Origin: Sulfobacillus thermosulfidooxidans DSM 9293
GTDB taxonomy: Bacteria > Bacillota > Sulfobacillia > Sulfobacillales > Sulfobacillaceae
Length of the DNA: 64,000 bases
Direction of reading: 5' to 3'
NCBI RefSeq assembly: GCF_900176145.1
Contig: NZ_FWWY01000001.1
Span: 2,245,595-2,309,594, forward strand
In this document: positions 1 through 64,000 of the stretch, piece after piece
Numbering within the stretch: position 1 is the stretch's first letter
Layout of the letters: each line of letters begins with the position of its first letter
Position numbers and translations under genes: made by a program
The notes under the pieces: generated by a model
What the model saw: only the letters and a program-made list of their open reading frames with translations
The model's database searches: none
Told to the model about the DNA's origin: nothing

Positions 1-591
1 TAAGGCCATGACCACGGTATGATTTTCTGTCGCCCCTTCGACCAATCCCAAGACGCGTTTGTGACCGTCCGCATCAATCCCTAAGGCGCCTACCACCAGA
101 TGGTCCGCTACACGCAAACCATCGATCATCACCACCACCCACGTCCGGTCATCCAATCGGCGCTGGAGGAAGCGGTCGAGAGCCTGTTGGGTGGCTTGGA
201 TAAAGCGGCGGCTCACTAAGCCATACAGCATGCGTTCCAGTACGGCTTGTGTCGCCAGCGTCGGGTCCTGAAACTGATGGTAGGTGTCTAACGGAATTTC
301 CTCCGAGCCATCAGCGGCCCGCACCCGAGGGTGTGGAACGGAGATTTTGCGATCCCCCAAAAAGACACTGCCGACTTCGGTCCCGTGTCGGACCGCTTGG
401 CGTTGCGGATCATGACGGCCTTTAGGTCCTGCCAACTGCTCCACCTCGGCCGCCATCATCTGTTGCAAAACCTGCAATCCGACCCGGATCGACAGCGCCA
501 ATAATCCGTCTTCGGCATCCTGGAGGATGTCCACCCACGGCACCGTCACCGACTGTTCGGGAAGCGATTTTTTCTTTATACTGGTAGTCAC
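1..591 (-). CDS. IS256-family (Mutator-type) transposase, N-terminal 197 residues
   Basis: This gene encodes the amino-terminal part of a DDE transposase of the IS256/Mutator family, which cuts and pastes its own element. The reading frame is open without a stop from a GTG at 591 to the window edge, and an AGGAGG lies just upstream of the GTG. The recognisable part is the first catalytic region at about residues 155-190, where MIDGLRVADHLVVGALGID carries the first conserved Asp, followed by a GLVEGATEN motif typical of the family. The rest of the catalytic triad would lie beyond the edge. The left end is cut by the window, so whether the full gene is intact cannot be judged. Confidence 0.85.
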   Translation of the reverse strand, partial: MTTSIKKKSLPEQSVTVPWVDILQDAEDGLLALSIRVGLQVLQQMMAAEVEQLAGPKGRHDPQRQAVRHGTEVGSVFLGDRKISVPHPRVRAADGSEEIPLDTYHQFQDPTLATQAVLERMLYGLVSRRFIQATQQALDRFLQRRLDDRTWVVVMIDGLRVADHLVVGALGIDADGHKRVLGLVEGATENHTVVMAL

Positions 592-680
592 TAGCGATTC
601 CTCCTCAAGATGGGTTCAGACCTCTCTAGTAAACCAGAGAGCCATCAGGATCGCTAGTTTCAATTTCTACGAAAAATGGG
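1..680 (-). mobile_element. IS256-family insertion sequence, one end only
   Basis: This is the proximal end of an insertion sequence that continues beyond the left edge. It contains a Mutator/IS256-type transposase gene read leftward and, between about 592 and 680, a non-coding terminus with a small inverted repeat (CTCTCT at 622-627 against AGAGAG) and a terminal stretch rich in short T/A runs. The outer boundary is set near 680 because from about 681 the sequence reads as an oxidoreductase in frame. The far end and target duplication are outside the window. Confidence 0.75.
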
Positions 681-1319
681 GCATTCTCCGGTCGCGATCA
701 AGTGACCCTCGAGGTCTGGGCGGCCGAACCCGCCCCGATGGGGGTGGCAGGGCCCAAGGTGAGCCAAGCCGTGATCGAGGCGTTACGGGACCGGGGCATT
801 GCCTATCATCCGAATCACCTTGTCACTCGTGTCGACCCGGACGCCCATCGTCTCGAGTTCTCCGACGACGCGGACGTCTCCTATGACCTCTTAGCCTACG
901 TGCCGCCCCACCGGGTGCCCGCCGAGGTAGCGGCTTCGGGTCTGGCTCCGGCCGATGGTTGGGTGGCGGTCGACCGCCACACCTTGGAAACCCGATTTTC
1001 CAATGTGTTCGCCATTGGGGACGTCACCGGCATTCCGTTGGCGCTCGGTAAACCCCTGCCCAAGGCCGGCGTCTTTGCCCACCGTCAGGGGGAGGTGGTC
1101 GCGGACATCATTGCAAACCGGCTCGCGGAGCGGGGAACAGGGGCGACATTTGATGGCGCCGGCGAGTGTTTCATTGAAATGGGTCGGGGCATCGCCGGTT
1201 TTGCGCGCGGCAATTTTTATGCCGAGCCCGCACCCGCCATCCACGCGTACAAACCGGGGCGACATTGGCATGCGGGTAAGGTGGCGTTTGAGCGTCATTG
1301 GTGGGCGCAATGGTGGTAG
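681..1319 (+). pseudogene. FAD/NAD(P)-dependent oxidoreductase (sulfide:quinone reductase-like), 5' end lost to IS256 insertion
   Basis: The frame reads as the C-terminal half of a pyridine-nucleotide-disulfide oxidoreductase related to sulfide:quinone oxidoreductase and type II NADH dehydrogenase. Visible hallmarks are the second FAD motif FSNVFAIGDVTG at about residues 110-120 of the fragment, and a C-terminal stretch with paired aromatic residues ending in WWAQWW, which in relatives helps bind membrane and quinone. The homologous frame continues upstream of the first start codon (GTG 702) to about 681 and then stops abruptly at the insertion sequence. The N-terminal FAD-binding Rossmann motif and the first redox cysteine are missing, so the product is not expected to be active. 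It could be expressed from the element but would not bind FAD normally. Confidence 0.75.
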
Positions 1320-1509
1320 TCTACTTCGAAGGCCACCGGCCCAATCCCGCGACTTCGGTGGTGAACGACGTCCGAACGCGACCCTGTCAGGCTTGATCCT
1401 GCGGGTCAAACAGGTGGTGCGTCGATGGCCGTTGGAAGTTTCGCGGACGGGAGGAGCGTGGCCAGCGCAAGGCGTCGACATCAGTCATGCCAGAAGGGAC
1501 GTGGGCATT

Positions 1510-1848
1510 GTGCCGATGATGATCGGATGGGGATGGGTTTTCCCGCTATTTGGGATGGTGATGATGGTCTTGGTGGGCTGGGCCCTGGTCACTCGCGTGG
1601 TGAACGGACATCAGTGGGGTTCCTCGAATGGCCCACCCCCTAATCCGTTGGACCTGGCGCGAGAACGCTATGCGCAGGGGCTCATCTCGAAACCCGAGTT
1701 CGAGAGGCTCGTCGAGGATCTCCTTCACACCGAACATCATGACACAGAGCTTGCGGAGACGTTCCGTCGAAACCGGGGTTCAGGTCCTGGGTGCGGACCC
1801 TCTGGTGGCGCTGGATGTGGCGGTGGGGGCACGCGGGGTACTTGGTGA
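1510..1848 (+). CDS. Small membrane protein with SHOCT domain
   Basis: The predicted 112-residue protein has one N-terminal membrane segment (about residues 5-28, rich in Trp, Val, Met and Leu), a short linker, then a SHOCT domain at about residues 45-72 with the family pattern of Pro-Leu-Asp, RERYAQGLISKPEFERL and an acidic Leu pair. SHOCT domains are short oligomerisation modules found at protein ends. A Gly/Cys-rich tail follows. The start is uncertain: GAAGGG at 1493-1498 sits well for GTG 1510, while GTG 1501 and ATG 1516 are in the same frame. The neighbouring oxidoreductase remnant gives no clear functional link. Confidence 0.6.
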   Translation: MPMMIGWGWVFPLFGMVMMVLVGWALVTRVVNGHQWGSSNGPPPNPLDLARERYAQGLISKPEFERLVEDLLHTEHHDTELAETFRRNRGSGPGCGPSGGAGCGGGGTRGTW

Positions 1849-1914
1849 AATCATGGCATCCGCTGGACACGCCATCTCTCCGACTGCGCCTCATGAAAGA
1901 GGAGGTAAAAGCCC

Positions 1915-2511
1915 ATGGCGCGCTTTGATCCCGTCGCGGACCGCTATGACGCTTTTTGTGCCACGCCCTTGGGCTCGTTTGTGGAGGCCGTCGAGCGCCA
2001 AATGGTGGCTGAGTTATTGGATCCTCACCCGGGAGAGCGTGTGGTGGATTTGGGCTGTGGAACCGGAACCTATGCCCTCTGGATGGCCGATGCGGGATGT
2101 GCAGTGGTCGGTGTGGACGAGTCCGAAGCGATGTTGGCCAAAGCCCGCAGCAAAAGGATGTCATCGGGGCGCGTAGAGGGGGTCCGCGGCGATCTAACCC
2201 ACTTACCTTGGGCGTCAGCTTCCTTCGATGCCGGGCTGATGCAAGTGACCCTGGAATTTGTGGACCATCCGGAGGCTATATTGATAGAAGCGATGCGCAT
2301 CATCAAACCCGGCGGGCGCTTGATATTGGGCTTGATTCACGGCACGGGACCGTGGGCCCGCCACTATCGCACGCGGGCCCAAGCCGATCCGACATCGGTG
2401 TATCACGGAGCCCATTTTTGGACCCTTGCGGAATTGACCTCGGTGATGGCCATGGAACCCTCTCAGATCCGTGATCGTTTTGCGGTCATAGCCCCGGCCA
2501 TGAACCCGTAA
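1915..2511 (+). CDS. Class I SAM-dependent methyltransferase
   Basis: The 198-residue product is a small class I methyltransferase of the Methyltransf_11 type. Motif I is clear at about residues 42-50 (VVDLGCGTGTY), followed by an acidic residue closing strand 2 in VVGVDESEAM, a DAGLMQVTLEF motif for strand 4 and PGGRLILGL for strand 5. Substrate cannot be told from sequence; homologues act on small molecules such as quinone precursors or phospholipids. The start ATG follows GAGGAGG with good spacing. The C-terminus looks somewhat short, and its last codons overlap a small reverse-strand ORF at 2463-2627, so the 3' end may have been rearranged. Confidence 0.85.
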   Translation: MARFDPVADRYDAFCATPLGSFVEAVERQMVAELLDPHPGERVVDLGCGTGTYALWMADAGCAVVGVDESEAMLAKARSKRMSSGRVEGVRGDLTHLPWASASFDAGLMQVTLEFVDHPEAILIEAMRIIKPGGRLILGLIHGTGPWARHYRTRAQADPTSVYHGAHFWTLAELTSVMAMEPSQIRDRFAVIAPAMNP

Positions 2512-2627
2512 CTGGCCGATCCCCGACACGAGACGGCGAACGCTAACGTAAACCACGGAGAACGGTTCTCCAACCCGTAAAAAACCATCATGAGGGTGAC
2601 GACCGTTGCGCCATAGACGGTGAGCAT
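2463..2627 (-). CDS. Small hydrophobic ORF, probably 3'-clipped membrane protein
   Basis: A 54-codon reverse-strand frame begins at an ATG (2627) preceded by AGGAGG with ideal spacing. Its product begins MLTVYGATVVTLMMVFYGLE and continues through a second apolar stretch to YGFMAG, after which the sequence turns abruptly basic and stops. From memory, small two-segment proteins with a YGF-x-x-GAWPFG-type continuation are common in bacteria, so the basic tail looks like a replaced C-terminus. It overlaps the 3' end of the methyltransferase by 49 bases on the opposite strand. Function is unknown and the clipping is an inference. Confidence 0.45.
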   Translation of the reverse strand: MLTVYGATVVTLMMVFYGLENRSPWFTLAFAVSCRGSASYGFMAGAMTAKRSRI

Positions 2628-2740
2628 ACAGACACCTCCTGGATGATGACCATTTCACCGGATTGTGTGATGAGGATAAGGAAAGGATCGCCATCACCGC
2701 ACGATCTCCGCATGGTCGATGGATGGGGACCAGATCCGCC

Positions 2741-3403
2741 CTATTGAGGTTCCGGGCCCTCTGTTTCCCGCACTTCTTCGAATGCTTCCCAGGCTTCTCG
2801 GGCCACCCAATAGGCAATGGCGAGAGCGGCCACAGGGTCCATCCAAGTCCACCCTAAGGCCCATACACCCAGTGTGCCACCTAATCCCGCCCAAGCCATG
2901 TACGCACAGGTCCAACTTTCTGCGGCATCCACCTGCAACGCCGTACTCTGTAACGCCACCCCCAGTCGCTGTTTTTGGCGGGCAAACAGGACCATGAGGA
3001 GGCCAGAAATGATCATCACGGCGATTCCGAGCGGACTCGGGCGCACGGTACTTCGCCTGATCAGTGCCCAGAAGGCCCCACCGATTAAATAGAGCAAGAG
3101 CAGTCCTAAGAGCCCGACGGCCCACCGCGCTGCCTTGGCTTCCGCGCGGTCCACGGCATGGTCGTCAGCGCCGCGGGCTTCGATGCGCAATCGCCAGACC
3201 AGGATGCCGGCAGACACGAGTTCAATCAGACTATCCATCCCGAAGCCCGTCAGAGCCAGCGAATGGGCTTGAAAGCCCGCTTCGAGAGACAAGATGGCTT
3301 CGACAATCATCCAAAGGATCGCGGCGACTTCCCAGTATATCGCTTGGGTGACGTGTTGAGTCCGCGCATGCATATGATGTTGGGCCTCCCCATGTGATGA
3401 CAT
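2741..3403 (-). CDS. Cation diffusion facilitator (CDF) family transporter, membrane domain only
   Basis: The 220-residue protein is built almost entirely of membrane segments. The first pair contains the metal-binding pattern GFGMDSLIELVSA (about residues 53-65), and a second set near residues 150-170 includes LQVDAAESWTCAYMAWAG, matching the two Asp-bearing zinc-site helices (II and V) of the CDF family. Such proteins exchange Zn, Fe or other divalent metals for protons. The cytoplasmic C-terminal metal-sensing domain usual in CDF proteins is absent, as in a shorter subfamily. An early His-rich stretch (residues 4-16) may also bind metal. Substrate is unknown. It lies in the GC-rich segment and is transcribed toward the methyltransferase. 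Confidence 0.8.
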   Translation of the reverse strand: MSSHGEAQHHMHARTQHVTQAIYWEVAAILWMIVEAILSLEAGFQAHSLALTGFGMDSLIELVSAGILVWRLRIEARGADDHAVDRAEAKAARWAVGLLGLLLLYLIGGAFWALIRRSTVRPSPLGIAVMIISGLLMVLFARQKQRLGVALQSTALQVDAAESWTCAYMAWAGLGGTLGVWALGWTWMDPVAALAIAYWVAREAWEAFEEVRETEGPEPQ

Positions 3404-4444
3404 CCTTGAGGCGAACCGGATGCTCTTATAATACCTGAATGGCGAAGGACGGGTGACACATGAGAGGCCTTAAACGTCCCCAGTTTAGATAATTATTTGT
3501 CTTGCGGGGAAGGTTGTCCTTGGAGAATTTAGTGTGAGGTTAGACAATTATTGTCGCCAACATGACGGACTGAGGTCGATCCATGCGGATTTTTGGGATC
3601 GCTAGGTTAGATAATTTTTTGCGTTCAACACTGGTTGTTTAGTATACAATCAGCATGGCACAGTTGAAACGAATATTCGAGAGTTTCAACTGTGCTTTTG
3701 CTATGTGTGGGGCTTATTGAGGAAAAAGACCTCTATAGCTAAATGCCAACGTGAGAGTGGATTTGTATAAGTTCCCTGGAGAAGCCGTTTACAAAAAAAT
3801 GGTGAGGGCGATTTCGTTGTAATAGATATAGACGCTTTTACTCGCCGCAAGAAATGTTGCTATGACAGCAAGACTTACTGGCCGTGGAGGAAGCCGGAGA
3901 CCGTGGCTATACACGGGATGAATTGAAAGGGTATTTAGACTGTCTTACTGATGGCGTAAAACAGAGAAAAGACACCTCATTATAAGGTGATTGGTTCTGA
4001 ACGTTCGCATCGATGTTGGGAGAGTCCTATTGCCGTGAGAAAACTAAAAAGCGATTTAGTGAACGCCATTGGTGCTCTTCATCAATTGGCGGAACGTTTT
4101 CCGTTTCTTGAGGTAGAATTTATTCCGGACACCAAGTACCATCAACTGTTCGTCGAAAAATGATATCCGATTTTGTATCAGATTAAAGATGGAACAGTAT
4201 TCGCTGACTATATCGCTTGCAGGTAAGACTATTGTTGGTCAGTGCGGTAGCCAGAGAAAATCAGTATTAATTTTATGTCGCCAACGAGGGTTTGGGTTAA
4301 TGAAGTGCAGGCATAGTACAATGAATTTTGATCCAATGATAAGTCAATAAGACCAACAGAATCCATTTTGGAAAGATTAATGCCTATTTGCGCAACATTT
4401 ATTTTATCGGCTGTTTGTCCATTGCAAAAAACTGGAGAAGGAAT
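3404..4444. other. AT-rich 1-kb gap with repeats, a hairpin and degenerate reading frames
   Basis: No convincing intact gene is present. Base composition drops sharply compared with 1-3.4 kb. Three related repeats beginning TTAGAYAATT lie at 3485, 3540 and 3607. A strong hairpin sits at 3658-3695. Two short frames look partly protein-like: 3877-3986 (codes for LAVEEAGDRGYTRDELKGYL before a stop, but has no start) and 4035-4163 (GTG start, 42 codons, containing AERFPFLEVEFIPDTKYHQ). They may be decayed gene remnants. Upstream sequence near 4430 supplies the ribosome site for the lipoprotein. Confidence 0.5.
3658..3695. repeat. Perfect 13-bp inverted repeat
   Basis: GCACAGTTGAAAC (3658-3670) pairs with GTTTCAACTGTGC (3683-3695), separated by 12 bases. 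A second, nested palindrome CGAATATTCG lies at 3670-3679. The right arm is followed by TTTTGCT, which is only a weak terminator tail. It could be a small-RNA terminator, a protein operator, or a remnant end of a mobile element. Confidence 0.7.
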
Positions 4445-5365
4445 ATGCTGAAATACAGGTACCGCAGTGTAAGTCTTCTGATTATATTATCCCTGATCAG
4501 TTTGACGGGTTGTGGAATTTCCACGGCACTACCGTCTCACCATTCACCAAGCCCTTCCAAGACGACGCATCAGTCTGAATCAACATCGTCGACAAACCCA
4601 GTTAAAAATTCATCTAAGCCCTCTCAGGCTTCATCCTTTCCTTCGACCGTGAGGTCCCAAGCATCTGCTGTACGATTTAATGTGGCGGTCATACAGGCCA
4701 TGACCTATTTGCAACATCACAAGATTCATATACCCTTGATGGCTCCTTCCGTGTTGGGTTTTAATCCTCCGGTTTCGAGTTTAAGTGCGGCAGCTCGTGT
4801 CACCGGTGGCGGGACGACCTATGTTGTGAATCTTTATGCCACTAGTAAACCGCTGACGTTGAATAGTCCGGTGCTATCCACTTTGCCCATGATGGACATT
4901 ATTGGTTCATTTAGTGCATCACAGTTTCCCAGTCCGGATAGTGCCAAAGCGCATCTTTATCAATCGAATCCGTCTACGTCTCTGGCCCCACCGTATCAAC
5001 CACCACCAAATGTTCCCGCTTCATTGGTTAATTTAGGATATGGCATTACCGGGACACTTTACAATAATGCGGCTCTATCCATGGCGATGTGGCATGAGGG
5101 CGAATGGACGTTCCAAGTATGGGACGGGACCCCAACTCAGGACCGTCAACAAGCCATGAAGCTTGTTGCGTACTTGCATACCCATTTGTTGCCGGAAACA
5201 TATGGTGTGTTAGGAGAAAATCTTGCTGGGGATGGCAACCATACCACGGCCGAATGGGTCTATGGCACGACAGAGTTTTCCGTATTTAACTATCATAGTG
5301 GGGTTCAGGCTGCGGAAATGGCTGTTTCAATGCGTGTCTATCCCAGTGGAAAGATTAAACCGTGA
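4445..5365 (+). CDS. Predicted lipoprotein of unknown function
   Basis: A 306-residue exported protein. The start is placed at ATG 4445 because GGAG at 4434 is correctly spaced and the product then begins with a short basic segment, a hydrophobic core and a lipobox ISLTGC (Cys at about residue 24), giving signal peptidase II processing and a lipid anchor. Residues 27-80 are a Ser/Thr/Pro/Lys linker. The following domain (about residues 85-300) is mixed polar/apolar with motifs such as VTGGGTTYVVNLYA and MWHEGEWTFQVWDGT but no family I recognise. An in-frame TTG at 4388 would destroy the signal peptide. It is followed by two small membrane proteins and may belong to an envelope module. Confidence 0.75.
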   Translation: MLKYRYRSVSLLIILSLISLTGCGISTALPSHHSPSPSKTTHQSESTSSTNPVKNSSKPSQASSFPSTVRSQASAVRFNVAVIQAMTYLQHHKIHIPLMAPSVLGFNPPVSSLSAAARVTGGGTTYVVNLYATSKPLTLNSPVLSTLPMMDIIGSFSASQFPSPDSAKAHLYQSNPSTSLAPPYQPPPNVPASLVNLGYGITGTLYNNAALSMAMWHEGEWTFQVWDGTPTQDRQQAMKLVAYLHTHLLPETYGVLGENLAGDGNHTTAEWVYGTTEFSVFNYHSGVQAAEMAVSMRVYPSGKIKP

Positions 5366-5654
5366 AAATAAGGTTTATGCCAGACATTCTGGAAGTCCGG
5401 AGATATTTAGCAAAAAGTGTCTTTGACTCTTGTGGCGTAAAATTTTTGCACGGTATACTAAAATCATTGCAATGGAGTGCTGCTCTCTTTTGGTTGTGAC
5501 CAAAAGAAAAACTGTCCCCAGGACTAATGACTCCTACCCATATGGATTATATCCTTTGCTGTGGATGATCCATGAACGGGTGGGGGTCATATGTTTTGCG
5601 CCGTGTGTGCTAGGTAGAACATTGTAGACGGAGTTGTGGCTAGGAGGACATGCG
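5366..5654. other. Intergenic gap with a short palindrome
   Basis: No coding potential that I trust. An 8-bp inverted repeat with a TGTG loop lies at 5487-5506 (CTTTTGGT and ACCAAAAG), too poor in flanking T residues for a standard terminator on either strand. AGGAGG near 5642 is the ribosome binding site for the next gene. Confidence 0.5.
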
Positions 5655-5972
5655 ATGAAAATGCGTAAATCAGGTTTAGGACATGTTAAATCCTCTTCGA
5701 GGAATATGACGTCCCCCTTATGGTGGGTCATTCTGTTTATTCCTTTATTGGCTAATGGTGTTCTGGCTTTTATTATTATGCGCCGGTGTTCCGATCTGGC
5801 TAGCGGGCATGATTGGATAGGTTGGGCGGCGTTGTTGTTTTTCGGTATTATCCCTTTAGGGGCCATGCTTATGGTCCAAGATGCTCTTTCTCCGGTGAAA
5901 CGTTGGTGGCGGCGGCGTAACTTGCGCGTTGTGACCCCATCTAGGAAGAATGAACCCGAATCATTCATTTAA
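5655..5972 (+). CDS. Small two-segment membrane protein, unknown function
   Basis: The 105-residue product starts at ATG 5655, eight bases after GGAGG. Two membrane segments are visible: about residues 23-42 (PLWWVILFIPLLANGVLAF) and 55-78 (WIGWAALLFFGIIPLGAMLM). The C-terminal tail is strongly basic with WWRRRN, so it probably faces the cytoplasm. I recognise no family. It sits between a lipoprotein and another membrane protein, all on the same strand. Confidence 0.6.
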   Translation: MKMRKSGLGHVKSSSRNMTSPLWWVILFIPLLANGVLAFIIMRRCSDLASGHDWIGWAALLFFGIIPLGAMLMVQDALSPVKRWWRRRNLRVVTPSRKNEPESFI

Positions 5973-6030
5973 AAGCTCATTGGAAGAAAGAGGGTGGAAA
6001 ACATTCGGAAGGACACCATAAGTTCTTGCC

Positions 6031-6435
6031 GTGGGATTGGTGTCATATGACATAGAAAATCCCACAGAAGAAAGGCGGAGGGTGTCTATTTTTCGAAGCC
6101 ATTCCCTGGAACTTTCCATGCTGTCAGCAGTCATCAGTACGGTCTTGTTCTCGTGGTGGACAGCAAATTGGATGATTACATTTGTTCTTTTGGCACTAGG
6201 AACCGCCATATTGTTAGCCGTTATGTCTTTAGCTCAAGGTCCACTTGATCTCATGACGGCTATGATTGGAGCGACCGCTGGCGGCATGGTTGGCTCATTT
6301 GTGGTTATGGCAATTACGGTCACATGGATTCATCCCATGCATTCTCACCATGGGATGATGATTATGGATGACACGATGGCTCAAATGGTGGGAGCGACCT
6401 TATCCGGATGGTTACAACCCATTAACAAGCAATAG
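6031..6435 (+). CDS. Membrane protein with His/Met-rich C-terminal region
   Basis: A 134-residue protein with four predicted membrane segments (about residues 28-45, 48-67, 72-95 and 88-105 in a nearly continuous hydrophobic stretch). Toward the end it has HPMHSHHGMMIMDD, a His/Met cluster of the sort that binds copper or other metals; this is an inference from composition only. Start is GTG 6031, with GTG 6040 an in-frame alternative; no strong ribosome site is seen. It is followed directly by a shared hairpin. No family assignment. Confidence 0.55.
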   Translation: MGLVSYDIENPTEERRRVSIFRSHSLELSMLSAVISTVLFSWWTANWMITFVLLALGTAILLAVMSLAQGPLDLMTAMIGATAGGMVGSFVVMAITVTWIHPMHSHHGMMIMDDTMAQMVGATLSGWLQPINKQ

Positions 6436-6460
6436 TCCGGACGCCTTGAGGCGTCCGGAC
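6435..6460. terminator. Hairpin between convergent genes
   Basis: GTCCGGACGCC (6435-6445), loop TTGA, GGCGTCCGGAC (6450-6460): a perfect 11-bp stem. It begins on the last base of the upstream stop codon and lies just before the end of the convergent MerR-like gene. There is no long T tract on either strand, so termination strength is uncertain. Confidence 0.6.
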
Positions 6461-6467
6461 GGGAAAC

Positions 6468-7076
6468 TTAACTACGAACCGAGGCTTGAGCGGAATTTTT
6501 ACCCCACCATTTTTGCCACCATGATTTGGATTGTGCTTGAGATTGTTGGGATTTTTGAAGCATGTCCCGCATTTGGGAAACAATAAATTGGTCGCGTTCT
6601 CGGGCCAATCGCGCGTTTTGCATATCTTGTGTGTCCATATGGGACTTCAGTTTTTCAAAGGCCTCTGCCACCACGGCAACATTTTCTTCATATTTACGGT
6701 CTAAGTCATCTTTGATTTGTTCTAATGACAGCCGCATGGCTTGGATTTCTTCCGATTGTTGATAAAGAACTTGTACCATCGCTTGAGCAACTTGTTGCGG
6801 TGTTCCTGCTGTGACTTGAGCCAGTTCCGTTTCTGTGGTTTCGACATTTCTTGGATATAGTCTGCCCAATGTTTCTTCCACCATGGTCGCGGTTTGTCCA
6901 TTGCGTAGGCCATCAGCAATGGTATGAAAAATCTCCACAGCTTCTTCGGGATATCGGCGTTGGCGACCCTTGCCAATCACGGGGACAAACTCACTGAAAC
7001 GGTCGCGGTAGTAACGGACCGTACTTTCAGGCAAATCAAGTCGGGAAGCAATTTCGGCAATCGTCACTGTATTCAT
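6468..7076 (-). CDS. MerR-type HTH protein with coiled coil and Trp-rich basic tail
   Basis: The 202-residue protein begins with a winged-helix MerR-type DNA-binding domain (about residues 3-70, with TIAEIASRLDLPESTVRYYRD and GRQRRYPEEAVEIF). Residues 95-180 are heptad-rich, strongly predicted coiled coil. The C-terminus contains KSWWQKWWGKN, an aromatic/basic amphipathic segment that could touch membrane. The start is ATG 7076, preceded by AGGAGG; longer frames have no ribosome site. Architecture resembles the chromosome-anchoring protein RacA of Bacillus more than a metabolite-sensing MerR, but sequence identity cannot be checked here. It is divergent from an XRE-cupin gene, and iteron-like repeats lie just upstream. 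Confidence 0.75.
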   Translation of the reverse strand: MNTVTIAEIASRLDLPESTVRYYRDRFSEFVPVIGKGRQRRYPEEAVEIFHTIADGLRNGQTATMVEETLGRLYPRNVETTETELAQVTAGTPQQVAQAMVQVLYQQSEEIQAMRLSLEQIKDDLDRKYEENVAVVAEAFEKLKSHMDTQDMQNARLARERDQFIVSQMRDMLQKSQQSQAQSKSWWQKWWGKNSAQASVRS

Positions 7077-7096
7077 TTTATCCTCCTTACATGTAG

Positions 7097-7120
7097 TACC
7101 AGTAATACCAGTAAATACCA
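7097..7120. promoter_or_regulatory. Iteron-like operator repeats
   Basis: TACCAGTAA at 7097 and again at 7106, followed at offset 10 by TACCA (7116-7120). The repeats lie in the leader of the MerR-like gene, about 20 bases upstream of its start codon, between it and the divergent regulator. They are candidates for autoregulatory binding by either neighbour. Confidence 0.5.
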
Positions 7121-7180
7121 TTTCGTGCGGAAACGCAATAGGTTGCTGCGGAAAAACCGCAAAATGTATTAAAGATCTAA

Positions 7181-7206
7181 TATAATGAACACTAGTATGA
7201 TATAAT
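7181..7206 (+). promoter_or_regulatory. Twin TATAATGA elements upstream of XRE-cupin gene
   Basis: The octamer TATAATGA occurs at 7181-7188 and 7201-7208. The second is a consensus -10 hexamer (TATAAT 7201-7206) only six bases before the ATG at 7213, so transcription would begin at or next to the start codon. No Shine-Dalgarno sequence is visible in between. No clear -35 element matches either copy. Confidence 0.5.
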
Positions 7207-7212
7207 GACCGC

Positions 7213-8529
7213 ATGAAACAGAACTCTTTACAATCGATTGTCGCAACGAATCTGCGTAAATGGCGACATACGCGAGGCCTCAGTGTCAATGAACTAGCCA
7301 AAAAGGCCAACATCGCCAAAGGAACTTTATCGCAACTTGAACGCGGTTTAGCCAATCCCACTTTGGATACATTGTGGGCTTTGTCTCAAGCGCTAGGTGT
7401 CTCGTTTGGGACCCTGATGATACCCGATGACCCTTCACTTGGGGAGATGTTTGAGGTCGATGACCACTTTGGGCAAACGTCCTTACTGGCGCGTGACCAT
7501 ACGGATTTTGGCGTTGTAGAAACGTACCGGATGAATCTTCGCCCTCGTACCAGGCGCGAAGCCCACGCACATCCTCCCGGCGTCTTTGAAGTGGTGACGG
7601 GCATTCGCGGGGACTGCCAGGTGGGACCGCTCGATTCATTGCGGTCTATTCATGCCGGCGATGTGCTCACCTTTTTCGCCGATCGTCCTCATATTTACGA
7701 CACGGGTGAGGAGGGATGTGAAATCATGGTGGTGATTTTTTATCCCGATTTTCCCCATGGTTCATTCAAAGATCAACAATTATCGTGGCCTCTAGCATGG
7801 TCTAGGAGCCAAAGAGATTACCTGGAGCAGGTTTACACCGGACTCTTGCCGGTTGCGATGGCGGATGAAGTGTTTAAGGCCAATACCCAGTCTTCAACTC
7901 ACCGCACCTTTCTCATAGAAACTGAGGAAACAGCCTTTTACCGCTTTGCCATTTTGCCAATAGGGCGTCCAATGGCTGATATGGAAGATTCCATCCGTGA
8001 GTATCTCACCCACTCACTGGGCGATGGTGGGCTCATCGTCGATTCGGATGAGGCACTAAAGGATTTTGAGAAAAACCACCAAAAGCCCCGTTGGGCATGG
8101 CTCTATTTTCGTGACCAGATGTGGAGCCCAGAGTTTTTTAACTTGATTACAGACAGATTATTGCCCGGTGGACGGCTTATCGTGTCCACACAGGTGCTGG
8201 ATCCTTTTTCTGATTTGGCGAGTTATCAGCGTAGCTACCTCTTATATCACAGTATGTGTCAATTAAGTGGGTGGCCTGAGCAAGTCATCCCTAAAAATCA
8301 TGATCTCGTTAAGACCTTGCAAATATTTCAAAACACATTGCAGTGGGAGTGTCTCGCCAATGACGGACCTCAAACAATTTTAGATAACTGGTTAGATGCC
8401 AAATCGCTGATGGAACGCGTTGTAATCCATGGCTTTCGAGTTCTTCATCATTACCGGGTGGGGGGGATTTGGTCTTCATCCGAATGGAGCAGTGGGCGGC
8501 ATATTTTTGTGTTTGGCAAACAAAATTGA
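7213..8529 (+). CDS. XRE-family regulator with cupin and methyltransferase-like C-terminal domain
   Basis: A 438-residue transcription factor. Residues 8-65 are an XRE helix-turn-helix (LRKWRHTRGLSVNELAKKA, GTLSQLERG). Residues 105-180 form a cupin barrel, with His pairs in REAHAHPPGVFEVV and PHIYDTG that would bind a metal or ligand. Such XRE-cupin proteins normally end near residue 190. Here a further 240 residues follow, including LLPGGRLIVSTQVLDPF around residue 325, which looks like the late half of a Rossmann methyltransferase, though I see no glycine-rich SAM motif. The gene appears leaderless. It precedes an AzlC/AzlD exporter pair, which it may regulate, as related regulators often do for amino-acid exporters. 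Confidence 0.8.
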   Translation: MKQNSLQSIVATNLRKWRHTRGLSVNELAKKANIAKGTLSQLERGLANPTLDTLWALSQALGVSFGTLMIPDDPSLGEMFEVDDHFGQTSLLARDHTDFGVVETYRMNLRPRTRREAHAHPPGVFEVVTGIRGDCQVGPLDSLRSIHAGDVLTFFADRPHIYDTGEEGCEIMVVIFYPDFPHGSFKDQQLSWPLAWSRSQRDYLEQVYTGLLPVAMADEVFKANTQSSTHRTFLIETEETAFYRFAILPIGRPMADMEDSIREYLTHSLGDGGLIVDSDEALKDFEKNHQKPRWAWLYFRDQMWSPEFFNLITDRLLPGGRLIVSTQVLDPFSDLASYQRSYLLYHSMCQLSGWPEQVIPKNHDLVKTLQIFQNTLQWECLANDGPQTILDNWLDAKSLMERVVIHGFRVLHHYRVGGIWSSSEWSSGRHIFVFGKQN

Positions 8530-8545
8530 GAAAAACTCAGGCAGG

Positions 8546-9298
8546 ATGATGAGCGAGATGCACTCTAAAACATTTCGTATGCTCACGGCAATACAAGAGG
8601 GATTGCCTATTTTTCTGGGATATTTGCCCCCTTCGATGGCCTTTGGCATGACAGCACAACAATATCACTGGTTGCCATGGCAAATCTTGGCCACGTCGGC
8701 CATCCTTTATGCGGGCACCTCCCAATTTGTGTTGTTATCTTTAATTTCGACGCACGCATCGGTATGGTCCAGTATCGTGACGGTTTGGTTGATTAATCTC
8801 CGTCACGTGACTTATGGGCCGGCGATCACATTGGCTTCTAAGACAAAACGGTCGATCAAAGAGATCTTGCTCGTCGGATGGGGATTGACGGACGAAGTGT
8901 TTGCAACAATTTGTCGACCTTTTCATCGAGACGATGATCAAAAAGCGCACATATTCTACCTGTTGACGATCACCGTTATTGCATATGGTGGATGGTTGAG
9001 TGGAACCCTCATGGGTATCTATTTCGGTCAAGCGCTGTTGAAACAAATTCCCCATGCTTCTTTGGCTTTGCAATTTGCGCTACCCGCATTATTTTTGTTC
9101 ATTCTCACCACATCTCTCTCCCATCACCGGCAATGGCAGCTTGGCTCTTTGCGCGTCTTGGGTATGGGTTTAGGGTTTTATTTAATAGCCAAATCTCTAA
9201 ATTGGGGCATGACCAGTGTTTTGGTTGCGGCTATTTTGGCCTCGAGCATTGAAGTATTTTGGCGTACACATAAAACGCCATTGCATGAGGTCGGGTGA
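8546..9298 (+). CDS. azlC: AzlC-family branched-chain amino acid exporter, large subunit
   Basis: The 250-residue membrane protein belongs to the AzlC/YgaZ family, which with the small AzlD/YgaH subunit exports branched-chain amino acids and methionine. Family features are the N-terminal GLPIFLGYLPPSMAFGM, ATSAILYAGTSQFVLLSLI and WLINLRHVTYGPA, the last being the conserved N-x-R-H helix. Five to six membrane segments are visible. The start is placed at ATG 8546 (ATG 8549 is next); AGG at 8543 is a weak ribosome site, so translation may be coupled to the regulator that ends 17 bases earlier. Its stop overlaps the start of the next gene. Confidence 0.9.
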   Translation: MMSEMHSKTFRMLTAIQEGLPIFLGYLPPSMAFGMTAQQYHWLPWQILATSAILYAGTSQFVLLSLISTHASVWSSIVTVWLINLRHVTYGPAITLASKTKRSIKEILLVGWGLTDEVFATICRPFHRDDDQKAHIFYLLTITVIAYGGWLSGTLMGIYFGQALLKQIPHASLALQFALPALFLFILTTSLSHHRQWQLGSLRVLGMGLGFYLIAKSLNWGMTSVLVAAILASSIEVFWRTHKTPLHEVG

Positions 9299-9636
9299 TG
9301 AGTATGGTTAGGCAATGGATGGAGATATTAGTCTTATCAGCATGGGGAACATGGCTGGAACGAATTGTCCCGTGGATTTTTATGATGAAATTGGGATCCC
9401 GTCTCGAAAAATATTCCCAGTACTCTCAGATGTGGGTATCCAACTTTGTTCCCATCGTTGTGATGGGTTTATGGCTGCAATCCTTTTATGGCCATCATCT
9501 GTTATTACACCTTGAATGGCTTCACATTGCCATAGCTAGCATGTTGACTATAGTTGTTGCTTGGTGGTCCAATTCGTTGGCCGCTAGTGTGGTGAGTGGA
9601 ATGTTTGTTTATTGGCTCAGTTCTTTTATTCGTTAG
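9298..9636 (+). CDS. azlD: AzlD-family branched-chain amino acid exporter, small subunit
   Basis: A 112-residue protein with four membrane segments, the usual size and topology of AzlD/YgaH. The N-terminal pattern SAWGTWLERIVPWIFM resembles the family signature of a Gly-Thr followed by a Arg-hydrophobic-Pro motif. ATG 9298 shares its first base with the stop codon of azlC, so the two are translationally coupled; GTG 9295 is an alternative. Assignment relies partly on its position next to azlC. Confidence 0.8.
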   Translation: MSMVRQWMEILVLSAWGTWLERIVPWIFMMKLGSRLEKYSQYSQMWVSNFVPIVVMGLWLQSFYGHHLLLHLEWLHIAIASMLTIVVAWWSNSLAASVVSGMFVYWLSSFIR

Positions 9637-9758
9637 TTTCAGGCAAGCGTATGTTCTTAAAAAAAATTTTATTTGTCGCAATAAGCTGGATTGACGCGCA
9701 TTCTTTTTGGTGTCACAATTTTCATGCGGTTCATGGCCGCATGAGGGAGGTGGTGACA

Positions 9759-9950
9759 ATGCAAAAACAGACAAAGAGCGGATGGTATTGGTTATTCTTA
9801 ATACCGTTTATTGGAACCTTGTGGCCGCCTTTTTACGCTTCATATCGACCAACCTTAGCGGGTTTCCCGTTTATGTACTGGTACCTGATCTTATGGATCT
9901 TTCTTGTCGCGCTCTTAAGCGGCATTATTTACCTGATTGATAATCGCTAG
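9759..9950 (+). CDS. DUF3311 small membrane partner of a sodium-solute symporter
   Basis: The 63-residue product has two membrane segments separated by the family signature PFYASYRPTLAGFPFMYWY, typical of DUF3311 proteins, which are nearly always encoded immediately before an SSS-family transporter. The ATG follows GAGGGAGGTGG. It is thought to be an accessory subunit of the transporter; its exact job is not established. The downstream transporter starts 18 bases after its stop. Confidence 0.85.
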   Translation: MQKQTKSGWYWLFLIPFIGTLWPPFYASYRPTLAGFPFMYWYLILWIFLVALLSGIIYLIDNR

Positions 9951-9968
9951 TTGATACCAGGAAAAGGG

Positions 9969-11510
9969 GTGATTCCTATTTATTGGTCAGCATTTATCGT
10001 ATTTCTTATCCTTTTTGCCATGGTGACGGTGCTGGGATTTTCAGCATCACGCTGGCACCGAGGCGACCTGGATCTTATTGAGGAATGGGGCCTGGCTGGT
10101 CGCCGTTTTGGCACATTCGTCACCTGGTTCTTACTCGGGGGAGATTTATACACGGCTTATACCTTTATTGCCGTGCCGGCTCTCGTATATGGTGCGGGTG
10201 CTTTTGCATTTTTTGCCGTGCCGTACACTATTGTCGTTTTTCCCATTATGTACATTGTGATGCCTCGTTTGTGGCGGGTATCTAAACAGCGCAATTATGT
10301 GACCGCAGCCGATTTCGTGCGGGGACGATTTAACAGTCCGTTACTGGCCTTAGCGGTTGCTATTACCGGAATTTTAGCGACCATGCCGTATATTGCCTTG
10401 CAACTCACAGGTATTCAAGCCGTCTTGGCTGCCATGGGGTTGTCGGGGCATGGATTCTTAAAAGATTTGCCTTTAGTGATTGCTTTTCTGATTTTAGCGG
10501 CCTACACCTATACCAGTGGATTGAGAGCACCGGCTCTTACCGCCATCTTAAAAGATATTTTGATTTATGTGACCGTTATCGTCGCGTGTATTGCTATTCC
10601 CATCCACTTGGGAGGATACGGACACATCTTTCAAGTGGCCGCAGCCAAACTCCCAGCAACAAAAGGATCTGTTATTCTCGCACCTAAACTGTTCACAGCC
10701 TTTTCAACCCTGGCTTTAGGTTCGGCTTTTGCATTACTGCTCTATCCGCATGCTGTGACAGGTACCTTAGGGGCAAAAAGTGGAAAAACCATTCAACGCA
10801 ACGCGGCATTATTGCCCCTGTATTCGTTGGCATTGACCTTTATCGCAATTTTGGGATATATGGCCATTGCTGCCGGGATTCACACCAAAGATACAAGCCT
10901 TGTGGTACCGTTGCTCTTTTTGAAGACCTTGCCGACCTGGTTTGCGGGCTTCGCCTTTGGAGCGATTGCGATTGGCGCCTTGGTACCCGCAGCGATTATG
11001 GCCATTGCCGCCGCGAACTTGTTTACTCGCAATATCTACCGGGAGTACTTTGCTTCGGACAACGGACCTAACCGGGAAGCCCAAATAGCGAAAATTGTTG
11101 GCTTAATCGTGATTTTAGGAGCCTTGTTCTTTATTGTGGCTATCCCGTTGCAATACTCCATCTACTTCCAAACCTTAGGCGGAATTTGGATTTTGCAGAC
11201 GGTGCCCACGATTATTTTTGGCTTATACACCAGATGGTTCCACCGTTGGGCCTTATTCTTGGGTTGGCTTGTCGGCATGATTATTGGGACGGGTATGGCC
11301 GCGGCCGAATCCTTCAAAACCTCCATTTACCCGTTGCATATCGGTCACAGCGTCTATTTGGCCTATGCGGGTGTCTGGGCTATTATTGTCAATATCGTGA
11401 TTGTGGTGGTGTTGAGTGTTCTCTTTAATGCGCTCAACATTAGCAATGGAACCGATGACACCCAGGAACAAGACTATGTCTCTGAACCTGGAGAAGCTGT
11501 CGGTCAATAA
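9969..11510 (+). CDS. Sodium:solute symporter (SSS family), probably monocarboxylate permease
   Basis: The 513-residue protein has about 13 membrane segments and the SSS-family core: an early EEWGLAGRRFGTFVTWFLLGGDLYT region (about residues 37-60), an acidic/aromatic helix pair, and FGAIAIGALVPAAIMAIAAANLFTRNIYREY near residue 350, where the conserved Ser/Thr-bearing helix 8 and the NIYR motif are found. Partnering with a DUF3311 protein points to the branch that imports small organic acids such as acetate, pyruvate or lactate. Start GTG 9969 is favoured because AGGA at 9959 is correctly spaced; TTG 9951 abuts the previous stop. A terminator follows directly. Confidence 0.9.
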   Translation: MIPIYWSAFIVFLILFAMVTVLGFSASRWHRGDLDLIEEWGLAGRRFGTFVTWFLLGGDLYTAYTFIAVPALVYGAGAFAFFAVPYTIVVFPIMYIVMPRLWRVSKQRNYVTAADFVRGRFNSPLLALAVAITGILATMPYIALQLTGIQAVLAAMGLSGHGFLKDLPLVIAFLILAAYTYTSGLRAPALTAILKDILIYVTVIVACIAIPIHLGGYGHIFQVAAAKLPATKGSVILAPKLFTAFSTLALGSAFALLLYPHAVTGTLGAKSGKTIQRNAALLPLYSLALTFIAILGYMAIAAGIHTKDTSLVVPLLFLKTLPTWFAGFAFGAIAIGALVPAAIMAIAAANLFTRNIYREYFASDNGPNREAQIAKIVGLIVILGALFFIVAIPLQYSIYFQTLGGIWILQTVPTIIFGLYTRWFHRWALFLGWLVGMIIGTGMAAAESFKTSIYPLHIGHSVYLAYAGVWAIIVNIVIVVVLSVLFNALNISNGTDDTQEQDYVSEPGEAVGQ

Positions 11511-11528
11511 GGTTCCACGACAATACAA

Positions 11529-11555
11529 AGCGAGACCGTAAGGTCTCGCTTTTTG
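11529..11555 (+). terminator. Rho-independent terminator after the symporter
   Basis: AGCGAGACC (11529-11537), loop GTAA, GGTCTCGCT (11542-11550), then TTTTT. It ends the symporter unit and separates it from the convergent P450 gene. Confidence 0.9.
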
Positions 11556-11569
11556 CATGGCATTTTTGT

Positions 11570-12838
11570 CTATTGGGCTCCTTTGACAATGAGAGGTAAC
11601 GATTTCAAACCGCGTAAAAGAACATTGGGATTAAAAACCGGGTCGCCATGCAGCTCCAGGGTATAACGGAATAGCTGAGAAAAAGCTATGGTCGCTTCCA
11701 TCCGTGCCAAGGAAGCCCCAAGGCACATATGAATGCCACGACCAAAAGCTAGGTGCATATTGGGATGGCGGTGGATGTCAAAGGTATCCGGATTAGAAAA
11801 AACCACCGGATCCCGATTGGCTTGCGCCAAGACCAAAGTTACCGATGCCCCTTCCGGAATGATTTGGTCACCCATACGAACGTCTTGTTGAGCCATACGC
11901 CCATCCAATTGCACTGGAGACTCAAAGCGCAAACACTCTTCGACGGCGCTCGTCCACAATGCGGGGTTAAGACGGAGTTCATCCAGGGCAGAAGGTGTCA
12001 TGAGCAGCCGATAGGTGCCGAGACTAATGAGGTTGGTCGTGGTTTCATGTCCAGCCACTAACAATAATAAGGACATGGTTAAAAGTTCTCCTGCACTTAA
12101 GGTGCCTTCTTGCCCTTGGACTTGGAGAAGAGCGCTTAAGAGGTCATCCCCAGGATTTTGTTTCTTGTGTTGAGCTAAATGATGAAAATAATCGAGGAGT
12201 TCCCAGCGCGCTTCTTGTCCTTGCTGACGGATGGCGGGTTCTTGTGTGGGGTCGATCATCAAGGCGATTTTCTGTGACAAGGATCGAAAGAGACTACGGT
12301 CTTTAGCCGGTACACCTAATAACTCGGCAATCACAAGAGCAGGTAAGGGAAAAGCGTAGTCTTCAACGAGATTGCCGCCGCCATTGTTAACGAAGCTGTC
12401 TAACAACTCGCCAGCAAGTTCAGCAATATACGGGCGCAAACGTTCTAAATGTTTGGGCTGAAATGCGCGATTTACCAAAGAGCGCAGGCGCGTATGGTCC
12501 GGAGGATTGGTGACCAGCATGCTCGGCGAGAGGACAGGCAAAGTGTGGAACTTAGGTGGTGGAGTCCTTGGCACCGGAGTCCGTTTGATAAAACGGTCGT
12601 CCATAAGAATAGTGCGCACATCATGGTAATTTAAGATCATCCACTGGCCCGGCGCTAATTCTTTGATGGGAGAGGTCTGTTGCCAATGACGGTAAACGGG
12701 GTAGGGATTGGCGGCAAATTGTGCTTGAGATATTCCTAAGGCATGAAACCATTTTCCGCTTAATTGCATCATTGCTTCATCCATGGCCATGTGCTGTGCC
12801 ACTCCTTTATCGGCCTTTGGTGTCGTTTGCTTCATCAT
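11570..12838 (-). CDS. Cytochrome P450
   Basis: The 422-residue protein is a soluble bacterial P450 monooxygenase. The I-helix oxygen-activating motif AGHETTTN lies near residue 265, the K-helix ExxR as ECLRFESPV near 308, and the haem-binding loop AFGRGIHMCLGA near 365 with the thiolate Cys. Length is normal for the CYP107/CYP109-like families. Substrate is unknown; such enzymes often hydroxylate fatty acids or terpenoid-like compounds. No ferredoxin or reductase gene is near, so it must use partners from elsewhere. A terminator between it and odhB shows that it is transcribed on its own. No membrane anchor is seen. Confidence 0.92.
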   Translation of the reverse strand: MMKQTTPKADKGVAQHMAMDEAMMQLSGKWFHALGISQAQFAANPYPVYRHWQQTSPIKELAPGQWMILNYHDVRTILMDDRFIKRTPVPRTPPPKFHTLPVLSPSMLVTNPPDHTRLRSLVNRAFQPKHLERLRPYIAELAGELLDSFVNNGGGNLVEDYAFPLPALVIAELLGVPAKDRSLFRSLSQKIALMIDPTQEPAIRQQGQEARWELLDYFHHLAQHKKQNPGDDLLSALLQVQGQEGTLSAGELLTMSLLLLVAGHETTTNLISLGTYRLLMTPSALDELRLNPALWTSAVEECLRFESPVQLDGRMAQQDVRMGDQIIPEGASVTLVLAQANRDPVVFSNPDTFDIHRHPNMHLAFGRGIHMCLGASLARMEATIAFSQLFRYTLELHGDPVFNPNVLLRGLKSLPLIVKGAQ

Positions 12839-12848
12839 AACGCGAAAA

Positions 12849-12877
12849 GAAAACGCCCGGCCGTTTAGCCGGGCGTC
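12849..12877 (-). terminator. Terminator downstream of odhAB
   Basis: On the reverse strand ACGCCCGGC, a TAAACG loop and GCCGGGCGT form a 9-bp GC stem followed by TTTTCTTTT. It closes the odhA-odhB transcript before the P450 gene. Confidence 0.9.
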
Positions 12878-12887
12878 ACGCGAAATA

Positions 12888-14171
12888 TTATCCTTCCAAC
12901 AGTAATGCTTCGGGATCCTCGAGCAATTCTTTAATCAAGACCAAGAAGCGGACTGCTTCACTGCCATCAACTATCCGGTGATCATAAGATAAGGCAAGGT
13001 ACATCATGGGCCGCACAACAATTTGTCCTTGAACCACAACAGGCCGCTCTTCAATTTTGTGCATGCCTAAAATAGCAACCTGAGGCGCATTGAGAATGGG
13101 GGTGGATAATAAGGAGCCAAAGACTCCGCCGTTGGTGATCGTAAAGGTTCCGCCCTGGAGATCGGCAATTGACAACTTATTATCCCGCGCTTTGATGGCT
13201 AATTCGGCAATAGCTTTTTCTAATCCAGCGAAATTTAAACGATCAGCGTTACGCACCACAGGAACAACAAGACCATTATCGGTGGATACGGCAATACCTA
13301 TGTCATAATAGTGCTTAAGAATCATCTCGTCGCCCTCAATTTCCGCATTCAAACGAGGGAAGGCTTTGAGGGCTGCAATTGACGCTTTGGTAAAGAATGA
13401 CATAAAGCCCAGACGAATGCCATGGCGTTTTTCAAACTCATCACGGCGTCGTTGCCGAATGTCTAAAATCTTGGTCATATCGACCTCATTAAAGGTGGTC
13501 AACATGGCCGCGGTGTGTTGAGCGTTCACTAACCGGTTAGCAATAGTTAACCGGCGTCTAGACATTTTGACGCGTTCCACGGGCCGCAAGTCATCAGTGG
13601 CCGCGGGAGATGTGGTTACTTGGGTCGGTGAGGAAGACAAGGGCGGCATCTCAGGGCTCTGGGGTGCTTGAGGTGCCTCAGGTGCGAACTGCGGTTGAAC
13701 AGGAGCCTTTTCCCGCGTTTGTTGAATATAGGCCTCCACATCCGTATGGGTAACACGTCCCCGGTTGCCCTGTGTGGGAACCTCACTGAGATTAATACCT
13801 TCTTGGTCAGCCAAACGTCTTACGTCTGGTGTGGCACGGACGACGGGAGCTTCTTGAACTGGGTTGGCAGGCTGGTCATTGGAAACGGCAGACGTGGATG
13901 CCTGACTGGTCTCAGCTGGGGTGGTCGCGGCACTATCACCAGAAACCAGTGTAGCCAGCACATCACCCACGACAACGGTTTCACCGCTTTGTTTAAGAAT
14001 TTCATGTAATGTTCCATCTTCATTGGCGGTGATTTCTAAATTGACTTTGTCTGTTTCGAGTTCAACAATGGGATCCCCGGCTTTTACCAGGTCTCCCGGT
14101 TTTTTTAACCATTCTCCAACGGTCGCTTCAGTTACGGATTCTCCAACTTCTGGAACCGTAATCTGTGTCAT
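12888..14171 (-). CDS. odhB: 2-oxoglutarate dehydrogenase E2 (dihydrolipoamide succinyltransferase)
   Basis: The 427-residue E2 core of the 2-oxoglutarate dehydrogenase complex transfers the succinyl group from lipoamide to CoA. Residues 1-75 are a lipoyl domain with the lipoylated Lys in [11 protein letters not shown] (about residue 42). A Pro/Ala/Gln-rich linker precedes a peripheral subunit-binding domain (about 112-150, containing [19 protein letters not shown]), and residues 200-427 form the catalytic domain with active-site His/Asp in [12 protein letters not shown] near the end. It follows odhA by 13 bases. No E3 (lipoamide dehydrogenase) gene is adjacent, so E3 is shared or encoded elsewhere. 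Confidence 0.97.
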
Positions 14172-14184
14172 GATCTATGTCCCC

Positions 14185-16989
14185 CTAACGGCTTATCGCT
14201 TCATGAATAATACGGTCTTGTTCTATCGCATGGTGCTGAGCAAAGCCTTCTGCCGGAGCAGAATGCGGTTGTCTCCCTACATATTTTAACGGCAGGCCCT
14301 TAACGTTGTACTGCAAAGTGGTCGCGATATAAGTCCACGCCCCCATATTTTGTGGCTCTTCTTGAACCCAATACACTTCTTCCAGATGTGGTAAGGAAGC
14401 AACAAGAGCATCGAGTTCCTTAGAGGGGAAGGGATAAAGTTGTTCGACTCGCGCCAGGGCAATCCACTTGGCATCGGGGTCCTGCTCTTTGAGGGCTTGC
14501 GCTATTTCAATCCCAATTTTGCCCGCTGTTAACACTAAACGCGTCACCTGAGAAGGATCGCTTACAGGTAACGGATACAAAGGTTGAAATTGACCTTGGA
14601 CTAATTCGGTCACATCCGATGCCGCCAACGGATTACGTAGGAGGCTTTTGGGCGTCAAAACCACTAAAGGCCGGGGACGTTCTTTCAGCCATGCGGCTTG
14701 GGAACGAAGGAGATGAAAATATTGAGCCGCACTGGTGGGAATGGTGACTCGCCAATTCTCATCGGCCGATAATTGTAAGAATCGTTCTAAGCGTGCACTA
14801 GAGTGCTCCGGTCCTTGTCCTTCATAGCCGTGAGGTAGCAGCATGACAAGACCCGAAGATTGAAGCCATTTGGCTCGACCGGGGGCGATAAATTGGTCAA
14901 ATAGTACCTGACCGACGTTGGCAAAATCTCCATACTGCGCTTCCCAAAACACCAGCGTGTCGGGAGCCTGGGTACTATAGCCGTATTCGAATCCTAACAC
15001 AGCCGTTTCCGATAAGGGGCTGTTGGCCACTAAGAACGACGCACGAGCATGTGAGAGATGTTCTAATGGAGAAAATTTGTCGCCGGTCTGAACATCGTGA
15101 AGAACTAAGTGACGCTGACTAAAGGTGCCACGTTCTGAATCTTGACCGGTCATTCGGATGGGAATACCGTCGGCCAAAATGGTGCCCATGGCGAGGGTTT
15201 CGGCTAAAGCCCAGTCAACGCCGCGAGGCGTGGTTAAGGCGTCTTGCCGTTTAGCCAAGATTTTTTCCAGTTTAGGATATAACTGAAATCCTTTCGGACG
15301 TCTTAATAACTCTTGGTTGATATCGTTTAATAACTCCCGGGAGATAGGAGCCGGTGACGGATTGGCGGGTTCTTCTGGTAAGTTTCCGCGTGGCGTTAAT
15401 GTAATTTCTCCCCGGGTGAGTTTTTGATAAATCGAACGTAAATCGTCTTGGATCGCCTGGATGATCTCATTAACCGCCTCTTCGGTAATCATGCGCTCAT
15501 CTTCCAGACGTTTCGCATAGACTTGCCATGGTACGGGATGAGAAGCGACGGCATGATATAACACGGGCTGGGTGACGCTCGGATCGTCCCCTTCATTGTG
15601 TCCCCATCGCCGGTAACCGACCAAGTCGATCAGAAAGTCTTTGTGAAATGCTTGGCGATAGGCGTGAGCCATTTCAATAACACCGAGGCAGGCCTCAATG
15701 TCGTCGCCATTGACGTGGACAATCGGAATCTCAAATCCCTTGGCCAAGTCACTCGCGTAAAGGGTACTACGTCCTTGATCGGGTTCGGTCGTAAAGCCTA
15801 AAAAGTTATTGGCGATAATGTGCACGGTCCCGCCCGTATTATAGGCGGCTAACCGCGATAAATTCAGTGTTTCAGATACTACTCCTTCGCCTGGGAAAGA
15901 CGCATCACCGTGAATGAGCACGGCGAGTGCCCGGTCGACATCTTGTACGGGGGCACCGGGGCGCTGACGAGAATCCTGTAAAGCGCGGGCCATACCTTCT
16001 ACAACCGGATCGACGAATTCCAGGTGGCTGGGATTATTGGCTAGTGCCAGCCGCATTTCGACCATGTTGGACTCTTGCATAATTTTGCGGGCACCGAGAT
16101 GATATTTGACATCACCCGTCCACCCAAAATTAATGCCAGCAGATCCTGCTGAGGGAACCAAATCCTTATTGGGTGCACTATGAAATTCGGCAAAAATGTC
16201 CGCATAAGGTTTACCTAAAATATGTGCTAAAACATTTAACCGGCCACGGTGAGCCATACCAATCACGACATTACGAATCGGGGTGGTGGTGGCTGTTAAA
16301 TGAATTAAGCGGTCTAACATGGGGACCATCGCATCGGTACCTTCAATCGAAAAACGCTTCTGACCCGGAAAGGTATGATGCAAAAATTTTTCAAACTGGT
16401 CGACAGCAATTAACCGCCGCAGAATGGTTCGCTTGTCGACGGGCGATAATGGCAGTTGGATGCGGTGAGATTCCACATAATCAATGAGCCATTGCCGTTC
16501 CTCTACATTATGCACATGGCTAAATTCATAAGCGACAGTTCCCGTATACAATTTAAACAGTTCTTCAATGGCGTCCCATCCCGTTTTGAGGGTTGGCGGA
16601 CAGTTGGGCCATAACGATTTGGCTGGCACTTGCTGTAGTTGTTCAGGAGTGAGGCCATAAGTTTCTAAACGCAATAGAGGGGATGAAGGAACCCTGTTAG
16701 CGAGCGGATTCAGGTGGGCTTGGAGATGTCCATACTCCCGGATATTGCGCGCCAATTCTGTCCCGCGGCGGATGGTTTCTAAGCTCGCATCACTGATCGT
16801 GACGGGACTTGCGCCATCTTCGGTGGCGAGATCATTGGGTGGCGGCCCCCATTGTTCGAAAAGGCGCCGACTGGCTTCATCAATCGAAGCCGGATCCCGT
16901 AAGTATTGTTCATATAATTCCATAATGTATCCGGCATTAGGTCCATAAAATTCTTGCCATAATGTATGCAACTCGCGAGCTGCGGCCAT
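14185..16989 (-). CDS. odhA: 2-oxoglutarate dehydrogenase E1
   Basis: The thiamine-diphosphate-dependent E1 subunit decarboxylates 2-oxoglutarate and succinylates lipoamide in the TCA cycle. The product is 934 residues, the expected length. Features are an N-terminal segment (LHTLWQEFYGPNAGYIMELY) for E2 contact, the substrate/TPP regions GMAHRGRLNVLAHILGKP near residue 245 and a TPP motif beginning GDASFPGEGVV near 355, and the C-terminal transketolase-like half with FEYGYS and HGYEGQGPEHSSAR. ATG 16989 is preferred over ATG 16998: AGGAG ends directly beside the latter but lies nine bases before the former. An 11-bp inverted repeat lies in its leader. Confidence 0.97.
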   Translation of the reverse strand: MAAARELHTLWQEFYGPNAGYIMELYEQYLRDPASIDEASRRLFEQWGPPPNDLATEDGASPVTISDASLETIRRGTELARNIREYGHLQAHLNPLANRVPSSPLLRLETYGLTPEQLQQVPAKSLWPNCPPTLKTGWDAIEELFKLYTGTVAYEFSHVHNVEERQWLIDYVESHRIQLPLSPVDKRTILRRLIAVDQFEKFLHHTFPGQKRFSIEGTDAMVPMLDRLIHLTATTTPIRNVVIGMAHRGRLNVLAHILGKPYADIFAEFHSAPNKDLVPSAGSAGINFGWTGDVKYHLGARKIMQESNMVEMRLALANNPSHLEFVDPVVEGMARALQDSRQRPGAPVQDVDRALAVLIHGDASFPGEGVVSETLNLSRLAAYNTGGTVHIIANNFLGFTTEPDQGRSTLYASDLAKGFEIPIVHVNGDDIEACLGVIEMAHAYRQAFHKDFLIDLVGYRRWGHNEGDDPSVTQPVLYHAVASHPVPWQVYAKRLEDERMITEEAVNEIIQAIQDDLRSIYQKLTRGEITLTPRGNLPEEPANPSPAPISRELLNDINQELLRRPKGFQLYPKLEKILAKRQDALTTPRGVDWALAETLAMGTILADGIPIRMTGQDSERGTFSQRHLVLHDVQTGDKFSPLEHLSHARASFLVANSPLSETAVLGFEYGYSTQAPDTLVFWEAQYGDFANVGQVLFDQFIAPGRAKWLQSSGLVMLLPHGYEGQGPEHSSARLERFLQLSADENWRVTIPTSAAQYFHLLRSQAAWLKERPRPLVVLTPKSLLRNPLAASDVTELVQGQFQPLYPLPVSDPSQVTRLVLTAGKIGIEIAQALKEQDPDAKWIALARVEQLYPFPSKELDALVASLPHLEEVYWVQEEPQNMGAWTYIATTLQYNVKGLPLKYVGRQPHSAPAEGFAQHHAIEQDRIIHEAISR

Positions 16990-17012
16990 TCTTTCCATCT
17001 CCTTTTACCACT

Positions 17013-17051
17013 TTTTGAGGATAACCGGATCAGTGAAAAATATCCTCAAAA
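17013..17051. repeat. Perfect 11-bp inverted repeat in the odhA leader
   Basis: TTTTGAGGATA (17013-17023) and TATCCTCAAAA (17041-17051) with 17 bases between. It lies about 25-60 bases upstream of the odhA start. The arms are AT-balanced and the arm-to-arm spacing is about 28 bases, so it may be a dimeric-repressor site or an RNA hairpin in the leader. The surrounding 17,052-17,273 gap otherwise shows no gene. Confidence 0.6.
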
Positions 17052-17273
17052 TCGTTAACCCCGAAGGACGACGTTGCCAATTTGTGTCGAACAGTACTTT
17101 CTAACCCGCTTATTACTATAACCATCCCTTCCTATTCTGGCTAATCACTGTTTTCTATAAGAAAGTAAACTCACAGTTATATAAAGGCCGTGAAGATGAT
17201 TGTCAGATTTTCGCTGTTCGCGTAAAATTTCATGGTTACATCGAATTATCGATTCCAGGCGAGGAGGCCTTGT

Positions 17274-18014
17274 ATGCATCTTGGATATTTATCCATTGAT
17301 TCATATTTGATAGCATTCCTCATCGTATTGGCCGCCTTTGCCATTCGGGGAATGCTAGGATTTGGATCGGGATTAATTTCCGTATCACTTTTAATATTTT
17401 TCTTGCCGATTAAAGAGGTCGTGCCTATTGTCTTTTTGTTGGATGGTGTCGCGTCCTTAGCGTTAGGTTCGTATGATTTTAAAGAGATTCGTTGGCAGGA
17501 AATGCCCTGGTTATGGATTTTTACGATTTTCGGATTGATTGTCGGAGCCTGGATCTTAAAAACCTTGCCGGCTCAGAGTGTGACCGTATTACTGGGAGTT
17601 TTCATTCTTCTCTATGTCATTTATGCGATAGTGACGAAACCCGAGCGTTTGCCCCAAGTCTCCCGGGTTTGGGGTGCCCCATTAGGGTTTTTAGGGGGCG
17701 TTATCGGGAGCTTATATGGAGGTGGTGGTCCCTCTATTGTGGCATATTTTCAGATGCGGCATCTGGATAAACGGGCGTTCCGTGCCTCGTTTCAATTTAT
17801 CGCTATCACGGACAGTATTGTCCGTGGCAGCCTGTACTTCCTCCTCGGATTGTTAGGTGCCAAAACGGTGATAACGTCGGCTTGGTTGGTGCCTGCGGTG
17901 GCCATTGGATTGATTGGCGGGAACTTTCTCCATTTTCGAATTGACGCTAGACGGTTTCAATACCTTGTACTTTTGGTTCTGGCATTTGCCGGCATTAAAT
18001 TAGTTATTCCCTAA
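17274..18014 (+). CDS. TauE/SafE-family permease
   Basis: A 246-residue membrane protein of the TauE/SafE family, which exports sulfite, sulfoacetate or other organosulfur anions. The family's two repeated halves are visible: GMLGFGSGLISVSLLIFFLP near residue 30 and a second half after residue 140 with GGVIGSLYGGGGPSIVAYFQMR, the conserved Gly-rich repeat with GGP. Seven to eight membrane segments are expected. Start ATG 17274 has GAGGAGG eight bases upstream. The substrate is not determinable; in a sulfur-oxidising organism sulfite export would be plausible. Confidence 0.88.
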   Translation: MHLGYLSIDSYLIAFLIVLAAFAIRGMLGFGSGLISVSLLIFFLPIKEVVPIVFLLDGVASLALGSYDFKEIRWQEMPWLWIFTIFGLIVGAWILKTLPAQSVTVLLGVFILLYVIYAIVTKPERLPQVSRVWGAPLGFLGGVIGSLYGGGGPSIVAYFQMRHLDKRAFRASFQFIAITDSIVRGSLYFLLGLLGAKTVITSAWLVPAVAIGLIGGNFLHFRIDARRFQYLVLLVLAFAGIKLVIP

Positions 18015-18025
18015 TCCTAATAGCC

Positions 18026-18064
18026 TAGATAGCGCCACATCCGAAGAGGACAGGGCGCTATCTA
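18026..18064. repeat. Inverted repeat after the TauE gene
   Basis: TAGATAGCGCC (18026-18036) pairs with GGCGCTATCTA (18054-18064). It lies directly after the permease stop codon and may act as a terminator, but no T tract follows. Confidence 0.6.
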
Positions 18065-18133
18065 AATGACATCTCACAATGTACAATAGATTTAAAAAGA
18101 ATATCTATAAAACTTAGACATTTGTGACGTCAT

Positions 18134-19042
18134 ATGAGGCAAAGGGTGTCATTAGCCATTCGGGTCAGTATTCTCGATCTTCTCTCATTATTGACAATGA
18201 ATTTGATTTGGGCAGGTACCTATCCGGCGACAGCGGTGGCGCTTATTTCCATTTCCGCATCCTTGCTCACGTTAATCCGTTTGGGAACCGGTAGCCTAGT
18301 GATGTTGCCATTTTTATGGCGAAACGTCCGGATATGGTCCGGGCGAACCATTCTGCGCACCGCCTTTTTAGGAGTCATCGGGTTCTCTCTGCCTCTGGTC
18401 TTGCAAACACAAGGATTAAAAGCGTCGACCCCAGCAATGGCTGCGATCTCGATTGCCTTAGAACCCTTAATGACAGCCGTCATGGCTAGTGTGCTGCTCA
18501 AGGAGCATCTGTCCCATGCCCGCAAGTGGGCCCTGGCTATTGCCGCGTTTGGGGCTTGGGCCGTGGCCGGGTTTCCCCGGCCAGGGGTCAAAGGCTATAT
18601 TACGGGAGACATCTTGTTAGTATTAGCGATTTTATGTTTTGCGGTCTATAATGTTTACTCTTCTTCATTAAGTCGGCATTTGAGTCCTGGGCAAGCGACT
18701 GCCGGAACATTTCTCGGCGGTTTTCTGGGGACGATTCCTATTTGGTTAATAACGGGAGCGAAGTGGCCAGCGACGTGGCATCCGGCGAGTATTATGGCTA
18801 CCGTTTATCTTGCCTTATTAGGAACGGCTTTAGCGTATTTCTTATGGATGCATACCGCTTCCCGTATTCCTGTGGCGTTAATGGCCCTATTTCTCTATCT
18901 ACAACCGGTTTTAGGCGTCGTTCTATCGATGCTCCTGACACCGACTCATCTTAGTGGATCGTTTGTGATAGGATCCTTAGCAATCTTGGGAGCCTTATAC
19001 ATCGGCCGTGATAAAGCTCCAATGCCGTCCGCTTCGGCTTAA
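18134..19042 (+). CDS. DMT-superfamily (EamA) transporter
   Basis: The 302-residue protein has ten membrane segments in two five-helix EamA repeats, as in drug/metabolite exporters. Recognisable elements are NLIWAGTYPATAVAL in helix 1, a KAST-PAMAAI-type region in helix 4 with a conserved E in LEPLMTAVMASVLLKEHL, and the second repeat with GTALAYFLWMHTAS and LQPVLGVVLSMLL. Substrates are usually amino acids or metabolites, but none can be assigned. No Shine-Dalgarno is evident at ATG 18134; GTG 18146 or ATG 18197 could also start it. Confidence 0.85.
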   Translation: MRQRVSLAIRVSILDLLSLLTMNLIWAGTYPATAVALISISASLLTLIRLGTGSLVMLPFLWRNVRIWSGRTILRTAFLGVIGFSLPLVLQTQGLKASTPAMAAISIALEPLMTAVMASVLLKEHLSHARKWALAIAAFGAWAVAGFPRPGVKGYITGDILLVLAILCFAVYNVYSSSLSRHLSPGQATAGTFLGGFLGTIPIWLITGAKWPATWHPASIMATVYLALLGTALAYFLWMHTASRIPVALMALFLYLQPVLGVVLSMLLTPTHLSGSFVIGSLAILGALYIGRDKAPMPSASA

Positions 19043-19100
19043 GGGCAATGCCGGTTAAAAACAAGTCGCAAAGACAATTGAGTAATGGGAGGAAACGCTT

Positions 19101-19652
19101 TTGCCTTTAGAAATTGCTCCTCATCATGAATCTCCTGATATGGTGTATTGGGATGTGCTTCAAGTCCGGTCCTGGACATTATACGTTGCGGCGACCCCCT
19201 TCGGTTTATGCCGGGTTACCCTTCCGGGAGAAAGCCTTGATGACGATGTGAAGTGGCGCATGCGTTTTATGCCAAGTGCCCAGTGGCGGCATGATCCGGG
19301 GGCGCTTGAGACATTTACGCAACAGTTGAGCGAATATTTCACCGGCACACGCCAAGATTTTTTTGGAACCTTGGACTTATACGGGACACCATTTCAACGG
19401 GCGGTATGGCAAGCGCTGTTAACCATCCCTTACGGTGAGACCAGGTCCTATCAAGATGTTGCCCAAATGATTCACGATCCCAAAGCGGTAAGAGCTGTAG
19501 GCGGAGCCAACCATGCCAACCGCATTCCTATTATCATTCCTTGTCACAGGGTGATCGGCAAGCAGGGTGATTTAGTCGGGTATGGGGGCGGTCTTGAGGT
19601 AAAGCAGGAATTGCTGAAATTGGAACAACAAACACGGAGAATCTTTTGTTAG
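19101..19652 (+). CDS. ogt: Methylated-DNA--protein-cysteine S-methyltransferase
   Basis: The 183-residue suicide enzyme removes O6-alkyl groups from guanine onto its own Cys. The catalytic motif IIPCHRVIGKQG is at about residues 146-157, the helix-turn-helix with the arginine finger is in VRAVGGANHANR just before, and the DNA-binding region TPFQRAVWQALLTIPYGETRSY starts near residue 94. Start TTG 19101 is supported by GGGAGG. The N-terminal 80 residues are a divergent RNase-H-like domain as in Ogt/AGT proteins. Confidence 0.95.
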   Translation: MPLEIAPHHESPDMVYWDVLQVRSWTLYVAATPFGLCRVTLPGESLDDDVKWRMRFMPSAQWRHDPGALETFTQQLSEYFTGTRQDFFGTLDLYGTPFQRAVWQALLTIPYGETRSYQDVAQMIHDPKAVRAVGGANHANRIPIIIPCHRVIGKQGDLVGYGGGLEVKQELLKLEQQTRRIFC

Positions 19653-19684
19653 GTTGTCGGTCTGGCTGGGGGAGACTTATAGGA

Positions 19685-19713
19685 AAAATCGACTCGCAAG
19701 ACGCGAGTCGATT
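19685..19713 (-). terminator. Terminator of the leuCD operon
   Basis: AATCGACTCGC (19687-19697) and GCGAGTCGATT (19703-19713) form an 11-bp stem. Read on the reverse strand the stem is followed by a run of T residues (TTTTT at 19684-19688), ending the leu operon. Confidence 0.9.
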
Positions 19714-19720
19714 AGAACGG

Positions 19721-20311
19721 CTAGCCGTGTTGGGATTCATATAAGGTGATGCGGTCCTCATACTGCAAGGTGCGAGCAATATCATCCAAGCCGTGTACCA
19801 GGGTTTCTTGCAAGTAGGGATCTAACTCAAATGATGCGATGAGTTGACCATCATCGGCCTTGACTTGAAGATTTTCTACGTCCACCGTCAGATATAGGGG
19901 AGTTGATCCTTCTGCCAAAGACATGAGGTGGCGCACGGTGAGTTCCGGTAAGATTAATGGCAGCATCCCATTCTTAAAACAGTTGTTATAAAAAATATCC
20001 GCAAATGATGGCGCAATAATAACCCGAAATCCATAGTCAGCCAATGCCCAGGGGGCATGTTCGCGGGAAGACCCACATCCAAAATTTTGCCCAGCAATCA
20101 GAATACTGGCTCCCGCGTAGCGGGGTTCATTCAGGATAAAATCAGGACGGGGACGGCCTTGGGCATCATAACGCCAGTCAAAAAAGAGAAACTCGCCGAA
20201 ACCGGACCGTTCTACCCGTTTCAAAAATTGTTTGGGGATAATTTGGTCCGTATCAATATTGGCGCGATTTAAGGGTACAGCCAGTCCACGGTGTTGTTGC
20301 AGTGGGGTCAT
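19721..20311 (-). CDS. leuD: 3-isopropylmalate dehydratase small subunit
   Basis: LeuD is the swivelling subunit of the isopropylmalate isomerase, which converts 2- to 3-isopropylmalate in leucine synthesis. The 196-residue product has [16 protein letters not shown] near residue 17, [17 protein letters not shown] (about residues 65-81) and the substrate loop [17 protein letters not shown]. The start is ATG 20311, preceded by AAGGAGG; an in-frame longer version reaching 20362 would touch the leuC stop but has no ribosome site. The enzyme works as a heterodimer with LeuC. Confidence 0.96.
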
Positions 20312-20361
20312 CCGATTATCCTCCTTCGCCTCATTATCATCGTTTCCGACATTTGCCTGCA

Positions 20362-21768
20362 TTAATCCAATAAATTTCTGACATCGACGAAATGGCCGTA
20401 TAAAGCGGCTGCCGCAGCCATTTGTGGACTGACCAAATGAGTTCGGCCGCCTTTTCCTTGCCGGCCTTCAAAGTTCCGATTGGATGTCGAGGCACAACGC
20501 TCGCCAGGTTCGAGAATATCGGGATTCATGCCCAAACACATACTACAACCCGGTTCACGCCATTCGAATCCTGCGTCAATAAAGATCTGGTGAAGGCCCA
20601 TCGCCTCCGCCTGGCGCTTGACGAGTCCGGAGCCAGGAACAACCATGGCGCGTACACGGGGATGGACTTTCTTCCCTTTAACGATGTCTGCGGCCTTTTG
20701 CAGATCTTCTAAGCGACCATTAGTACAGGAACCAATAAATACCCTGTCAACAGGAATCTCGGTCAAGGGCGTGCCGGGTTTAAGCCCCATATATTCAAGG
20801 GCATACCGTGCGGATTCGCGCATACTGTCATCGGCAAAAGAGTCCGGATCGGGGACATTCTCATCAATCCGGGCAACCATGCCAGGACTTGTGCCCCACG
20901 TTACCATCGGAATTAACGTTTCCAGGTCGATGACGACTTCGCGGTCAAAGCTCGCTCCGGGATCTGTAGCATACTGGAGCCATCGGTCTTTGATTTGTTC
21001 GAAAGCGTCACCTTGAGGAACATGAGGCCGTCCCCGCAAATAATTGATGGTCGTTTCATCCGGCGAGACCATACCAGCCCGGGCACCGGCTTCAATAGAC
21101 ATGTTACATAACGTCATTCGTTCATCCATCGTCAACGCGTGCACCGCATCGCCCATATATTCAATGACATAGCCGGTAGCCCCTGAGGTGCCGATTTGTC
21201 CAATTAAGGCCAAAATCATGTCTTTGGGTGTCACACCAGGTGGCCGTTTACCGGTAAAATACACGGCCATTGTTTTGGGCTTTGACTGTACTAGGCACTG
21301 CGTGGCCAAGACATGTTCGACTTCGCTTGTGCCAATCCCGAAGGCCAAGGCACCAAAAGCGCCGTGTGTGGATGTATGGCTATCGCCACAAACAATGGTC
21401 ATGCCAGGCTGGGTTAAACCTTGTTCCGGACCAATAATGTGCACAATTCCCTGTTCAGGATGGTGCAAATTAAAGAGAGGAATGTGATACTGCCGACAAT
21501 TTTCCTCTAAAAGATCCATTTGGCGTTTGGCAATGGGATCGGTAATAGGGAGACTGCGGTCAGTTGTGGGCACATTATGATCCATGACGGCAAACGTGCG
21601 ATCGGGTCGTCGTACGGTCCGGTTATGCAGCCGCAATCCTTCAAAGGCTTGTGGCGAAGTCACTTCATGAATCAAATGTAAGTCGATATACAGCAAGGCG
21701 GGTTGTCCCGGTTCTTGCATGACCACATGATCGTTCCAAATTTTTTCAAAAAGAGTTAAAGGGGGCAT
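20362..21768 (-). CDS. leuC: 3-isopropylmalate dehydratase large subunit
   Basis: The 468-residue 4Fe-4S subunit of isopropylmalate isomerase, aconitase superfamily. The three cluster cysteines are in [13 protein letters not shown] (about residue 347) and [11 protein letters not shown] (about 407-417). Other family features are [25 protein letters not shown] near residue 130 and [11 protein letters not shown] near the end. The bacterial LeuC length (about 465) fits. It heads the leuCD unit with a clear sigma-A promoter upstream. No leuA/leuB lies in the window. Confidence 0.97.
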
Positions 21769-21841
21769 GGGACGTCACCTTCTTAAATTAGTGAGATCAA
21801 TGAAAGGAACACCAAGAAAGAATTGCATAGGTGTTCAGAAA

Positions 21842-21870
21842 AATATACACTGATTTAAAGAGATTGCCAA
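21842..21870 (-). promoter_or_regulatory. Sigma-A type promoter of leuCD
   Basis: On the reverse strand TTGGCA (21865-21870), a 17-base spacer and TATATT (21842-21847) form a strong housekeeping promoter about 75 bases upstream of leuC. I looked for a T-box between it and the start codon and saw none. The rest of 21,871-22,046 shows no gene. Confidence 0.75.
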
Positions 21871-22046
21871 GATAAACAAGACAAATCCCCTTGTCGTAGC
21901 GAGTATGTTTTCCCGTAGCTTATTCTTCCAAAGAGAATGACTCACAAAAAACGATGGAATTTGCTTGGCAACCGAATTCTAAACAAATACGTAGATGGTA
22001 GGCTAGGACTGTGAGAGCGGCAGGGAAGGAATGGACCAGAGGCTTC

Positions 22047-22187
22047 TTACTCGTCCTGGTCCATTTTCGTAATGCGCACAAACCATTTACCCAAAAAGGT
22101 AAACAAAACTGTCGTGACAATAATGGCGCCAATAATGGTCGCGACTGTGGGATGGTAACTTAAAACTTGCGGTAATTTTGGCCACAT
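22047..22187 (-). CDS. Single-span small membrane protein
   Basis: A 46-residue protein starting at ATG 22187, with GAGGG eight bases upstream. It has one membrane segment (about residues 17-35, TIIGAIIVTTVLFTFLG), a basic WFVRITK stop-transfer and an acidic end MDQDE. No family is recognised. It lies between leuC and a DUF763 gene on the same strand. Confidence 0.55.
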   Translation of the reverse strand: MWPKLPQVLSYHPTVATIIGAIIVTTVLFTFLGKWFVRITKMDQDE

Positions 22188-22290
22188 TGTTAAATCCCTC
22201 TCGTTCGCGTTGTCATGAAAATTAGGCAAAATCTTGTTGATAACATTACTCAGTGTAATACCATTATGCGGACGCGTAAAGAGTATGGCT

Positions 22291-23385
22291 TTAGCTTTGG
22301 GTGGGATTATCCCAGTGAGCTAAACGGCGCAAGCTGGCTAATTTTGTACGGTCATCAATCCGGGCTTTGTTCAAAGCCTCTTCTAAAATTTGCAAGGAAT
22401 GATTGTAATCACGGCGATTTACTGGGTAGGGAATCCCGTCTTTTCCCCCATGCGCAAAACTGTAACGGACGGGATCATGGTAAGTGATAGGGGATCCAAA
22501 AATTATTTCGGCGACCATGGCCAAGGCCCGCAGTGTCTTTGCACCCACCCCAGGAGTCATGACCAAATCTTGATAGCTGTGGAGATCACGCTGGTAAAGC
22601 GCATCCAGGGCTTTATTGAGATATTGGGCCTGAGGAATATCATGATGGCTTGGCATAATCAATTCTTTTTCGCCGTGATTCATGCGCAAAGAGCGTAAGG
22701 CCAGTAGCACTTCCTCAGGTTGGCGTGCCAATTGCAAAGAAGCGTGTTGGATGGGGACATTGTCTTTTTCAGTTAAATTTAAAACATGGGGGACCTTTCG
22801 GCCCACAATGCCGTGATGAGGTTCTACCGTAAAGCTCTTCACGGTGTCACTCAACCAGTGATAACGGCGGGCGGTTTGTGATTGGTCGTTCATACCTTGT
22901 TGAATGACCGTCCACTGCCCATCAGCAGTGAATATCATGACATGGTGATAGAGTTGATAGCCGTCCTGGACTAAAGCATTATCCACTTTAGCGACCAAAC
23001 GGCTCGTATCCTTTAAGTGTCCAATGTCTTGGGGAAGAGCAGCCCGTTCGCCGATGGCATCAATTTCCCGCGGGGTCTGACGGGCCGTATTGCCTTTGCC
23101 CCCGACAATAAACAGTCCTAATTCGCGCTGCTTCTGAGACAACCCTTCTTTCAAAGCACCAAGTCCTACGGTAGTGAGCCCTGATGAATGCCAATCAAAC
23201 CCGATAACCGCTCCAAAAGCTTGAAACCATACCGGATCAGCAAAGCGGCGCAAAACTTCTTTAGTGCCGAATTCCACAATAATGGCCTCAACAATCGCGG
23301 CACTTAATTGGGTCATTTTTTGAAACAGCCATGGCGGACAGTGGCCTCCATGGAGGGGCGCGGTGGCCGTCCCCACTTTGGGCAT
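22291..23385 (-). CDS. DUF763 domain-containing protein
   Basis: The 364-residue protein matches DUF763, a family seen mostly in thermophilic archaea and bacteria with no defined biochemical role. Characteristic stretches are the start MPKVGTATAPLHGGHCPPWL, the ARFADPxWFQAxGxxxGFDWHSSG region as RRFADPVWFQAFGAVIGFDW, and MPSHHDI around residue 255. Toward the end LVMTPGVGAKTLRALAMVAE is a helix-hairpin-helix-like segment suggesting DNA contact, an inference. Start ATG 23385 has GAGGGTGG upstream. It is convergent with nothing close and lies 224 bases from the divergent glycosylase gene, which hints at a possible link to DNA repair. Confidence 0.85.
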   Translation of the reverse strand: MPKVGTATAPLHGGHCPPWLFQKMTQLSAAIVEAIIVEFGTKEVLRRFADPVWFQAFGAVIGFDWHSSGLTTVGLGALKEGLSQKQRELGLFIVGGKGNTARQTPREIDAIGERAALPQDIGHLKDTSRLVAKVDNALVQDGYQLYHHVMIFTADGQWTVIQQGMNDQSQTARRYHWLSDTVKSFTVEPHHGIVGRKVPHVLNLTEKDNVPIQHASLQLARQPEEVLLALRSLRMNHGEKELIMPSHHDIPQAQYLNKALDALYQRDLHSYQDLVMTPGVGAKTLRALAMVAEIIFGSPITYHDPVRYSFAHGGKDGIPYPVNRRDYNHSLQILEEALNKARIDDRTKLASLRRLAHWDNPTQS

Positions 23386-23609
23386 GATGATCACCACCCT
23401 CAAGAATAATTAATTATATCAAGTTTTGTGGGGGTTCTTGGGATGAAAGGACTTTTAAAAGACAACACGTGCTCTTATGAGCCACGAACTATGGCATGAA
23501 ACCCCGGTGATATTGCCTGAAGAATTCAGGGCATGAGAAGATACACAAGATGGGAATAGGAGAGGGCACCTTTTGGGATTTTTAGAGATCCAAAGGGTGT
23601 CATAAAGAA

Positions 23610-24299
23610 ATGATGAGAAGGGAGGATATTATTACCACGATCACGTCAACGAGATATCCTTGGAATGGACAAGTTGATCAGGAATTTTTCGACCTCCCCA
23701 CACACGAATTAGCTAAGCGACTTTTGGGAATGATCTGTGTCCATGAGACGCCCTTAGGGCGTACGGCAGGCCGTATTATCGAAGTTGAAATGTATAAAGG
23801 TCCGTGGGATAAAGCGGCTCACAGTTATGGAGGCAAAATGACGGAAAGGACCCGTGTCATGTATGGTCCTCCGGGACATGCTTATGTCTACTTTATTTAT
23901 GGTATGCACTATTGCCTTAACGTCGTTAGTGGACCAGTGGGTTATCCTGAAGCCATATTAATTCGGGCGTTGGAACCAGTAGAGGGACTTGATATAATGG
24001 CCAAACGCCGGCAGATTCGACACTTGGGTTCTATGCGCCAAGTCTGTCAATTGACCAATGGCCCTGGAAAATTGGCGCAGGCTCTTGGCATTACCCGTGA
24101 GCATTATGGTTTGCCTTTGTATAACTCGCCGCTTACTCTTTATCATGATCAAGACCCGCTGCCTTCGTCACAGATTGCAGCGGGTCCGAGGATCAATGTT
24201 AGTTATGCACAAGAAGCGGCGGATTTTCCTTGGCGTTTTTGGATTGTCGACCATCCGTGCCTATCGGTCAAAACGCCTGCTCAAAAGACAAAGACTTGA
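23610..24299 (+). CDS. DNA-3-methyladenine glycosylase (AAG/MPG family)
   Basis: The 229-residue enzyme excises alkylated and deaminated purines in base excision repair. Its family marks are LAKRLLGMICVHE near residue 34, RIIEVEMYKGPWDKAAHSYGGK with the catalytic Glu (about residue 57-60), RTRVMYGPPGHAYVYFIYGM, CLNVVS, and LTNGPGKLAQALGI near 150. The start at ATG 23610 is not preceded by a strong ribosome site; ATG 23613 follows at once. Its stop codon overlaps the 3' end of the convergent serA gene by 19 bases. Confidence 0.95.
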   Translation: MMRREDIITTITSTRYPWNGQVDQEFFDLPTHELAKRLLGMICVHETPLGRTAGRIIEVEMYKGPWDKAAHSYGGKMTERTRVMYGPPGHAYVYFIYGMHYCLNVVSGPVGYPEAILIRALEPVEGLDIMAKRRQIRHLGSMRQVCQLTNGPGKLAQALGITREHYGLPLYNSPLTLYHDQDPLPSSQIAAGPRINVSYAQEAADFPWRFWIVDHPCLSVKTPAQKTKT

Positions 24300-25840
24300 C
24301 GAATTTCCGGAATTTGTTTGAGATCCCGTACTAATTCTTCCGGGGCTGTTTGATCTAAGGACAAGATCATCAGGGCCTGGTGAGCTTTTTCATCCCGGCC
24401 CAAATGTAAATTGCCAATATTGATATTGTATTGTCCCACTAACGTTCCCACTTTACCCACAACACCCGGTGCGTCGTTGTGTACAGTCATTAGTGCATTT
24501 TTGGGCCACGGCAAATCCATGGCAATCCCATTGATGCGGCGTAGACGGGGAACGTGATTGTCGAGGACCACCTCCGTAGTGGTTTCTGAATGACCTTCTA
24601 AACGGAGGCTTAAAGCCGGGGCTTGATTGGGCCCCGCTTCTTCGACCAGAAGCTTTAAGCCCTGCTCTTCAGCTTTAATCAGAGCGTTGACAGCATTGAC
24701 ACGACCATCTAATTGCTCGCTTAAGACAGCGGCAATGACGGTTTGTTTGAGCCAAGGAATAGCGTTTTTGGCTATTGGCCCCTTTAAGGTCAAAACCAAG
24801 GGAACAGTGAGCGTTTTGTTCATTTGAGCAAAAATGCGACCGACAACCCGAGCCCCCTCATCCAAGATGCCAAATTCGTCCGGTGTGAGAGGAGGAACAG
24901 GCACATTGACGATATTGGGAGGGGTTTGCCCTTGTAAGGCGGCAATAACTCCTTTGGCGGTCATGACGGCCACCCCAGTCATGGCTTCTTGGGTGCTTCC
25001 CCCCAAATGGGGAGTGAGAACCGCTCGGGGATGGCGGAATAAGGGGAAATCTTTTGGTGGCGGTTCTTGACTAAAGACATCTAGGCCAACCCCTAAAAGA
25101 TGTCCCATATCCAACAATTCCGCGAGGGCTGCTTCATCAATCATGCCCCCACGAGCGACATTCACAACGATAGCGCCTTTGGGTAAGCGTGAAAGCAGGT
25201 CCATCCCGATTTGCGGTCCCGATTTCGGCGTGTGTAACGTTAAAATGTCTGACACTGGCATGAGTTCTTCGAGGGAATCAATGCGGGTGACATTATGTGC
25301 TTGGAAAATTTCGTCACTGACGAAAGGATCATACGCATAGACCGTCATCCGAAAACCGTGAGCAATGCGAGCCGCTTCGCGTCCTACTTTTCCGAAGCCG
25401 ATAATTCCAAGACGGCGGTCATGGAGTTCTCCTCCCAAAAACTTTTTACGGTTCCAGCCGCCCTCGCGCACATGAGCATCCCCCAAATGGATATTGCGAA
25501 GAATGGTGAGCATGTGCCCAAAAGCTTGTTCAGCGGCGGCAATCGCATTTGCCCCCGGAGCGTTAACGACGGCGATACCAAATTCCGTACAAGCTTTCAA
25601 ATCGACATTGTCGACACCAGAACCGGCCCGGGCAACGACTTTTAAGCGGGGACGGTTCATCAGCACTTCCCGCGGCAGCCGGTGTGCACTGCGGATGATG
25701 ACGGCATCATAATCCCCAAGAATTTCGGGCAATTGTTCTTTGGGAAGAAGATCGTAGGCATCGACATCTGCGACTTCGCGTAACATGTCTATACCTTCTT
25801 GACCAAGGGTTTCTGTAATCAAAATGCGTGGGCGAGTCAT
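24281..25840 (-). CDS. serA: D-3-phosphoglycerate dehydrogenase
   Basis: The first enzyme of serine synthesis, oxidising 3-phosphoglycerate with NAD. The 519-residue protein is the long form: NAD-binding domain with GFGKVGREAARIA near residue 148, catalytic Arg/Glu/His in NVARGGMIDEAAL and PHLGGSTQEA, an allosteric substrate-binding domain (about 310-440), and a C-terminal ACT domain (about 445-519, DAPGVVGKVGTLVGQYNIN) for serine feedback. Its ATG overlaps the stop of the aminotransferase gene (TAATG), so the two are coupled. The operon lies behind a T-box. Confidence 0.97.
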   Translation of the reverse strand: MTRPRILITETLGQEGIDMLREVADVDAYDLLPKEQLPEILGDYDAVIIRSAHRLPREVLMNRPRLKVVARAGSGVDNVDLKACTEFGIAVVNAPGANAIAAAEQAFGHMLTILRNIHLGDAHVREGGWNRKKFLGGELHDRRLGIIGFGKVGREAARIAHGFRMTVYAYDPFVSDEIFQAHNVTRIDSLEELMPVSDILTLHTPKSGPQIGMDLLSRLPKGAIVVNVARGGMIDEAALAELLDMGHLLGVGLDVFSQEPPPKDFPLFRHPRAVLTPHLGGSTQEAMTGVAVMTAKGVIAALQGQTPPNIVNVPVPPLTPDEFGILDEGARVVGRIFAQMNKTLTVPLVLTLKGPIAKNAIPWLKQTVIAAVLSEQLDGRVNAVNALIKAEEQGLKLLVEEAGPNQAPALSLRLEGHSETTTEVVLDNHVPRLRRINGIAMDLPWPKNALMTVHNDAPGVVGKVGTLVGQYNINIGNLHLGRDEKAHQALMILSLDQTAPEELVRDLKQIPEIRQVFVF

Positions 25841-26991
25841 TATGCGTGTGCCTCCTCTTCAACATTTATGGCGTTATGCCACGTCACCCAAGCTGCTTGA
25901 ATGCCGTCAAAGCCGCCGGGTAACAAGTGGGCCAAAGTGGCTAGACCTTCAAACAGTTGTTCGGGTAATACTGCACCAACATGACCAATGCGAATGTAAT
26001 CGTGATGCCACGGTCCCATGGCACCGGCGATTTGCAGTCCCAGCTTAGCGGCTTGATTGCGGAAATCTACGGGAGTGATGCCTTTGGGAGCCGCTAATGC
26101 TGTGACGGTCGGAGACGCGATGGCTTCTTCAACAGGCGGTGTCATGCCAGCAGCCTGGCCAAAAGCACGGGCCATACGACTTAAGAGTTGGTGACGCGCT
26201 AACCGTGGCAGTTCGCCTTCGGCTTCGAGAAGATTTAAGGCTTCTTCTAAACCATTCCATAGCGAGACTGCTGGGGTATAGGGAAATTGGCCATTGAGAT
26301 AAGGTTGTAAGTCAAAAAACAGGCGGCCGGGGCGATCTTTTAAAACCTCCTGTTTGGCGCGGGCGGACAAAGCGAGAATGCCCAATCCGGGCGGGCACAT
26401 GAATCCTTTTTGTGACGCGGCAACAATGACATCAACGTGATCGGCCTGTATCTTTAAGGGAATAGAAGGAACACCTGAAATACTGTCGACAATGAGTAGG
26501 GGGGCATTATTGACTGTGCGAAGTGCTTGGGCCAGTTCTGGTACGGGATTTAATACCCCCGTGGACGTTTCATTGTGGGTAACGAGGATGGCTTTGACGT
26601 CACGTTCTTCGCTTAAGGTTTCGAGAATATGCTGCGGGTCAAAAGCTTGGCCATAAGGAACGCGAATATGGCGCACGTGGACACCCATTTTTTCGGCGAT
26701 TTCCATAAACCGTTCGCCAAAAGTGCCGGTGCTCACTCCAATCACTTTATCGCCGGGCAAAAAGAAGTTTTGTACAGCTGCTTCGAGAGCACCTGTTCCG
26801 CTGGTGGGGATAACCGCAACGCCACCATCTGGACCGACATCAAACAGTTGCTGTAACTGGGCTAAGACATGCTCTTTCACTTTTGTGAAGACACTGCCCC
26901 GGTGATCGGACATCGCCTGTTGCATGGCTAAATTCACACTGGGGGGAACGGGAGTGGGTCCGGGTAATAATATCTGTGGCGGGTATAACAT
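25840..26991 (-). CDS. Class V aminotransferase (serine-pyruvate/alanine-glyoxylate type, SerC role)
   Basis: A 383-residue PLP enzyme of the alanine-glyoxylate/serine-pyruvate aminotransferase branch. The N-terminal LLPGPTPVPPSV, PTSGTGALEAAVQN, the PLP-binding NETSTGVLNPV and Asp in LIVDSISGVPS, and the Schiff-base Lys in AASQKGFMCPPG (about residue 193) are all present. Standing directly before serA under a T-box, it probably serves as phosphoserine aminotransferase or serine-glyoxylate aminotransferase in place of classical SerC. Start ATG 26991 has AAGGAGG eight bases upstream; TTG 26994 is in frame. Confidence 0.92.
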   Translation of the reverse strand: MLYPPQILLPGPTPVPPSVNLAMQQAMSDHRGSVFTKVKEHVLAQLQQLFDVGPDGGVAVIPTSGTGALEAAVQNFFLPGDKVIGVSTGTFGERFMEIAEKMGVHVRHIRVPYGQAFDPQHILETLSEERDVKAILVTHNETSTGVLNPVPELAQALRTVNNAPLLIVDSISGVPSIPLKIQADHVDVIVAASQKGFMCPPGLGILALSARAKQEVLKDRPGRLFFDLQPYLNGQFPYTPAVSLWNGLEEALNLLEAEGELPRLARHQLLSRMARAFGQAAGMTPPVEEAIASPTVTALAAPKGITPVDFRNQAAKLGLQIAGAMGPWHHDYIRIGHVGAVLPEQLFEGLATLAHLLPGGFDGIQAAWVTWHNAINVEEEAHA

Positions 26992-27164
26992 CAATTATTC
27001 CTCCTTGAGATTTTAGGTCTTAGGTTTTTTTGGTTTGTTGCTGTTGACATTTGAGGACTTCAGAAATAACACAACGTAAAAATTGACGTCTTGTTCGTGC
27101 GAGAATCACGATGCTTGTCTTGCATGATCAATGCAATAACCACATTACCAACGATGTGACGCAA

Positions 27165-27381
27165 AACAAAAAACGCCCCTAAATCGTTAGGGACGGTAGT
27201 CACCGCGGTGCCACCCTATTTGACAGATCAACGATCTGCCCTCTCTTTGGCTATAACGCAGCACTGCGATCAACTCATCGCTGATATCCTCCTGGGCGGA
27301 ATCGGGCTCGGGCAGCTCATCGGGTTCCATCCTACCGACTTTCTAGAGAACCACCCGGCTCTTCCCATTCATTGGCTGTTT
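27165..27381 (-). promoter_or_regulatory. T-box riboswitch upstream of the serine operon
   Basis: The reverse strand carries the invariant T-box AGGGTGGCACCGCGG (27203-27217), which pairs with the 3' end of an uncharged tRNA, followed by the terminator GTCCCTAA-CGAT-TTAGGGGC and TTTTTT (about 27168-27194). The preceding 165 bases form a Stem I region, including GGATGGAACCCGATGAGC. A tentative specifier TCC (serine) sits about 12 bases after GATGAGC. Uncharged tRNA-Ser would switch on the aminotransferase-serA operon. The box identity is certain; the specifier is inferred from gene context and position. Confidence 0.92.
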
Positions 27382-27386
27382 GTGAA

Positions 27387-27416
27387 ATTATAAACATAGT
27401 CTGGCGTGCGTGTAAA
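27387..27416 (-). promoter_or_regulatory. Promoter of the T-box/serine operon
   Basis: On the reverse strand TTTACA (27411-27416), an 18-base spacer and a perfect TATAAT (27387-27392). Transcription would start near 27380, exactly where the T-box leader begins. The span 27,417-27,598 upstream holds no gene that I can support. Confidence 0.85.
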
Positions 27417-27519
27417 GACTTTTTATCAGAGTTTTTTCCGCTGTAGCCGATTTCAGTCAATCTGCGGCGACTCCACAGCCGTTTGTCACGCAGATCCCAG
27501 AGGGTGAATGGGCCTCAAT

Positions 27520-29095
27520 TATGGCGGAACAGGATGAATCGACGCCGAAGCAGCGGCCCGACGGGCCGTTCCGGGATTTCGATGAATGGGGGTGGGGTTC
27601 ACGACCCCACGAGGCGGCGCATCCGCTCCGGTTGCCGTTGCCGTATCCGCCCGAGCGCCATCGCCAACATCACGATGAGGGCCAACCCGCAGCGGAGTTG
27701 CATTTTCTTTAGCCCCCGAATGGTATGGAGTTCCAACCCGAACGACACATCCAACCGACTGTTCACCCGTTCCACCGCCGTGCGATGGGCATACTCGCGC
27801 TTCCATTGATAACTGGCCCGGTCCATGGGCGTAAAAATCCGCCGATCGGTCTGTAAGGGAATGCGCAGGCCCTGGACGACGGGGCAGGTGTCTTGACCCC
27901 GGCAGGACACGCCCGCAAAGCGGGCGGGGCACCGCTTTTTGAGACGTTGGCGCCTGACTTCGAATCCGCCGTTACTCATGGTGTGAACCTGACCCGTGAC
28001 CGGATCCTGACAAAAGACGTCGCCACGATAATTGTAGGTCACCGTCGAATGGCCCGGTAGCACTCGCGTGGCATCCGGGTCCCGCCACATATTCCGGATA
28101 TCGATCACCGGCTTAATCTGGTAGCTATCCCAGCAGGCGGCGATCAATTTGGTATCATCATAGCCCCGGTCGGCCGTTAAAAGGACGGCACGGGACAGCA
28201 GCACCCCGTGGCGATGGTGCAGATGATCCAACATGGGCATCGCCCGGGTCACATCGGACACCGACGCTTTCGTCACCTCCCACGCCACCGGCAATTCGTA
28301 CGTCGAATCCACCACCAGGTGCAGCTTATACCCGAACCACTTGACCACTTTGGTCCAGGTAGTCCCGTCCTCATGCACACCGCGGTATTCCTTCCGTCCA
28401 AAATCGGCATCGACGTCCCGGCGCCCATCGGCGGTGGGGTTTTTGGCGGGCCGCACGGCCCGCGACGAGATACCCTTGCTGTCCATGGCCAAGCGCTGAC
28501 CGAAATTCGGGAGCACGGCGGCGAGGTCATCCACCAGCTGCTCAAACATCCCGTCCACGGTATCCTGTTCGGCCATCAGACGATGCAGAAATCGGGTGTA
28601 GGCCGACGCGGGCGGGACGGCCGCGTTGCGGAACCCGCACAGCATGCGCAGTTGCGCATTGCGGGCCAGTTCTCGGCGAAGGCTCTCGATGCTGGGGTGT
28701 TGGAAAACCACCCCGGCCAACACCGAATTCCACATCGCCCGGACCGGGTACGCATTCCGCCCATGCCCACGGGCGGCTTCCAGGTGGGCCATGAGGGTTT
28801 CATCCGGGACCGTCTCGAGGACGAGCACGAGGCGTTCGAGGTCGCCTAATTCTTCGAGATCTTGCCACGAAAAGAGAGAAAGTTGTGGTATGATAGCCAT
28901 ACGGGAGAGCTCCTTTCGGAAAATTGTGGTTGGTACTTCAATTTTACCAGAGCTCGGCCCGTTTTTCTTAGGGTTTTGCGGGTTTCGGGGATCGCGGCAC
29001 GGTGTGCCGCGGGTGGGGTCAAATCGGCCGCCGGCGGCCGACCGGGAACCGAAAAGCCGCATTCCTCCGTCCATGAATGGGGGAAATTCTTTATG
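27520..29095 (-). mobile_element. Insertion sequence carrying the IS1182-like transposase, ends approximate
   Basis: GC-rich DNA extends past both ends of the transposase gene. Both flanks carry the direct 11-mer ATGAATGGGGG (about 27582 and 29072), but I could not find clear terminal inverted repeats or a target duplication, so the boundaries are guesses. The element lies between the T-box-controlled serine operon and the lipoprotein gene. Confidence 0.4.
27599..28900 (-). CDS. DDE transposase (IS1182/IS5-like)
   Basis: A 433-residue DDE transposase. Visible parts are an N-terminal dimer/HTH segment with LEAARGHGRNAYPVRAMWNSVLAGVV, the first catalytic Asp in LAMDSKGISSRA, the second in VLLTADRGYDD, the insertion with YNYRGDVFC and paired cysteines (KKRCPARF, CRGQDTCPV), and the C-terminal Glu/helix YAHRTAVERVNSRL. 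The pattern fits the IS1182 or a related branch of the IS4/IS5 superfamily. Start ATG 28900 has GGAG upstream. No frameshift or internal stop, so it is probably active. It is far more GC-rich than its surroundings. Confidence 0.9.
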   Translation of the reverse strand: MAIIPQLSLFSWQDLEELGDLERLVLVLETVPDETLMAHLEAARGHGRNAYPVRAMWNSVLAGVVFQHPSIESLRRELARNAQLRMLCGFRNAAVPPASAYTRFLHRLMAEQDTVDGMFEQLVDDLAAVLPNFGQRLAMDSKGISSRAVRPAKNPTADGRRDVDADFGRKEYRGVHEDGTTWTKVVKWFGYKLHLVVDSTYELPVAWEVTKASVSDVTRAMPMLDHLHHRHGVLLSRAVLLTADRGYDDTKLIAACWDSYQIKPVIDIRNMWRDPDATRVLPGHSTVTYNYRGDVFCQDPVTGQVHTMSNGGFEVRRQRLKKRCPARFAGVSCRGQDTCPVVQGLRIPLQTDRRIFTPMDRASYQWKREYAHRTAVERVNSRLDVSFGLELHTIRGLKKMQLRCGLALIVMLAMALGRIRQRQPERMRRLVGS

Positions 29096-29307
29096 AGCCT
29101 CTGCGAATCCCGCGCCCCTCTACGGTTTCAAGACAGCGCAAATGCCTCTATCAAGAAAATTTTGCCCAGCATGTTTGCACCAGATGGCTTGTCCTCGTGA
29201 TGTACAATGGAAAGAAACGTTGGCGCGTCATGGACAGGGGATAAGAAAGCCTGCGCCCCGGTCGTCGACCACGTGAAAACACTATTGAGATAAAGAGGAC
29301 AGTTGCG

Positions 29308-29835
29308 ATGAAGTTAGGGTATGTCTTGTCATTAGGCGTCTTAAGTTTGAGTTTGTCAGGTTGTGGATTGTTTGCCGGACCGCCTCCTGAAACGGTTCCC
29401 TCGATGGTAGTTCCTTCACCGTCCCATGCAAAAAGTCAATGGATGACGGTTAATTCGGCGGACCACTCGCTCAGTTTAACCGTTATCGCTGGTTATCAGA
29501 GTCATGGATTTAATTTGAATGGTACCCAAAATGGTGCGATGTGGATTACTGTGCCTGTGCATTGGCATGTTACTGTTCATTTTACCAACGATTCCGGATT
29601 GTCCAACTCGTTAGCCGTTGTTCCGGGACCGACCAGTAATCACGTCGTGTTTCCGGGGGCTTCGACAAAGGATTTAACGAATGGCATTTCCCAGGGCCAA
29701 AGCCGAGTTTTCTCCTTTACGCCCACGCGCACAGGCCATTTTCGACTAGCAAGCTTAGTACCCGGACATGAAGATTCAGGTATGTGGGCACATTTTGTGG
29801 TGACTGACGGGGGCAAGCCTTCCTTGCGCTTCTAA
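29308..29835 (+). CDS. Sulfocyanin-like lipoprotein lacking two copper ligands
   Basis: The 175-residue precursor has a signal peptide with lipobox LSLSGC (Cys at about residue 19) and a Pro/Ser linker, then a cupredoxin fold of the sulfocyanin type: SLTVIAGYQSHGFNLNGTQ, AMWITVPVHWHVTVHFTN, an FxFTPTRTGHF strand and a closing loop VPGHEDSGMWAHFVV. In sulfocyanins copper is held by His, Cys, His and Met. Here the loop His (as in the usual Pro-His-Ser) is replaced by LSNSLAV, and the Cys before the VPGH is replaced by Ser in RLASLVPGH; the GH and GMW ligands remain. It therefore probably does not bind type I copper. Upstream AGAGGAC is the ribosome site. It precedes a molybdopterin oxidoreductase by 87 bases. 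Confidence 0.75.
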   Translation: MKLGYVLSLGVLSLSLSGCGLFAGPPPETVPSMVVPSPSHAKSQWMTVNSADHSLSLTVIAGYQSHGFNLNGTQNGAMWITVPVHWHVTVHFTNDSGLSNSLAVVPGPTSNHVVFPGASTKDLTNGISQGQSRVFSFTPTRTGHFRLASLVPGHEDSGMWAHFVVTDGGKPSLRF

Positions 29836-29921
29836 GGGTTGTGTAATGCGAGTCGTTGATGGCCTTTAAAGTTACTGTACGTACAACACGAAGAGAACCT
29901 CACGAAGGAAAGGACGGGCTG

Positions 29922-31967
29922 ATGATGACTGGTGCCCGAAAGGTGCATGGAGTCTGTCCTCATGACTGTTATGATACATGCGGACTAGAAATCACTGCGC
30001 AAGACAACCAGGTGATTCGCATTCGGGGCGAGCAAAATCATCCCATTACCCAAGGTTTTGCCTGTTTGAAGATTAACCGTTATCAGGAACGGCTCAATCA
30101 TCCCGACCGGGTTTTGTATCCCTTGCGGCGAACAGGACCCAAAGGTTCAGGAAAGTTTACGCGCTGCACATGGGATGAAGCCATGACCGAGATTGGCAGG
30201 CAATTACAGCATATTCTTCAAAATTACGGGGGAGAAGCGGTTTTACCCTATAGTTTTTCGGGGAATTTGGGAATTTTAAGTGAAGCCTCCATGGACCGGC
30301 GATTTTTTCATGCGATCGGGGCCAGCCGACTTGCACGCACTATTTGCACGGCATCAGCGGATGCCGCGTGGAAATGGGTTTATGGTTCCCGCATCGGTCC
30401 TGATCCGGAAAGCATTTCCCACGCCCGGTTTATCGTATTATGGGGAACTAATCCGGTGGCGACCAATATTCATCAGATCCCATTGTTGGATAAAGCCGTA
30501 GAACAAGGCGCTGATCTGGTCGTAATTGACCCGTTGCAGACCGAAACGGTGGACCGTTATGGTTCTCATATTCGCTTAAATCCTGGAACTGATGCGGTTT
30601 TGGCCATGGGCATAGGACGCTATTTGGTGGATGAAAAACTTTATGATGCGGATTTTGTGGCTCACTATAGTGTGGGGCTTGATGCTTACCGTCAATTTGT
30701 GGAACCATGGACTTTAGAAAAGACAGCGGCTCTCACAGGTGTTAAAAAACCAGTGATTCAGCAACTGGCATGGAGATTAAAAAATGTGCAGCCCCTATTA
30801 ATCCGGACGGGATACGGAGTGCAGCGGCATCAATATGGAGCGTTAGCGATATGGGCTATATCCGCGCTATCCATTTTAACCGGATCATACCGTCATCCTG
30901 GCGGAGGGCATTTAGTGTCCAATAGCGAGATGTTTCCCATCAATTGGGAGAAGCTGACGCGGCCTGATTTGCTAAGGGGAAATCCCAGGGAAATAAACAT
31001 GTTGCAATTAGGGAACGCCTTATCTCCTGCATTGAATCCTCCCATAAAAGCGTTGATTGTGTATAATTCCAATCCGGCTGCTACGGCTCCCGACCAATCG
31101 GCGGTCTTGCAAGGCCTCATGCGTGACGATTTGTTAACTATTGTGCATGAACAGATGTTAACCGATACTGCTCGGTACGCTGACTGGGTGCTACCGGCTG
31201 CTATGTTTCCGGAAATTCTTGACGTGCACACCTCTTATTGGCATCGTTATGTTCAATTGAATCAACCGGCGGTTACGCCAGCTGGTGAGGCGGTATCAAA
31301 TACGGAATTTTTCCGGCGTTTGGCTCAAGCTGTGGGACTCGGGCGGGAATCATGGGCATTAGATTCGGACGAAACCTTAATCAAGCAAGCCTTGGACACC
31401 GACCATCCTTGGCTGCAAGGAATTACTTGGGATTCTTTGCAAAGTAAACCGGTGCAAAAACTTCGCCTGTCCATAGAGGATCGGCCTTTTATTGACTTTG
31501 GATGGCCTCAGTCCGGATTGCGACTCGATCCTTTACCACTGATCGGAATGGGATTCAAGGAATTTGTCGGAGCGAATGTCGATGATCGCTACCCTTTGTG
31601 GCTCATTACTCCGTCACGAAAAAACACGATAAAGTCAAGTTTTGCCAATATCAAAAGTCTGTTAGTGAAAGAGCCTGTGCCAACAGTCTATATGCATCCA
31701 CAGGACATGAAGATCTTTAACGTAAACCATGGAGATAAAGTGGAACTGTATAATGACCGGGGTTCATGTCACATGATTGTTCATGCCAGTGAACGGGTTT
31801 CGCCAGGTGTTCTTTTGAGTTATGCCGTCCGCTGGAATGCCGATGGGAATGGAAAGAATGTGAATCAACTAACGAGTCAAACGTTGTCAGATTACGGTGG
31901 AGGCTCAACATTTTACAATACGCGTGTGAATATGAAATTGTGTCAACAGGAGGAGTCATGCTTATAG
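29922..31967 (+). CDS. Molybdopterin-dependent oxidoreductase (DMSO reductase superfamily)
   Basis: The 681-residue protein belongs to the Mo/W-bis-PGD oxidoreductases (BisC/formate dehydrogenase-like). The N-terminal 4Fe-4S binding pattern is CPHDCYDTC plus a fourth Cys in GFACLK (about residues 10-45). Other features are RRFFHAIGASRLARTICTA, the nucleotide-binding VLWGTNPVATNIHQIP and IDPLQTETVDRYGSHIRLNPGTDA, and a C-terminal molydopterin-dinucleotide domain with MHPQDMKIF and VELYNDRG. The soluble form lacks a twin-arginine signal, so it is cytoplasmic. Substrate unknown. Start ATG 29922 has GGAAAGGA upstream. It overlaps ftcD by ten bases. Confidence 0.93.
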   Translation: MMTGARKVHGVCPHDCYDTCGLEITAQDNQVIRIRGEQNHPITQGFACLKINRYQERLNHPDRVLYPLRRTGPKGSGKFTRCTWDEAMTEIGRQLQHILQNYGGEAVLPYSFSGNLGILSEASMDRRFFHAIGASRLARTICTASADAAWKWVYGSRIGPDPESISHARFIVLWGTNPVATNIHQIPLLDKAVEQGADLVVIDPLQTETVDRYGSHIRLNPGTDAVLAMGIGRYLVDEKLYDADFVAHYSVGLDAYRQFVEPWTLEKTAALTGVKKPVIQQLAWRLKNVQPLLIRTGYGVQRHQYGALAIWAISALSILTGSYRHPGGGHLVSNSEMFPINWEKLTRPDLLRGNPREINMLQLGNALSPALNPPIKALIVYNSNPAATAPDQSAVLQGLMRDDLLTIVHEQMLTDTARYADWVLPAAMFPEILDVHTSYWHRYVQLNQPAVTPAGEAVSNTEFFRRLAQAVGLGRESWALDSDETLIKQALDTDHPWLQGITWDSLQSKPVQKLRLSIEDRPFIDFGWPQSGLRLDPLPLIGMGFKEFVGANVDDRYPLWLITPSRKNTIKSSFANIKSLLVKEPVPTVYMHPQDMKIFNVNHGDKVELYNDRGSCHMIVHASERVSPGVLLSYAVRWNADGNGKNVNQLTSQTLSDYGGGSTFYNTRVNMKLCQQEESCL

Positions 31968-32860
31968 AGTCGGTCCCAAATTTTTCTGAAGGACGTCGTT
32001 CTGAGGTGATGGCAGCCATCGCCGACGCGGCGCGGATTGATGGGGTAAAGGTTTTAGGCATGGAGGGAGATCCCGATCATAACCGTTCAGTGCTTACGGT
32101 GGTTGGAGAACCCCAGGCACTTGTTGAGGCGATCTTTCGTGCGGCTCAAGTGGCCGTAACCCACATTAATTTACACAATCACCACGGAACCCATCCGCGT
32201 ATGGGCGCAATTGACGTCGTGCCCTTTATTCCCTTGCAAGATGCGACTATGGAAGATGCGGTAGATGCTGCACGAAAATTAGGCCGCCGCTTTGCCCAAG
32301 ACCTTAATATCCCGGTGTATTTGTATGAACAGGCCGCCACCAAACCCGAGCGAAAGAATTTAGCTGACGTGCGCCGGGGCCAATTTGAAGGGTTATCACA
32401 CCGTATGGTGAGTGACCCACCTGACTTTGGTCCAGCACATCCGCATCCTACAGCTGGCGCGAGTGCCATCGGAGCTAGACTTCCTCTCATTGCCTTTAAC
32501 GTGTTTTTAAATACCACGGACATGACTTTGGCGAAGAACGTGGCCCGAGCTGTGCGGGGTTCGAGTGGGGGATTGGTCGGGATTAAAGCGCTCGCGATGA
32601 ATACGGTCAGTCATGGACAAGTGCAGGTATCATTAAATTTAGTGGACTATCCCAAAACCCCTTTGCCTAGAGCCTTAGAAATGATTCGCCAGGAAGCTAT
32701 GCGCTATGGCGTCACAGTATCACACACTGAATTGGTTGGATTTATGCCCGCACAAGCCATATTAGATACCGTACGGTATTATTTACAACAACCCGAGTTT
32801 CGTCTCGATCAGATATTAGAATGGGCAATAATGGCGGATTCTTCCCTCGAGCAGCCTTAA
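31958..32860 (+). CDS. ftcD: Glutamate formimidoyltransferase
   Basis: The 300-residue transferase moves the formimino group from N-formiminoglutamate to tetrahydrofolate. Matching stretches are the start LIESVPNFSEGRR, DPDHNRSVLTVVG near residue 35, HHGTHPRMGAIDVVPF with the catalytic His, LYEQAA, RRGQFEGL and GASAIGAR near 170. The cyclodeaminase domain that is fused in mammals is absent. AGGAGG precedes ATG 31958, within the end of the previous gene, so the pair is coupled. No histidine-degradation genes accompany it, so its partner pathway here is unclear; formiminofolate from purine or one-carbon metabolism is possible. Confidence 0.95.
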   Translation: MLIESVPNFSEGRRSEVMAAIADAARIDGVKVLGMEGDPDHNRSVLTVVGEPQALVEAIFRAAQVAVTHINLHNHHGTHPRMGAIDVVPFIPLQDATMEDAVDAARKLGRRFAQDLNIPVYLYEQAATKPERKNLADVRRGQFEGLSHRMVSDPPDFGPAHPHPTAGASAIGARLPLIAFNVFLNTTDMTLAKNVARAVRGSSGGLVGIKALAMNTVSHGQVQVSLNLVDYPKTPLPRALEMIRQEAMRYGVTVSHTELVGFMPAQAILDTVRYYLQQPEFRLDQILEWAIMADSSLEQP

Positions 32861-32940
32861 TGTCGCCATTCTCGGAAATTCCCGAGTTCAGCTATAATAA
32901 AACGAAGAGTGCACTGATTGAGAGAATGGAGAGCCGGCTC

Positions 32941-33312
32941 ATGATCTATGGCATTGGGGTAGACGCCACGGAAATCGCACGCATTGCTAAGGCGTTAAGA
33001 AATCCCCGTTTTCTTCCTCGTTTATTTACCGAAGAAGAAGCCCGCAGCATAGGAAACGGTCCTGAAAGTGTCCGGCGCTGGGCCGCGCGGTTTGCGGCTA
33101 AAGAAGCCTTAATCAAAGCATGTGGTGGTATCCGTCAAAGCCGCTGGACCGATATCGAAATCATCCGGCAAGTCCATCAAGAGCCTATGGTACGGGTTAG
33201 AGGACCCTTGGGACAATGGATTGAGCAAAATCACTTGAAAATTTGGTTGTCATTCACCCATGAGCAACATTATGCGATTGCCATGGTCGTGTTAGAAAAA
33301 GGGAGTGCGTGA
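32941..33312 (+). CDS. acpS: Holo-[acyl-carrier-protein] synthase
   Basis: AcpS attaches 4'-phosphopantetheine from CoA to acyl carrier protein. The 123-residue product has the N-terminal IYGIGVDATEIARI with the Mg-binding Asp, LPRLFTEEEAR, and RWAARFAAKEALIKACGG with the catalytic Glu/Lys (about residues 50-62), then a C-terminal WLSFTHEQHYAIAMVV. Start ATG 32941; an in-frame ATG 32926 would add five residues. GGAG lies at 32928. The gene is followed within a few bases by nnr, a common Firmicute order (acpS-nnr-alr-mazEF). Confidence 0.95.
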   Translation: MIYGIGVDATEIARIAKALRNPRFLPRLFTEEEARSIGNGPESVRRWAARFAAKEALIKACGGIRQSRWTDIEIIRQVHQEPMVRVRGPLGQWIEQNHLKIWLSFTHEQHYAIAMVVLEKGSA

Positions 33313-33316
33313 CGTG

Positions 33317-34831
33317 ATGGAAGACCACGCCGTGTGGACTGTAGAAGAATCCCGCGCGCATGACAAAACGGCTCAAGAAATGGGTGTCAACCTGTTGTCG
33401 TTGATGGAAACGGCAGGAGCGCGGGCGGCATATTATTTGTTGCCGGAGCTCAAGGGACCTGGGCTCATTATCGCTGGCAAAGGTCATAATGGCGGCGATG
33501 CGCTGGTCATGGCGCGACATGTGGCGCGTTATCGGGATGTGCAACTGCTGTTGCCATTGGGTGTACCCAAATTCCCCGGTGCCGAGGAATTGCTCAAAGT
33601 TCTTCAAAATTATGGCGCGAAAATCGTGGCGCAAGATCACATGGAGAGGGCTTGGAATCAGGTCAGCTGGATTGTGGATGGCTTATTTGGCACGGGATTT
33701 CACGGGACCGTGGAAGACGGGTTTATTACCCAGTTATGGAAGAGACTGAGTCAGACTGAAAATGTCGTTTATGCGCTCGATATCCTGTCCGGCATTGATG
33801 CGAATTCGGGAAGTTATATGCTTGAGCCAGTTTATGCCCACAAAACCCTGACATTTGGGGCGGCCAAATGGGGACATTTTGGCTATCCCGGATCACGTTT
33901 TAGTGGACAACTGGTCATATTAGACATCGGATTACCCGATTTAGGGCCATCATCTGGACAATGGATTGATCCCTCATGGGCCAAAGCGCATATACCTCCT
34001 CGGGATTTCTATGCCCACAAGTACCGGCGCGGACGCGTAGCGGTGATAGGCGGTTCGGCATCCATGCCCGGGGCTCCTGTGCTAGCGGGATTGGCCGCTT
34101 TAAAGACCGGAGCCGGATTGGTCGAACTGTTTGTGCCCAGTGGCATTGTCCACCGTGTGCAAGCACCGACGCCTTTATTGGTGCGTGGAGTTGGTGAAGG
34201 CGGCAATTTGGTTTTAAGGGGAGAAGACATTGAAGCGTTGAAACGGGCCGATGTCGTCATCATCGGGCCAGGGTTAGGAACAGGAGTAAGCCCAGCATTA
34301 CTTGAAACGGTCATAACATTAGGCAAGCCGTTGGTCATTGATGCGGATGCCTTGGCCTTATTAAAAGAGATTGCAGCGGGACCCTTGCCAGAAGGAACGG
34401 TCCTCACGCCTCATAGCGGAGAAATGGCCCGATTATTGGGGATAACTTCCGACGCTGTGGATGCTTTTCGTTATCAGAGTGTCAAACAGGCCGTAGACCG
34501 ATACCGAGTATGCGTGGTTCTTAAAGGGCCCTATTCACTGGTGGCTTCCGAACGCATTTTTGTCAACACTGCCAATACACCAGCTTTGGCGACAGCCGGA
34601 TCCGGGGACGTCTTAAGTGGTGTTATTGCCGCGTTGTTAGCGGGAAGATATCCCAAAGATGTCACGGAAATGACGGCGTTCGCAACCTATTTGCATGGAT
34701 GGGCAGGGATTCATGCGGAGCGTGATCAAGGCCCTAGTGTAATCGCCACGGATATTATTGCCGCACTGGGTCAAGCTTGGAATAGTATAGTGTGCGAGGA
34801 ACATCCTCCCATGTTGCCAGAACATTTTTGA
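33317..34831 (+). CDS. nnr: Bifunctional NAD(P)H-hydrate epimerase/ADP-dependent dehydratase
   Basis: The 504-residue repair enzyme restores damaged NADH/NADPH hydrates. The N-terminal half (about residues 1-210, YjeF_N) epimerises R- to S-hydrate and shows GKGHNGGDALVMARH near residue 58. The C-terminal half (about 220-500, a ribokinase-fold dehydratase) shows GPGLGTGVSP, LVIDADALALL, TPHSGEMARLLG and the anion-hole/catalytic TAGSGDVLSGVIAALLA. Start ATG 33317 with GTG 33314 and GTG 33305 as in-frame alternatives; GGGAG lies upstream. It follows acpS closely and is followed by alr. Confidence 0.95.
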   Translation: MEDHAVWTVEESRAHDKTAQEMGVNLLSLMETAGARAAYYLLPELKGPGLIIAGKGHNGGDALVMARHVARYRDVQLLLPLGVPKFPGAEELLKVLQNYGAKIVAQDHMERAWNQVSWIVDGLFGTGFHGTVEDGFITQLWKRLSQTENVVYALDILSGIDANSGSYMLEPVYAHKTLTFGAAKWGHFGYPGSRFSGQLVILDIGLPDLGPSSGQWIDPSWAKAHIPPRDFYAHKYRRGRVAVIGGSASMPGAPVLAGLAALKTGAGLVELFVPSGIVHRVQAPTPLLVRGVGEGGNLVLRGEDIEALKRADVVIIGPGLGTGVSPALLETVITLGKPLVIDADALALLKEIAAGPLPEGTVLTPHSGEMARLLGITSDAVDAFRYQSVKQAVDRYRVCVVLKGPYSLVASERIFVNTANTPALATAGSGDVLSGVIAALLAGRYPKDVTEMTAFATYLHGWAGIHAERDQGPSVIATDIIAALGQAWNSIVCEEHPPMLPEHF

Positions 34832-34880
34832 GTGAGGGAGAATCAAGACAGACAGAACAGAGAGGTAGGGCAAGGTGTTG

Positions 34881-35987
34881 ATGAGACCGACAGTCGCCAC
34901 GATTCATTTAGACCGATTGCGAAAGAATGTGCAGTGGATACGGGCACAACTAAATCCCCATGTGAAAATGATGGCTGTCGTTAAGGCCGATGCCTATGGC
35001 CATGGTGCACACAAAGTCGCTGAGGCGGCCTTAGAGGCGGGAGCCGAGTTTCTTGGCGTTGCCCTCGTCGAAGAAGGTATGGCGCTTAGACGTCAAGGTA
35101 TTCAAGCACCAATCTTAGTTTTGGGGCAAGTTCCTATGAATCAGATCGCCGAAGCCATCGCTGATGACTTAGACATGGTCGTGTTTGATCCGCTGACATT
35201 TGATCAGGCTGTACAGGCTGGACAATTCTTGCACAAACCCGTAAAGATTCACTTGAAAGTAGATACCGGGATGGGACGGATTGGATTATGGCCCGATCAC
35301 TTCGACCGAGTCTGGATAGAACGATTAAGAAATCCGGCGATCATTTTCCAAGGCCTCATGACGCATTTTGCTAATGCGGATGCGAGGGAAGAACGAGGGA
35401 CCAAGGAACAGGTCCAAAGATTTTTAGATGTCATTGAGATGTGTCGCGAAAATGGGCTTGAGCCTCCTTTTGTGCACGCGGCCAATTCGGCGGCGGCACT
35501 GAAAATGCCCGGAACTCAGTTTAATTTGGTCCGGATTGGGATTGCTATGTATGGATTGGAAGCTTATGCGCCCATGCCCGCCGACTTAAAACCGGTGTTG
35601 GAACTGACATCGCAAGTGGTCTTTATCAAAACGGTCGACGAAGGCTTTGCGGTAGGATATGGAAGCACTTATATCACCGAGAAACCTATGAAGATTGTGA
35701 CGGTGCCAGTCGGTTACGCTGATGGCTACCGCCGGGGACTGTCAAACCGGGCACAAGTTTTGATCCGGGGCCGGAGATATCCCGTGATTGGCCGGATTTC
35801 CATGGACCAATTGACCGTAGGCATGGACATCGACGATCCGGTGGCGATAGGCGATCCCGTGGTGCTGATTGGGGAACAAGGCGGGGAGAGTATTTCGGCG
35901 GATGATTTGGCTCGTCTCTTAGATACGATCGGTTACGAGATTGTGAGTGGGTTATCGCCAAGAATTCCCCGGGTTTATGGTAATTGA
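34881..35987 (+). CDS. alr: Alanine racemase
   Basis: Alr makes D-alanine for peptidoglycan. The 368-residue PLP enzyme shows the cofactor Lys in MMAVVKADAYGHGAHKVAEA (about residue 39), KVDTGMGRIG near 125, and the opposite-subunit catalytic Tyr in VGYGSTYITE near 258, then VGYADGYRRGLSNR. Three candidate starts are in frame (GTG 34875, TTG 34878, ATG 34881); ATG is preferred for its distance from GGTAGGG. The next genes are the mazE-mazF pair as in Bacillus. Confidence 0.96.
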   Translation: MRPTVATIHLDRLRKNVQWIRAQLNPHVKMMAVVKADAYGHGAHKVAEAALEAGAEFLGVALVEEGMALRRQGIQAPILVLGQVPMNQIAEAIADDLDMVVFDPLTFDQAVQAGQFLHKPVKIHLKVDTGMGRIGLWPDHFDRVWIERLRNPAIIFQGLMTHFANADAREERGTKEQVQRFLDVIEMCRENGLEPPFVHAANSAAALKMPGTQFNLVRIGIAMYGLEAYAPMPADLKPVLELTSQVVFIKTVDEGFAVGYGSTYITEKPMKIVTVPVGYADGYRRGLSNRAQVLIRGRRYPVIGRISMDQLTVGMDIDDPVAIGDPVVLIGEQGGESISADDLARLLDTIGYEIVSGLSPRIPRVYGN

Positions 35988-36033
35988 CAGTAAAATTTTG
36001 CGAAGTCTATAATGAATTGGAAGAGGGAAAGAG

Positions 36034-36288
36034 GTGGGCATTTTGGAAGAAAACCGTCGCGTGATAGTGCGTTTGCCCCATCATTTGGTGGACGCATTAG
36101 ATAAGATGGCGGACGGAGAAGGACGTCATCGAAGCGAAGTGATTCGCGAAAGCGTCGAGTTTTATCTTGCAGAACAGCGTAAGCAGCAACTCCGGCAGGA
36201 ACTGATTCAAGGTTATCAGGAACTTGGCTCGCTCAACGCGGCCCTCGCGGAAGAACACTGGGAATACGCCGGATATTCTAGGGAGTAA
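36034..36288 (+). CDS. Ribbon-helix-helix antitoxin (EndoAI/MazE type)
   Basis: The 84-residue protein begins with a CopG/RHH DNA-binding domain (RRVIVRLPHHLVDALDKMA, RSEVIRESVEFYLAE), followed by a short toxin-binding tail. It should neutralise the neighbouring MazF and autoregulate the pair. GTG 36034 follows AGAGGG; a TTG at 36043 is also possible. The toxin gene begins three bases after its stop. Confidence 0.9.
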   Translation: MGILEENRRVIVRLPHHLVDALDKMADGEGRHRSEVIRESVEFYLAEQRKQQLRQELIQGYQELGSLNAALAEEHWEYAGYSRE

Positions 36289-36291
36289 TCG

Positions 36292-36657
36292 GTGGCAACC
36301 TCAGACATTGTCGTGAAACGTGGTGACATTTTTTTTGCAGATCTCTCTCCTGTGGTAGGATCGGAGCAAGGCGGTATACGTCCTGTGCTTATCCTGCAAA
36401 ATGACATCGGTAACCGGTATAGTCCGACAACGATAATTTGTGCGGTCACGTCACAAATTTTTAAGACACGGTTACCGATTCACGTGGATCTGAAAGCTGA
36501 GGAATCTAATCTCGACCGGGATTCGGTCATCTTGTTAGAACAGATTCGAACGATTGATAAACGGCGACTGAAAGAGCGCATTGCGCATTTAAGTCCTGAA
36601 GTGATGAATCGAGTCAATCAAGCCATCGTCATTAGTTTAGGCTTGACCGATTTGTAA
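36292..36657 (+). CDS. mazF: MazF/EndoA-type mRNA endoribonuclease toxin
   Basis: A 121-residue PemK/MazF toxin that cuts single-stranded mRNA at a short motif. Family features are VKRGDIFFADLSPVVGSEQGG with the catalytic Arg/Lys region, IRPVLILQNDIGNRYSPTTI, the TSQ/K region and NLDRDSVILLEQIRTIDK near residue 83. Length and sequence pattern match Bacillus EndoA, which recognises UACAU; that specificity is not predicted here. It starts at a GTG coupled to the antitoxin. A hairpin follows the stop. Confidence 0.95.
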   Translation: MATSDIVVKRGDIFFADLSPVVGSEQGGIRPVLILQNDIGNRYSPTTIICAVTSQIFKTRLPIHVDLKAEESNLDRDSVILLEQIRTIDKRRLKERIAHLSPEVMNRVNQAIVISLGLTDL

Positions 36658-36664
36658 AGTTAAG

Positions 36665-36692
36665 GTGAGTCCACGCACGGACTCACTTTCCC
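36665..36692 (+). terminator. Terminator after mazF
   Basis: GTGAGTCC and GGACTCAC form an 8-bp stem with a 6-base loop, followed by TTTCCCTATTT. It probably ends the alr-mazEF transcript. Confidence 0.65.
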
Positions 36693-36749
36693 TATTTAAG
36701 GCACCAGTGAAGGACATGGTGAATTCAAAAACGAAAGGTGGGCCATCTC

Positions 36750-37496
36750 GTGTCGACGCCGCAGCTAACGAAACCCTTAATCGGGATTTCTGTTTCACGG
36801 GAAATCGGTTCGGATAATGTGCCACGTGATTTCCTGCGTGCCACCTATCTTCATGCGATCCAATTGGCGGGAGGCATCCCCATCTTATTGCCCAATATTC
36901 CCGAGAGCCAAGAAGCCTTGAAAGTTTGCCATGGTCTGCTGCTAACGGGTGGGGGCGACTATGATCCGGCCCGGTATGGGCAATCCGATAAGGGCACGAA
37001 ATGGGACGGAGTGTCCACGGACCGGGATGAAACGGAACTGCTATTAATTCGCACCGCCTACGATTTAGCGATGCCGATATTTGGGATTTGCCGCGGTATT
37101 CAAGCCTTGGCTGTAGCTGGTGACGGTTCCTTGATTCAAGATATTCCCACAACCTATCCGGATTCCGTCTTGCACCATCATCAATCGGCGCCGCGTTCTT
37201 CCCCTACCCATCAGGTGACAGTGGACAAATCCAGTCATTTGGCCAGCATTTTAGGCACGGAACAGGTGGTGGTGAATTCCTTTCACCACCAAGCTGTTGA
37301 CCAGGTACCAAAAAACTGGGTGGTTAACGCCCATGCCGAAGATGGGGTGATTGAAGGGATGGAATTGCCACAATATCCTTTTGGTATTGGTGTGCAGTGG
37401 CATCCCGAAGATTTAGTCGATAGCTTTCAAGAGGCCCGTCAATTATTTATAGCGTTTGTGCAAGCGGCACGACAATATCAGGAGGCAAACTATTAG
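36750..37496 (+). CDS. Gamma-glutamyl-GABA hydrolase-like class I glutamine amidotransferase
   Basis: The 248-residue enzyme belongs to peptidase C26 (PuuD-like). The nucleophile Cys is in PIFGICRGIQALAVAGDG (about residue 113), with catalytic His and Glu in GVQWHPEDL near residue 218, and an early LLTGGGDYDPARYG. It hydrolyses gamma-glutamyl conjugates; the exact substrate is unknown. Start GTG 36750 lies seven bases after AAAGGTGG; GTG 36738 overlaps that ribosome site. It precedes an asparaginase gene and may form a unit for amide/amine nitrogen recovery. Confidence 0.88.
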   Translation: MSTPQLTKPLIGISVSREIGSDNVPRDFLRATYLHAIQLAGGIPILLPNIPESQEALKVCHGLLLTGGGDYDPARYGQSDKGTKWDGVSTDRDETELLLIRTAYDLAMPIFGICRGIQALAVAGDGSLIQDIPTTYPDSVLHHHQSAPRSSPTHQVTVDKSSHLASILGTEQVVVNSFHHQAVDQVPKNWVVNAHAEDGVIEGMELPQYPFGIGVQWHPEDLVDSFQEARQLFIAFVQAARQYQEANY

Positions 37497-37498
37497 GC

Positions 37499-38524
37499 AT
37501 GGCAGAAAAAGCAGTCGAGATTCTTCGCGGTAAAATGGTCGAAAGCCGCGCATTCGCAGATGTCGCAGTCGTTGACAGTTTAGGACATATTCGTTTTTGG
37601 CTTGGAGATCCAGAACGCCCTACATTTTGGCGGTCGAGTGCGAAACCCTTCCAAGCACTCCCGGTAATTTTGTCAGGAGCGATGGACCGGTATCATTTTT
37701 CATCCGAAGATGTGGCTATTATTTGTGCGTCCCACGGGGGAGAAGAGGCCCACGTTCAGCAAGTGTCCTCTTTATTAGAGAGGATTGGCGCAAGCAGTGA
37801 GGATTTAGCGTGCGGTGTCCACCCGCCGAGCGATCAAAGATCTTGGCGGACATTACTGGAAACGGGTCAAGAACCGACGATTTTACATAACAACTGTAGT
37901 GGTAAACATACCGGCATGCTGACCTTAGCGCGCATGCTGGATGCCCCGTTGGCGGGTTATGAACAGAGCGACCATCCTGTTCAACGCAAAATCCGCCAGG
38001 CCGTCTCACTCATGACCGATATTCCCGAAACGGATTTGATTACGGGTATCGACGGGTGTAGTGTGCCGACCTTTTATTTGCCACTAGCCCGAATGGCTCT
38101 CGCTTATGCGAGGTTAGTGGATCCCCGTGGATTGCCTGAGGAAATTCAGGCTGCGACCGCCGTTATCTCTGAGGCTATGCGCCTTCACCCATATTTGGTG
38201 AGTGGAACAGGACGTCTTGAGGTCACTTTAGCTGAAGCCACGCATCACCGGTTTGTGGCCAAAGGTGGTGCAGAAGCCGTCTTTTGTCTAGGAATTCCGG
38301 AAAAGGGGCTCGGATTAGCCGTCAAAATCGATGACGGCATGTCTCGGACCATTCCTCCCGTTGTTATCCATGCCTTAGAAGATATGGGGATCTTATCGGC
38401 TCAAGAATTGATGGCACTCTCCGAGGTGAAGATTCCGATTTTGCGCAACCACCGAGGATTAGAGGTCGGACGGATAACGCCGACATTTCACTTACACCGG
38501 GGGAAAATCTTATGTGGGCATTAA
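37499..38524 (+). CDS. Asparaginase (Asparaginase_II / AnsA-type family)
   Basis: A 341-residue protein of the thermophile-type L-asparaginase family (Asparaginase_II), unrelated to the usual bacterial enzyme. Matching segments are FWRSSAKPFQALPVI, ICASHGGEEAH, LACGVHPP, a conserved LHNNCSGKHTGMLTLARM near residue 133, and GIDGCSVPTFYLPLARMA. It probably hydrolyses asparagine or a related amide. AGGAGG lies 12 bases upstream of the ATG. Its last 13 bases overlap the amidohydrolase start. Confidence 0.85.
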   Translation: MAEKAVEILRGKMVESRAFADVAVVDSLGHIRFWLGDPERPTFWRSSAKPFQALPVILSGAMDRYHFSSEDVAIICASHGGEEAHVQQVSSLLERIGASSEDLACGVHPPSDQRSWRTLLETGQEPTILHNNCSGKHTGMLTLARMLDAPLAGYEQSDHPVQRKIRQAVSLMTDIPETDLITGIDGCSVPTFYLPLARMALAYARLVDPRGLPEEIQAATAVISEAMRLHPYLVSGTGRLEVTLAEATHHRFVAKGGAEAVFCLGIPEKGLGLAVKIDDGMSRTIPPVVIHALEDMGILSAQELMALSEVKIPILRNHRGLEVGRITPTFHLHRGKILCGH

Positions 38525-39648
38525 CACATGTTAGGATCATGGACGGGACTGGACTGGATATCGAAGATGGGGGAATGTTGATTGACAATGGGCGGATTGT
38601 GGACGTGTCCGCCCATCTTCAGGTTCCCCTTCACGCGGAAGAGGTGTCTGGACAAGGGCGGTTGTGTTTGCCGGGATTTATTGATGCGCACAGTCATATT
38701 GGACTGAGCACGAGCGGTGAGACGCTAGGAAACCAAGATGTCAATGAGGCTACCGAAGCCATCACCGCTGACGTGCGGGCCTTAGATGGGATTAATCCTC
38801 AAGACCCGGCGATTAAAGAGGCCTTAGCACAAGGCGTGACCACGGCGTTTGTGACAATGGGTTCAGCTAATGTCATCAGTGGCATGGGGTCGGTCGTGCA
38901 TTTATGGGGAGAGACAGTGGAAGACATGGTGATTGCTCCTGCTGCGGGCATGAAGGCGGCCATGGGGGAGAATCCCATCCGCGTGCATGGCAATTTGAAA
39001 CACCGACCGAGCAGCCGACCTGGCGTGGCGGCTATTTTAAGAGAATGGCTAGAACGTGCCCGTTTATATGCCCAACAAAGCCATATCGGTTATAAAGATT
39101 ATGATCCGCGTCTTGAAGCGCTAGCGGCTGTGGTGCGTCGCGACATTCCCTTACGTGTCCATGCGCACCGTGCAGATGACATTTTGACCGCCATTCGTAT
39201 TGGCCGTGAATTTCGTATCAATCTTGTCATCGATCATGGTACCGAGGCAGATTTAGTCATCGACCAAATCAAAGCGGCGGGGGTCTTCGTGGTGACAGGG
39301 CCGTCCTTTTCCGCCCGAACCAAACAAGAATTGCGCCACAAAGGGTTTCATACGCCAGCAGCATTGGTCAAGGCTAAGATCGTGACGGCGGTGGCTTCCG
39401 ATCACCCCGTGGTACCGGCTGAGTATCTGCGGCTTTATGCTGGCCTTACGATGCGCCAAGGGTTAAGTTTTACGGAGGCCCTCAGCACAATCACCACAGC
39501 GCCGGCCAAAATTTTGGGAATGGATGACCAGCTTGGACAATTGAAAGCCGGTTACCGAGCCGATTTTGTCCTTTGGAAGGGCAATCCCCTGACCGATATT
39601 CAAGCAGAAGCGACGGCCGTCTATATTGCCGGCCAGCACGTGTTGTAA
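38512..39648 (+). CDS. Metal-dependent amidohydrolase
   Basis: The 378-residue amidohydrolase has the family metal ligands: GFIDAHSHIG (His-x-His, about residue 65), VHAHRADDI near 221, IDHGTEAD near 240, and the Asp in ASDHPVVPAEY near 300. It resembles imidazolonepropionase/dihydroorotase-like enzymes in COG1228 but lacks a diagnostic substrate motif. Overlapping the asparaginase gene, it may act in a pathway that frees ammonia from cyclic amides or peptides. Start ATG 38512 has GGGGGAAAA upstream. Confidence 0.88.
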   Translation: MWALTHVRIMDGTGLDIEDGGMLIDNGRIVDVSAHLQVPLHAEEVSGQGRLCLPGFIDAHSHIGLSTSGETLGNQDVNEATEAITADVRALDGINPQDPAIKEALAQGVTTAFVTMGSANVISGMGSVVHLWGETVEDMVIAPAAGMKAAMGENPIRVHGNLKHRPSSRPGVAAILREWLERARLYAQQSHIGYKDYDPRLEALAAVVRRDIPLRVHAHRADDILTAIRIGREFRINLVIDHGTEADLVIDQIKAAGVFVVTGPSFSARTKQELRHKGFHTPAALVKAKIVTAVASDHPVVPAEYLRLYAGLTMRQGLSFTEALSTITTAPAKILGMDDQLGQLKAGYRADFVLWKGNPLTDIQAEATAVYIAGQHVL

Positions 39649-39684
39649 TTGGGAATGTGGTTGCAGCTTTCTGGTGAAAAAGTA

Positions 39685-39721
39685 TTGATTTTATCTTCGC
39701 CCTAATTTAGAATTATTATTA
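39685..39721 (+). promoter_or_regulatory. Promoter with overlapping PerR-box-like operator
   Basis: TTGATT (39685-39690), a 17-base spacer and TAGAAT (39708-39713) form a sigma-A promoter. TTAGAATTATTATTA (39707-39721) matches the Bacillus PerR-box consensus TTATAATNATTATAA at all but two of its defined positions and covers the -10 element, so the repressor would block polymerase. The operon encodes both rubrerythrin and a Fur/PerR family regulator. Confidence 0.8.
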
Positions 39722-39760
39722 GGTAAGTTTTATTACCAAACAGAATGAAGGGGGATACTC

Positions 39761-40183
39761 ATGCCATCATTAGCGAATACCAAGACGCACGCCAACTTAA
39801 AAGAAGCCTTTGCTGGAGAATCGCAGGCCAACCGCCGTTATTTATTCTTTGCTCAAAAAGCCGATATTGAAGGTCGCCCTGAAGTCGCCGGATTATTCCG
39901 TGATGTTGCCGAAGGTGAAACCGGTCACGCATTTGGACATTTTGAATTTTTGGAGGAAGTCGGAGATCCAGTTACAGGTGTTCCTGTTGGTAGCACCGAA
40001 GATAACTTGAAGAGTGCGATTGAAGGCGAAACATACGAGTACACGCAAATGTATCCGGGATTTGCTAAAGTTGCCCGCGAAGAAGGGTTTGATGAAATCG
40101 CGGAATGGTTTGAAACGTTAGCACGAGCGGAAAAAAGCCATGCTGGACGGTTCACCAAGGGTCTGGCTGCGCTGGAAGACTAA
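39761..40183 (+). CDS. Rubrerythrin (sulerythrin-type, no rubredoxin domain)
   Basis: A 140-residue four-helix non-haem di-iron protein that reduces hydrogen peroxide. The two metal-binding halves are clear: [20 protein letters not shown] and [17 protein letters not shown] with Glu-x-x-His, then [19 protein letters not shown] and [12 protein letters not shown] with the second Glu-x-x-His. The C-terminal rubredoxin module of classical rubrerythrin is missing, as in sulerythrin from acidophiles, so it needs an external electron donor. GAAGGGGG precedes the ATG. It heads an operon with a Fe-S protein, DUF3501 and a Fur homologue; a weak terminator follows it. Confidence 0.93.
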
Positions 40184-40192
40184 CCAGGGAAC

Positions 40193-40217
40193 CAAGGGGG
40201 CTTTGGTGCCCCCTTTT
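40193..40217 (+). terminator. Intra-operon attenuating hairpin after rubrerythrin
   Basis: AAGGGGGC and GCCCCCTT form a strong stem around a 6-base loop, followed by TTTTAAT. Lying between the first and second genes of an apparent operon, it would let rubrerythrin mRNA outnumber the rest. Confidence 0.8.
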
Positions 40218-40243
40218 AATCAAACCAGAAGGGAGGATGTTTA

Positions 40244-41527
40244 GTGGAATATAATCCTAATACGGACACCTATTGGGATGAGAGTGCGTTAGCCCAGGAT
40301 ATGAAAACGGCTTTTGATATTTGTAATGGATGTCGGCTATGTTTTAGCCTTTGTCCATCGTTTCCTGACCTTTTCAAATCGGTCGAAGCGCACGATGACA
40401 ATGTGGACTTATTAACAGACGAAGAGATGGCACGGCCTGCGGATTTATGTTATCAATGTAAACTGTGTTACATGAAATGTCCCTATATCCCTCCGCACCG
40501 TTTTGATTTAGATTTTCCTCGCTTAATGCTGCGTTCAAAAGCCATTCGGGCAAAAAAGAATGGTATGGCACCCGTGGACCGTTTCCTTGGAGATCCGGAA
40601 CGCATTGGCCGCTTAGGGACGGCTGCGCCGACATTGTCCAATTGGAGCAATCAAAACCCGATGATGAGACAATTGATGGAGAAAACTATTGGCATTGATC
40701 ATCGTCGCCATCTTCCCAAATTTGCCATCATGCGTTTTTCGACCTGGGCTTTAAAGCGCCAAAAACGCCTCGAAGATACCGATGTGGCGATATTTAGTAC
40801 CTGCACCGTGGAATATCATGAACCGGGTATTGGCCAGGCGGCGATGAACGTGCTGAGCCACAATGATGTGCGCGCCATGGTACCATCAAACCAGCGCTGC
40901 TGTGGAATGCCCGCCTTAGATGGGGGAGATATCGCTGGAGCGATTGAGCGTGCCAAGCAAAATGTCGCCATTTTTGCGCCCTATGCGAAAGCCGGCAAAA
41001 AAATCTTGGCTTTACAGCCGACTTGTGCCTATGTTTTGAAACAGGAATATCCCCTATTATTAGGAACAGAGGATGCCAAAGCTGTCAGCGAGGCCACTAT
41101 CGATGTCACGGAGTACTTGGCGCAAAAGGCCCGGCGCAAACAATTGAAGAAAGATTTCAAACATCACCTCGGCACCGTGACCTATCATTTGTCCTGTCAT
41201 ACGAAGGCCGAAGGGTTGAGACGATCGGCTAAAGACCTGTTGAGTTATATTGATGGGACGACTGTGAATGTGGTGGACCGGTGTGCCGGCATTGACGGCA
41301 CCTGGGGACTGAAGGCCGAGTTTTATGATGAGTCGCAGAAAGTAGCGGCCAAACTAACCGAAGCGTTTCGGGAGGCCAAAGGGACGACCGCATGTTCCGA
41401 TTGTGCTCTGGCCGGTTTACAAATTGAAACAGCAGCGGACAGTGCCCCACGACACCCGGTCGAACTATTGCAAGCCGCCTATGGCCTTGCTCCCGTAGAC
41501 AGTTTGGAAAGTGAGGATCAGTCATGA
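40244..41527 (+). CDS. Fe-S oxidoreductase with two 4Fe-4S motifs and CCG domains
   Basis: The 427-residue protein resembles GlpC/HdrD-type redox proteins. Two ferredoxin motifs are ICNGCRLCFSLCP (about residue 26-38) and CYQCKLCYMKCP (about 67-78). Two CCG-type cysteine clusters follow: IFSTCTVEY with QRCCGMPALDGG near 205-225, and TYHLSCHTKAEG with DRCAGIDGTWG near 310-345. The product is a soluble electron carrier. In the same operon as rubrerythrin it may be the reductant that rubrerythrin lacks, an inference supported only by position. Start GTG 40244 has GGGAGG upstream. Confidence 0.88.
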   Translation: MEYNPNTDTYWDESALAQDMKTAFDICNGCRLCFSLCPSFPDLFKSVEAHDDNVDLLTDEEMARPADLCYQCKLCYMKCPYIPPHRFDLDFPRLMLRSKAIRAKKNGMAPVDRFLGDPERIGRLGTAAPTLSNWSNQNPMMRQLMEKTIGIDHRRHLPKFAIMRFSTWALKRQKRLEDTDVAIFSTCTVEYHEPGIGQAAMNVLSHNDVRAMVPSNQRCCGMPALDGGDIAGAIERAKQNVAIFAPYAKAGKKILALQPTCAYVLKQEYPLLLGTEDAKAVSEATIDVTEYLAQKARRKQLKKDFKHHLGTVTYHLSCHTKAEGLRRSAKDLLSYIDGTTVNVVDRCAGIDGTWGLKAEFYDESQKVAAKLTEAFREAKGTTACSDCALAGLQIETAADSAPRHPVELLQAAYGLAPVDSLESEDQS

Positions 41528-42105
41528 GACCATTGACACGGGAAGATATTGTACCCATTGAGACATATGAACAAATGCGGGAACAATTTCGACGCCGGAT
41601 TATTGATATCAAGAAAGTCCGGCGGGTCGATATTGGCCCCAGAATTTCTGTGGTCTTTGAAAATCGCGACACGATGCGTTTCCAAATCCAGGAAATGTGC
41701 CGTATTGAACAGATTACCCAACCGGAATTGATTCAACAGGAATTAGATGTCTATAACGATTTGCTTCCTTTGGGATATGCTATTGGGGCGACCTTGTTAA
41801 TTGCACTCAGCCAAGAAGACAACATGCCAGAAATCTTACGGCAGCTATCGGGTGTAGAGGAACATGTCTATTTGGAAACTGACAAATTTCGAATCCATGC
41901 ACAAGCCGAATTAGGACGGTCAACCGAAGAAAAGACCAGTGCCGTTCATTATTTGACGTTTACGTTTACCAAAGAACAGGTTCAACAATTTGCCGAATCC
42001 GAGCACAATACCATTGCGATTCACCATCCGCACTATGACTATGGGGTGGCACTCCCGGAAGTGACCAAAGCGTCATTGTTAGCGGATTTGATTCAAGAAC
42101 GGTGA
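41524..42105 (+). CDS. DUF3501 family protein
   Basis: A 193-residue cytoplasmic protein of the DUF3501 family. The stretches LTREDIVPIETYEQMREQFRRRIIDIKKVRR, ISVVFENRDTMRFQIQEMCRIEQI, LPLGYAIGATLLIAL and LYLETDKFRIHAQAELGR-like sequence are typical of this family, which usually accompanies rubrerythrin and a CCG-type Fe-S protein. No enzyme motif is visible. Its start overlaps the previous stop as ATGA, and its stop overlaps the Fur gene, so all three are translationally coupled. Confidence 0.88.
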   Translation: MRPLTREDIVPIETYEQMREQFRRRIIDIKKVRRVDIGPRISVVFENRDTMRFQIQEMCRIEQITQPELIQQELDVYNDLLPLGYAIGATLLIALSQEDNMPEILRQLSGVEEHVYLETDKFRIHAQAELGRSTEEKTSAVHYLTFTFTKEQVQQFAESEHNTIAIHHPHYDYGVALPEVTKASLLADLIQER

Positions 42106-42545
42106 AACCCATGAGCCCATCTTTTCGCACTTTAGATCTTCTGCGCTCATCGGGATTAAGGATTACGCCGCAGCGCTTGGCTGTCTTTGAAAGTATTGCG
42201 GCGCTGGATCATCCTGCTGCCGACGATATTTATGACCGTTTACGCCATAGCCATTCGGCGATGAGTGTAGCAACCGTCTATAATACCGTGGAACGATTAG
42301 TCCAAGAAGGGCTCGTACGTGTCATTATGGTAGAAGGGAAAAGGCGATATGATTTGCGGCTTGATCGCCATGACCACCTACTCTGCCAAGTGTGCCATCG
42401 TTTGGAGGATTGTCCGGACGATTGTCCTTCCGCGGGGATTGCAGTGCCTAAGGAATTGTTGGTCAAGGGTCAGACATGGCAGATTAACCAACACACGGTG
42501 ATTTTGGAAGGAGTTTGTCCAGATTGTATGAACTCACAGCCTTAA
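42102..42545 (+). CDS. Fur/PerR-family regulator
   Basis: The 147-residue protein has the Fur winged helix (residues 8-82: LRSSGLRITPQRLAVFESI, MSVATVYNTVERLVQEGLV) and a C-terminal dimer domain with HDHLLCQVCHRLEDC and a CPDC zinc site. The two structural CxxC pairs of PerR/Fur are present; whether the sensor site is PerR-like needs the His/Asp ligands checked. Sitting in an operon whose promoter bears a PerR box, it may repress its own operon and derepress on peroxide. Start is a GTG overlapping the previous stop. Confidence 0.9.
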   Translation: MKPMSPSFRTLDLLRSSGLRITPQRLAVFESIAALDHPAADDIYDRLRHSHSAMSVATVYNTVERLVQEGLVRVIMVEGKRRYDLRLDRHDHLLCQVCHRLEDCPDDCPSAGIAVPKELLVKGQTWQINQHTVILEGVCPDCMNSQP

Positions 42546-43120
42546 AGGTCACGGATTGTCGGCGGTGTCGTCTTTCTCGGAGCCGCACGCAAATTGTGAA
42601 CGGGTCGGGGCATGTTGGGGCCGCCGTGATGTTTACTGGAGAAGCTCCGGGAAAAGCCGAGGACCTCATGGGAGTGGGATTCCAGGGACAAGCCGGGAAA
42701 ATTTTTGACGCCATGTTGGCCTATTTAGGTTTGAGGCGAGATCAGATTTGGCTCAATAATGCTGTGCGTTGCCGGCCGTTACAAGGTCAAAAGAACCGGA
42801 CTCCTCGCCCGGACGAGATTCAGGCTTGTAGGCCATGGCTTCTCCAAGATGTGGATCAAATCGCTCCCCGGCTCATAATCACTTTGGGTCGCATTTCCTA
42901 TGCATCGGTGACTGGACATGACGACTTTGCTACAATGCGGGGAAAACTCGTCTCGGTTCCGGGTCTGCCCTCCGTGTTTCCCCTATTTCATCCCGCCTAC
43001 CTCATTTACCGGCGGGAGATGCGTTCTGTGATGTGTCATGATCTGACCGCCTTACTCCGCTACATGGATGAACACGGCATTGAACATAGCCCTGGGCAAC
43101 CGGGATTGTGTCTATCGTGA
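42524..43120 (+). CDS. Type 4 uracil-DNA glycosylase
   Basis: The 198-residue thermophile-type 4Fe-4S uracil glycosylase removes uracil from DNA. Cluster ligands are Cys in TDCRRCRL (about residues 12-15) and NAVRCRPLQ plus ACRPWL near 90-108. The active-site motif is GEAPGKAEDLMGVGFQGQAG near residue 40, with a conserved LFHPAYLIYR near the end. TTG 42524 is preferred: GGAAGGAG lies nine bases upstream and the frame overlaps the Fur gene. This gives the peroxide operon a DNA-repair member. Confidence 0.9.
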   Translation: MYELTALKVTDCRRCRLSRSRTQIVNGSGHVGAAVMFTGEAPGKAEDLMGVGFQGQAGKIFDAMLAYLGLRRDQIWLNNAVRCRPLQGQKNRTPRPDEIQACRPWLLQDVDQIAPRLIITLGRISYASVTGHDDFATMRGKLVSVPGLPSVFPLFHPAYLIYRREMRSVMCHDLTALLRYMDEHGIEHSPGQPGLCLS

Positions 43121-43290
43121 GGGATAGAGAAAGCCATATCAGACCATCATTGCCATATCTGAGCTAGTCGGAAAATATTTTTGGTCCACAGTGTGAAATT
43201 TTATATTCAGTAATATTTTGGTAACGATTATCGGAGATAATAGATGAGGACTTGCTGAGAGAGATGAGCATCCGGATGAAAGGGGAATAA

Positions 43291-43839
43291 ATGATGGCTG
43301 ACGAATTATTACATGATAACCATGCTGCGCATGTGGCGGCGACCTTTAAAACCTATGAAGAAGCAGAAGATGCGGTACGCAAATTGATCGACCGTGAAGT
43401 ACCGGTTCAACATATTTCTTTAGTGGGCAAAAATTTTGCTATTAAGGAAAAACCCTTAGGTTATACCACTATTAGTGGCGTTGCTAAACAAGGAAGCAAG
43501 TTTGGTGCGCTGTGGGGTGGCGTTTTAGGATTGCTGATGGGGTTCACCATCTTTTTCAGTCCGGTAGCAGGCCCGTTAATTTTATTTGGCCCCTTGGCTT
43601 ATGCTCTAGCCACCGCGGTCGAAGGCGCTGTTTTTGGGGGATTAGCGGGAGTTTTAGTTGGTTGGGGAATGAAACATGAAAAAGCCATTGATTATCAACG
43701 ATCGATTGAACAAGGCGATTATTTGGTCACGGTCAGCGGTGATGCGGAAATGGTGAACCGCGCGTATTTACTGTTAAAGAGCATGGAACCCACGCATGTC
43801 GATTTATTTGACCCCACAGAAACTGCGGCTAACAGCTAA
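43291..43839 (+). CDS. General-stress-type membrane protein (17M-like)
   Basis: A 182-residue protein with an N-terminal ferredoxin-like region (AATFKTYEEAEDAVRKLIDREVPVQHI) of the GSP17M type, then a Gly/Phe-rich hydrophobic hairpin (about residues 68-130) and a C-terminal hydrophilic end with VTVSGDAEMVNRAYLLL. Homologues are induced by general stress and are membrane- or aggregate-associated. AAAGGGGA precedes the ATG. A terminator follows, and the divergent promoter region separates it from the UDG operon. Confidence 0.75.
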   Translation: MMADELLHDNHAAHVAATFKTYEEAEDAVRKLIDREVPVQHISLVGKNFAIKEKPLGYTTISGVAKQGSKFGALWGGVLGLLMGFTIFFSPVAGPLILFGPLAYALATAVEGAVFGGLAGVLVGWGMKHEKAIDYQRSIEQGDYLVTVSGDAEMVNRAYLLLKSMEPTHVDLFDPTETAANS

Positions 43840-43853
43840 TGTTGTCGGCCTAA

Positions 43854-43887
43854 AAAGAACCGTCTTATTAAGACGGTTCTTTTTTTT
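43854..43887 (+). terminator. Terminator after the stress protein gene
   Basis: AAGAACCGTCTTA and TAAGACGGTTCTT form a near-perfect stem followed by a run of T residues. It also serves the end of the convergent alpha/beta hydrolase region. Confidence 0.9.
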
Positions 43888-43892
43888 GACGG

Positions 43893-44687
43893 TTAAAAGA
43901 CCCCGGGCAGACGACGCTCAAGAAAATGGGCAATACTTTGATTGGTTAATTGGGGAACTTCAATATGAGGTAAGTGTCCAACATCATCAAACACGACGAG
44001 TTCTGCATCGGGTAATGCCTTTTCTAAGGCTTTGCCATAGGCTAAGGGAATAATACGATCTTCCCGTCCCCAAATTAGCAAGGTCGGCATTGTGATCTGG
44101 TTGAGATTTTGGTCTGGATCGGGCACAATGCCTTGAGAACCTAAATATTTTGCAAAGATTTGTCGCCCCCGGTTCAGTTCTTTGGCATCTTCTAGGGTAC
44201 GGTAGGGAGTGAACTGGCGATAACGCTGAGGATCATGAACCAACCCCGACATAAATTGATCAGGGGGCAGGGTTAAGGGGTTGATTATCGGCACATTGGG
44301 CAGAGTCACGCCAACACTGTCCAGGATAATTAAAGCGGATACCATGTGAGGATAATGTGCGGCAAACGATAGTGCCACGCGCCCTCCCATGGAATTACCT
44401 CCTAAGATACATTGGGAGATGTTAAGGATTTCGAACCAACCTTTTAACACGTGCGGAATATGCTCAACGGATGTGACATCATCAATCCATTCAGATTGTC
44501 CAAACCCGGGCATATCGGGGGCAATGACTCGGAACGAAGGAGAAAAATATTGGATCTGGTGCCAAAAGGCTTTGCCGGTGCCACCCCCACCATGCAAAAA
44601 CACGAGGGGATAACCTTGACCACTTTCAAACCAGCTAAACCCTTTACCACGCCAACGGCTCGTGTGGCGTATAATATCGGTGGTAAT
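43893..44687 (-). CDS. Alpha/beta hydrolase starting at a non-standard ATT codon
   Basis: The 264-residue protein is an alpha/beta hydrolase with oxyanion GxG in FLHGGGGTGKAFW, nucleophile Ser in LGGNSMGGRVALS (about residue 105), an Asp in LIWGREDRIIPL and His in GHLPHIEVP near the end. The first in-frame ATG/GTG/TTG is a GTG at 44603, inside the first core strand. Upstream, the same frame reads TDIIRHTSRWRGKGFSWFE and continues to an ATT at 44687, exactly eight bases after AGGAGG (44696-44701) with a stop codon just before. The first strand then includes QGYPLVFLHG. ATT initiation is therefore the best reading. Substrate unknown. Confidence 0.75.
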   Translation of the reverse strand: MTTDIIRHTSRWRGKGFSWFESGQGYPLVFLHGGGGTGKAFWHQIQYFSPSFRVIAPDMPGFGQSEWIDDVTSVEHIPHVLKGWFEILNISQCILGGNSMGGRVALSFAAHYPHMVSALIILDSVGVTLPNVPIINPLTLPPDQFMSGLVHDPQRYRQFTPYRTLEDAKELNRGRQIFAKYLGSQGIVPDPDQNLNQITMPTLLIWGREDRIIPLAYGKALEKALPDAELVVFDDVGHLPHIEVPQLTNQSIAHFLERRLPGVF

Positions 44688-44822
44688 TGTTGTCGCCTCC
44701 TAGTATAAGCTGTCGTTATTGTAAACTTGTCGCCGACCAAAGAGAAGGGAAGACTGTAGAAAAGAGCAGATATGGATATTATAGAGATGCGTAAATTTAG
44801 GCGTCGTGAACAAGGTGAAAAG

Positions 44823-45830
44823 ATGAAAGTGAAAGATGTGGGCGAAAGAGCGCTCATTTCGACGATCCACCGGTTGCAGGCTATCGTTCCCATGGGATAT
44901 TTAGGCATTGGGGATGATGCGGCCTATCTGCCCCCGTCTCCTGCGGGTTGGCTTATCAGCCAGGATATGCTGGTCGAAGGTGTTCACTTTCGCTTTGATT
45001 GGATCACTCCCGAACAACTCGGTGAAAAAGCGGTAGCCGTGAACATCAGTGACATCGCGGCGATGGGAGGCATTCCGAAGGCCATTTTAACGAGTATTGC
45101 GGTGCCTGGGAATTTTGATGTCGAGGTCATCGAAGCCTTATACCGTGGGATGGCTAAGGCGCTCGATCGTTATGGTGCCGTATTAGTGGGCGGCGATACG
45201 GTGTCGTCGCCAGATAAATTCACGTTAGATGTATCGGTTGTGGGCCATCCCGGAGCGAAAGGACCCGTGTTATTATCCGGAGCCAAACCCGGTGACCGGT
45301 TGTTTGTCACGGGGCGTCTGGGCGCATCCTATGCGGGCTATATGTTATTGTGTCACAATGTGAGTTGGCCAAGCACCTCAATTCAACATCGAAGTGTTTT
45401 GCAAGCTCACTTGGCGCCCGTAGCACGTGTGGAGGCTGGTCAGCAACTCGGGGCATTGGCTCATGCTATGACAGATATTTCTGACGGATTAGTCAATGAA
45501 CTCAAGGCCATGACGCGATTTGGGGGAATCGGCGCCAGAATTGAGGCGGAGCGGGTACCGATTGATCAGGCTACCCAAATGGTCGCCAAAGAATATGGCC
45601 AAGATGCGTTAGATTTTGCCTTGTATGGCGGAGAAGACTATGAATTGTTGGCCGCGGTTCCTCCCTCCCGTGCGCGTGAAGCAGAACTCTTGTGTTTACG
45701 TTGTGGGGTTCCCATTACGGAAATCGGAGTGGTGACCGATACACTCGGAATTCATGTCATGCGAGACGGAGAGGAGCTCGCCGTAGATGAACGAAAAGGA
45801 TTCCATCACTTCGCCCTGGATCAGGACTAG
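44823..45830 (+). CDS. thiL: Thiamine-monophosphate kinase
   Basis: ThiL phosphorylates thiamine monophosphate to the diphosphate cofactor. The 335-residue PurM-fold protein has the Mg/ATP-binding GIGDDAAYL and QDMLVEGVHF near the N-terminus, LGEKAVAVNISDIAAMGG, a substrate loop with GGDTVSSP, and DISDGLVNEL near residue 220 with GGEDYELLAAV. Start ATG 44823 is preceded by AAGGTG; an in-frame ATG 44772 has a poorer ribosome site. Its end overlaps the tsaE start by 44 bases. Confidence 0.95.
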   Translation: MKVKDVGERALISTIHRLQAIVPMGYLGIGDDAAYLPPSPAGWLISQDMLVEGVHFRFDWITPEQLGEKAVAVNISDIAAMGGIPKAILTSIAVPGNFDVEVIEALYRGMAKALDRYGAVLVGGDTVSSPDKFTLDVSVVGHPGAKGPVLLSGAKPGDRLFVTGRLGASYAGYMLLCHNVSWPSTSIQHRSVLQAHLAPVARVEAGQQLGALAHAMTDISDGLVNELKAMTRFGGIGARIEAERVPIDQATQMVAKEYGQDALDFALYGGEDYELLAAVPPSRAREAELLCLRCGVPITEIGVVTDTLGIHVMRDGEELAVDERKGFHHFALDQD

Positions 45831-46302
45831 TGACAATCTCGAGCAAACACAGAAACTGGCGAAGAGCCTTATCGAGTTGCTGCGGCCTTCTGGGGTGATG
45901 CTGTTTGCAGGGGATTTGGGAACCGGTAAGACCACGATGATTCAAGCCATGTTATGGCATCTAGGCTATAAGGGGTCGGTCAAATCCCCCACGTTTGACT
46001 TACTTCACCTCTATGAATTCTACCCCTTTCGTGTCTATCACGTCGATTTGTACCGGTTAAGTAGTCCCGACGAGCTTGCGGTATTAGATTTACCCGAGCC
46101 CGGGGAAGAGAATACTATGATCTTGGTCGAATGGGGCGAAATGTTGACAACATTGTATCCCGATTATTTTCAGCTAACGTGTGAGGCGTGTGGGGATACC
46201 TGTCGCCGGTTCACGCTCGAGGCCCACGGCGAAACCGTCCAACAACGCTATGCGACATGGCTAAGTCGCCATTCTATTTCAGAGAAGGAGATAAATTCCT
46301 AA
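45787..46302 (+). CDS. tsaE: tRNA threonylcarbamoyladenosine biosynthesis ATPase TsaE
   Basis: The 171-residue P-loop protein is needed for t6A tRNA modification with TsaB and TsaD. The Walker A motif FAGDLGTGKTTMIQAML is at about residues 40-56, the switch region VKSPTFDLLHLYEF follows, then VYHVDLYRLSSPDELAVLDL and VEWGEM near residue 116. It starts inside thiL, so the genes are translationally coupled. ATG 45787 has GAGGAGCTCGCC-like sequence upstream. Confidence 0.95.
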   Translation: MNEKDSITSPWIRTSDNLEQTQKLAKSLIELLRPSGVMLFAGDLGTGKTTMIQAMLWHLGYKGSVKSPTFDLLHLYEFYPFRVYHVDLYRLSSPDELAVLDLPEPGEENTMILVEWGEMLTTLYPDYFQLTCEACGDTCRRFTLEAHGETVQQRYATWLSRHSISEKEINS

Positions 46303-46305
46303 ATC

Positions 46306-46995
46306 ATGCGCGTGTTAGGCTTTGATGCATCGGGTCAAACTTTGTCCGTGGGCTACATTGAGGGCGATGCCGTTTTGGCCGATTTATATTGGCAACGGCC
46401 CAAAACAGCAGGCAGTCATTTAGTGGCGTGGATTGAGATGATTGTGAAAGAATTTGGACGACCTGATGGTATATCGGTGGGAATTGGCCCGGGATCATTT
46501 ACAGGGGTTCGCATTGCACTGAGTGCTGCTAAAGCCTTGGCTTATGCCTGGAATGTGCCAGTTGTCGGTATTTCGTCCTTACAAGCTTGGGCATATTCCA
46601 TTAAGGGATATCAAGGAAAAGTCTTTGTATCCAGTGAAAAAAGAGGGCCAGCATTTTATGCGGGATTATATTTTTTGGGCCACAACCCTTTTCCTGAGGT
46701 GATTATCCCGGACTGGGCTGTGAATCAATGTTTGCCGGATCTATTTCCGCTATCCGAACCGGTAGCCATCGTTGGTCCCGTTGCGGCCGATCGGTCATAT
46801 AGTTATCAGGTCAGTTCGCATCCCATATCCTTACAATGTCCGATATTAGGGAGTCGTGTGGCATTTCTTGGACAAAGCAGGTTACAATTAGGGCAGGTGG
46901 ACGATCCCATGACATTGGCTCCTTTATATATTCGCCCACCCGCGATATCGACGCCACGAGGGCGAATAGAGCCTGAGGGGAAAGGAAGACAGTAG
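46306..46995 (+). CDS. tsaB: t6A modification protein TsaB
   Basis: A 229-residue ASKHA-fold partner of TsaD. Recognisable parts are VLGFDASGQTLSVG at the N-terminus and the conserved GIGPGSFTGVRIALSAAKALAYAW near residue 60. It acts as a dimerising scaffold of TsaD with TsaE in making threonylcarbamoyladenosine-37 of ANN-decoding tRNAs. It follows tsaE by three bases and precedes rimI by two. Confidence 0.93.
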   Translation: MRVLGFDASGQTLSVGYIEGDAVLADLYWQRPKTAGSHLVAWIEMIVKEFGRPDGISVGIGPGSFTGVRIALSAAKALAYAWNVPVVGISSLQAWAYSIKGYQGKVFVSSEKRGPAFYAGLYFLGHNPFPEVIIPDWAVNQCLPDLFPLSEPVAIVGPVAADRSYSYQVSSHPISLQCPILGSRVAFLGQSRLQLGQVDDPMTLAPLYIRPPAISTPRGRIEPEGKGRQ

Positions 46996-46997
46996 GC

Positions 46998-47492
46998 ATG
47001 GCAATCAGTGATGATCGGACTGGTAACGAATCGTCTCAATCCTCCCCGGATATTGTGATCCGGGATATGTATATGGCAGACCTCGATGCGGTAATGGGCA
47101 TTGAAAGCCATTCATTTCCGACTCCATGGTCGCGCAATGCCTTTCAAACCGAACTTTTAGAAAATACTTTTGCAACCTATCTTGTTGTGGAATTTCACGG
47201 GAAAGTTGTGGCTTACGGGGGAATGTGGATTATCTTGGATGAAGCCCACGTCACCAATATTGCGGTTCACCCGGATTACCGCGGACATCATTTGGGAGAA
47301 GCCATTATGATGGGACTTATTGAACGGGCTAAACGTGCGGGCGTGGTACGGATGACTTTGGAAGTGCGGCGCAGCAATTTAGTGGCCCAAAATTTGTACA
47401 ACAAATTGGGATTTGTGCAGTTAGGCGTGCGCCGCGGTTATTATACGGATACGCGAGAAGATGCCTTTATCATGTGGAAGGATCCTCTATAA
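46998..47492 (+). CDS. rimI: Ribosomal protein bS18-alanine N-acetyltransferase
   Basis: A 164-residue GNAT acetyltransferase. The N-terminus carries RDMYMADLDAVMGIESHSFPTPWSRNAF, and the acetyl-CoA loop is VTNIAVHPDYRGHHLGEAIM near residue 88, with LEVRRSNLVAQNLYNKLGF near 118. RimI acetylates ribosomal protein S18 in E. coli; in Firmicutes the gene often sits between tsaB and tsaD as here. Twenty N-terminal residues are extra. Confidence 0.9.
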   Translation: MAISDDRTGNESSQSSPDIVIRDMYMADLDAVMGIESHSFPTPWSRNAFQTELLENTFATYLVVEFHGKVVAYGGMWIILDEAHVTNIAVHPDYRGHHLGEAIMMGLIERAKRAGVVRMTLEVRRSNLVAQNLYNKLGFVQLGVRRGYYTDTREDAFIMWKDPL

Positions 47493-47532
47493 GGGTATCA
47501 CGCAGAACATTGACACGGTACCGGGAATAAGA

Positions 47533-48024
47533 CTAACTGACACGGGATTCGGGTTCGGATTTGTTGGCCGGATGGGGAGGGGATCCTTTTATTGGCCATC
47601 CGCCCCACCAGCTCGCAAATCCTCCAAGAAGACCATAAAATCCGGCTGCAAACAGCGCGGTAATCACCGCGCCAGAAATCATATGTAAGTGCAGCATTGT
47701 GATCACCGCTTGCGCTGGCACCCCGTGAAGTTGGCGGATTAAAGCCCTCTGTGCCTGCGGTAACCGAATTGTATATTGATAAACCAGGGAGCTGGCAAAC
47801 GCGGTGAAAGCTCCTAACAGTACACCTGGCCAAAATGGCCGGTGCCCGCGCTTTTTTATCTCCCGGCCAAAAATCACAAAAATTAGTATGCTAAACAGAA
47901 ACGAAAACACGTGGCTGAGCGTGAGATAGGGATAGGTTGCAGGGGACAAGGCCAATACTGAGGGCCCTGCTAAGACGAGTAATAATAAGGTGGTAGAGAT
48001 GATGACTAATCCAAACATAATCAT
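47533..48024 (-). CDS. DUF420/cytochrome-like membrane protein of unknown function
   Basis: A 163-residue protein with four predicted membrane segments (about residues 5-25, 38-58, 68-90 and 115-140). The segments contain single His residues (LSHVFSF, MLHLHMIS) of the sort that could bind haem, but no family is certain. It is placed on the opposite strand between rimI and tsaD. Start ATG 48024 follows AAGGAG with six-base spacing. An acidic tail ends in ESRVS. Confidence 0.55.
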   Translation of the reverse strand: MIMFGLVIISTTLLLLVLAGPSVLALSPATYPYLTLSHVFSFLFSILIFVIFGREIKKRGHRPFWPGVLLGAFTAFASSLVYQYTIRLPQAQRALIRQLHGVPAQAVITMLHLHMISGAVITALFAAGFYGLLGGFASWWGGWPIKGSPPHPANKSEPESRVS

Positions 48025-48109
48025 TATGCACTCCTTAGTCGGGTAACATATGATTAATATGGCGAATGATATGGGGATTTTATGCATTTAAGGAGTAGGA
48101 GGAAATCCA

Positions 48110-49093
48110 ACGAAAATTTTAGGGATCGAATCATCCTGTGATGAAACAGCTGCCGCCATTGTGGAGGACGGTCGGCATCTTATTGCGACGACATTATCCT
48201 CATCAGCTCAAATTCATGCGAAGTACGGCGGGGTCGTGCCTGAAGTCGCGGCGAGAGAACATGCCCTGGCCATTTTGCCAGTTGTTGATGCGGTCTTAAC
48301 CGAATCTTCGCTCACCCTTCAAGATCTCGATGCGATTGCGGTCACGCAAGGTCCAGGGTTATTGGGTGCCCTTTTGGTTGGCGTGACCTTTGCCAAAACC
48401 TTAGGCGCAGCCCTCAACATTCCTGTTATAGGGGTTCACCATCTTGAAGCCCATCTCTATGCTAATGCCTTGGTCGATGCCTTACATTTTCCTGCGTTGG
48501 CCCTGTTGGTTTCCGGTGGTCATACCTCTTTGCTTTTATGGCGAGATTATTTACAATGGGAGCTTCTTGGGGAAACTCGGGACGATGCAGCCGGGGAAGC
48601 GTTCGATAAAGGGGCTCGAATTCTTGGATTAGGTTATCCTGGTGGGCCTGAAATTGAACGCCTGGCCCGCCAGGCTGAAAAAAAGTCACTGCATTTACCC
48701 ATCGCCAATTTAGGAGACACGCTCGATTTTAGTTTTAGCGGGGTGAAAACGGCGACACAAGCGTTATGGAAAGATCATTCTGATGAGCCCGAAGAAGTCG
48801 CCTACGCGCTCCAACAAGCGGTCATTAAAGCGCTTGTCAAAAATGTCGAGAAGGCCCTTAATCGCTATCCGGTTGAGCATCTCTATGTGGCTGGTGGTGT
48901 TAGTGCTAATCAAGCATTGGCCGAGGCGTTAAGGCATCTTGGGCAAGTGCGAAACATACACATCCATATTCCTCCTACGGCATATTGTACCGATAATGCG
49001 GCAATGGTGGCGGCACTTGGATATTACCTGTGGCAAGCCGGAAAATCCATGGGACCTTTTGAAGGTCCCCATGCTGTCTTCCCATTGGTCTAG
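48110..49093 (+). CDS. tsaD: tRNA N6-threonylcarbamoyltransferase TsaD, ACG start
   Basis: The 327-residue essential transferase moves the threonylcarbamoyl group onto A37 of tRNA. The metal-binding His pairs are in GGVVPEVAAREHALAI and VHHLEAHLYANAL, and the ATPase fold has GQG-PGLLGALLVG and LVSGGHTSLLLW. The first ATG/GTG/TTG in frame is GTG 48161, which would delete the conserved LGIESSCDETAAA opening. The same frame reads on upstream to ACG AAA ATT (48110), seven bases after AGGAGG, giving TKILGIESSCDET, exactly the family's MKILGIE start. No in-frame ATG, GTG or TTG lies between the upstream TAA and this point, so ACG initiation is the best reading, unless there is a sequence error. Confidence 0.9.
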   Translation, partial: TKILGIESSCDETAAAIVEDGRHLIATTLSSSAQIHAKYGGVVPEVAAREHALAILPVVDAVLTESSLTLQDLDAIAVTQGPGLLGALLVGVTFAKTLGAALNIPVIGVHHLEAHLYANALVDALHFPALALLVSGGHTSLLLWRDYLQWELLGETRDDAAGEAFDKGARILGLGYPGGPEIERLARQAEKKSLHLPIANLGDTLDFSFSGVKTATQALWKDHSDEPEEVAYALQQAVIKALVKNVEKALNRYPVEHLYVAGGVSANQALAEALRHLGQVRNIHIHIPPTAYCTDNAAMVAALGYYLWQAGKSMGPFEGPHAVFPLV

Positions 49094-49133
49094 TGCAGAG
49101 CGCAGGAGGGGAAAGGAAGGATGGTCATCGGTC

Positions 49134-49646
49134 ATGTTGTTGAAATTTGGGGAATTCTATCCCGAAGTGGGTCAGCCGATTTTTGTGGCGCCGGGGTCTT
49201 ATATAATCGGGCAGGTGATGTTGGGGAACTATGTCTCGGTATGGTTTAATGCCGTCATTCGCGCCGACAGTGCTCCCATTACCATTGGGACCGGTACCAA
49301 CATCCAAGATAATGTAAGTATACATGCCGATCCGGGCTTTCCTTGTAGCATCGGTCAAAACGTTACAGTAGGCCATAATGCGGTCATTCATGGAGCGCAA
49401 ATTGCCAGTGACGTGCTGGTGGGAATGGGGGCCATTGTGATGAATGGCGCTAAGATTCACCCAAGAGTTCTGATCGCGGCGGGATCGTTAATACCTCAAG
49501 GCATGGAAGTTCCAGAAGGAATGCTGGTTCAGGGACGACCGGCCCGGGTGGTGCGGGCCTTAACCGAACAAGAAATAGACGGGATAGTGAAGTCGGCTCA
49601 ACATTACCAGCAATTGTGGATTAAGCAGGGTTGGCATTTCCGGTAG
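49134..49646 (+). CDS. Gamma-carbonic anhydrase family protein
   Basis: A 170-residue left-handed beta-helix hexapeptide-repeat protein of the gamma-CA/YrdA family. Repeats carry ligand His residues in NVSIHADPG, VGHNAVIHGA and Gly-rich turns such as VLVGMGAIVMNGA, followed by the family QGxPARVVRALTEQE segment. It may hydrate CO2 or only share the fold. Start ATG 49134 is 13 bases from GGAAGG, a bit long. It follows tsaD closely. Confidence 0.85.
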   Translation: MLLKFGEFYPEVGQPIFVAPGSYIIGQVMLGNYVSVWFNAVIRADSAPITIGTGTNIQDNVSIHADPGFPCSIGQNVTVGHNAVIHGAQIASDVLVGMGAIVMNGAKIHPRVLIAAGSLIPQGMEVPEGMLVQGRPARVVRALTEQEIDGIVKSAQHYQQLWIKQGWHFR

Positions 49647-49720
49647 ATATGTTTGGCGAACGAGGCATGAATACCGCAAGGATGGTAAATCATACCCCAA
49701 AAAGCTTGGAGGGATTCATT

Positions 49721-51103
49721 GTGAAGCACGTACACTTCATCGGCATTGGCGGATATAGCATGAGTGGCTTAGCCCTTTTGCTGCACCAACAAGGATATCA
49801 GGTCACGGGTTCTGATGTGAATCCTTCAAGCCGTACAGAGCGTCTTCAAAAGCATGGGATTCCGATTGAATTTACACACAAGCCGGAAAATGTTCGTGGA
49901 GCTGATTGGGTTGTTTATAATACAGACGTCCAAGAAGACAATCCGGAAAGACAGGCGGCGGTTGCACAAGGTATTGCGTTGTTGCACCGTTCGGAAATCC
50001 TGGCTCAATCCTTGGCAGGTCATAAAGCTATTACCATAAGCGGGACGCACGGGAAAACGACTACGACGACAATGATCGGGACGATATTGCAAGATGCGGG
50101 GCTAGATCCCACGGTGTTGGTGGGAGGAGAAGTGCCACAGTTTGAAGGGAATGTGCGTGTGGGTCAAGGAATTTATGCCGTCGCCGAAGCCGATGAAAGT
50201 GACGGCACATTTTTACGCTATCATCCTTTTATTGCGGTGGCAACCAATGTCGAACCAGAGCATTTAGACCACTATCACGGGCAATTTTCGTCGTTGATTG
50301 CAGCCTTTCAAGAATACTTGGCGAAAGTTCCCGAGGATGGCTTAGCCGTCATCGGAGTGGATAATCCGCATTTATTGACTTTATCACGAACCTTGTCGGT
50401 GCCTATCATGACCTATGGTCTATCATCTGAAGCCAGGGTGCGGGCGGAGCATATCGTGTTTGACACGCATCAAACCCGCTTTGACGTTGTCGTTGATGGT
50501 CAATGGGTGACGTCGGTCGTTTTGTCAGTGCCGGGAGTTCATAATGTCATAAACAGTTTAGGCGCTATGGCGGCTTCAAATCACATCGGGGTTCCCTGGG
50601 ACGTGTCAGCGAAAAGTCTGGAACGGTTTGTGAACGCGAATAGGCGCTTTCAAGTCTTGGTGGAGCATCCGGTGATGGTCGTTGACGATTATGCTCATCA
50701 TCCTACGGAGATTCGATCGACCTTAAAAGCATGCCGACAACGGGCTAAAGGGCGGGTCATTGCATTATTCCAGCCCCAGCGGTATGTGCGCACCCAAAAC
50801 TTATGGAATGAATTTGTGACGGCTTTGCAAGATGCAGATATTTTGTATTTAACCGATATTTATGCTCCTGCTGGAGAAATGCCGATCCCATGTATTACCG
50901 GTGAACGCTTGGCTGAGGACATTGCTCGGCATGGTAAAGCTGTGCATTTTCGCAAAGATATGTTTGATGTTGTGGATGAATTGGCCGACACCTTACAAGA
51001 GGGGGACCTTTTTATCACCATGGGCGCTGGCAATGTTTATTTAGTCGCCCGGGATATGGCAAAGAAATTAAATACGAGAGGTGTGTCCGGCGCAGGGTTG
51101 TGA
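49721..51103 (+). CDS. murC: UDP-N-acetylmuramate--L-alanine ligase
   Basis: MurC adds the first amino acid to the peptidoglycan stem. The 460-residue Mur ligase begins VKHVHFIGIGGYSMSGLA, the ATP P-loop is ITISGTHGKTTTTTMIG near residue 105, the central ATP/acid region includes AVAEADESDGTFLR and NVEPEHLDHY, and the C-terminal domain has VDDYAHHPTEIRSTL. GTG 49721 sits eight bases after GGAGG; a longer in-frame version reaching 49631 has no ribosome site. murC, guaB and murA form a run. Confidence 0.96.
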   Translation: MKHVHFIGIGGYSMSGLALLLHQQGYQVTGSDVNPSSRTERLQKHGIPIEFTHKPENVRGADWVVYNTDVQEDNPERQAAVAQGIALLHRSEILAQSLAGHKAITISGTHGKTTTTTMIGTILQDAGLDPTVLVGGEVPQFEGNVRVGQGIYAVAEADESDGTFLRYHPFIAVATNVEPEHLDHYHGQFSSLIAAFQEYLAKVPEDGLAVIGVDNPHLLTLSRTLSVPIMTYGLSSEARVRAEHIVFDTHQTRFDVVVDGQWVTSVVLSVPGVHNVINSLGAMAASNHIGVPWDVSAKSLERFVNANRRFQVLVEHPVMVVDDYAHHPTEIRSTLKACRQRAKGRVIALFQPQRYVRTQNLWNEFVTALQDADILYLTDIYAPAGEMPIPCITGERLAEDIARHGKAVHFRKDMFDVVDELADTLQEGDLFITMGAGNVYLVARDMAKKLNTRGVSGAGL

Positions 51104-51142
51104 TAGACTGATTAGAAATTCCGAACGACAGCGGGCAAGTAA

Positions 51143-52627
<1,485 letters not shown>

Positions 52628-52657
52628 GGGTTAAAGGTTGATGAAAGGCGGATTGAC

Positions 52658-53947
52658 TTGGCAAGGCTCGTTATTGAAGGGCGTTATCCTCTAACGGGGG
52701 AAGTCAGTGTAGAAGGTTCTAAGAACAGTGCATTACCGATAATTACGGCGGCGGCCCTCGCCGCCGAAGGAACCTCTGTACTGGAAAATGTGCCCCGTTA
52801 CACGGACATTATGGATTTATGTCAGATTTTGCGTGAATTGGGCGCAGAGGTCGAATGGATCGGAGAAAGCCGGTTAAAAATTACGGCACGCAGCCTATCT
52901 AATTACCATGCGCCCTATGAATTAGCGAAAAAACTGCGAGGGTCGACATATGTCGTGGGATTATTGCTCGCACGTTTAAAGCAAGCCGATGTAGCCTTTC
53001 CCGGAGGCTGTCAAATTGGCTCGAGACCTGTGAATTTTCATGTGCAAGGGTTTCAGGCGTTAGGGGCGACCATGTGGCTGGAACACGGGTCGATTCATGG
53101 CAAAGTCGAAAACCGGCTAGTAGGAACCCGGATCTATATCGAACGGGCATCCTTTGGAACAACGATTAATTTGATGATTGCGGCCAGCTTGGCCGAAGGA
53201 ACCACAACGTTGGAAAACGCGGCGATGGAACCCGAAATTGTTGACTTGGCCAATTTTCTGAATGCCATGGGCGCGAAAGTTCGGGGAGCGGGAACGAATT
53301 TGATCCGCATCGAAGGCGTTGACGTATTACACGGTGCGCATCACGAAATTATTCCCGATCGGCTAGAAGCCGGTACCTACCTGATTGCGGCGGGGGTAAC
53401 TGGCGGAGTCGTCACGGTTACCAACGTAATCCCCGAGCATTTGCGTACGGTGTTGCTGAAATTGGAACAAGCGGGCGCTGAAATTGAAGAGGATATGGAT
53501 TGGATCCGGATCGTAGTTAACCAGCGCCTACAATCCGTAGATATCGAAACCTTGCCTCATCCGGGATTCCCAACTGATTTGCACCCGCAAATGGTGAGTT
53601 TATTAAGCTTGGCTAATGGTGTCGCCGTCGTCCAAGAAACCGTGTTTGAAAACCGTTTTGGCTACGCCCATGATTTAGTGCGCCTCGGTGCCGATATCAA
53701 GCTCGAACGAGAAACGGCCATTGTGCGTGGGGTTGAGCAACTGACTGGAGCCCCCGTGCAGGCCCAAGACATTCGGGGGGGAGCTGCCCTAGTGCTGGCA
53801 GGATTAGGCGCCTTGGGAACAACGATTGTTGAAGGTGTGGAATATATCGACCGCGGTTACCACGCGCTTGAACAAAAATTACGTTTGTTAGGCGCAAAAA
53901 TCTATCGGGAAGATGAGAATAGCCGCAAATATCCAAAAATGTTGTGA
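52658..53947 (+). CDS. murA: UDP-N-acetylglucosamine 1-carboxyvinyltransferase
   Basis: MurA begins peptidoglycan synthesis by adding enolpyruvate. The 429-residue protein shows GSKNSALPIITAAALA with the substrate Lys/Asn near residue 22, the reactive Cys in AFPGGCQIGSRPVNFH (about residue 113), PTDLHPQMVSLL near 305, and the C-terminal FENRFGYAHDL. Cys at this site makes it sensitive to fosfomycin-type inhibition in most relatives. TTG 52658 with AAAGGCGG is the likely start. A single murA is present here; others cannot be excluded. Confidence 0.97.
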   Translation: MARLVIEGRYPLTGEVSVEGSKNSALPIITAAALAAEGTSVLENVPRYTDIMDLCQILRELGAEVEWIGESRLKITARSLSNYHAPYELAKKLRGSTYVVGLLLARLKQADVAFPGGCQIGSRPVNFHVQGFQALGATMWLEHGSIHGKVENRLVGTRIYIERASFGTTINLMIAASLAEGTTTLENAAMEPEIVDLANFLNAMGAKVRGAGTNLIRIEGVDVLHGAHHEIIPDRLEAGTYLIAAGVTGGVVTVTNVIPEHLRTVLLKLEQAGAEIEEDMDWIRIVVNQRLQSVDIETLPHPGFPTDLHPQMVSLLSLANGVAVVQETVFENRFGYAHDLVRLGADIKLERETAIVRGVEQLTGAPVQAQDIRGGAALVLAGLGALGTTIVEGVEYIDRGYHALEQKLRLLGAKIYREDENSRKYPKML

Positions 53948-54181
53948 GTCCTCACATCACACCCTGCAATCATACCCACAGCAGTATAATAACAGCTGAA
54001 GCCCGTATTCAAACAGGCTTTTGTGGATTCGTATCTCAGCCATCGAAAGAGATGTCCTTTTGCAGGATATGTTTTAGGGTAATAAGATGACTGAGAAGGA
54101 TCCATGAAGCCTGCTTTTCTTGGATTCATCCGCAAAATCAAAAATCTTTCGAATTTGTTTGAGAAAGGCAGATGACCTTAC
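53948..54181. other. Gap after murA
   Basis: No gene is supported. A weak stem-loop (AAGCC with GGCTT around 54000-54030, followed by TTTTG) may end the murA transcript. The next gene has AAAGGCAG upstream of its ATG. Confidence 0.4.
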
Positions 54182-55363
54182 ATGCCGGAAAGTGTTGTGG
54201 TGAGCTTAGCCAGGACTCCCTTTGTTCCTTTTGGGGGAGCATTAAAGGACGTCCCGGCTACGGAACTGGGAGCTCACGTGATTCGTGCTGCCCTAGACCG
54301 TATTACGCTCGATCCTGAAACGATTGATTATGTCTTTATGGGACAAGTCGTGCAAGCGGGGGCTGGCCAAATCCCTTCCCGTCAAGCGTCTATGGGTGCG
54401 GGTATGCCTGACACCGTTCCCTCGGACACGATAAATAAAGTGTGTGCTTCGAGTTTACGAGCGGTCAATTTAGCGGACATGGCGATTCGGGCAGGAGAAA
54501 TCCGGTCGGCTGTGGCTGGTGGCATGGAATCGATGAGTCGGGCTCCGTATTTAGTAGACGGAGCTCGCTTTGGTTTGCGTATGGGTGATACCACCTTTGT
54601 TGATGCCGTGATCAAAGACGGTCTATGGTGCAGCTTTGGACAATGTCATATGGGGGTTTATGGCAGTGAAGTGGCCAAGGAATTTGGCATATCGCGTCAG
54701 GCCCAAGACGAATGGGCGTACCGCAGTCATATGCGTGCCATCGAAGCCATTGATAGTGGACGGTTTGCTAAGGAAATCGCACCCTTCACCGTAAAGGGCA
54801 AGCGCGGCGAACAAACGGTGATCGAACATGATTTAGGCCCCAGACGGGATACCACACTAGAAAAAATCAGTTCATTACGCCCGGTGTTTGTGGAAGACGG
54901 AACGGTTACTGCCGGTAATGCGCCCGGGCTGACGGACGGAGCGGCTGCGCTTGTGGTAATGGAAAAGAATATGGCTAAAGAATTGGGTTTACCCATTTTG
55001 GCCACGATCATTAGTTCCGGTTATGTGTCACGAGCGCCTAAATATCTTCACACAGTGCCGGCTTATGCTGCACAAATGGCGTTATCTCGGGCAGGACTAG
55101 ATGCCTCAGAATTGAAGCGTATTGAAATTAATGAGGCGTTTGCCGCGGTGACGTTAACGAGTATTAAAATTGGGGAATTCGATCCGGATATTGTGAATGT
55201 CAATGGGGGCGCTGTGGCGTTGGGCCATCCAATTGGCGCATCGGGAGCCAGAATATTAATGACATTGATTGTCGAATTACAACGAATCGGTGGCGGCTAT
55301 GGGGTTGCGACCATTTGTAGTGGTGGCGGACAAGGCGAAGCGACACTGGTTCGGGTGGATTAG
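54182..55363 (+). CDS. Acetyl-CoA C-acetyltransferase (thiolase)
   Basis: The 393-residue thiolase has the acylated Cys in INKVCASSLRAVN (about residue 88), GGMESMSRAPY near 115, an ARTP-x-x-P start and the C-terminal catalytic pattern NEAFAAV, GGAVALGHPIGASGAR (His) and TICSGGGQGEA (Cys). It condenses or cleaves acetyl-CoA units. It is followed by a hydroxyacyl-CoA dehydrogenase gene 13 bases on, so the pair could run fatty-acid oxidation or butyrate/PHB synthesis. Confidence 0.95.
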   Translation: MPESVVVSLARTPFVPFGGALKDVPATELGAHVIRAALDRITLDPETIDYVFMGQVVQAGAGQIPSRQASMGAGMPDTVPSDTINKVCASSLRAVNLADMAIRAGEIRSAVAGGMESMSRAPYLVDGARFGLRMGDTTFVDAVIKDGLWCSFGQCHMGVYGSEVAKEFGISRQAQDEWAYRSHMRAIEAIDSGRFAKEIAPFTVKGKRGEQTVIEHDLGPRRDTTLEKISSLRPVFVEDGTVTAGNAPGLTDGAAALVVMEKNMAKELGLPILATIISSGYVSRAPKYLHTVPAYAAQMALSRAGLDASELKRIEINEAFAAVTLTSIKIGEFDPDIVNVNGGAVALGHPIGASGARILMTLIVELQRIGGGYGVATICSGGGQGEATLVRVD

Positions 55364-55376
55364 GAGATGATGGCAC

Positions 55377-56231
55377 GTGTCATTGCGGTTATTAGTTGTT
55401 GGAGCCGGCCAAATGGGCAGTGGAATTGCCCAAAGTGCCGCTCAGCACGATTTTGAGGTGTTTCTTTGGGATAGCCTTAGCCAGCAAACAGAAAAAGCCC
55501 TGCAACAGATTCGCGCGCGTTTAGATAGGGCGGTGCAAAAAGGCGAAATGGACAGATCCCAGGCTGATGCCATCATGGATCGGATTGATGTTCCCCATGA
55601 CCTGGGCTCTGTGCCCACGGTCGATTTGGTGGTGGAAGCGATAATTGAACAAGAGAAGGAAAAGGTTTCGCTCTTTGAACAATTGGGCCGTTTGTTTGAT
55701 GCGTCCACCATTCTGGCGTCGAACACGTCGTCGATTTCTATTTCCCGGATTGCCCGCCCTGTTCCGCATCCCGAACGGGTTATTGGGATGCATTTTATGA
55801 ATCCCGTACCCGTTATGCGCCTGGTGGAAGTTGTGGCAGGGACTTTGACCAGTCAAGATACCGTACAAAAGGTTGTCAAGTGGGCGGAGATGATGGAAAA
55901 GACTCCCGTCGTTGTCCAGGATTATCCGGGATTTGTTTCGAACCGAATTTTGATGCCCATGATAAACGAAGCCATTTTTGCATTGCAAGAAGGCGTGGCG
56001 AGCAAAGAAGCCATAGACACGGTGATGAAACTCGGGATGAATCATCCCATGGGGCCGTTAACGCTGGCCGATTTTATTGGTCTTGATACGTGCTTAGCCA
56101 TTATGGAAGTCTTATACGAAGGCTTTGCCGATTCCAAATACCGACCAGCACCGCTATTGCGCAAAATGGTGGATGCAGGATTACTAGGACGGAAGAGTGG
56201 CAGGGGATTTTACGACTATGAGAAGGCTTAA
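55377..56231 (+). CDS. 3-hydroxyacyl-CoA (3-hydroxybutyryl-CoA) dehydrogenase
   Basis: The 284-residue NAD(P)-dependent dehydrogenase has the N-terminal Rossmann motif LLVVGAGQMGSGIAQSAA, SNTSSISI, the catalytic His in HFMNPVPVMRLVEVV, and the C-terminal GFVSNRILMPMINEA and DxxxKLGMNHPMGPLTLADFIGLD. It matches short-chain 3-hydroxybutyryl-CoA dehydrogenases of the Hbd type. GTG 55377 follows AGGAGA. A hairpin shared with the convergent deacetylase gene follows the stop. Confidence 0.95.
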   Translation: MSLRLLVVGAGQMGSGIAQSAAQHDFEVFLWDSLSQQTEKALQQIRARLDRAVQKGEMDRSQADAIMDRIDVPHDLGSVPTVDLVVEAIIEQEKEKVSLFEQLGRLFDASTILASNTSSISISRIARPVPHPERVIGMHFMNPVPVMRLVEVVAGTLTSQDTVQKVVKWAEMMEKTPVVVQDYPGFVSNRILMPMINEAIFALQEGVASKEAIDTVMKLGMNHPMGPLTLADFIGLDTCLAIMEVLYEGFADSKYRPAPLLRKMVDAGLLGRKSGRGFYDYEKA

Positions 56232-56254
56232 AGACGGGTATTCCCGTCTTTAAG
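56227..56254. terminator. Bidirectional terminator hairpin
   Basis: CTTAAAGACGGG (56227-56238), loop TATT, CCCGTCTTTAAG (56243-56254): a perfect 12-bp stem starting at the stop codon of the dehydrogenase. The internal AAA/TTT gives no strong T tract, but its position between convergent genes fits. Confidence 0.75.
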
Positions 56255-56264
56255 CCGGCGGCGA

Positions 56265-56975
56265 TTAGATGGCTTTAGGCGCATTATGATGTTCTTTGAC
56301 TAAGGTGGGTAACGTGACCATTTTGTAACCCATTTGTGTTAATTGTTCTAAAATGGCATTTAAGGCTGCGACGGTTTGACTGCGATTTCCGCCTCCATCA
56401 TGTAACAAAATGATTGATCCGGGTTTTACTTGTGTGGCCACTTTGTTGATGATTGACCCGATCCCCGGACGTGCCCAGTCTCTTGTGTCAATGGACCAGA
56501 GAACAACGGTGTAGCCGTGCTCTCCAAAAGTTTTGAGTAGTGCTGTCGACACCATGCCATATGGGGGACGGTAAAAAGGAACCACAGGAACCCCCAATGA
56601 TTGAACGTATTGTGCCGTTTTCGCCGCATCATTCCATAATGCTTGGGCACCCACCCGGCGTAAATTTAAGTGACTCCAGCCGTGGTCGGCAATGGCTGAG
56701 CCTTGGCGAGCAATGTCCTTAACCAGTCCTGGAAACCGCTTGACCTCACTGCCGACAACGAAGAATGTGCCATAGGCATGATATTGGGATAAGGTTTTGA
56801 GAATTAATGGGGTATATTTGGGGGAGGGACCATCATCAAAGGTAATGGCCACAACTTTCTTATCGGTCACGACGTGGGTCAATGCGCCCTGACTCGCCGG
56901 CTGACTGACAAGAAAGAACGCCAATACGACAATCATGACGGGACTTAGTACAAGCCATCCCCATCCCTGGTTCAT
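56265..56975 (-). CDS. Polysaccharide deacetylase
   Basis: The 236-residue protein has an N-terminal membrane anchor or signal (about residues 8-25) and a NodB domain with the metal-binding and catalytic motifs AITFDDGPSPKYTPLI, DHGWSHLNLRR (His pair), YRPPYGM and LLHDGGGNRSQT. It deacetylates N-acetylated sugars of peptidoglycan or a related envelope polymer. ATG 56975 is chosen for distance from AAGGAG; ATG 56987 adjoins that ribosome site. It is convergent with the thiolase/dehydrogenase pair. Confidence 0.92.
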   Translation of the reverse strand: MNQGWGWLVLSPVMIVVLAFFLVSQPASQGALTHVVTDKKVVAITFDDGPSPKYTPLILKTLSQYHAYGTFFVVGSEVKRFPGLVKDIARQGSAIADHGWSHLNLRRVGAQALWNDAAKTAQYVQSLGVPVVPFYRPPYGMVSTALLKTFGEHGYTVVLWSIDTRDWARPGIGSIINKVATQVKPGSIILLHDGGGNRSQTVAALNAILEQLTQMGYKMVTLPTLVKEHHNAPKAI

Positions 56976-57087
56976 GGTACAGGTCATCTCCTTAAATGGG
57001 CACTTGGCATGCCAACTCACATGATGTGTACGCACCGGGACAAACCAATATGCGAAAAAGAACAAACAGGGAAAGGGGCTGAACAAC

Positions 57088-58239
57088 ATGGACGAAATCT
57101 TATGGCAAGAAATTATGCCGTGGATGGTGGAGATCAGACGGCAGATTCACCAATTTCCCGAATTAGGACTTGACACCCCAAAAACCGCCTCGCGAGTGGA
57201 AGCGGCACTAGATGAATTGGGAATTCGCCATCAGCGGATCATTGGGAGTGGGGTGGTGGGCTATCTTGGTCCCCAAAATGGTGAGGCCATTTTGTTGCGG
57301 GCTGATATGGATGGATTGCCCATTGAAGAAAAAACGGGTCTTCCTTACGCGTCAACGATTAAGGGGCGCATGCATGCATGTGGTCATGATGCCCATACTG
57401 CCATGTTGCTGGGAGCCGCCTATTATTTGAAACGGCGGGAAAGGGATTTAACACACCCCGTAACCCTCATGTTTCAGCCGGGAGAAGAAGGGCCCGGAGG
57501 GGCATTGCCCATGATTAAAGCGGGAATTTTGGACCATCCCCGGGTTACTCGCGCCGTAATGACCCACGTCGACAGCGAGTTGCCATGGGGAACTATTGGC
57601 CTTTTTAGCGGTCCAGCCATGGCCTCTCCCAATGACTTTAAGATCACCGTACGGGGGAAAGGGGGACACGGCGCGCATCCCGACAAAACGGTGGATGCCA
57701 TCGTTGCGGCGACGGCCATTGTTCAAGGCTGTCAAACTTTGGTGAGCCGAGAACACGATCCGACAGAACCTTTCGTGGTAACATTTGGGACAATTCATGG
57801 CGGATACCGGGAAAATGTCATTGCAGACGAAGTGGAATTGACAGGAACTATCCGCATCTTGTCTCCGGCAGAGATCGAGAGGACCTTGACGCGCTTTACC
57901 CAATTTATTGAGCAACTGGCCGCCGCGTACCGTACCCAAGCAACGGTCGAAATTACCCGCGGGTATCCGCCCTTAGTCGCCGATGCGGCCTTTACGGACC
58001 AAGTTGAAGCGGTGCTGCAGCAAGAGCTAGGGTTTGATTCGGTAAGACGTTTGCCCAAACCCTCAATGGGAGCCGAAGATTTTGCGTATATTGCAGAAAA
58101 AGTTCCTGCGACGAATCTGCATGTCGGCGTAGTCGGACCAGAATTTGTGACGGGCATTCACTCAGCAGGTTTTAATTTGGACGAGAGAGCTCTCATCACC
58201 GGGGCTAAAGCCTATGCGGCGGTGGCATTGTACTTGTGA
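57088..58239 (+). CDS. M20-family metallo-amidohydrolase
   Basis: The 383-residue protein of the hippurate hydrolase/HipO branch carries MHACGHDAHTAMLLGAAYYL (metal His/Asp near residue 100), FQPGEEGPGGALPMIKAG with the catalytic Glu pair (about 136), and a dimerisation lid with GKGGHGAHPDKTVDA. Such enzymes cleave N-acyl amino acids or indole-amino conjugates. ATG 57088 lies near a GGGG stretch. The moaC gene begins 49 bases later, with no evident function link. Confidence 0.92.
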   Translation: MDEILWQEIMPWMVEIRRQIHQFPELGLDTPKTASRVEAALDELGIRHQRIIGSGVVGYLGPQNGEAILLRADMDGLPIEEKTGLPYASTIKGRMHACGHDAHTAMLLGAAYYLKRRERDLTHPVTLMFQPGEEGPGGALPMIKAGILDHPRVTRAVMTHVDSELPWGTIGLFSGPAMASPNDFKITVRGKGGHGAHPDKTVDAIVAATAIVQGCQTLVSREHDPTEPFVVTFGTIHGGYRENVIADEVELTGTIRILSPAEIERTLTRFTQFIEQLAAAYRTQATVEITRGYPPLVADAAFTDQVEAVLQQELGFDSVRRLPKPSMGAEDFAYIAEKVPATNLHVGVVGPEFVTGIHSAGFNLDERALITGAKAYAAVALYL

Positions 58240-58287
58240 TGAGAAGCACGTACAACCATAGCCAAAACCAGGGGGTCACGCAAGCGG

Positions 58288-58797
58288 ATGGACAATTATC
58301 CGAATCATTTAAATGAACGTGGTGAAGTGCATATGGTGGATGTTGGGAGCAAAGCCATTACCGAACGGATGGCCCGAGCCCAAGGGGTTCTTTTGGCTTC
58401 CCCTTCAATCTGCCAAGCGGTGCAAGAAGGCCGGATTCCTAAAGGGGATGTGTTGGCTGTGAGCCGGGTGGCCGGAATTATGGCCGCTAAAAGGACCGGC
58501 GAATGGATCCCATTATGTCATCCCTTGCCACTGACGGCGACAGAAATCGTGATTACTGTTCAAACGGATCGGTTCGTGGTGGAATCCACCGTTAGAACCA
58601 CCGCGCCTACCGGTGTGGAAATGGAAGCATTAACTGCCGTCTCGGCTAGCTTGTTGACGTTATATGACATGCTCAAGGCTATGGACCGGACAATGGTCAT
58701 TACGGATATCCTGTTACTCGAAAAAGACGGAGGGCGTTCGGGACACTTTATACGGGAGGGCGTTTCACATGTGGAAAATCGCAGTCCTGACCAGTAG
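58288..58797 (+). CDS. moaC: Cyclic pyranopterin monophosphate synthase
   Basis: MoaC makes cPMP, the first stable precursor of molybdenum cofactor. The 169-residue product has VDVGSKAITERMARAQG, a family core with GDVLAVSRVAGIMAAKRTGEWIPLCHPLPL (about residue 55-80, catalytic Lys and His), and TAVSASLLTLYDMLKAMD. It ends within the moaB start. Its presence fits the molybdopterin oxidoreductase at 30 kb. Confidence 0.95.
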   Translation: MDNYPNHLNERGEVHMVDVGSKAITERMARAQGVLLASPSICQAVQEGRIPKGDVLAVSRVAGIMAAKRTGEWIPLCHPLPLTATEIVITVQTDRFVVESTVRTTAPTGVEMEALTAVSASLLTLYDMLKAMDRTMVITDILLLEKDGGRSGHFIREGVSHVENRSPDQ

Positions 58798-59248
58798 TGA
58801 CCAAGGGGCTTTGGGCCAACGGGTCGATACGTCCGGAGCCTATATTAAAGATGCCGTTCGTGATTTGGGCGAGGTGGTCGCGTATCAAATTCTTCCCGAT
58901 GATGAGAAGGGCTTGGTGACACAACTCAGAGCCTGGGTAGATGCGGGTATGGATTTGATTTTGACCACAGGGGGAACCGGACTTGGGCCCCGCGATAACA
59001 TGCCAGAGGCCACCCGCCAGGTGATTGACCGCGAAATTCCGGGAATGAGTGAAGCCATGCGGTATGAATCTCTTAAGCACACGCCCATGGGAATGCTGTC
59101 TCGTGGGATTTGCGGACAAAAAGGTCGTACGTTGATTATTAACTTGCCCGGCTCTTTGAAAGCCGTGCAGGAGTTATTACCGGTTATTCTACCCGTTCTT
59201 CACCATGCCCTGATGGTGATTCATGGCCAAACCGAACATAAAAATTGA
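58769..59248 (+). CDS. moaB: Molybdopterin adenylyltransferase/MoaB-like protein
   Basis: A 159-residue MogA/MoaB-fold protein that adenylates or activates molybdopterin. Recognisable parts are LTSSDQGALGQRVDTSG, LILTTGGTGLGPRDNMPEATRQVI (about residue 68-90) and the LINLPGSLKAVQE end. ATG 58769 follows GGGAGG and lies within the moaC 3' end. The moaC-moaB pair is coupled. Confidence 0.93.
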   Translation: MWKIAVLTSSDQGALGQRVDTSGAYIKDAVRDLGEVVAYQILPDDEKGLVTQLRAWVDAGMDLILTTGGTGLGPRDNMPEATRQVIDREIPGMSEAMRYESLKHTPMGMLSRGICGQKGRTLIINLPGSLKAVQELLPVILPVLHHALMVIHGQTEHKN

Positions 59249-59375
59249 AGATTGAGCTAGATTTAGCGAGATAACAAGAGATTTATGGCGGAAAATGCCT
59301 TATTATCATGATCCTGTTTGTCTGGGAATTATTTGACGCTGCTAGGCCTTTTGAGTAAACTGCTTTATGGGTACG

Positions 59376-59402
59376 TTAGCACTCACCGACTTCGAGTGCT
59401 AA
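59376..59402. promoter_or_regulatory. CIRCE element (HrcA operator) of groESL
   Basis: TTAGCACTC (59376-59384), nine bases, GAGTGCTAA (59394-59402). This is a perfect match to the CIRCE consensus bound by HrcA, placed between a likely promoter and the groES start. Heat shock or protein misfolding should release HrcA and induce groESL. Confidence 0.98.
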
Positions 59403-59441
59403 CAAAAACATATTACTCTCGTTGCAAGGAGGAAAACATCT

Positions 59442-59744
59442 GTGGAGATTCGTCCACTGGGAGACCATATTGTGGTGCAAATCTTAAGTGACGATTCTAT
59501 GCCTTCGGGGATTGTACTGCCCGACACCGCGAAGGATAATCCGCAGCGGGGACGTGTGGTCGCAGTGGGATCAGGGAGACTGCTGAGCAACGGTACCCGA
59601 GCACCTTTAGAGATTCAATCCGAAGATGTTGTGTTATTCAACGTAGAATCTGCAACGAAAGTGCGAGTCAACGGCCACGATTATTGGCTATTAAAAGAAG
59701 ACGACGTGTTAGCAGCGATCAACCCGTCTTTGGCTCATGTTTAA
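59442..59744 (+). CDS. groES: Co-chaperonin GroES
   Basis: The 100-residue co-chaperonin caps GroEL. Typical segments are EIRPLGDHIVVQ at the N-terminus, DDSMPSGIVLPDTAKDNPQRGRVVAVGSG containing the mobile loop, and the end with a KEDDVLAAI tail. The start is GTG 59442 with AAGGAGG. The mobile-loop hydrophobic tripeptide is GIVL, as usual. Under CIRCE control. Confidence 0.98.
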   Translation: MEIRPLGDHIVVQILSDDSMPSGIVLPDTAKDNPQRGRVVAVGSGRLLSNGTRAPLEIQSEDVVLFNVESATKVRVNGHDYWLLKEDDVLAAINPSLAHV

Positions 59745-59771
59745 CACACTGGAGAATTGGCTAGGAGGTAA

Positions 59772-61412
<1,641 letters not shown>

Positions 61413-61428
61413 GATCCATCAGTGGCCA

Positions 61429-61466
61429 GAGGAGAGCAAAAGGATTTTGCTCTCCTCTTTCTTTTT
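61429..61466 (+). terminator. Terminator of groESL
   Basis: GAGGAGAGCAAAA and TTTTGCTCTCCTC form a 13-bp stem followed by TTTCTTTTT. The rest of 61,467-61,699 shows no gene that I can support. Confidence 0.95.
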
Positions 61467-61699
61467 GCGAGGGGGCAATCAATAATAGACCAGGGAGATT
61501 GGGTCAAGGGCTGTGATAAGATACCGAAGAGGCTTTATTCTGTCAATGTCTATCATATAGAACTGTGAAGCCATGAGAAGAGACAACAACAACAAGGCGT
61601 GAGGGACATCCCAATCATGAATCGAGAACGGATTTTAAACGAAGACCGGGATCATTTTCTTTATGTGATGTAAGGTGATGAGATAAGGAGGAAAACGGG

Positions 61700-62296
61700 G
61701 TGCCGGTACCTGAGGCAGTGGTGGTATTGATCGGATCTTTTTTATTGGGTTCTATCCCTTTTGGATACTTAATGGCCCGTATGCGTTTTCAAACGGATAT
61801 TCGCCAACATGGTAGTCAAAATATTGGGGCGACCAATGTGGCGCGGACGTTTGGCATTCGCGTGGGATTGGTGGTACTCGTCTTAGACGCGCTCAAAGGG
61901 ATATTAGCGGTAATGATGGCTTTTGTGTTATTTCCTCATTCATCCCTTCTGCCTGCCGCCTCGGGGTTAATGGCCATGCTAGGCCATGTTTTTTCCCCGT
62001 TTATGAAATTTAAAGGCGGCAAAGGCATTGCCACTGGGCTCGGTGTCTTGTCAACATTATTTTGGCCTGCAGCGCTCATAGCCGTCCTATGTTTCGCACT
62101 CGTTGTCGTCCTATCCCGGATTGTGTCAGTGGCATCTTTTGTGGCCATGTTGGCGGCCCTAGTGAGCTTTTGGGCCTTTGGTCAACAAACCGATTTTTGG
62201 TTCTTTGGAGTTCCTGCGGTTATCTTGGCATTTTGGGCGCACCGCAATAATTGGCGCCGACTGCTTAAAGGTCAGGAACCTCGCTTTGGACGCTAA
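61700..62296 (+). CDS. plsY: Acyl-phosphate glycerol-3-phosphate acyltransferase
   Basis: PlsY transfers an acyl chain from acyl-phosphate to glycerol-3-phosphate, the first step of phospholipid synthesis in most bacteria. The 198-residue membrane protein has GSIPFGYLMARM, the catalytic Ser-Gly-Asn segment as QHGSQNIGATNVARTFG near residue 40 and KFKGGKGIATGLGV near 95. Five membrane segments are apparent. GTG 61700 follows AAGGAGG. It precedes a coiled-coil gene, with no terminator seen. Confidence 0.95.
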   Translation: MPVPEAVVVLIGSFLLGSIPFGYLMARMRFQTDIRQHGSQNIGATNVARTFGIRVGLVVLVLDALKGILAVMMAFVLFPHSSLLPAASGLMAMLGHVFSPFMKFKGGKGIATGLGVLSTLFWPAALIAVLCFALVVVLSRIVSVASFVAMLAALVSFWAFGQQTDFWFFGVPAVILAFWAHRNNWRRLLKGQEPRFGR

Positions 62297-62399
62297 GGGT
62301 GAAGTCGGTAAACTGGACTGGTTTTATGACCTTGAGACTTTGAAATGATCAAATAATGGGTTGGGAATGGAATGAAATAGGTAAAATGGGGAAAGCTGA

Positions 62400-62448
62400 C
62401 TGTTAGATAATACCTTTCTCAAAGGAGTCTAACAGTCTAAGAGTCTAA
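62400..62448. repeat. Tandem 8-bp repeats and inverted repeat before a coiled-coil gene
   Basis: AGTCTAA occurs at 62426, 62434 and 62442, that is three copies in exact 8-bp phase. CTGTTAGA (62400-62407) and TCTAACAG (62428-62435) are perfect inverted arms, with TAGATAAT inside as a possible -10. The cluster is in the leader of the next gene and is a candidate operator. Confidence 0.65.
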
Positions 62449-62462
62449 GGAGGCTTATCCCA

Positions 62463-62954
62463 TTGGAAGTGACATTATCCCAGCTTATTGAATCTGCACC
62501 GGAATTAGCGGTAGCCTTACGCACCGACATTCGCAAGGGAAAATTGGCAGCCAAACGGCAAGAGGGTGTGGCGGGCCGCCCCTATGTGGTAGATACCCAA
62601 GCGTTAATGCAATCCGATCGCGAAGCTTTTCGGCAATTAGCTCAAGATTTGGAAGCCGGCCGAGAAGTGGTGCGTTCTCGCAATAGCAATGCGGGGAGAA
62701 TTCATCACACATCCACTATTGGCAATGAGGCCAACTGGCAACCGTTTATGAAGATCATGGAATCGCAACAAAGCATGATGAGCCAGCTTTTGGAAGTGCT
62801 AACCGATGAAATGCGACACCGTCAGGAACGTGTGGATCGTCAAGCGCGAGAAATGCAAGAGTTGTCCTATAAACTTGGCCAGTCGCATCAACAAATCGAG
62901 CGGCTGGAACGTTTACTGAAAGACCATGCCGAAAATCATTTGGAACAAGCATAA
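62463..62954 (+). CDS. Coiled-coil protein with a small HTH-like N-terminus, unknown function
   Basis: The 163-residue product has an N-terminal 45 residues resembling a short winged or MerR-like DNA-binding module (LSQLIESAPELAVALRTDIR, KRQEGVAGRPYVV), then a long, strongly heptad-patterned C-terminus (about residues 85-160). Architecture echoes the MerR/coiled-coil protein at 6.5-7.1 kb, though sequence similarity was not established. Start TTG 62463 with AAGGAGG nine bases upstream. No family is recognised. It could be a DNA-binding, oligomeric or structural protein. Confidence 0.65.
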   Translation: MEVTLSQLIESAPELAVALRTDIRKGKLAAKRQEGVAGRPYVVDTQALMQSDREAFRQLAQDLEAGREVVRSRNSNAGRIHHTSTIGNEANWQPFMKIMESQQSMMSQLLEVLTDEMRHRQERVDRQAREMQELSYKLGQSHQQIERLERLLKDHAENHLEQA

Positions 62955-63124
62955 AACCGGATATCTTGGCAACGATTGATGGAGAATAATAGCGGGTTAG
63001 GTGGCAGGGGTTTTTATGACCCCTGCCAAATTCTTACCAACCTGTTTAGTTTCGTGTCAAAGTTCGGTAAGATGGTGGCGGAGCCTCAAAAGGTCGTTTC
63101 ACCTTAACAAAAAGGAGATGCGCT

Positions 63125-63559
63125 ATGAAAAATGCCAATCATTCGGATCAGCCTTCGTTTTCTATCCGTGTTGTAAAAGAGGCGACCGGTTTGACAGAAC
63201 GGCGCATACGCTATTATGAGACGTTGCATTTATTAGCGCCCAGGCGTACACAAGGAAATCAACGTTTGTATACTCAAGCAGACATTGATCGGTTGAAGTA
63301 TATTAAAAGCTTGTTGGACCATGGGGTGTCACTAAAAGAAGTGCGCGCCCAGCTTCAACAAGAAGATTTAATTGCGCATGACCGTGACTTTGATGATGTG
63401 GAGCGAGATGCTGAAAGTTATTTCCAAGGCAAACTAATTGCCCGGAAAGCCGAAATTCACCGGGATTCATTATATCCCTTAATCAATCGTCATGAGATTA
63501 TGCGCCGGTTAGTCCGTGACCACACAAGTGGGCACGAAGATACGAAAGGGGACCAGTAA
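63125..63559 (+). CDS. MerR-family transcriptional regulator (GlnR/TnrA-like)
   Basis: The 144-residue protein begins with a MerR winged helix-turn-helix (about residues 10-80: VKEATGLTERRIRYYETLHLL, RTQGNQRLYTQADIDRLKYIKSL) and ends in a short helix and acidic/basic tail, like the nitrogen regulators GlnR and TnrA. No glutamine synthetase gene lies within the window, so its target cannot be verified. Start ATG 63125 has AAAGGAGATG upstream. It is followed closely by hpt, which may be an operon partner. Confidence 0.85.
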   Translation: MKNANHSDQPSFSIRVVKEATGLTERRIRYYETLHLLAPRRTQGNQRLYTQADIDRLKYIKSLLDHGVSLKEVRAQLQQEDLIAHDRDFDDVERDAESYFQGKLIARKAEIHRDSLYPLINRHEIMRRLVRDHTSGHEDTKGDQ

Positions 63560-63562
63560 AGG

Positions 63563-64000
63563 TTGCAGGGGGTTCAGGGAGAAGAGCTAGAAGTGCTCTT
63601 ATCTGCTAAAGACATTGCAAGTCGGGTGGAAAGTCTCGGCAAACGGATCACGTTAGACTATCAAAACAAACCATTGATTCTGATTGGGATTCTTAAGGGG
63701 TCTTTTATCTTTTTGGCGGATCTTATCCGGGCTATTGATTTACCTGTCGCCGTCGATTTTATGGCTCTGTCGTCTTATGGCAGTTCAACGAAGTCCTCTG
63801 GCGTAGTCCGCATCATTAAGGATTTAGATCATAGCTTGGAGGGGCACCATGTTCTCGTGGTCGAAGATATCGTCGACACCGGGCTCACGTTAAACTACAT
63901 TTATGGGCATGTGAAATCGCGTGGCGCCTTGAGCGTAAAAATTTGTTCGCTTTTGGACAAGCCTTCAAGGCGTCAAGTCGCTGTGCCCTTGCATTATAAA
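63563..64000 (+). CDS. hpt: Hypoxanthine phosphoribosyltransferase, 3' end beyond window
   Basis: A type I phosphoribosyltransferase for purine salvage. The first 146 codons are visible: LGKRITLDYQNKPLILIGILKGSFIFLADL, the PRPP motif HVLVVEDIVDTGLTLNYIY near residue 95-115 and LDKPSRRQV near the end. Start TTG 63563 is used because it leaves a normal N-terminus; GTG 63593 would remove residues that most homologues share. The gene is cut by the right edge. Confidence 0.93.
   Translation, partial: MQGVQGEELEVLLSAKDIASRVESLGKRITLDYQNKPLILIGILKGSFIFLADLIRAIDLPVAVDFMALSSYGSSTKSSGVVRIIKDLDHSLEGHHVLVVEDIVDTGLTLNYIYGHVKSRGALSVKICSLLDKPSRRQVAVPLHYK

Follow-up and report, generated by a model that had tools for sequence, protein, structure and literature searches.

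The tsaD gene and its start site

The window, a stretch of 64,000 nucleotides from the 3.86-Mb genome of Sulfobacillus thermosulfidooxidans DSM 9293, carries tsaD on the forward strand (48110..49093), which encodes a tRNA adenosine(37) threonylcarbamoyltransferase of 327 residues followed by a stop codon. In other bacteria tsaD is essential; it is a tRNA-modification gene, whose product makes t6A. The open reading frame belongs to bacterial TsaD according to NCBIfam TIGR03723, with a score of 399.5 bits against a cut-off of 296.1 over positions 1-313 of the 314-position profile, and it also matches Pfam PF00814 and solved homologues. The genes tsaE (45787-46302), tsaB (46306-46995) and rimI (46977-47492) provide the context expected for bacterial TsaD. 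Between rimI and tsaD, a membrane-like protein gene lies on the opposite strand (47533-48087), divergent from tsaD, with a relative in the genus genome G004; a search of 47536-48039 gave no Pfam or NCBIfam match. A diverged TsaD-like paralogue, 31% identical and with a GTG start, sits upstream of a folD-like gene (L002, 1339-2439, forward strand), and similar second copies are present in most relatives. Given the score of the window gene against the TsaD model, this paralogue is unlikely to be the real TsaD.

Direct reading of the DNA bore out the start site described in the initial annotation at every coordinate. The Shine-Dalgarno (SD) sequence AGGAGG (48097..48102, forward strand) is followed by the 7-nt spacer AAATCCA and then by ACG (48110..48112, forward strand), where homologues have their Met; the codons after it read AAA ATT TTA GGG ATC GAA TCA TCC TGT GAT GAA ACA (TKILGIESSCDET). 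Residue 2 of the window protein aligns with residue 2 of the solved TsaD chains 3zet, 4ydu and 6nak, which places the ACG at their Met1. The frame is closed by an in-frame TAA (48089..48091, forward strand) seven codons upstream, and the six intervening codons, GGA GTA GGA GGA AAT CCA, include no ATG, GTG or TTG, as had also been claimed. Over the 22 nt preceding the ACG, the predicted pairing with the anti-SD amounts to -14.1 kcal/mol, a value reached by 0.75% of random 22-mers from the same genome (mean -5.0 kcal/mol). No convincing sigma-70 promoter for tsaD rose above the shuffle level.

The first in-frame ATG, GTG or TTG downstream is the GTG at 48161..48163 (forward strand), which the initial annotation rightly described as deleting a conserved region. 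It sits past the conserved N-terminal motif of TsaD, so that a start there would remove ILGIESSCDETAAAI; moreover, the predicted anti-SD pairing upstream of it is -2.2 kcal/mol, which corresponds to no SD, and the GTG is missing at this position in most relatives. It was therefore rejected as the tsaD start.

Conservation of the start codon across Sulfobacillus

Comparison of the window genome with those of seven other Sulfobacillus species, whose TsaD proteins are 71-96% identical to that of the window, revealed ACG at the same column in all eight. Among these genomes, G005 (L004) agrees with a Sulfobacillus benefaciens contig (L032) in identity and in the start region. The synonymous sites of tsaD are saturated: when the window genome is compared with the others, fourfold-site identity is 0.24-0.31 for six of the seven. 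Amid this saturation, just one of the 85 invariant fourfold-degenerate columns retains a single codon across all eight genomes, and that column is codon 1; none of the eight other invariant Thr columns has kept its codon. Codon 1 thus behaves like a start codon, unlike an internal Thr codon. The DNA upstream of tsaD is unrelated between most of the eight genomes, which indicates that the ACG was not inherited within a conserved block. SD-like pairing precedes it in every genome, at -9.8 to -14.1 kcal/mol, being strong in most and weakest in G002, whereas single-sequence folds gave no evident shared RNA structure at the start.

These comparisons dispose of the main alternative raised by the initial annotation, a sequencing error or a recent strain-level change of ATG to ACG. 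Such an event would be in keeping with the single base that separates the two codons and with the ATG of sister genera, but it would have to account for the same ACG in eight separate assemblies, whose upstream DNA is unrelated and whose synonymous sites are saturated, and its likelihood is negligible. Judged from the aligned sequences, the presence of ACG in all eight species makes it a fixed evolutionary feature and leads us to discard both an error in the sequence and a mutation of recent date.

Outside the genus, the start is drawn from other codons. Sister genera have ATG, GTG or CTG at this position. The comparison of relatives proposed at the outset, in which ATG in sister genomes would have spoken against an ACG start, thus yielded ACG in the species of the genus and ATG in most genomes of sister genera; of the nearest genera, g11 has ATG or GTG and g3 has CTG. 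A maximum-likelihood tree of TsaD groups the genomes with ACG in a single clade (support 100/98), which requires one gain of ACG and no losses. In a set of 79 tsaD genes taken from diverse bacteria, ATG, GTG or TTG occurs within eight codons upstream or three codons downstream of the expected position in 75, and slightly further upstream in another three; the remaining one, without a canonical start, comes from a low-coverage metagenome assembly. This last sequence (L081, Parafilimonas) reads ACT ACT ATT near the tsaD N-terminus. In the two species of g3 (L012 and L013), a GTG three codons upstream of the CTG overlaps the SD. In another family of the same order, the tsaD of one genome (L023, G026) carries ATC in place of the Met codon, with no in-frame ATG, GTG or TTG upstream.

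It was also considered whether translation starts elsewhere, by a 5' extension, by a frameshift from the overlapping ATG at 48082 or at the downstream ATT at 48116, leaving the ACG internal or untranslated. Four of the eight genomes do have a distant canonical in-frame codon, at -33 to -117 relative to the ACG, so that an extended form of TsaD is formally possible in these four, and the out-of-frame ATG at 48082 does overlap the tsaD start in the window. However, the peptides encoded by these extensions are unrelated, and the other four genomes (G000, G002, G003 and G004) have no canonical in-frame codon upstream; in G004 the sequence is TAG CCT ACG, which closes the frame two codons before the ACG. 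The overlapping ATG lies in DNA common only to the window and G003, the ATT at codon 3 is ATC or GTT in other genomes, and no canonical codon downstream of the ACG is common to the eight. An internal Thr codon, too, would be expected to vary at its third base, as do all eight other Thr columns. A start elsewhere is therefore very improbable. Altogether, conservation in the eight genomes, synonymous saturation and the lack of an alternative start in four of them lend strong support to the initial proposal of an ACG start for tsaD, and we put the probability that the whole genus uses this start at about 0.9.

Further non-canonical starts in Sulfobacillus

An alpha/beta hydrolase gene on the opposite strand, 3.4 kb from tsaD (43893..44687; PF00561 and PF12697), has an ATT start (44685..44687, reverse strand) in all eight genus genomes. 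AGGAGG-type SDs precede the ATT in these genomes (44696..44701, reverse strand, in the window), and seven of the eight have no upstream in-frame canonical codon; sister genera mostly have ATG within one or two codons. The hydrolase gene is divergent from the thiL-like, tsaE, tsaB and rimI genes. The DNA around its start is strongly conserved (44660-44740; TACAATAACG.CAG and GATATTATAC) and possibly represents overlapping divergent promoters; GATATTATAC, which reads TATAAT on the forward strand, may be a promoter. Since part of this region owes its conservation to other causes, the invariant ATT provides less clear-cut evidence than the invariant ACG of tsaD.

Non-canonical starts were further surveyed in G000 and G004, over 1.2 Mb of each genome and 306 orthologue pairs. 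In two cases, tsaD and the hydrolase, the conserved coding sequence reached further upstream than any canonical start, with no other ready explanation. An automatic census based on an SD plus a near-cognate codon proved too noisy. Inspection of the looser list of the survey brought up infC and fluC/crcB. The infC gene, for which a non-AUG start is known in other bacteria, starts with ATC or ATT in the genus and served as a positive control. For fluC/crcB, a CTG start is apparent in three genus genomes (L315 at G000:C1:2348197, L316 and G004); in the three genomes read, an SD is present and no canonical start precedes the conserved N-terminus. As the strict survey test has a power of only ~15%, more such genes, including some with ACG starts, may exist.

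Probable initiation on ACG and its possible role

ACG is not normally regarded as a bacterial start codon, and the decoding machinery was inspected for features that might explain its use. Both initiator tRNA genes of the genome have the CAU anticodon and an ordinary GGG/CCC anticodon stem. Anticodons were read for part of the 49 tRNA genes, with the Met and Thr genes included, and no dedicated ACG-reading initiator was found among them; tRNA-Thr(CGU) has the acceptor end of an ordinary elongator. A special initiator tRNA is hence exceedingly unlikely. IF3 is present in the genus, and its alignment reveals no obvious genus-specific change, on which ground an altered IF3 was set aside as the cause of the ACG start. 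To our knowledge, C-to-U editing of mRNA has not been described in bacteria. Editing of ACG to AUG, a process of plant organelles, does occur in chloroplasts (PMC9845219), but in Sulfobacillus it would leave the ATT and CTG starts of the other genes unexplained, and there is hardly any chance that it operates at tsaD.

With ordinary CAU initiators, initiation by a mismatched fMet-tRNA is the simplest mechanism and a likely one, and we consider it highly probable that ACG is used as the tsaD start in this way. The SD would position the 30S subunit on the ACG, and the ordinary fMet-tRNA would initiate there through two Watson-Crick pairs and a middle C-A mismatch, giving TsaD the usual N-terminus fMet-Lys-Ile-Leu-Gly. 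A counterpoint is that the initiator pairs poorly with a codon whose middle base is mismatched. Such initiation is expected to be weak and held down by IF3, on the model of infC and the GTC-initiated sigR of Streptomyces, and the ACG would then most likely set a low, IF3-responsive dose of TsaD. Since known non-canonical starts are inefficient and IF3-repressed, TsaD is by analogy probably low in dose and IF3-responsive; as the role of the ACG, we give IF3-limited dosage an even chance. A scarcity of TsaD through a weak start, as first suggested for this gene, fits the published cases of non-canonical starts. In summary, we infer actual initiation at the ACG, a low yield, dependence on IF3 and a benefit from the low dose.

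These published cases share several features with tsaD, where no canonical in-frame alternative exists (strictly so in four of the eight genomes), conservation extends beyond saturation and the SD spacing is suitable. In Streptomyces, the GTC start of sigR is repressed by IF3 (PMC5472188). Like the tsaD ACG, it is a non-canonical start fixed genus-wide, with a strong SD and no canonical alternative, and was overlooked by annotation pipelines. The two differ in that GTC mismatches the third (and first) base and ACG the middle base, that sigR encodes a stress sigma factor and tsaD a housekeeping tRNA enzyme, and that IF3 control has been demonstrated for sigR, whereas for tsaD we infer it. The non-canonical start of infC is likewise inefficient and IF3-repressed (PMC5472188). 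Its ATT, ATC or ATA resembles the tsaD start as a conserved non-AUG codon in a translation-related gene; unlike tsaD, infC combines a third-base mismatch with direct self-control by IF3. In Staphylococcus aureus, cvfC1 (AUU) and ccpN (AUA), both with extended SDs, give about one tenth of the AUG yield in poor medium (PMC13009471). They also pair a conserved non-canonical start with an SD; however, their codons are AUU and AUA instead of ACG, and their use as starts was shown by ribosome profiling and reporters. The tsaD gene of Mycobacterium tuberculosis has its own promoter beside tsaE, tsaB and rimI, and its transcriptional regulation has been described (PMC5335608), but this gene starts with ATG.

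The ACG might instead be a neutral relic that works adequately and has no regulatory role. The mostly strong SDs and the sufficiency of one ancestral change are consistent with such a relic, as are the additional non-canonical starts of the genus, a possible sign that selection on starts is relaxed. Drift at synonymous saturation, however, should have altered the codon in some lineages, because a single-base change to ATG restores a strong start, yet none of the eight has changed; IF3 and the initiator tRNA, moreover, appear ordinary. We regard a neutral relic as possible but rather unlikely.

The product of tsaD is not known to affect start selection in bacteria. In yeast, loss of t6A raises ACG initiation, from 98 to 169 genes (PMC4717488). 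As tsaD makes t6A, a link from the product to its own start is testable, with the reservation that the E. coli initiator tRNA is without t6A (PMC4717488). A more speculative scheme, which we consider improbable, would make the tsaD ACG a feedback sensor: lower t6A or IF3 fidelity, or an acid cytoplasm favoring a protonated A-C wobble, would raise mismatched initiation and restore TsaD, within a start-codon regulon shared with infC, the ATT hydrolase and fluC. Regulation of tsaD by IF3, t6A or cytoplasmic pH is put forward here as a set of hypotheses.

Few conserved non-canonical starts have been described in bacteria, and in the literature consulted they are AUU, AUC, AUA or GUC. A reconstruction covering 61,358 ancestral AUG starts reported two changes to CUG and one to AUU but none to ACG (PMC5622118); the literature searched contained no paper on a bacterial ACG start or on start codons in Sulfobacillus. 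Conserved non-canonical starts as such are already known, and the new element is an ACG with a mismatch at the middle base. Annotation restricted to ATG, GTG and TTG will truncate proteins that begin in this way. If true, a genus-wide ACG in a gene that is essential elsewhere would mean that a middle-base mismatch can serve as a stable start codon, which bears on IF3 and SD strength as determinants of initiation.
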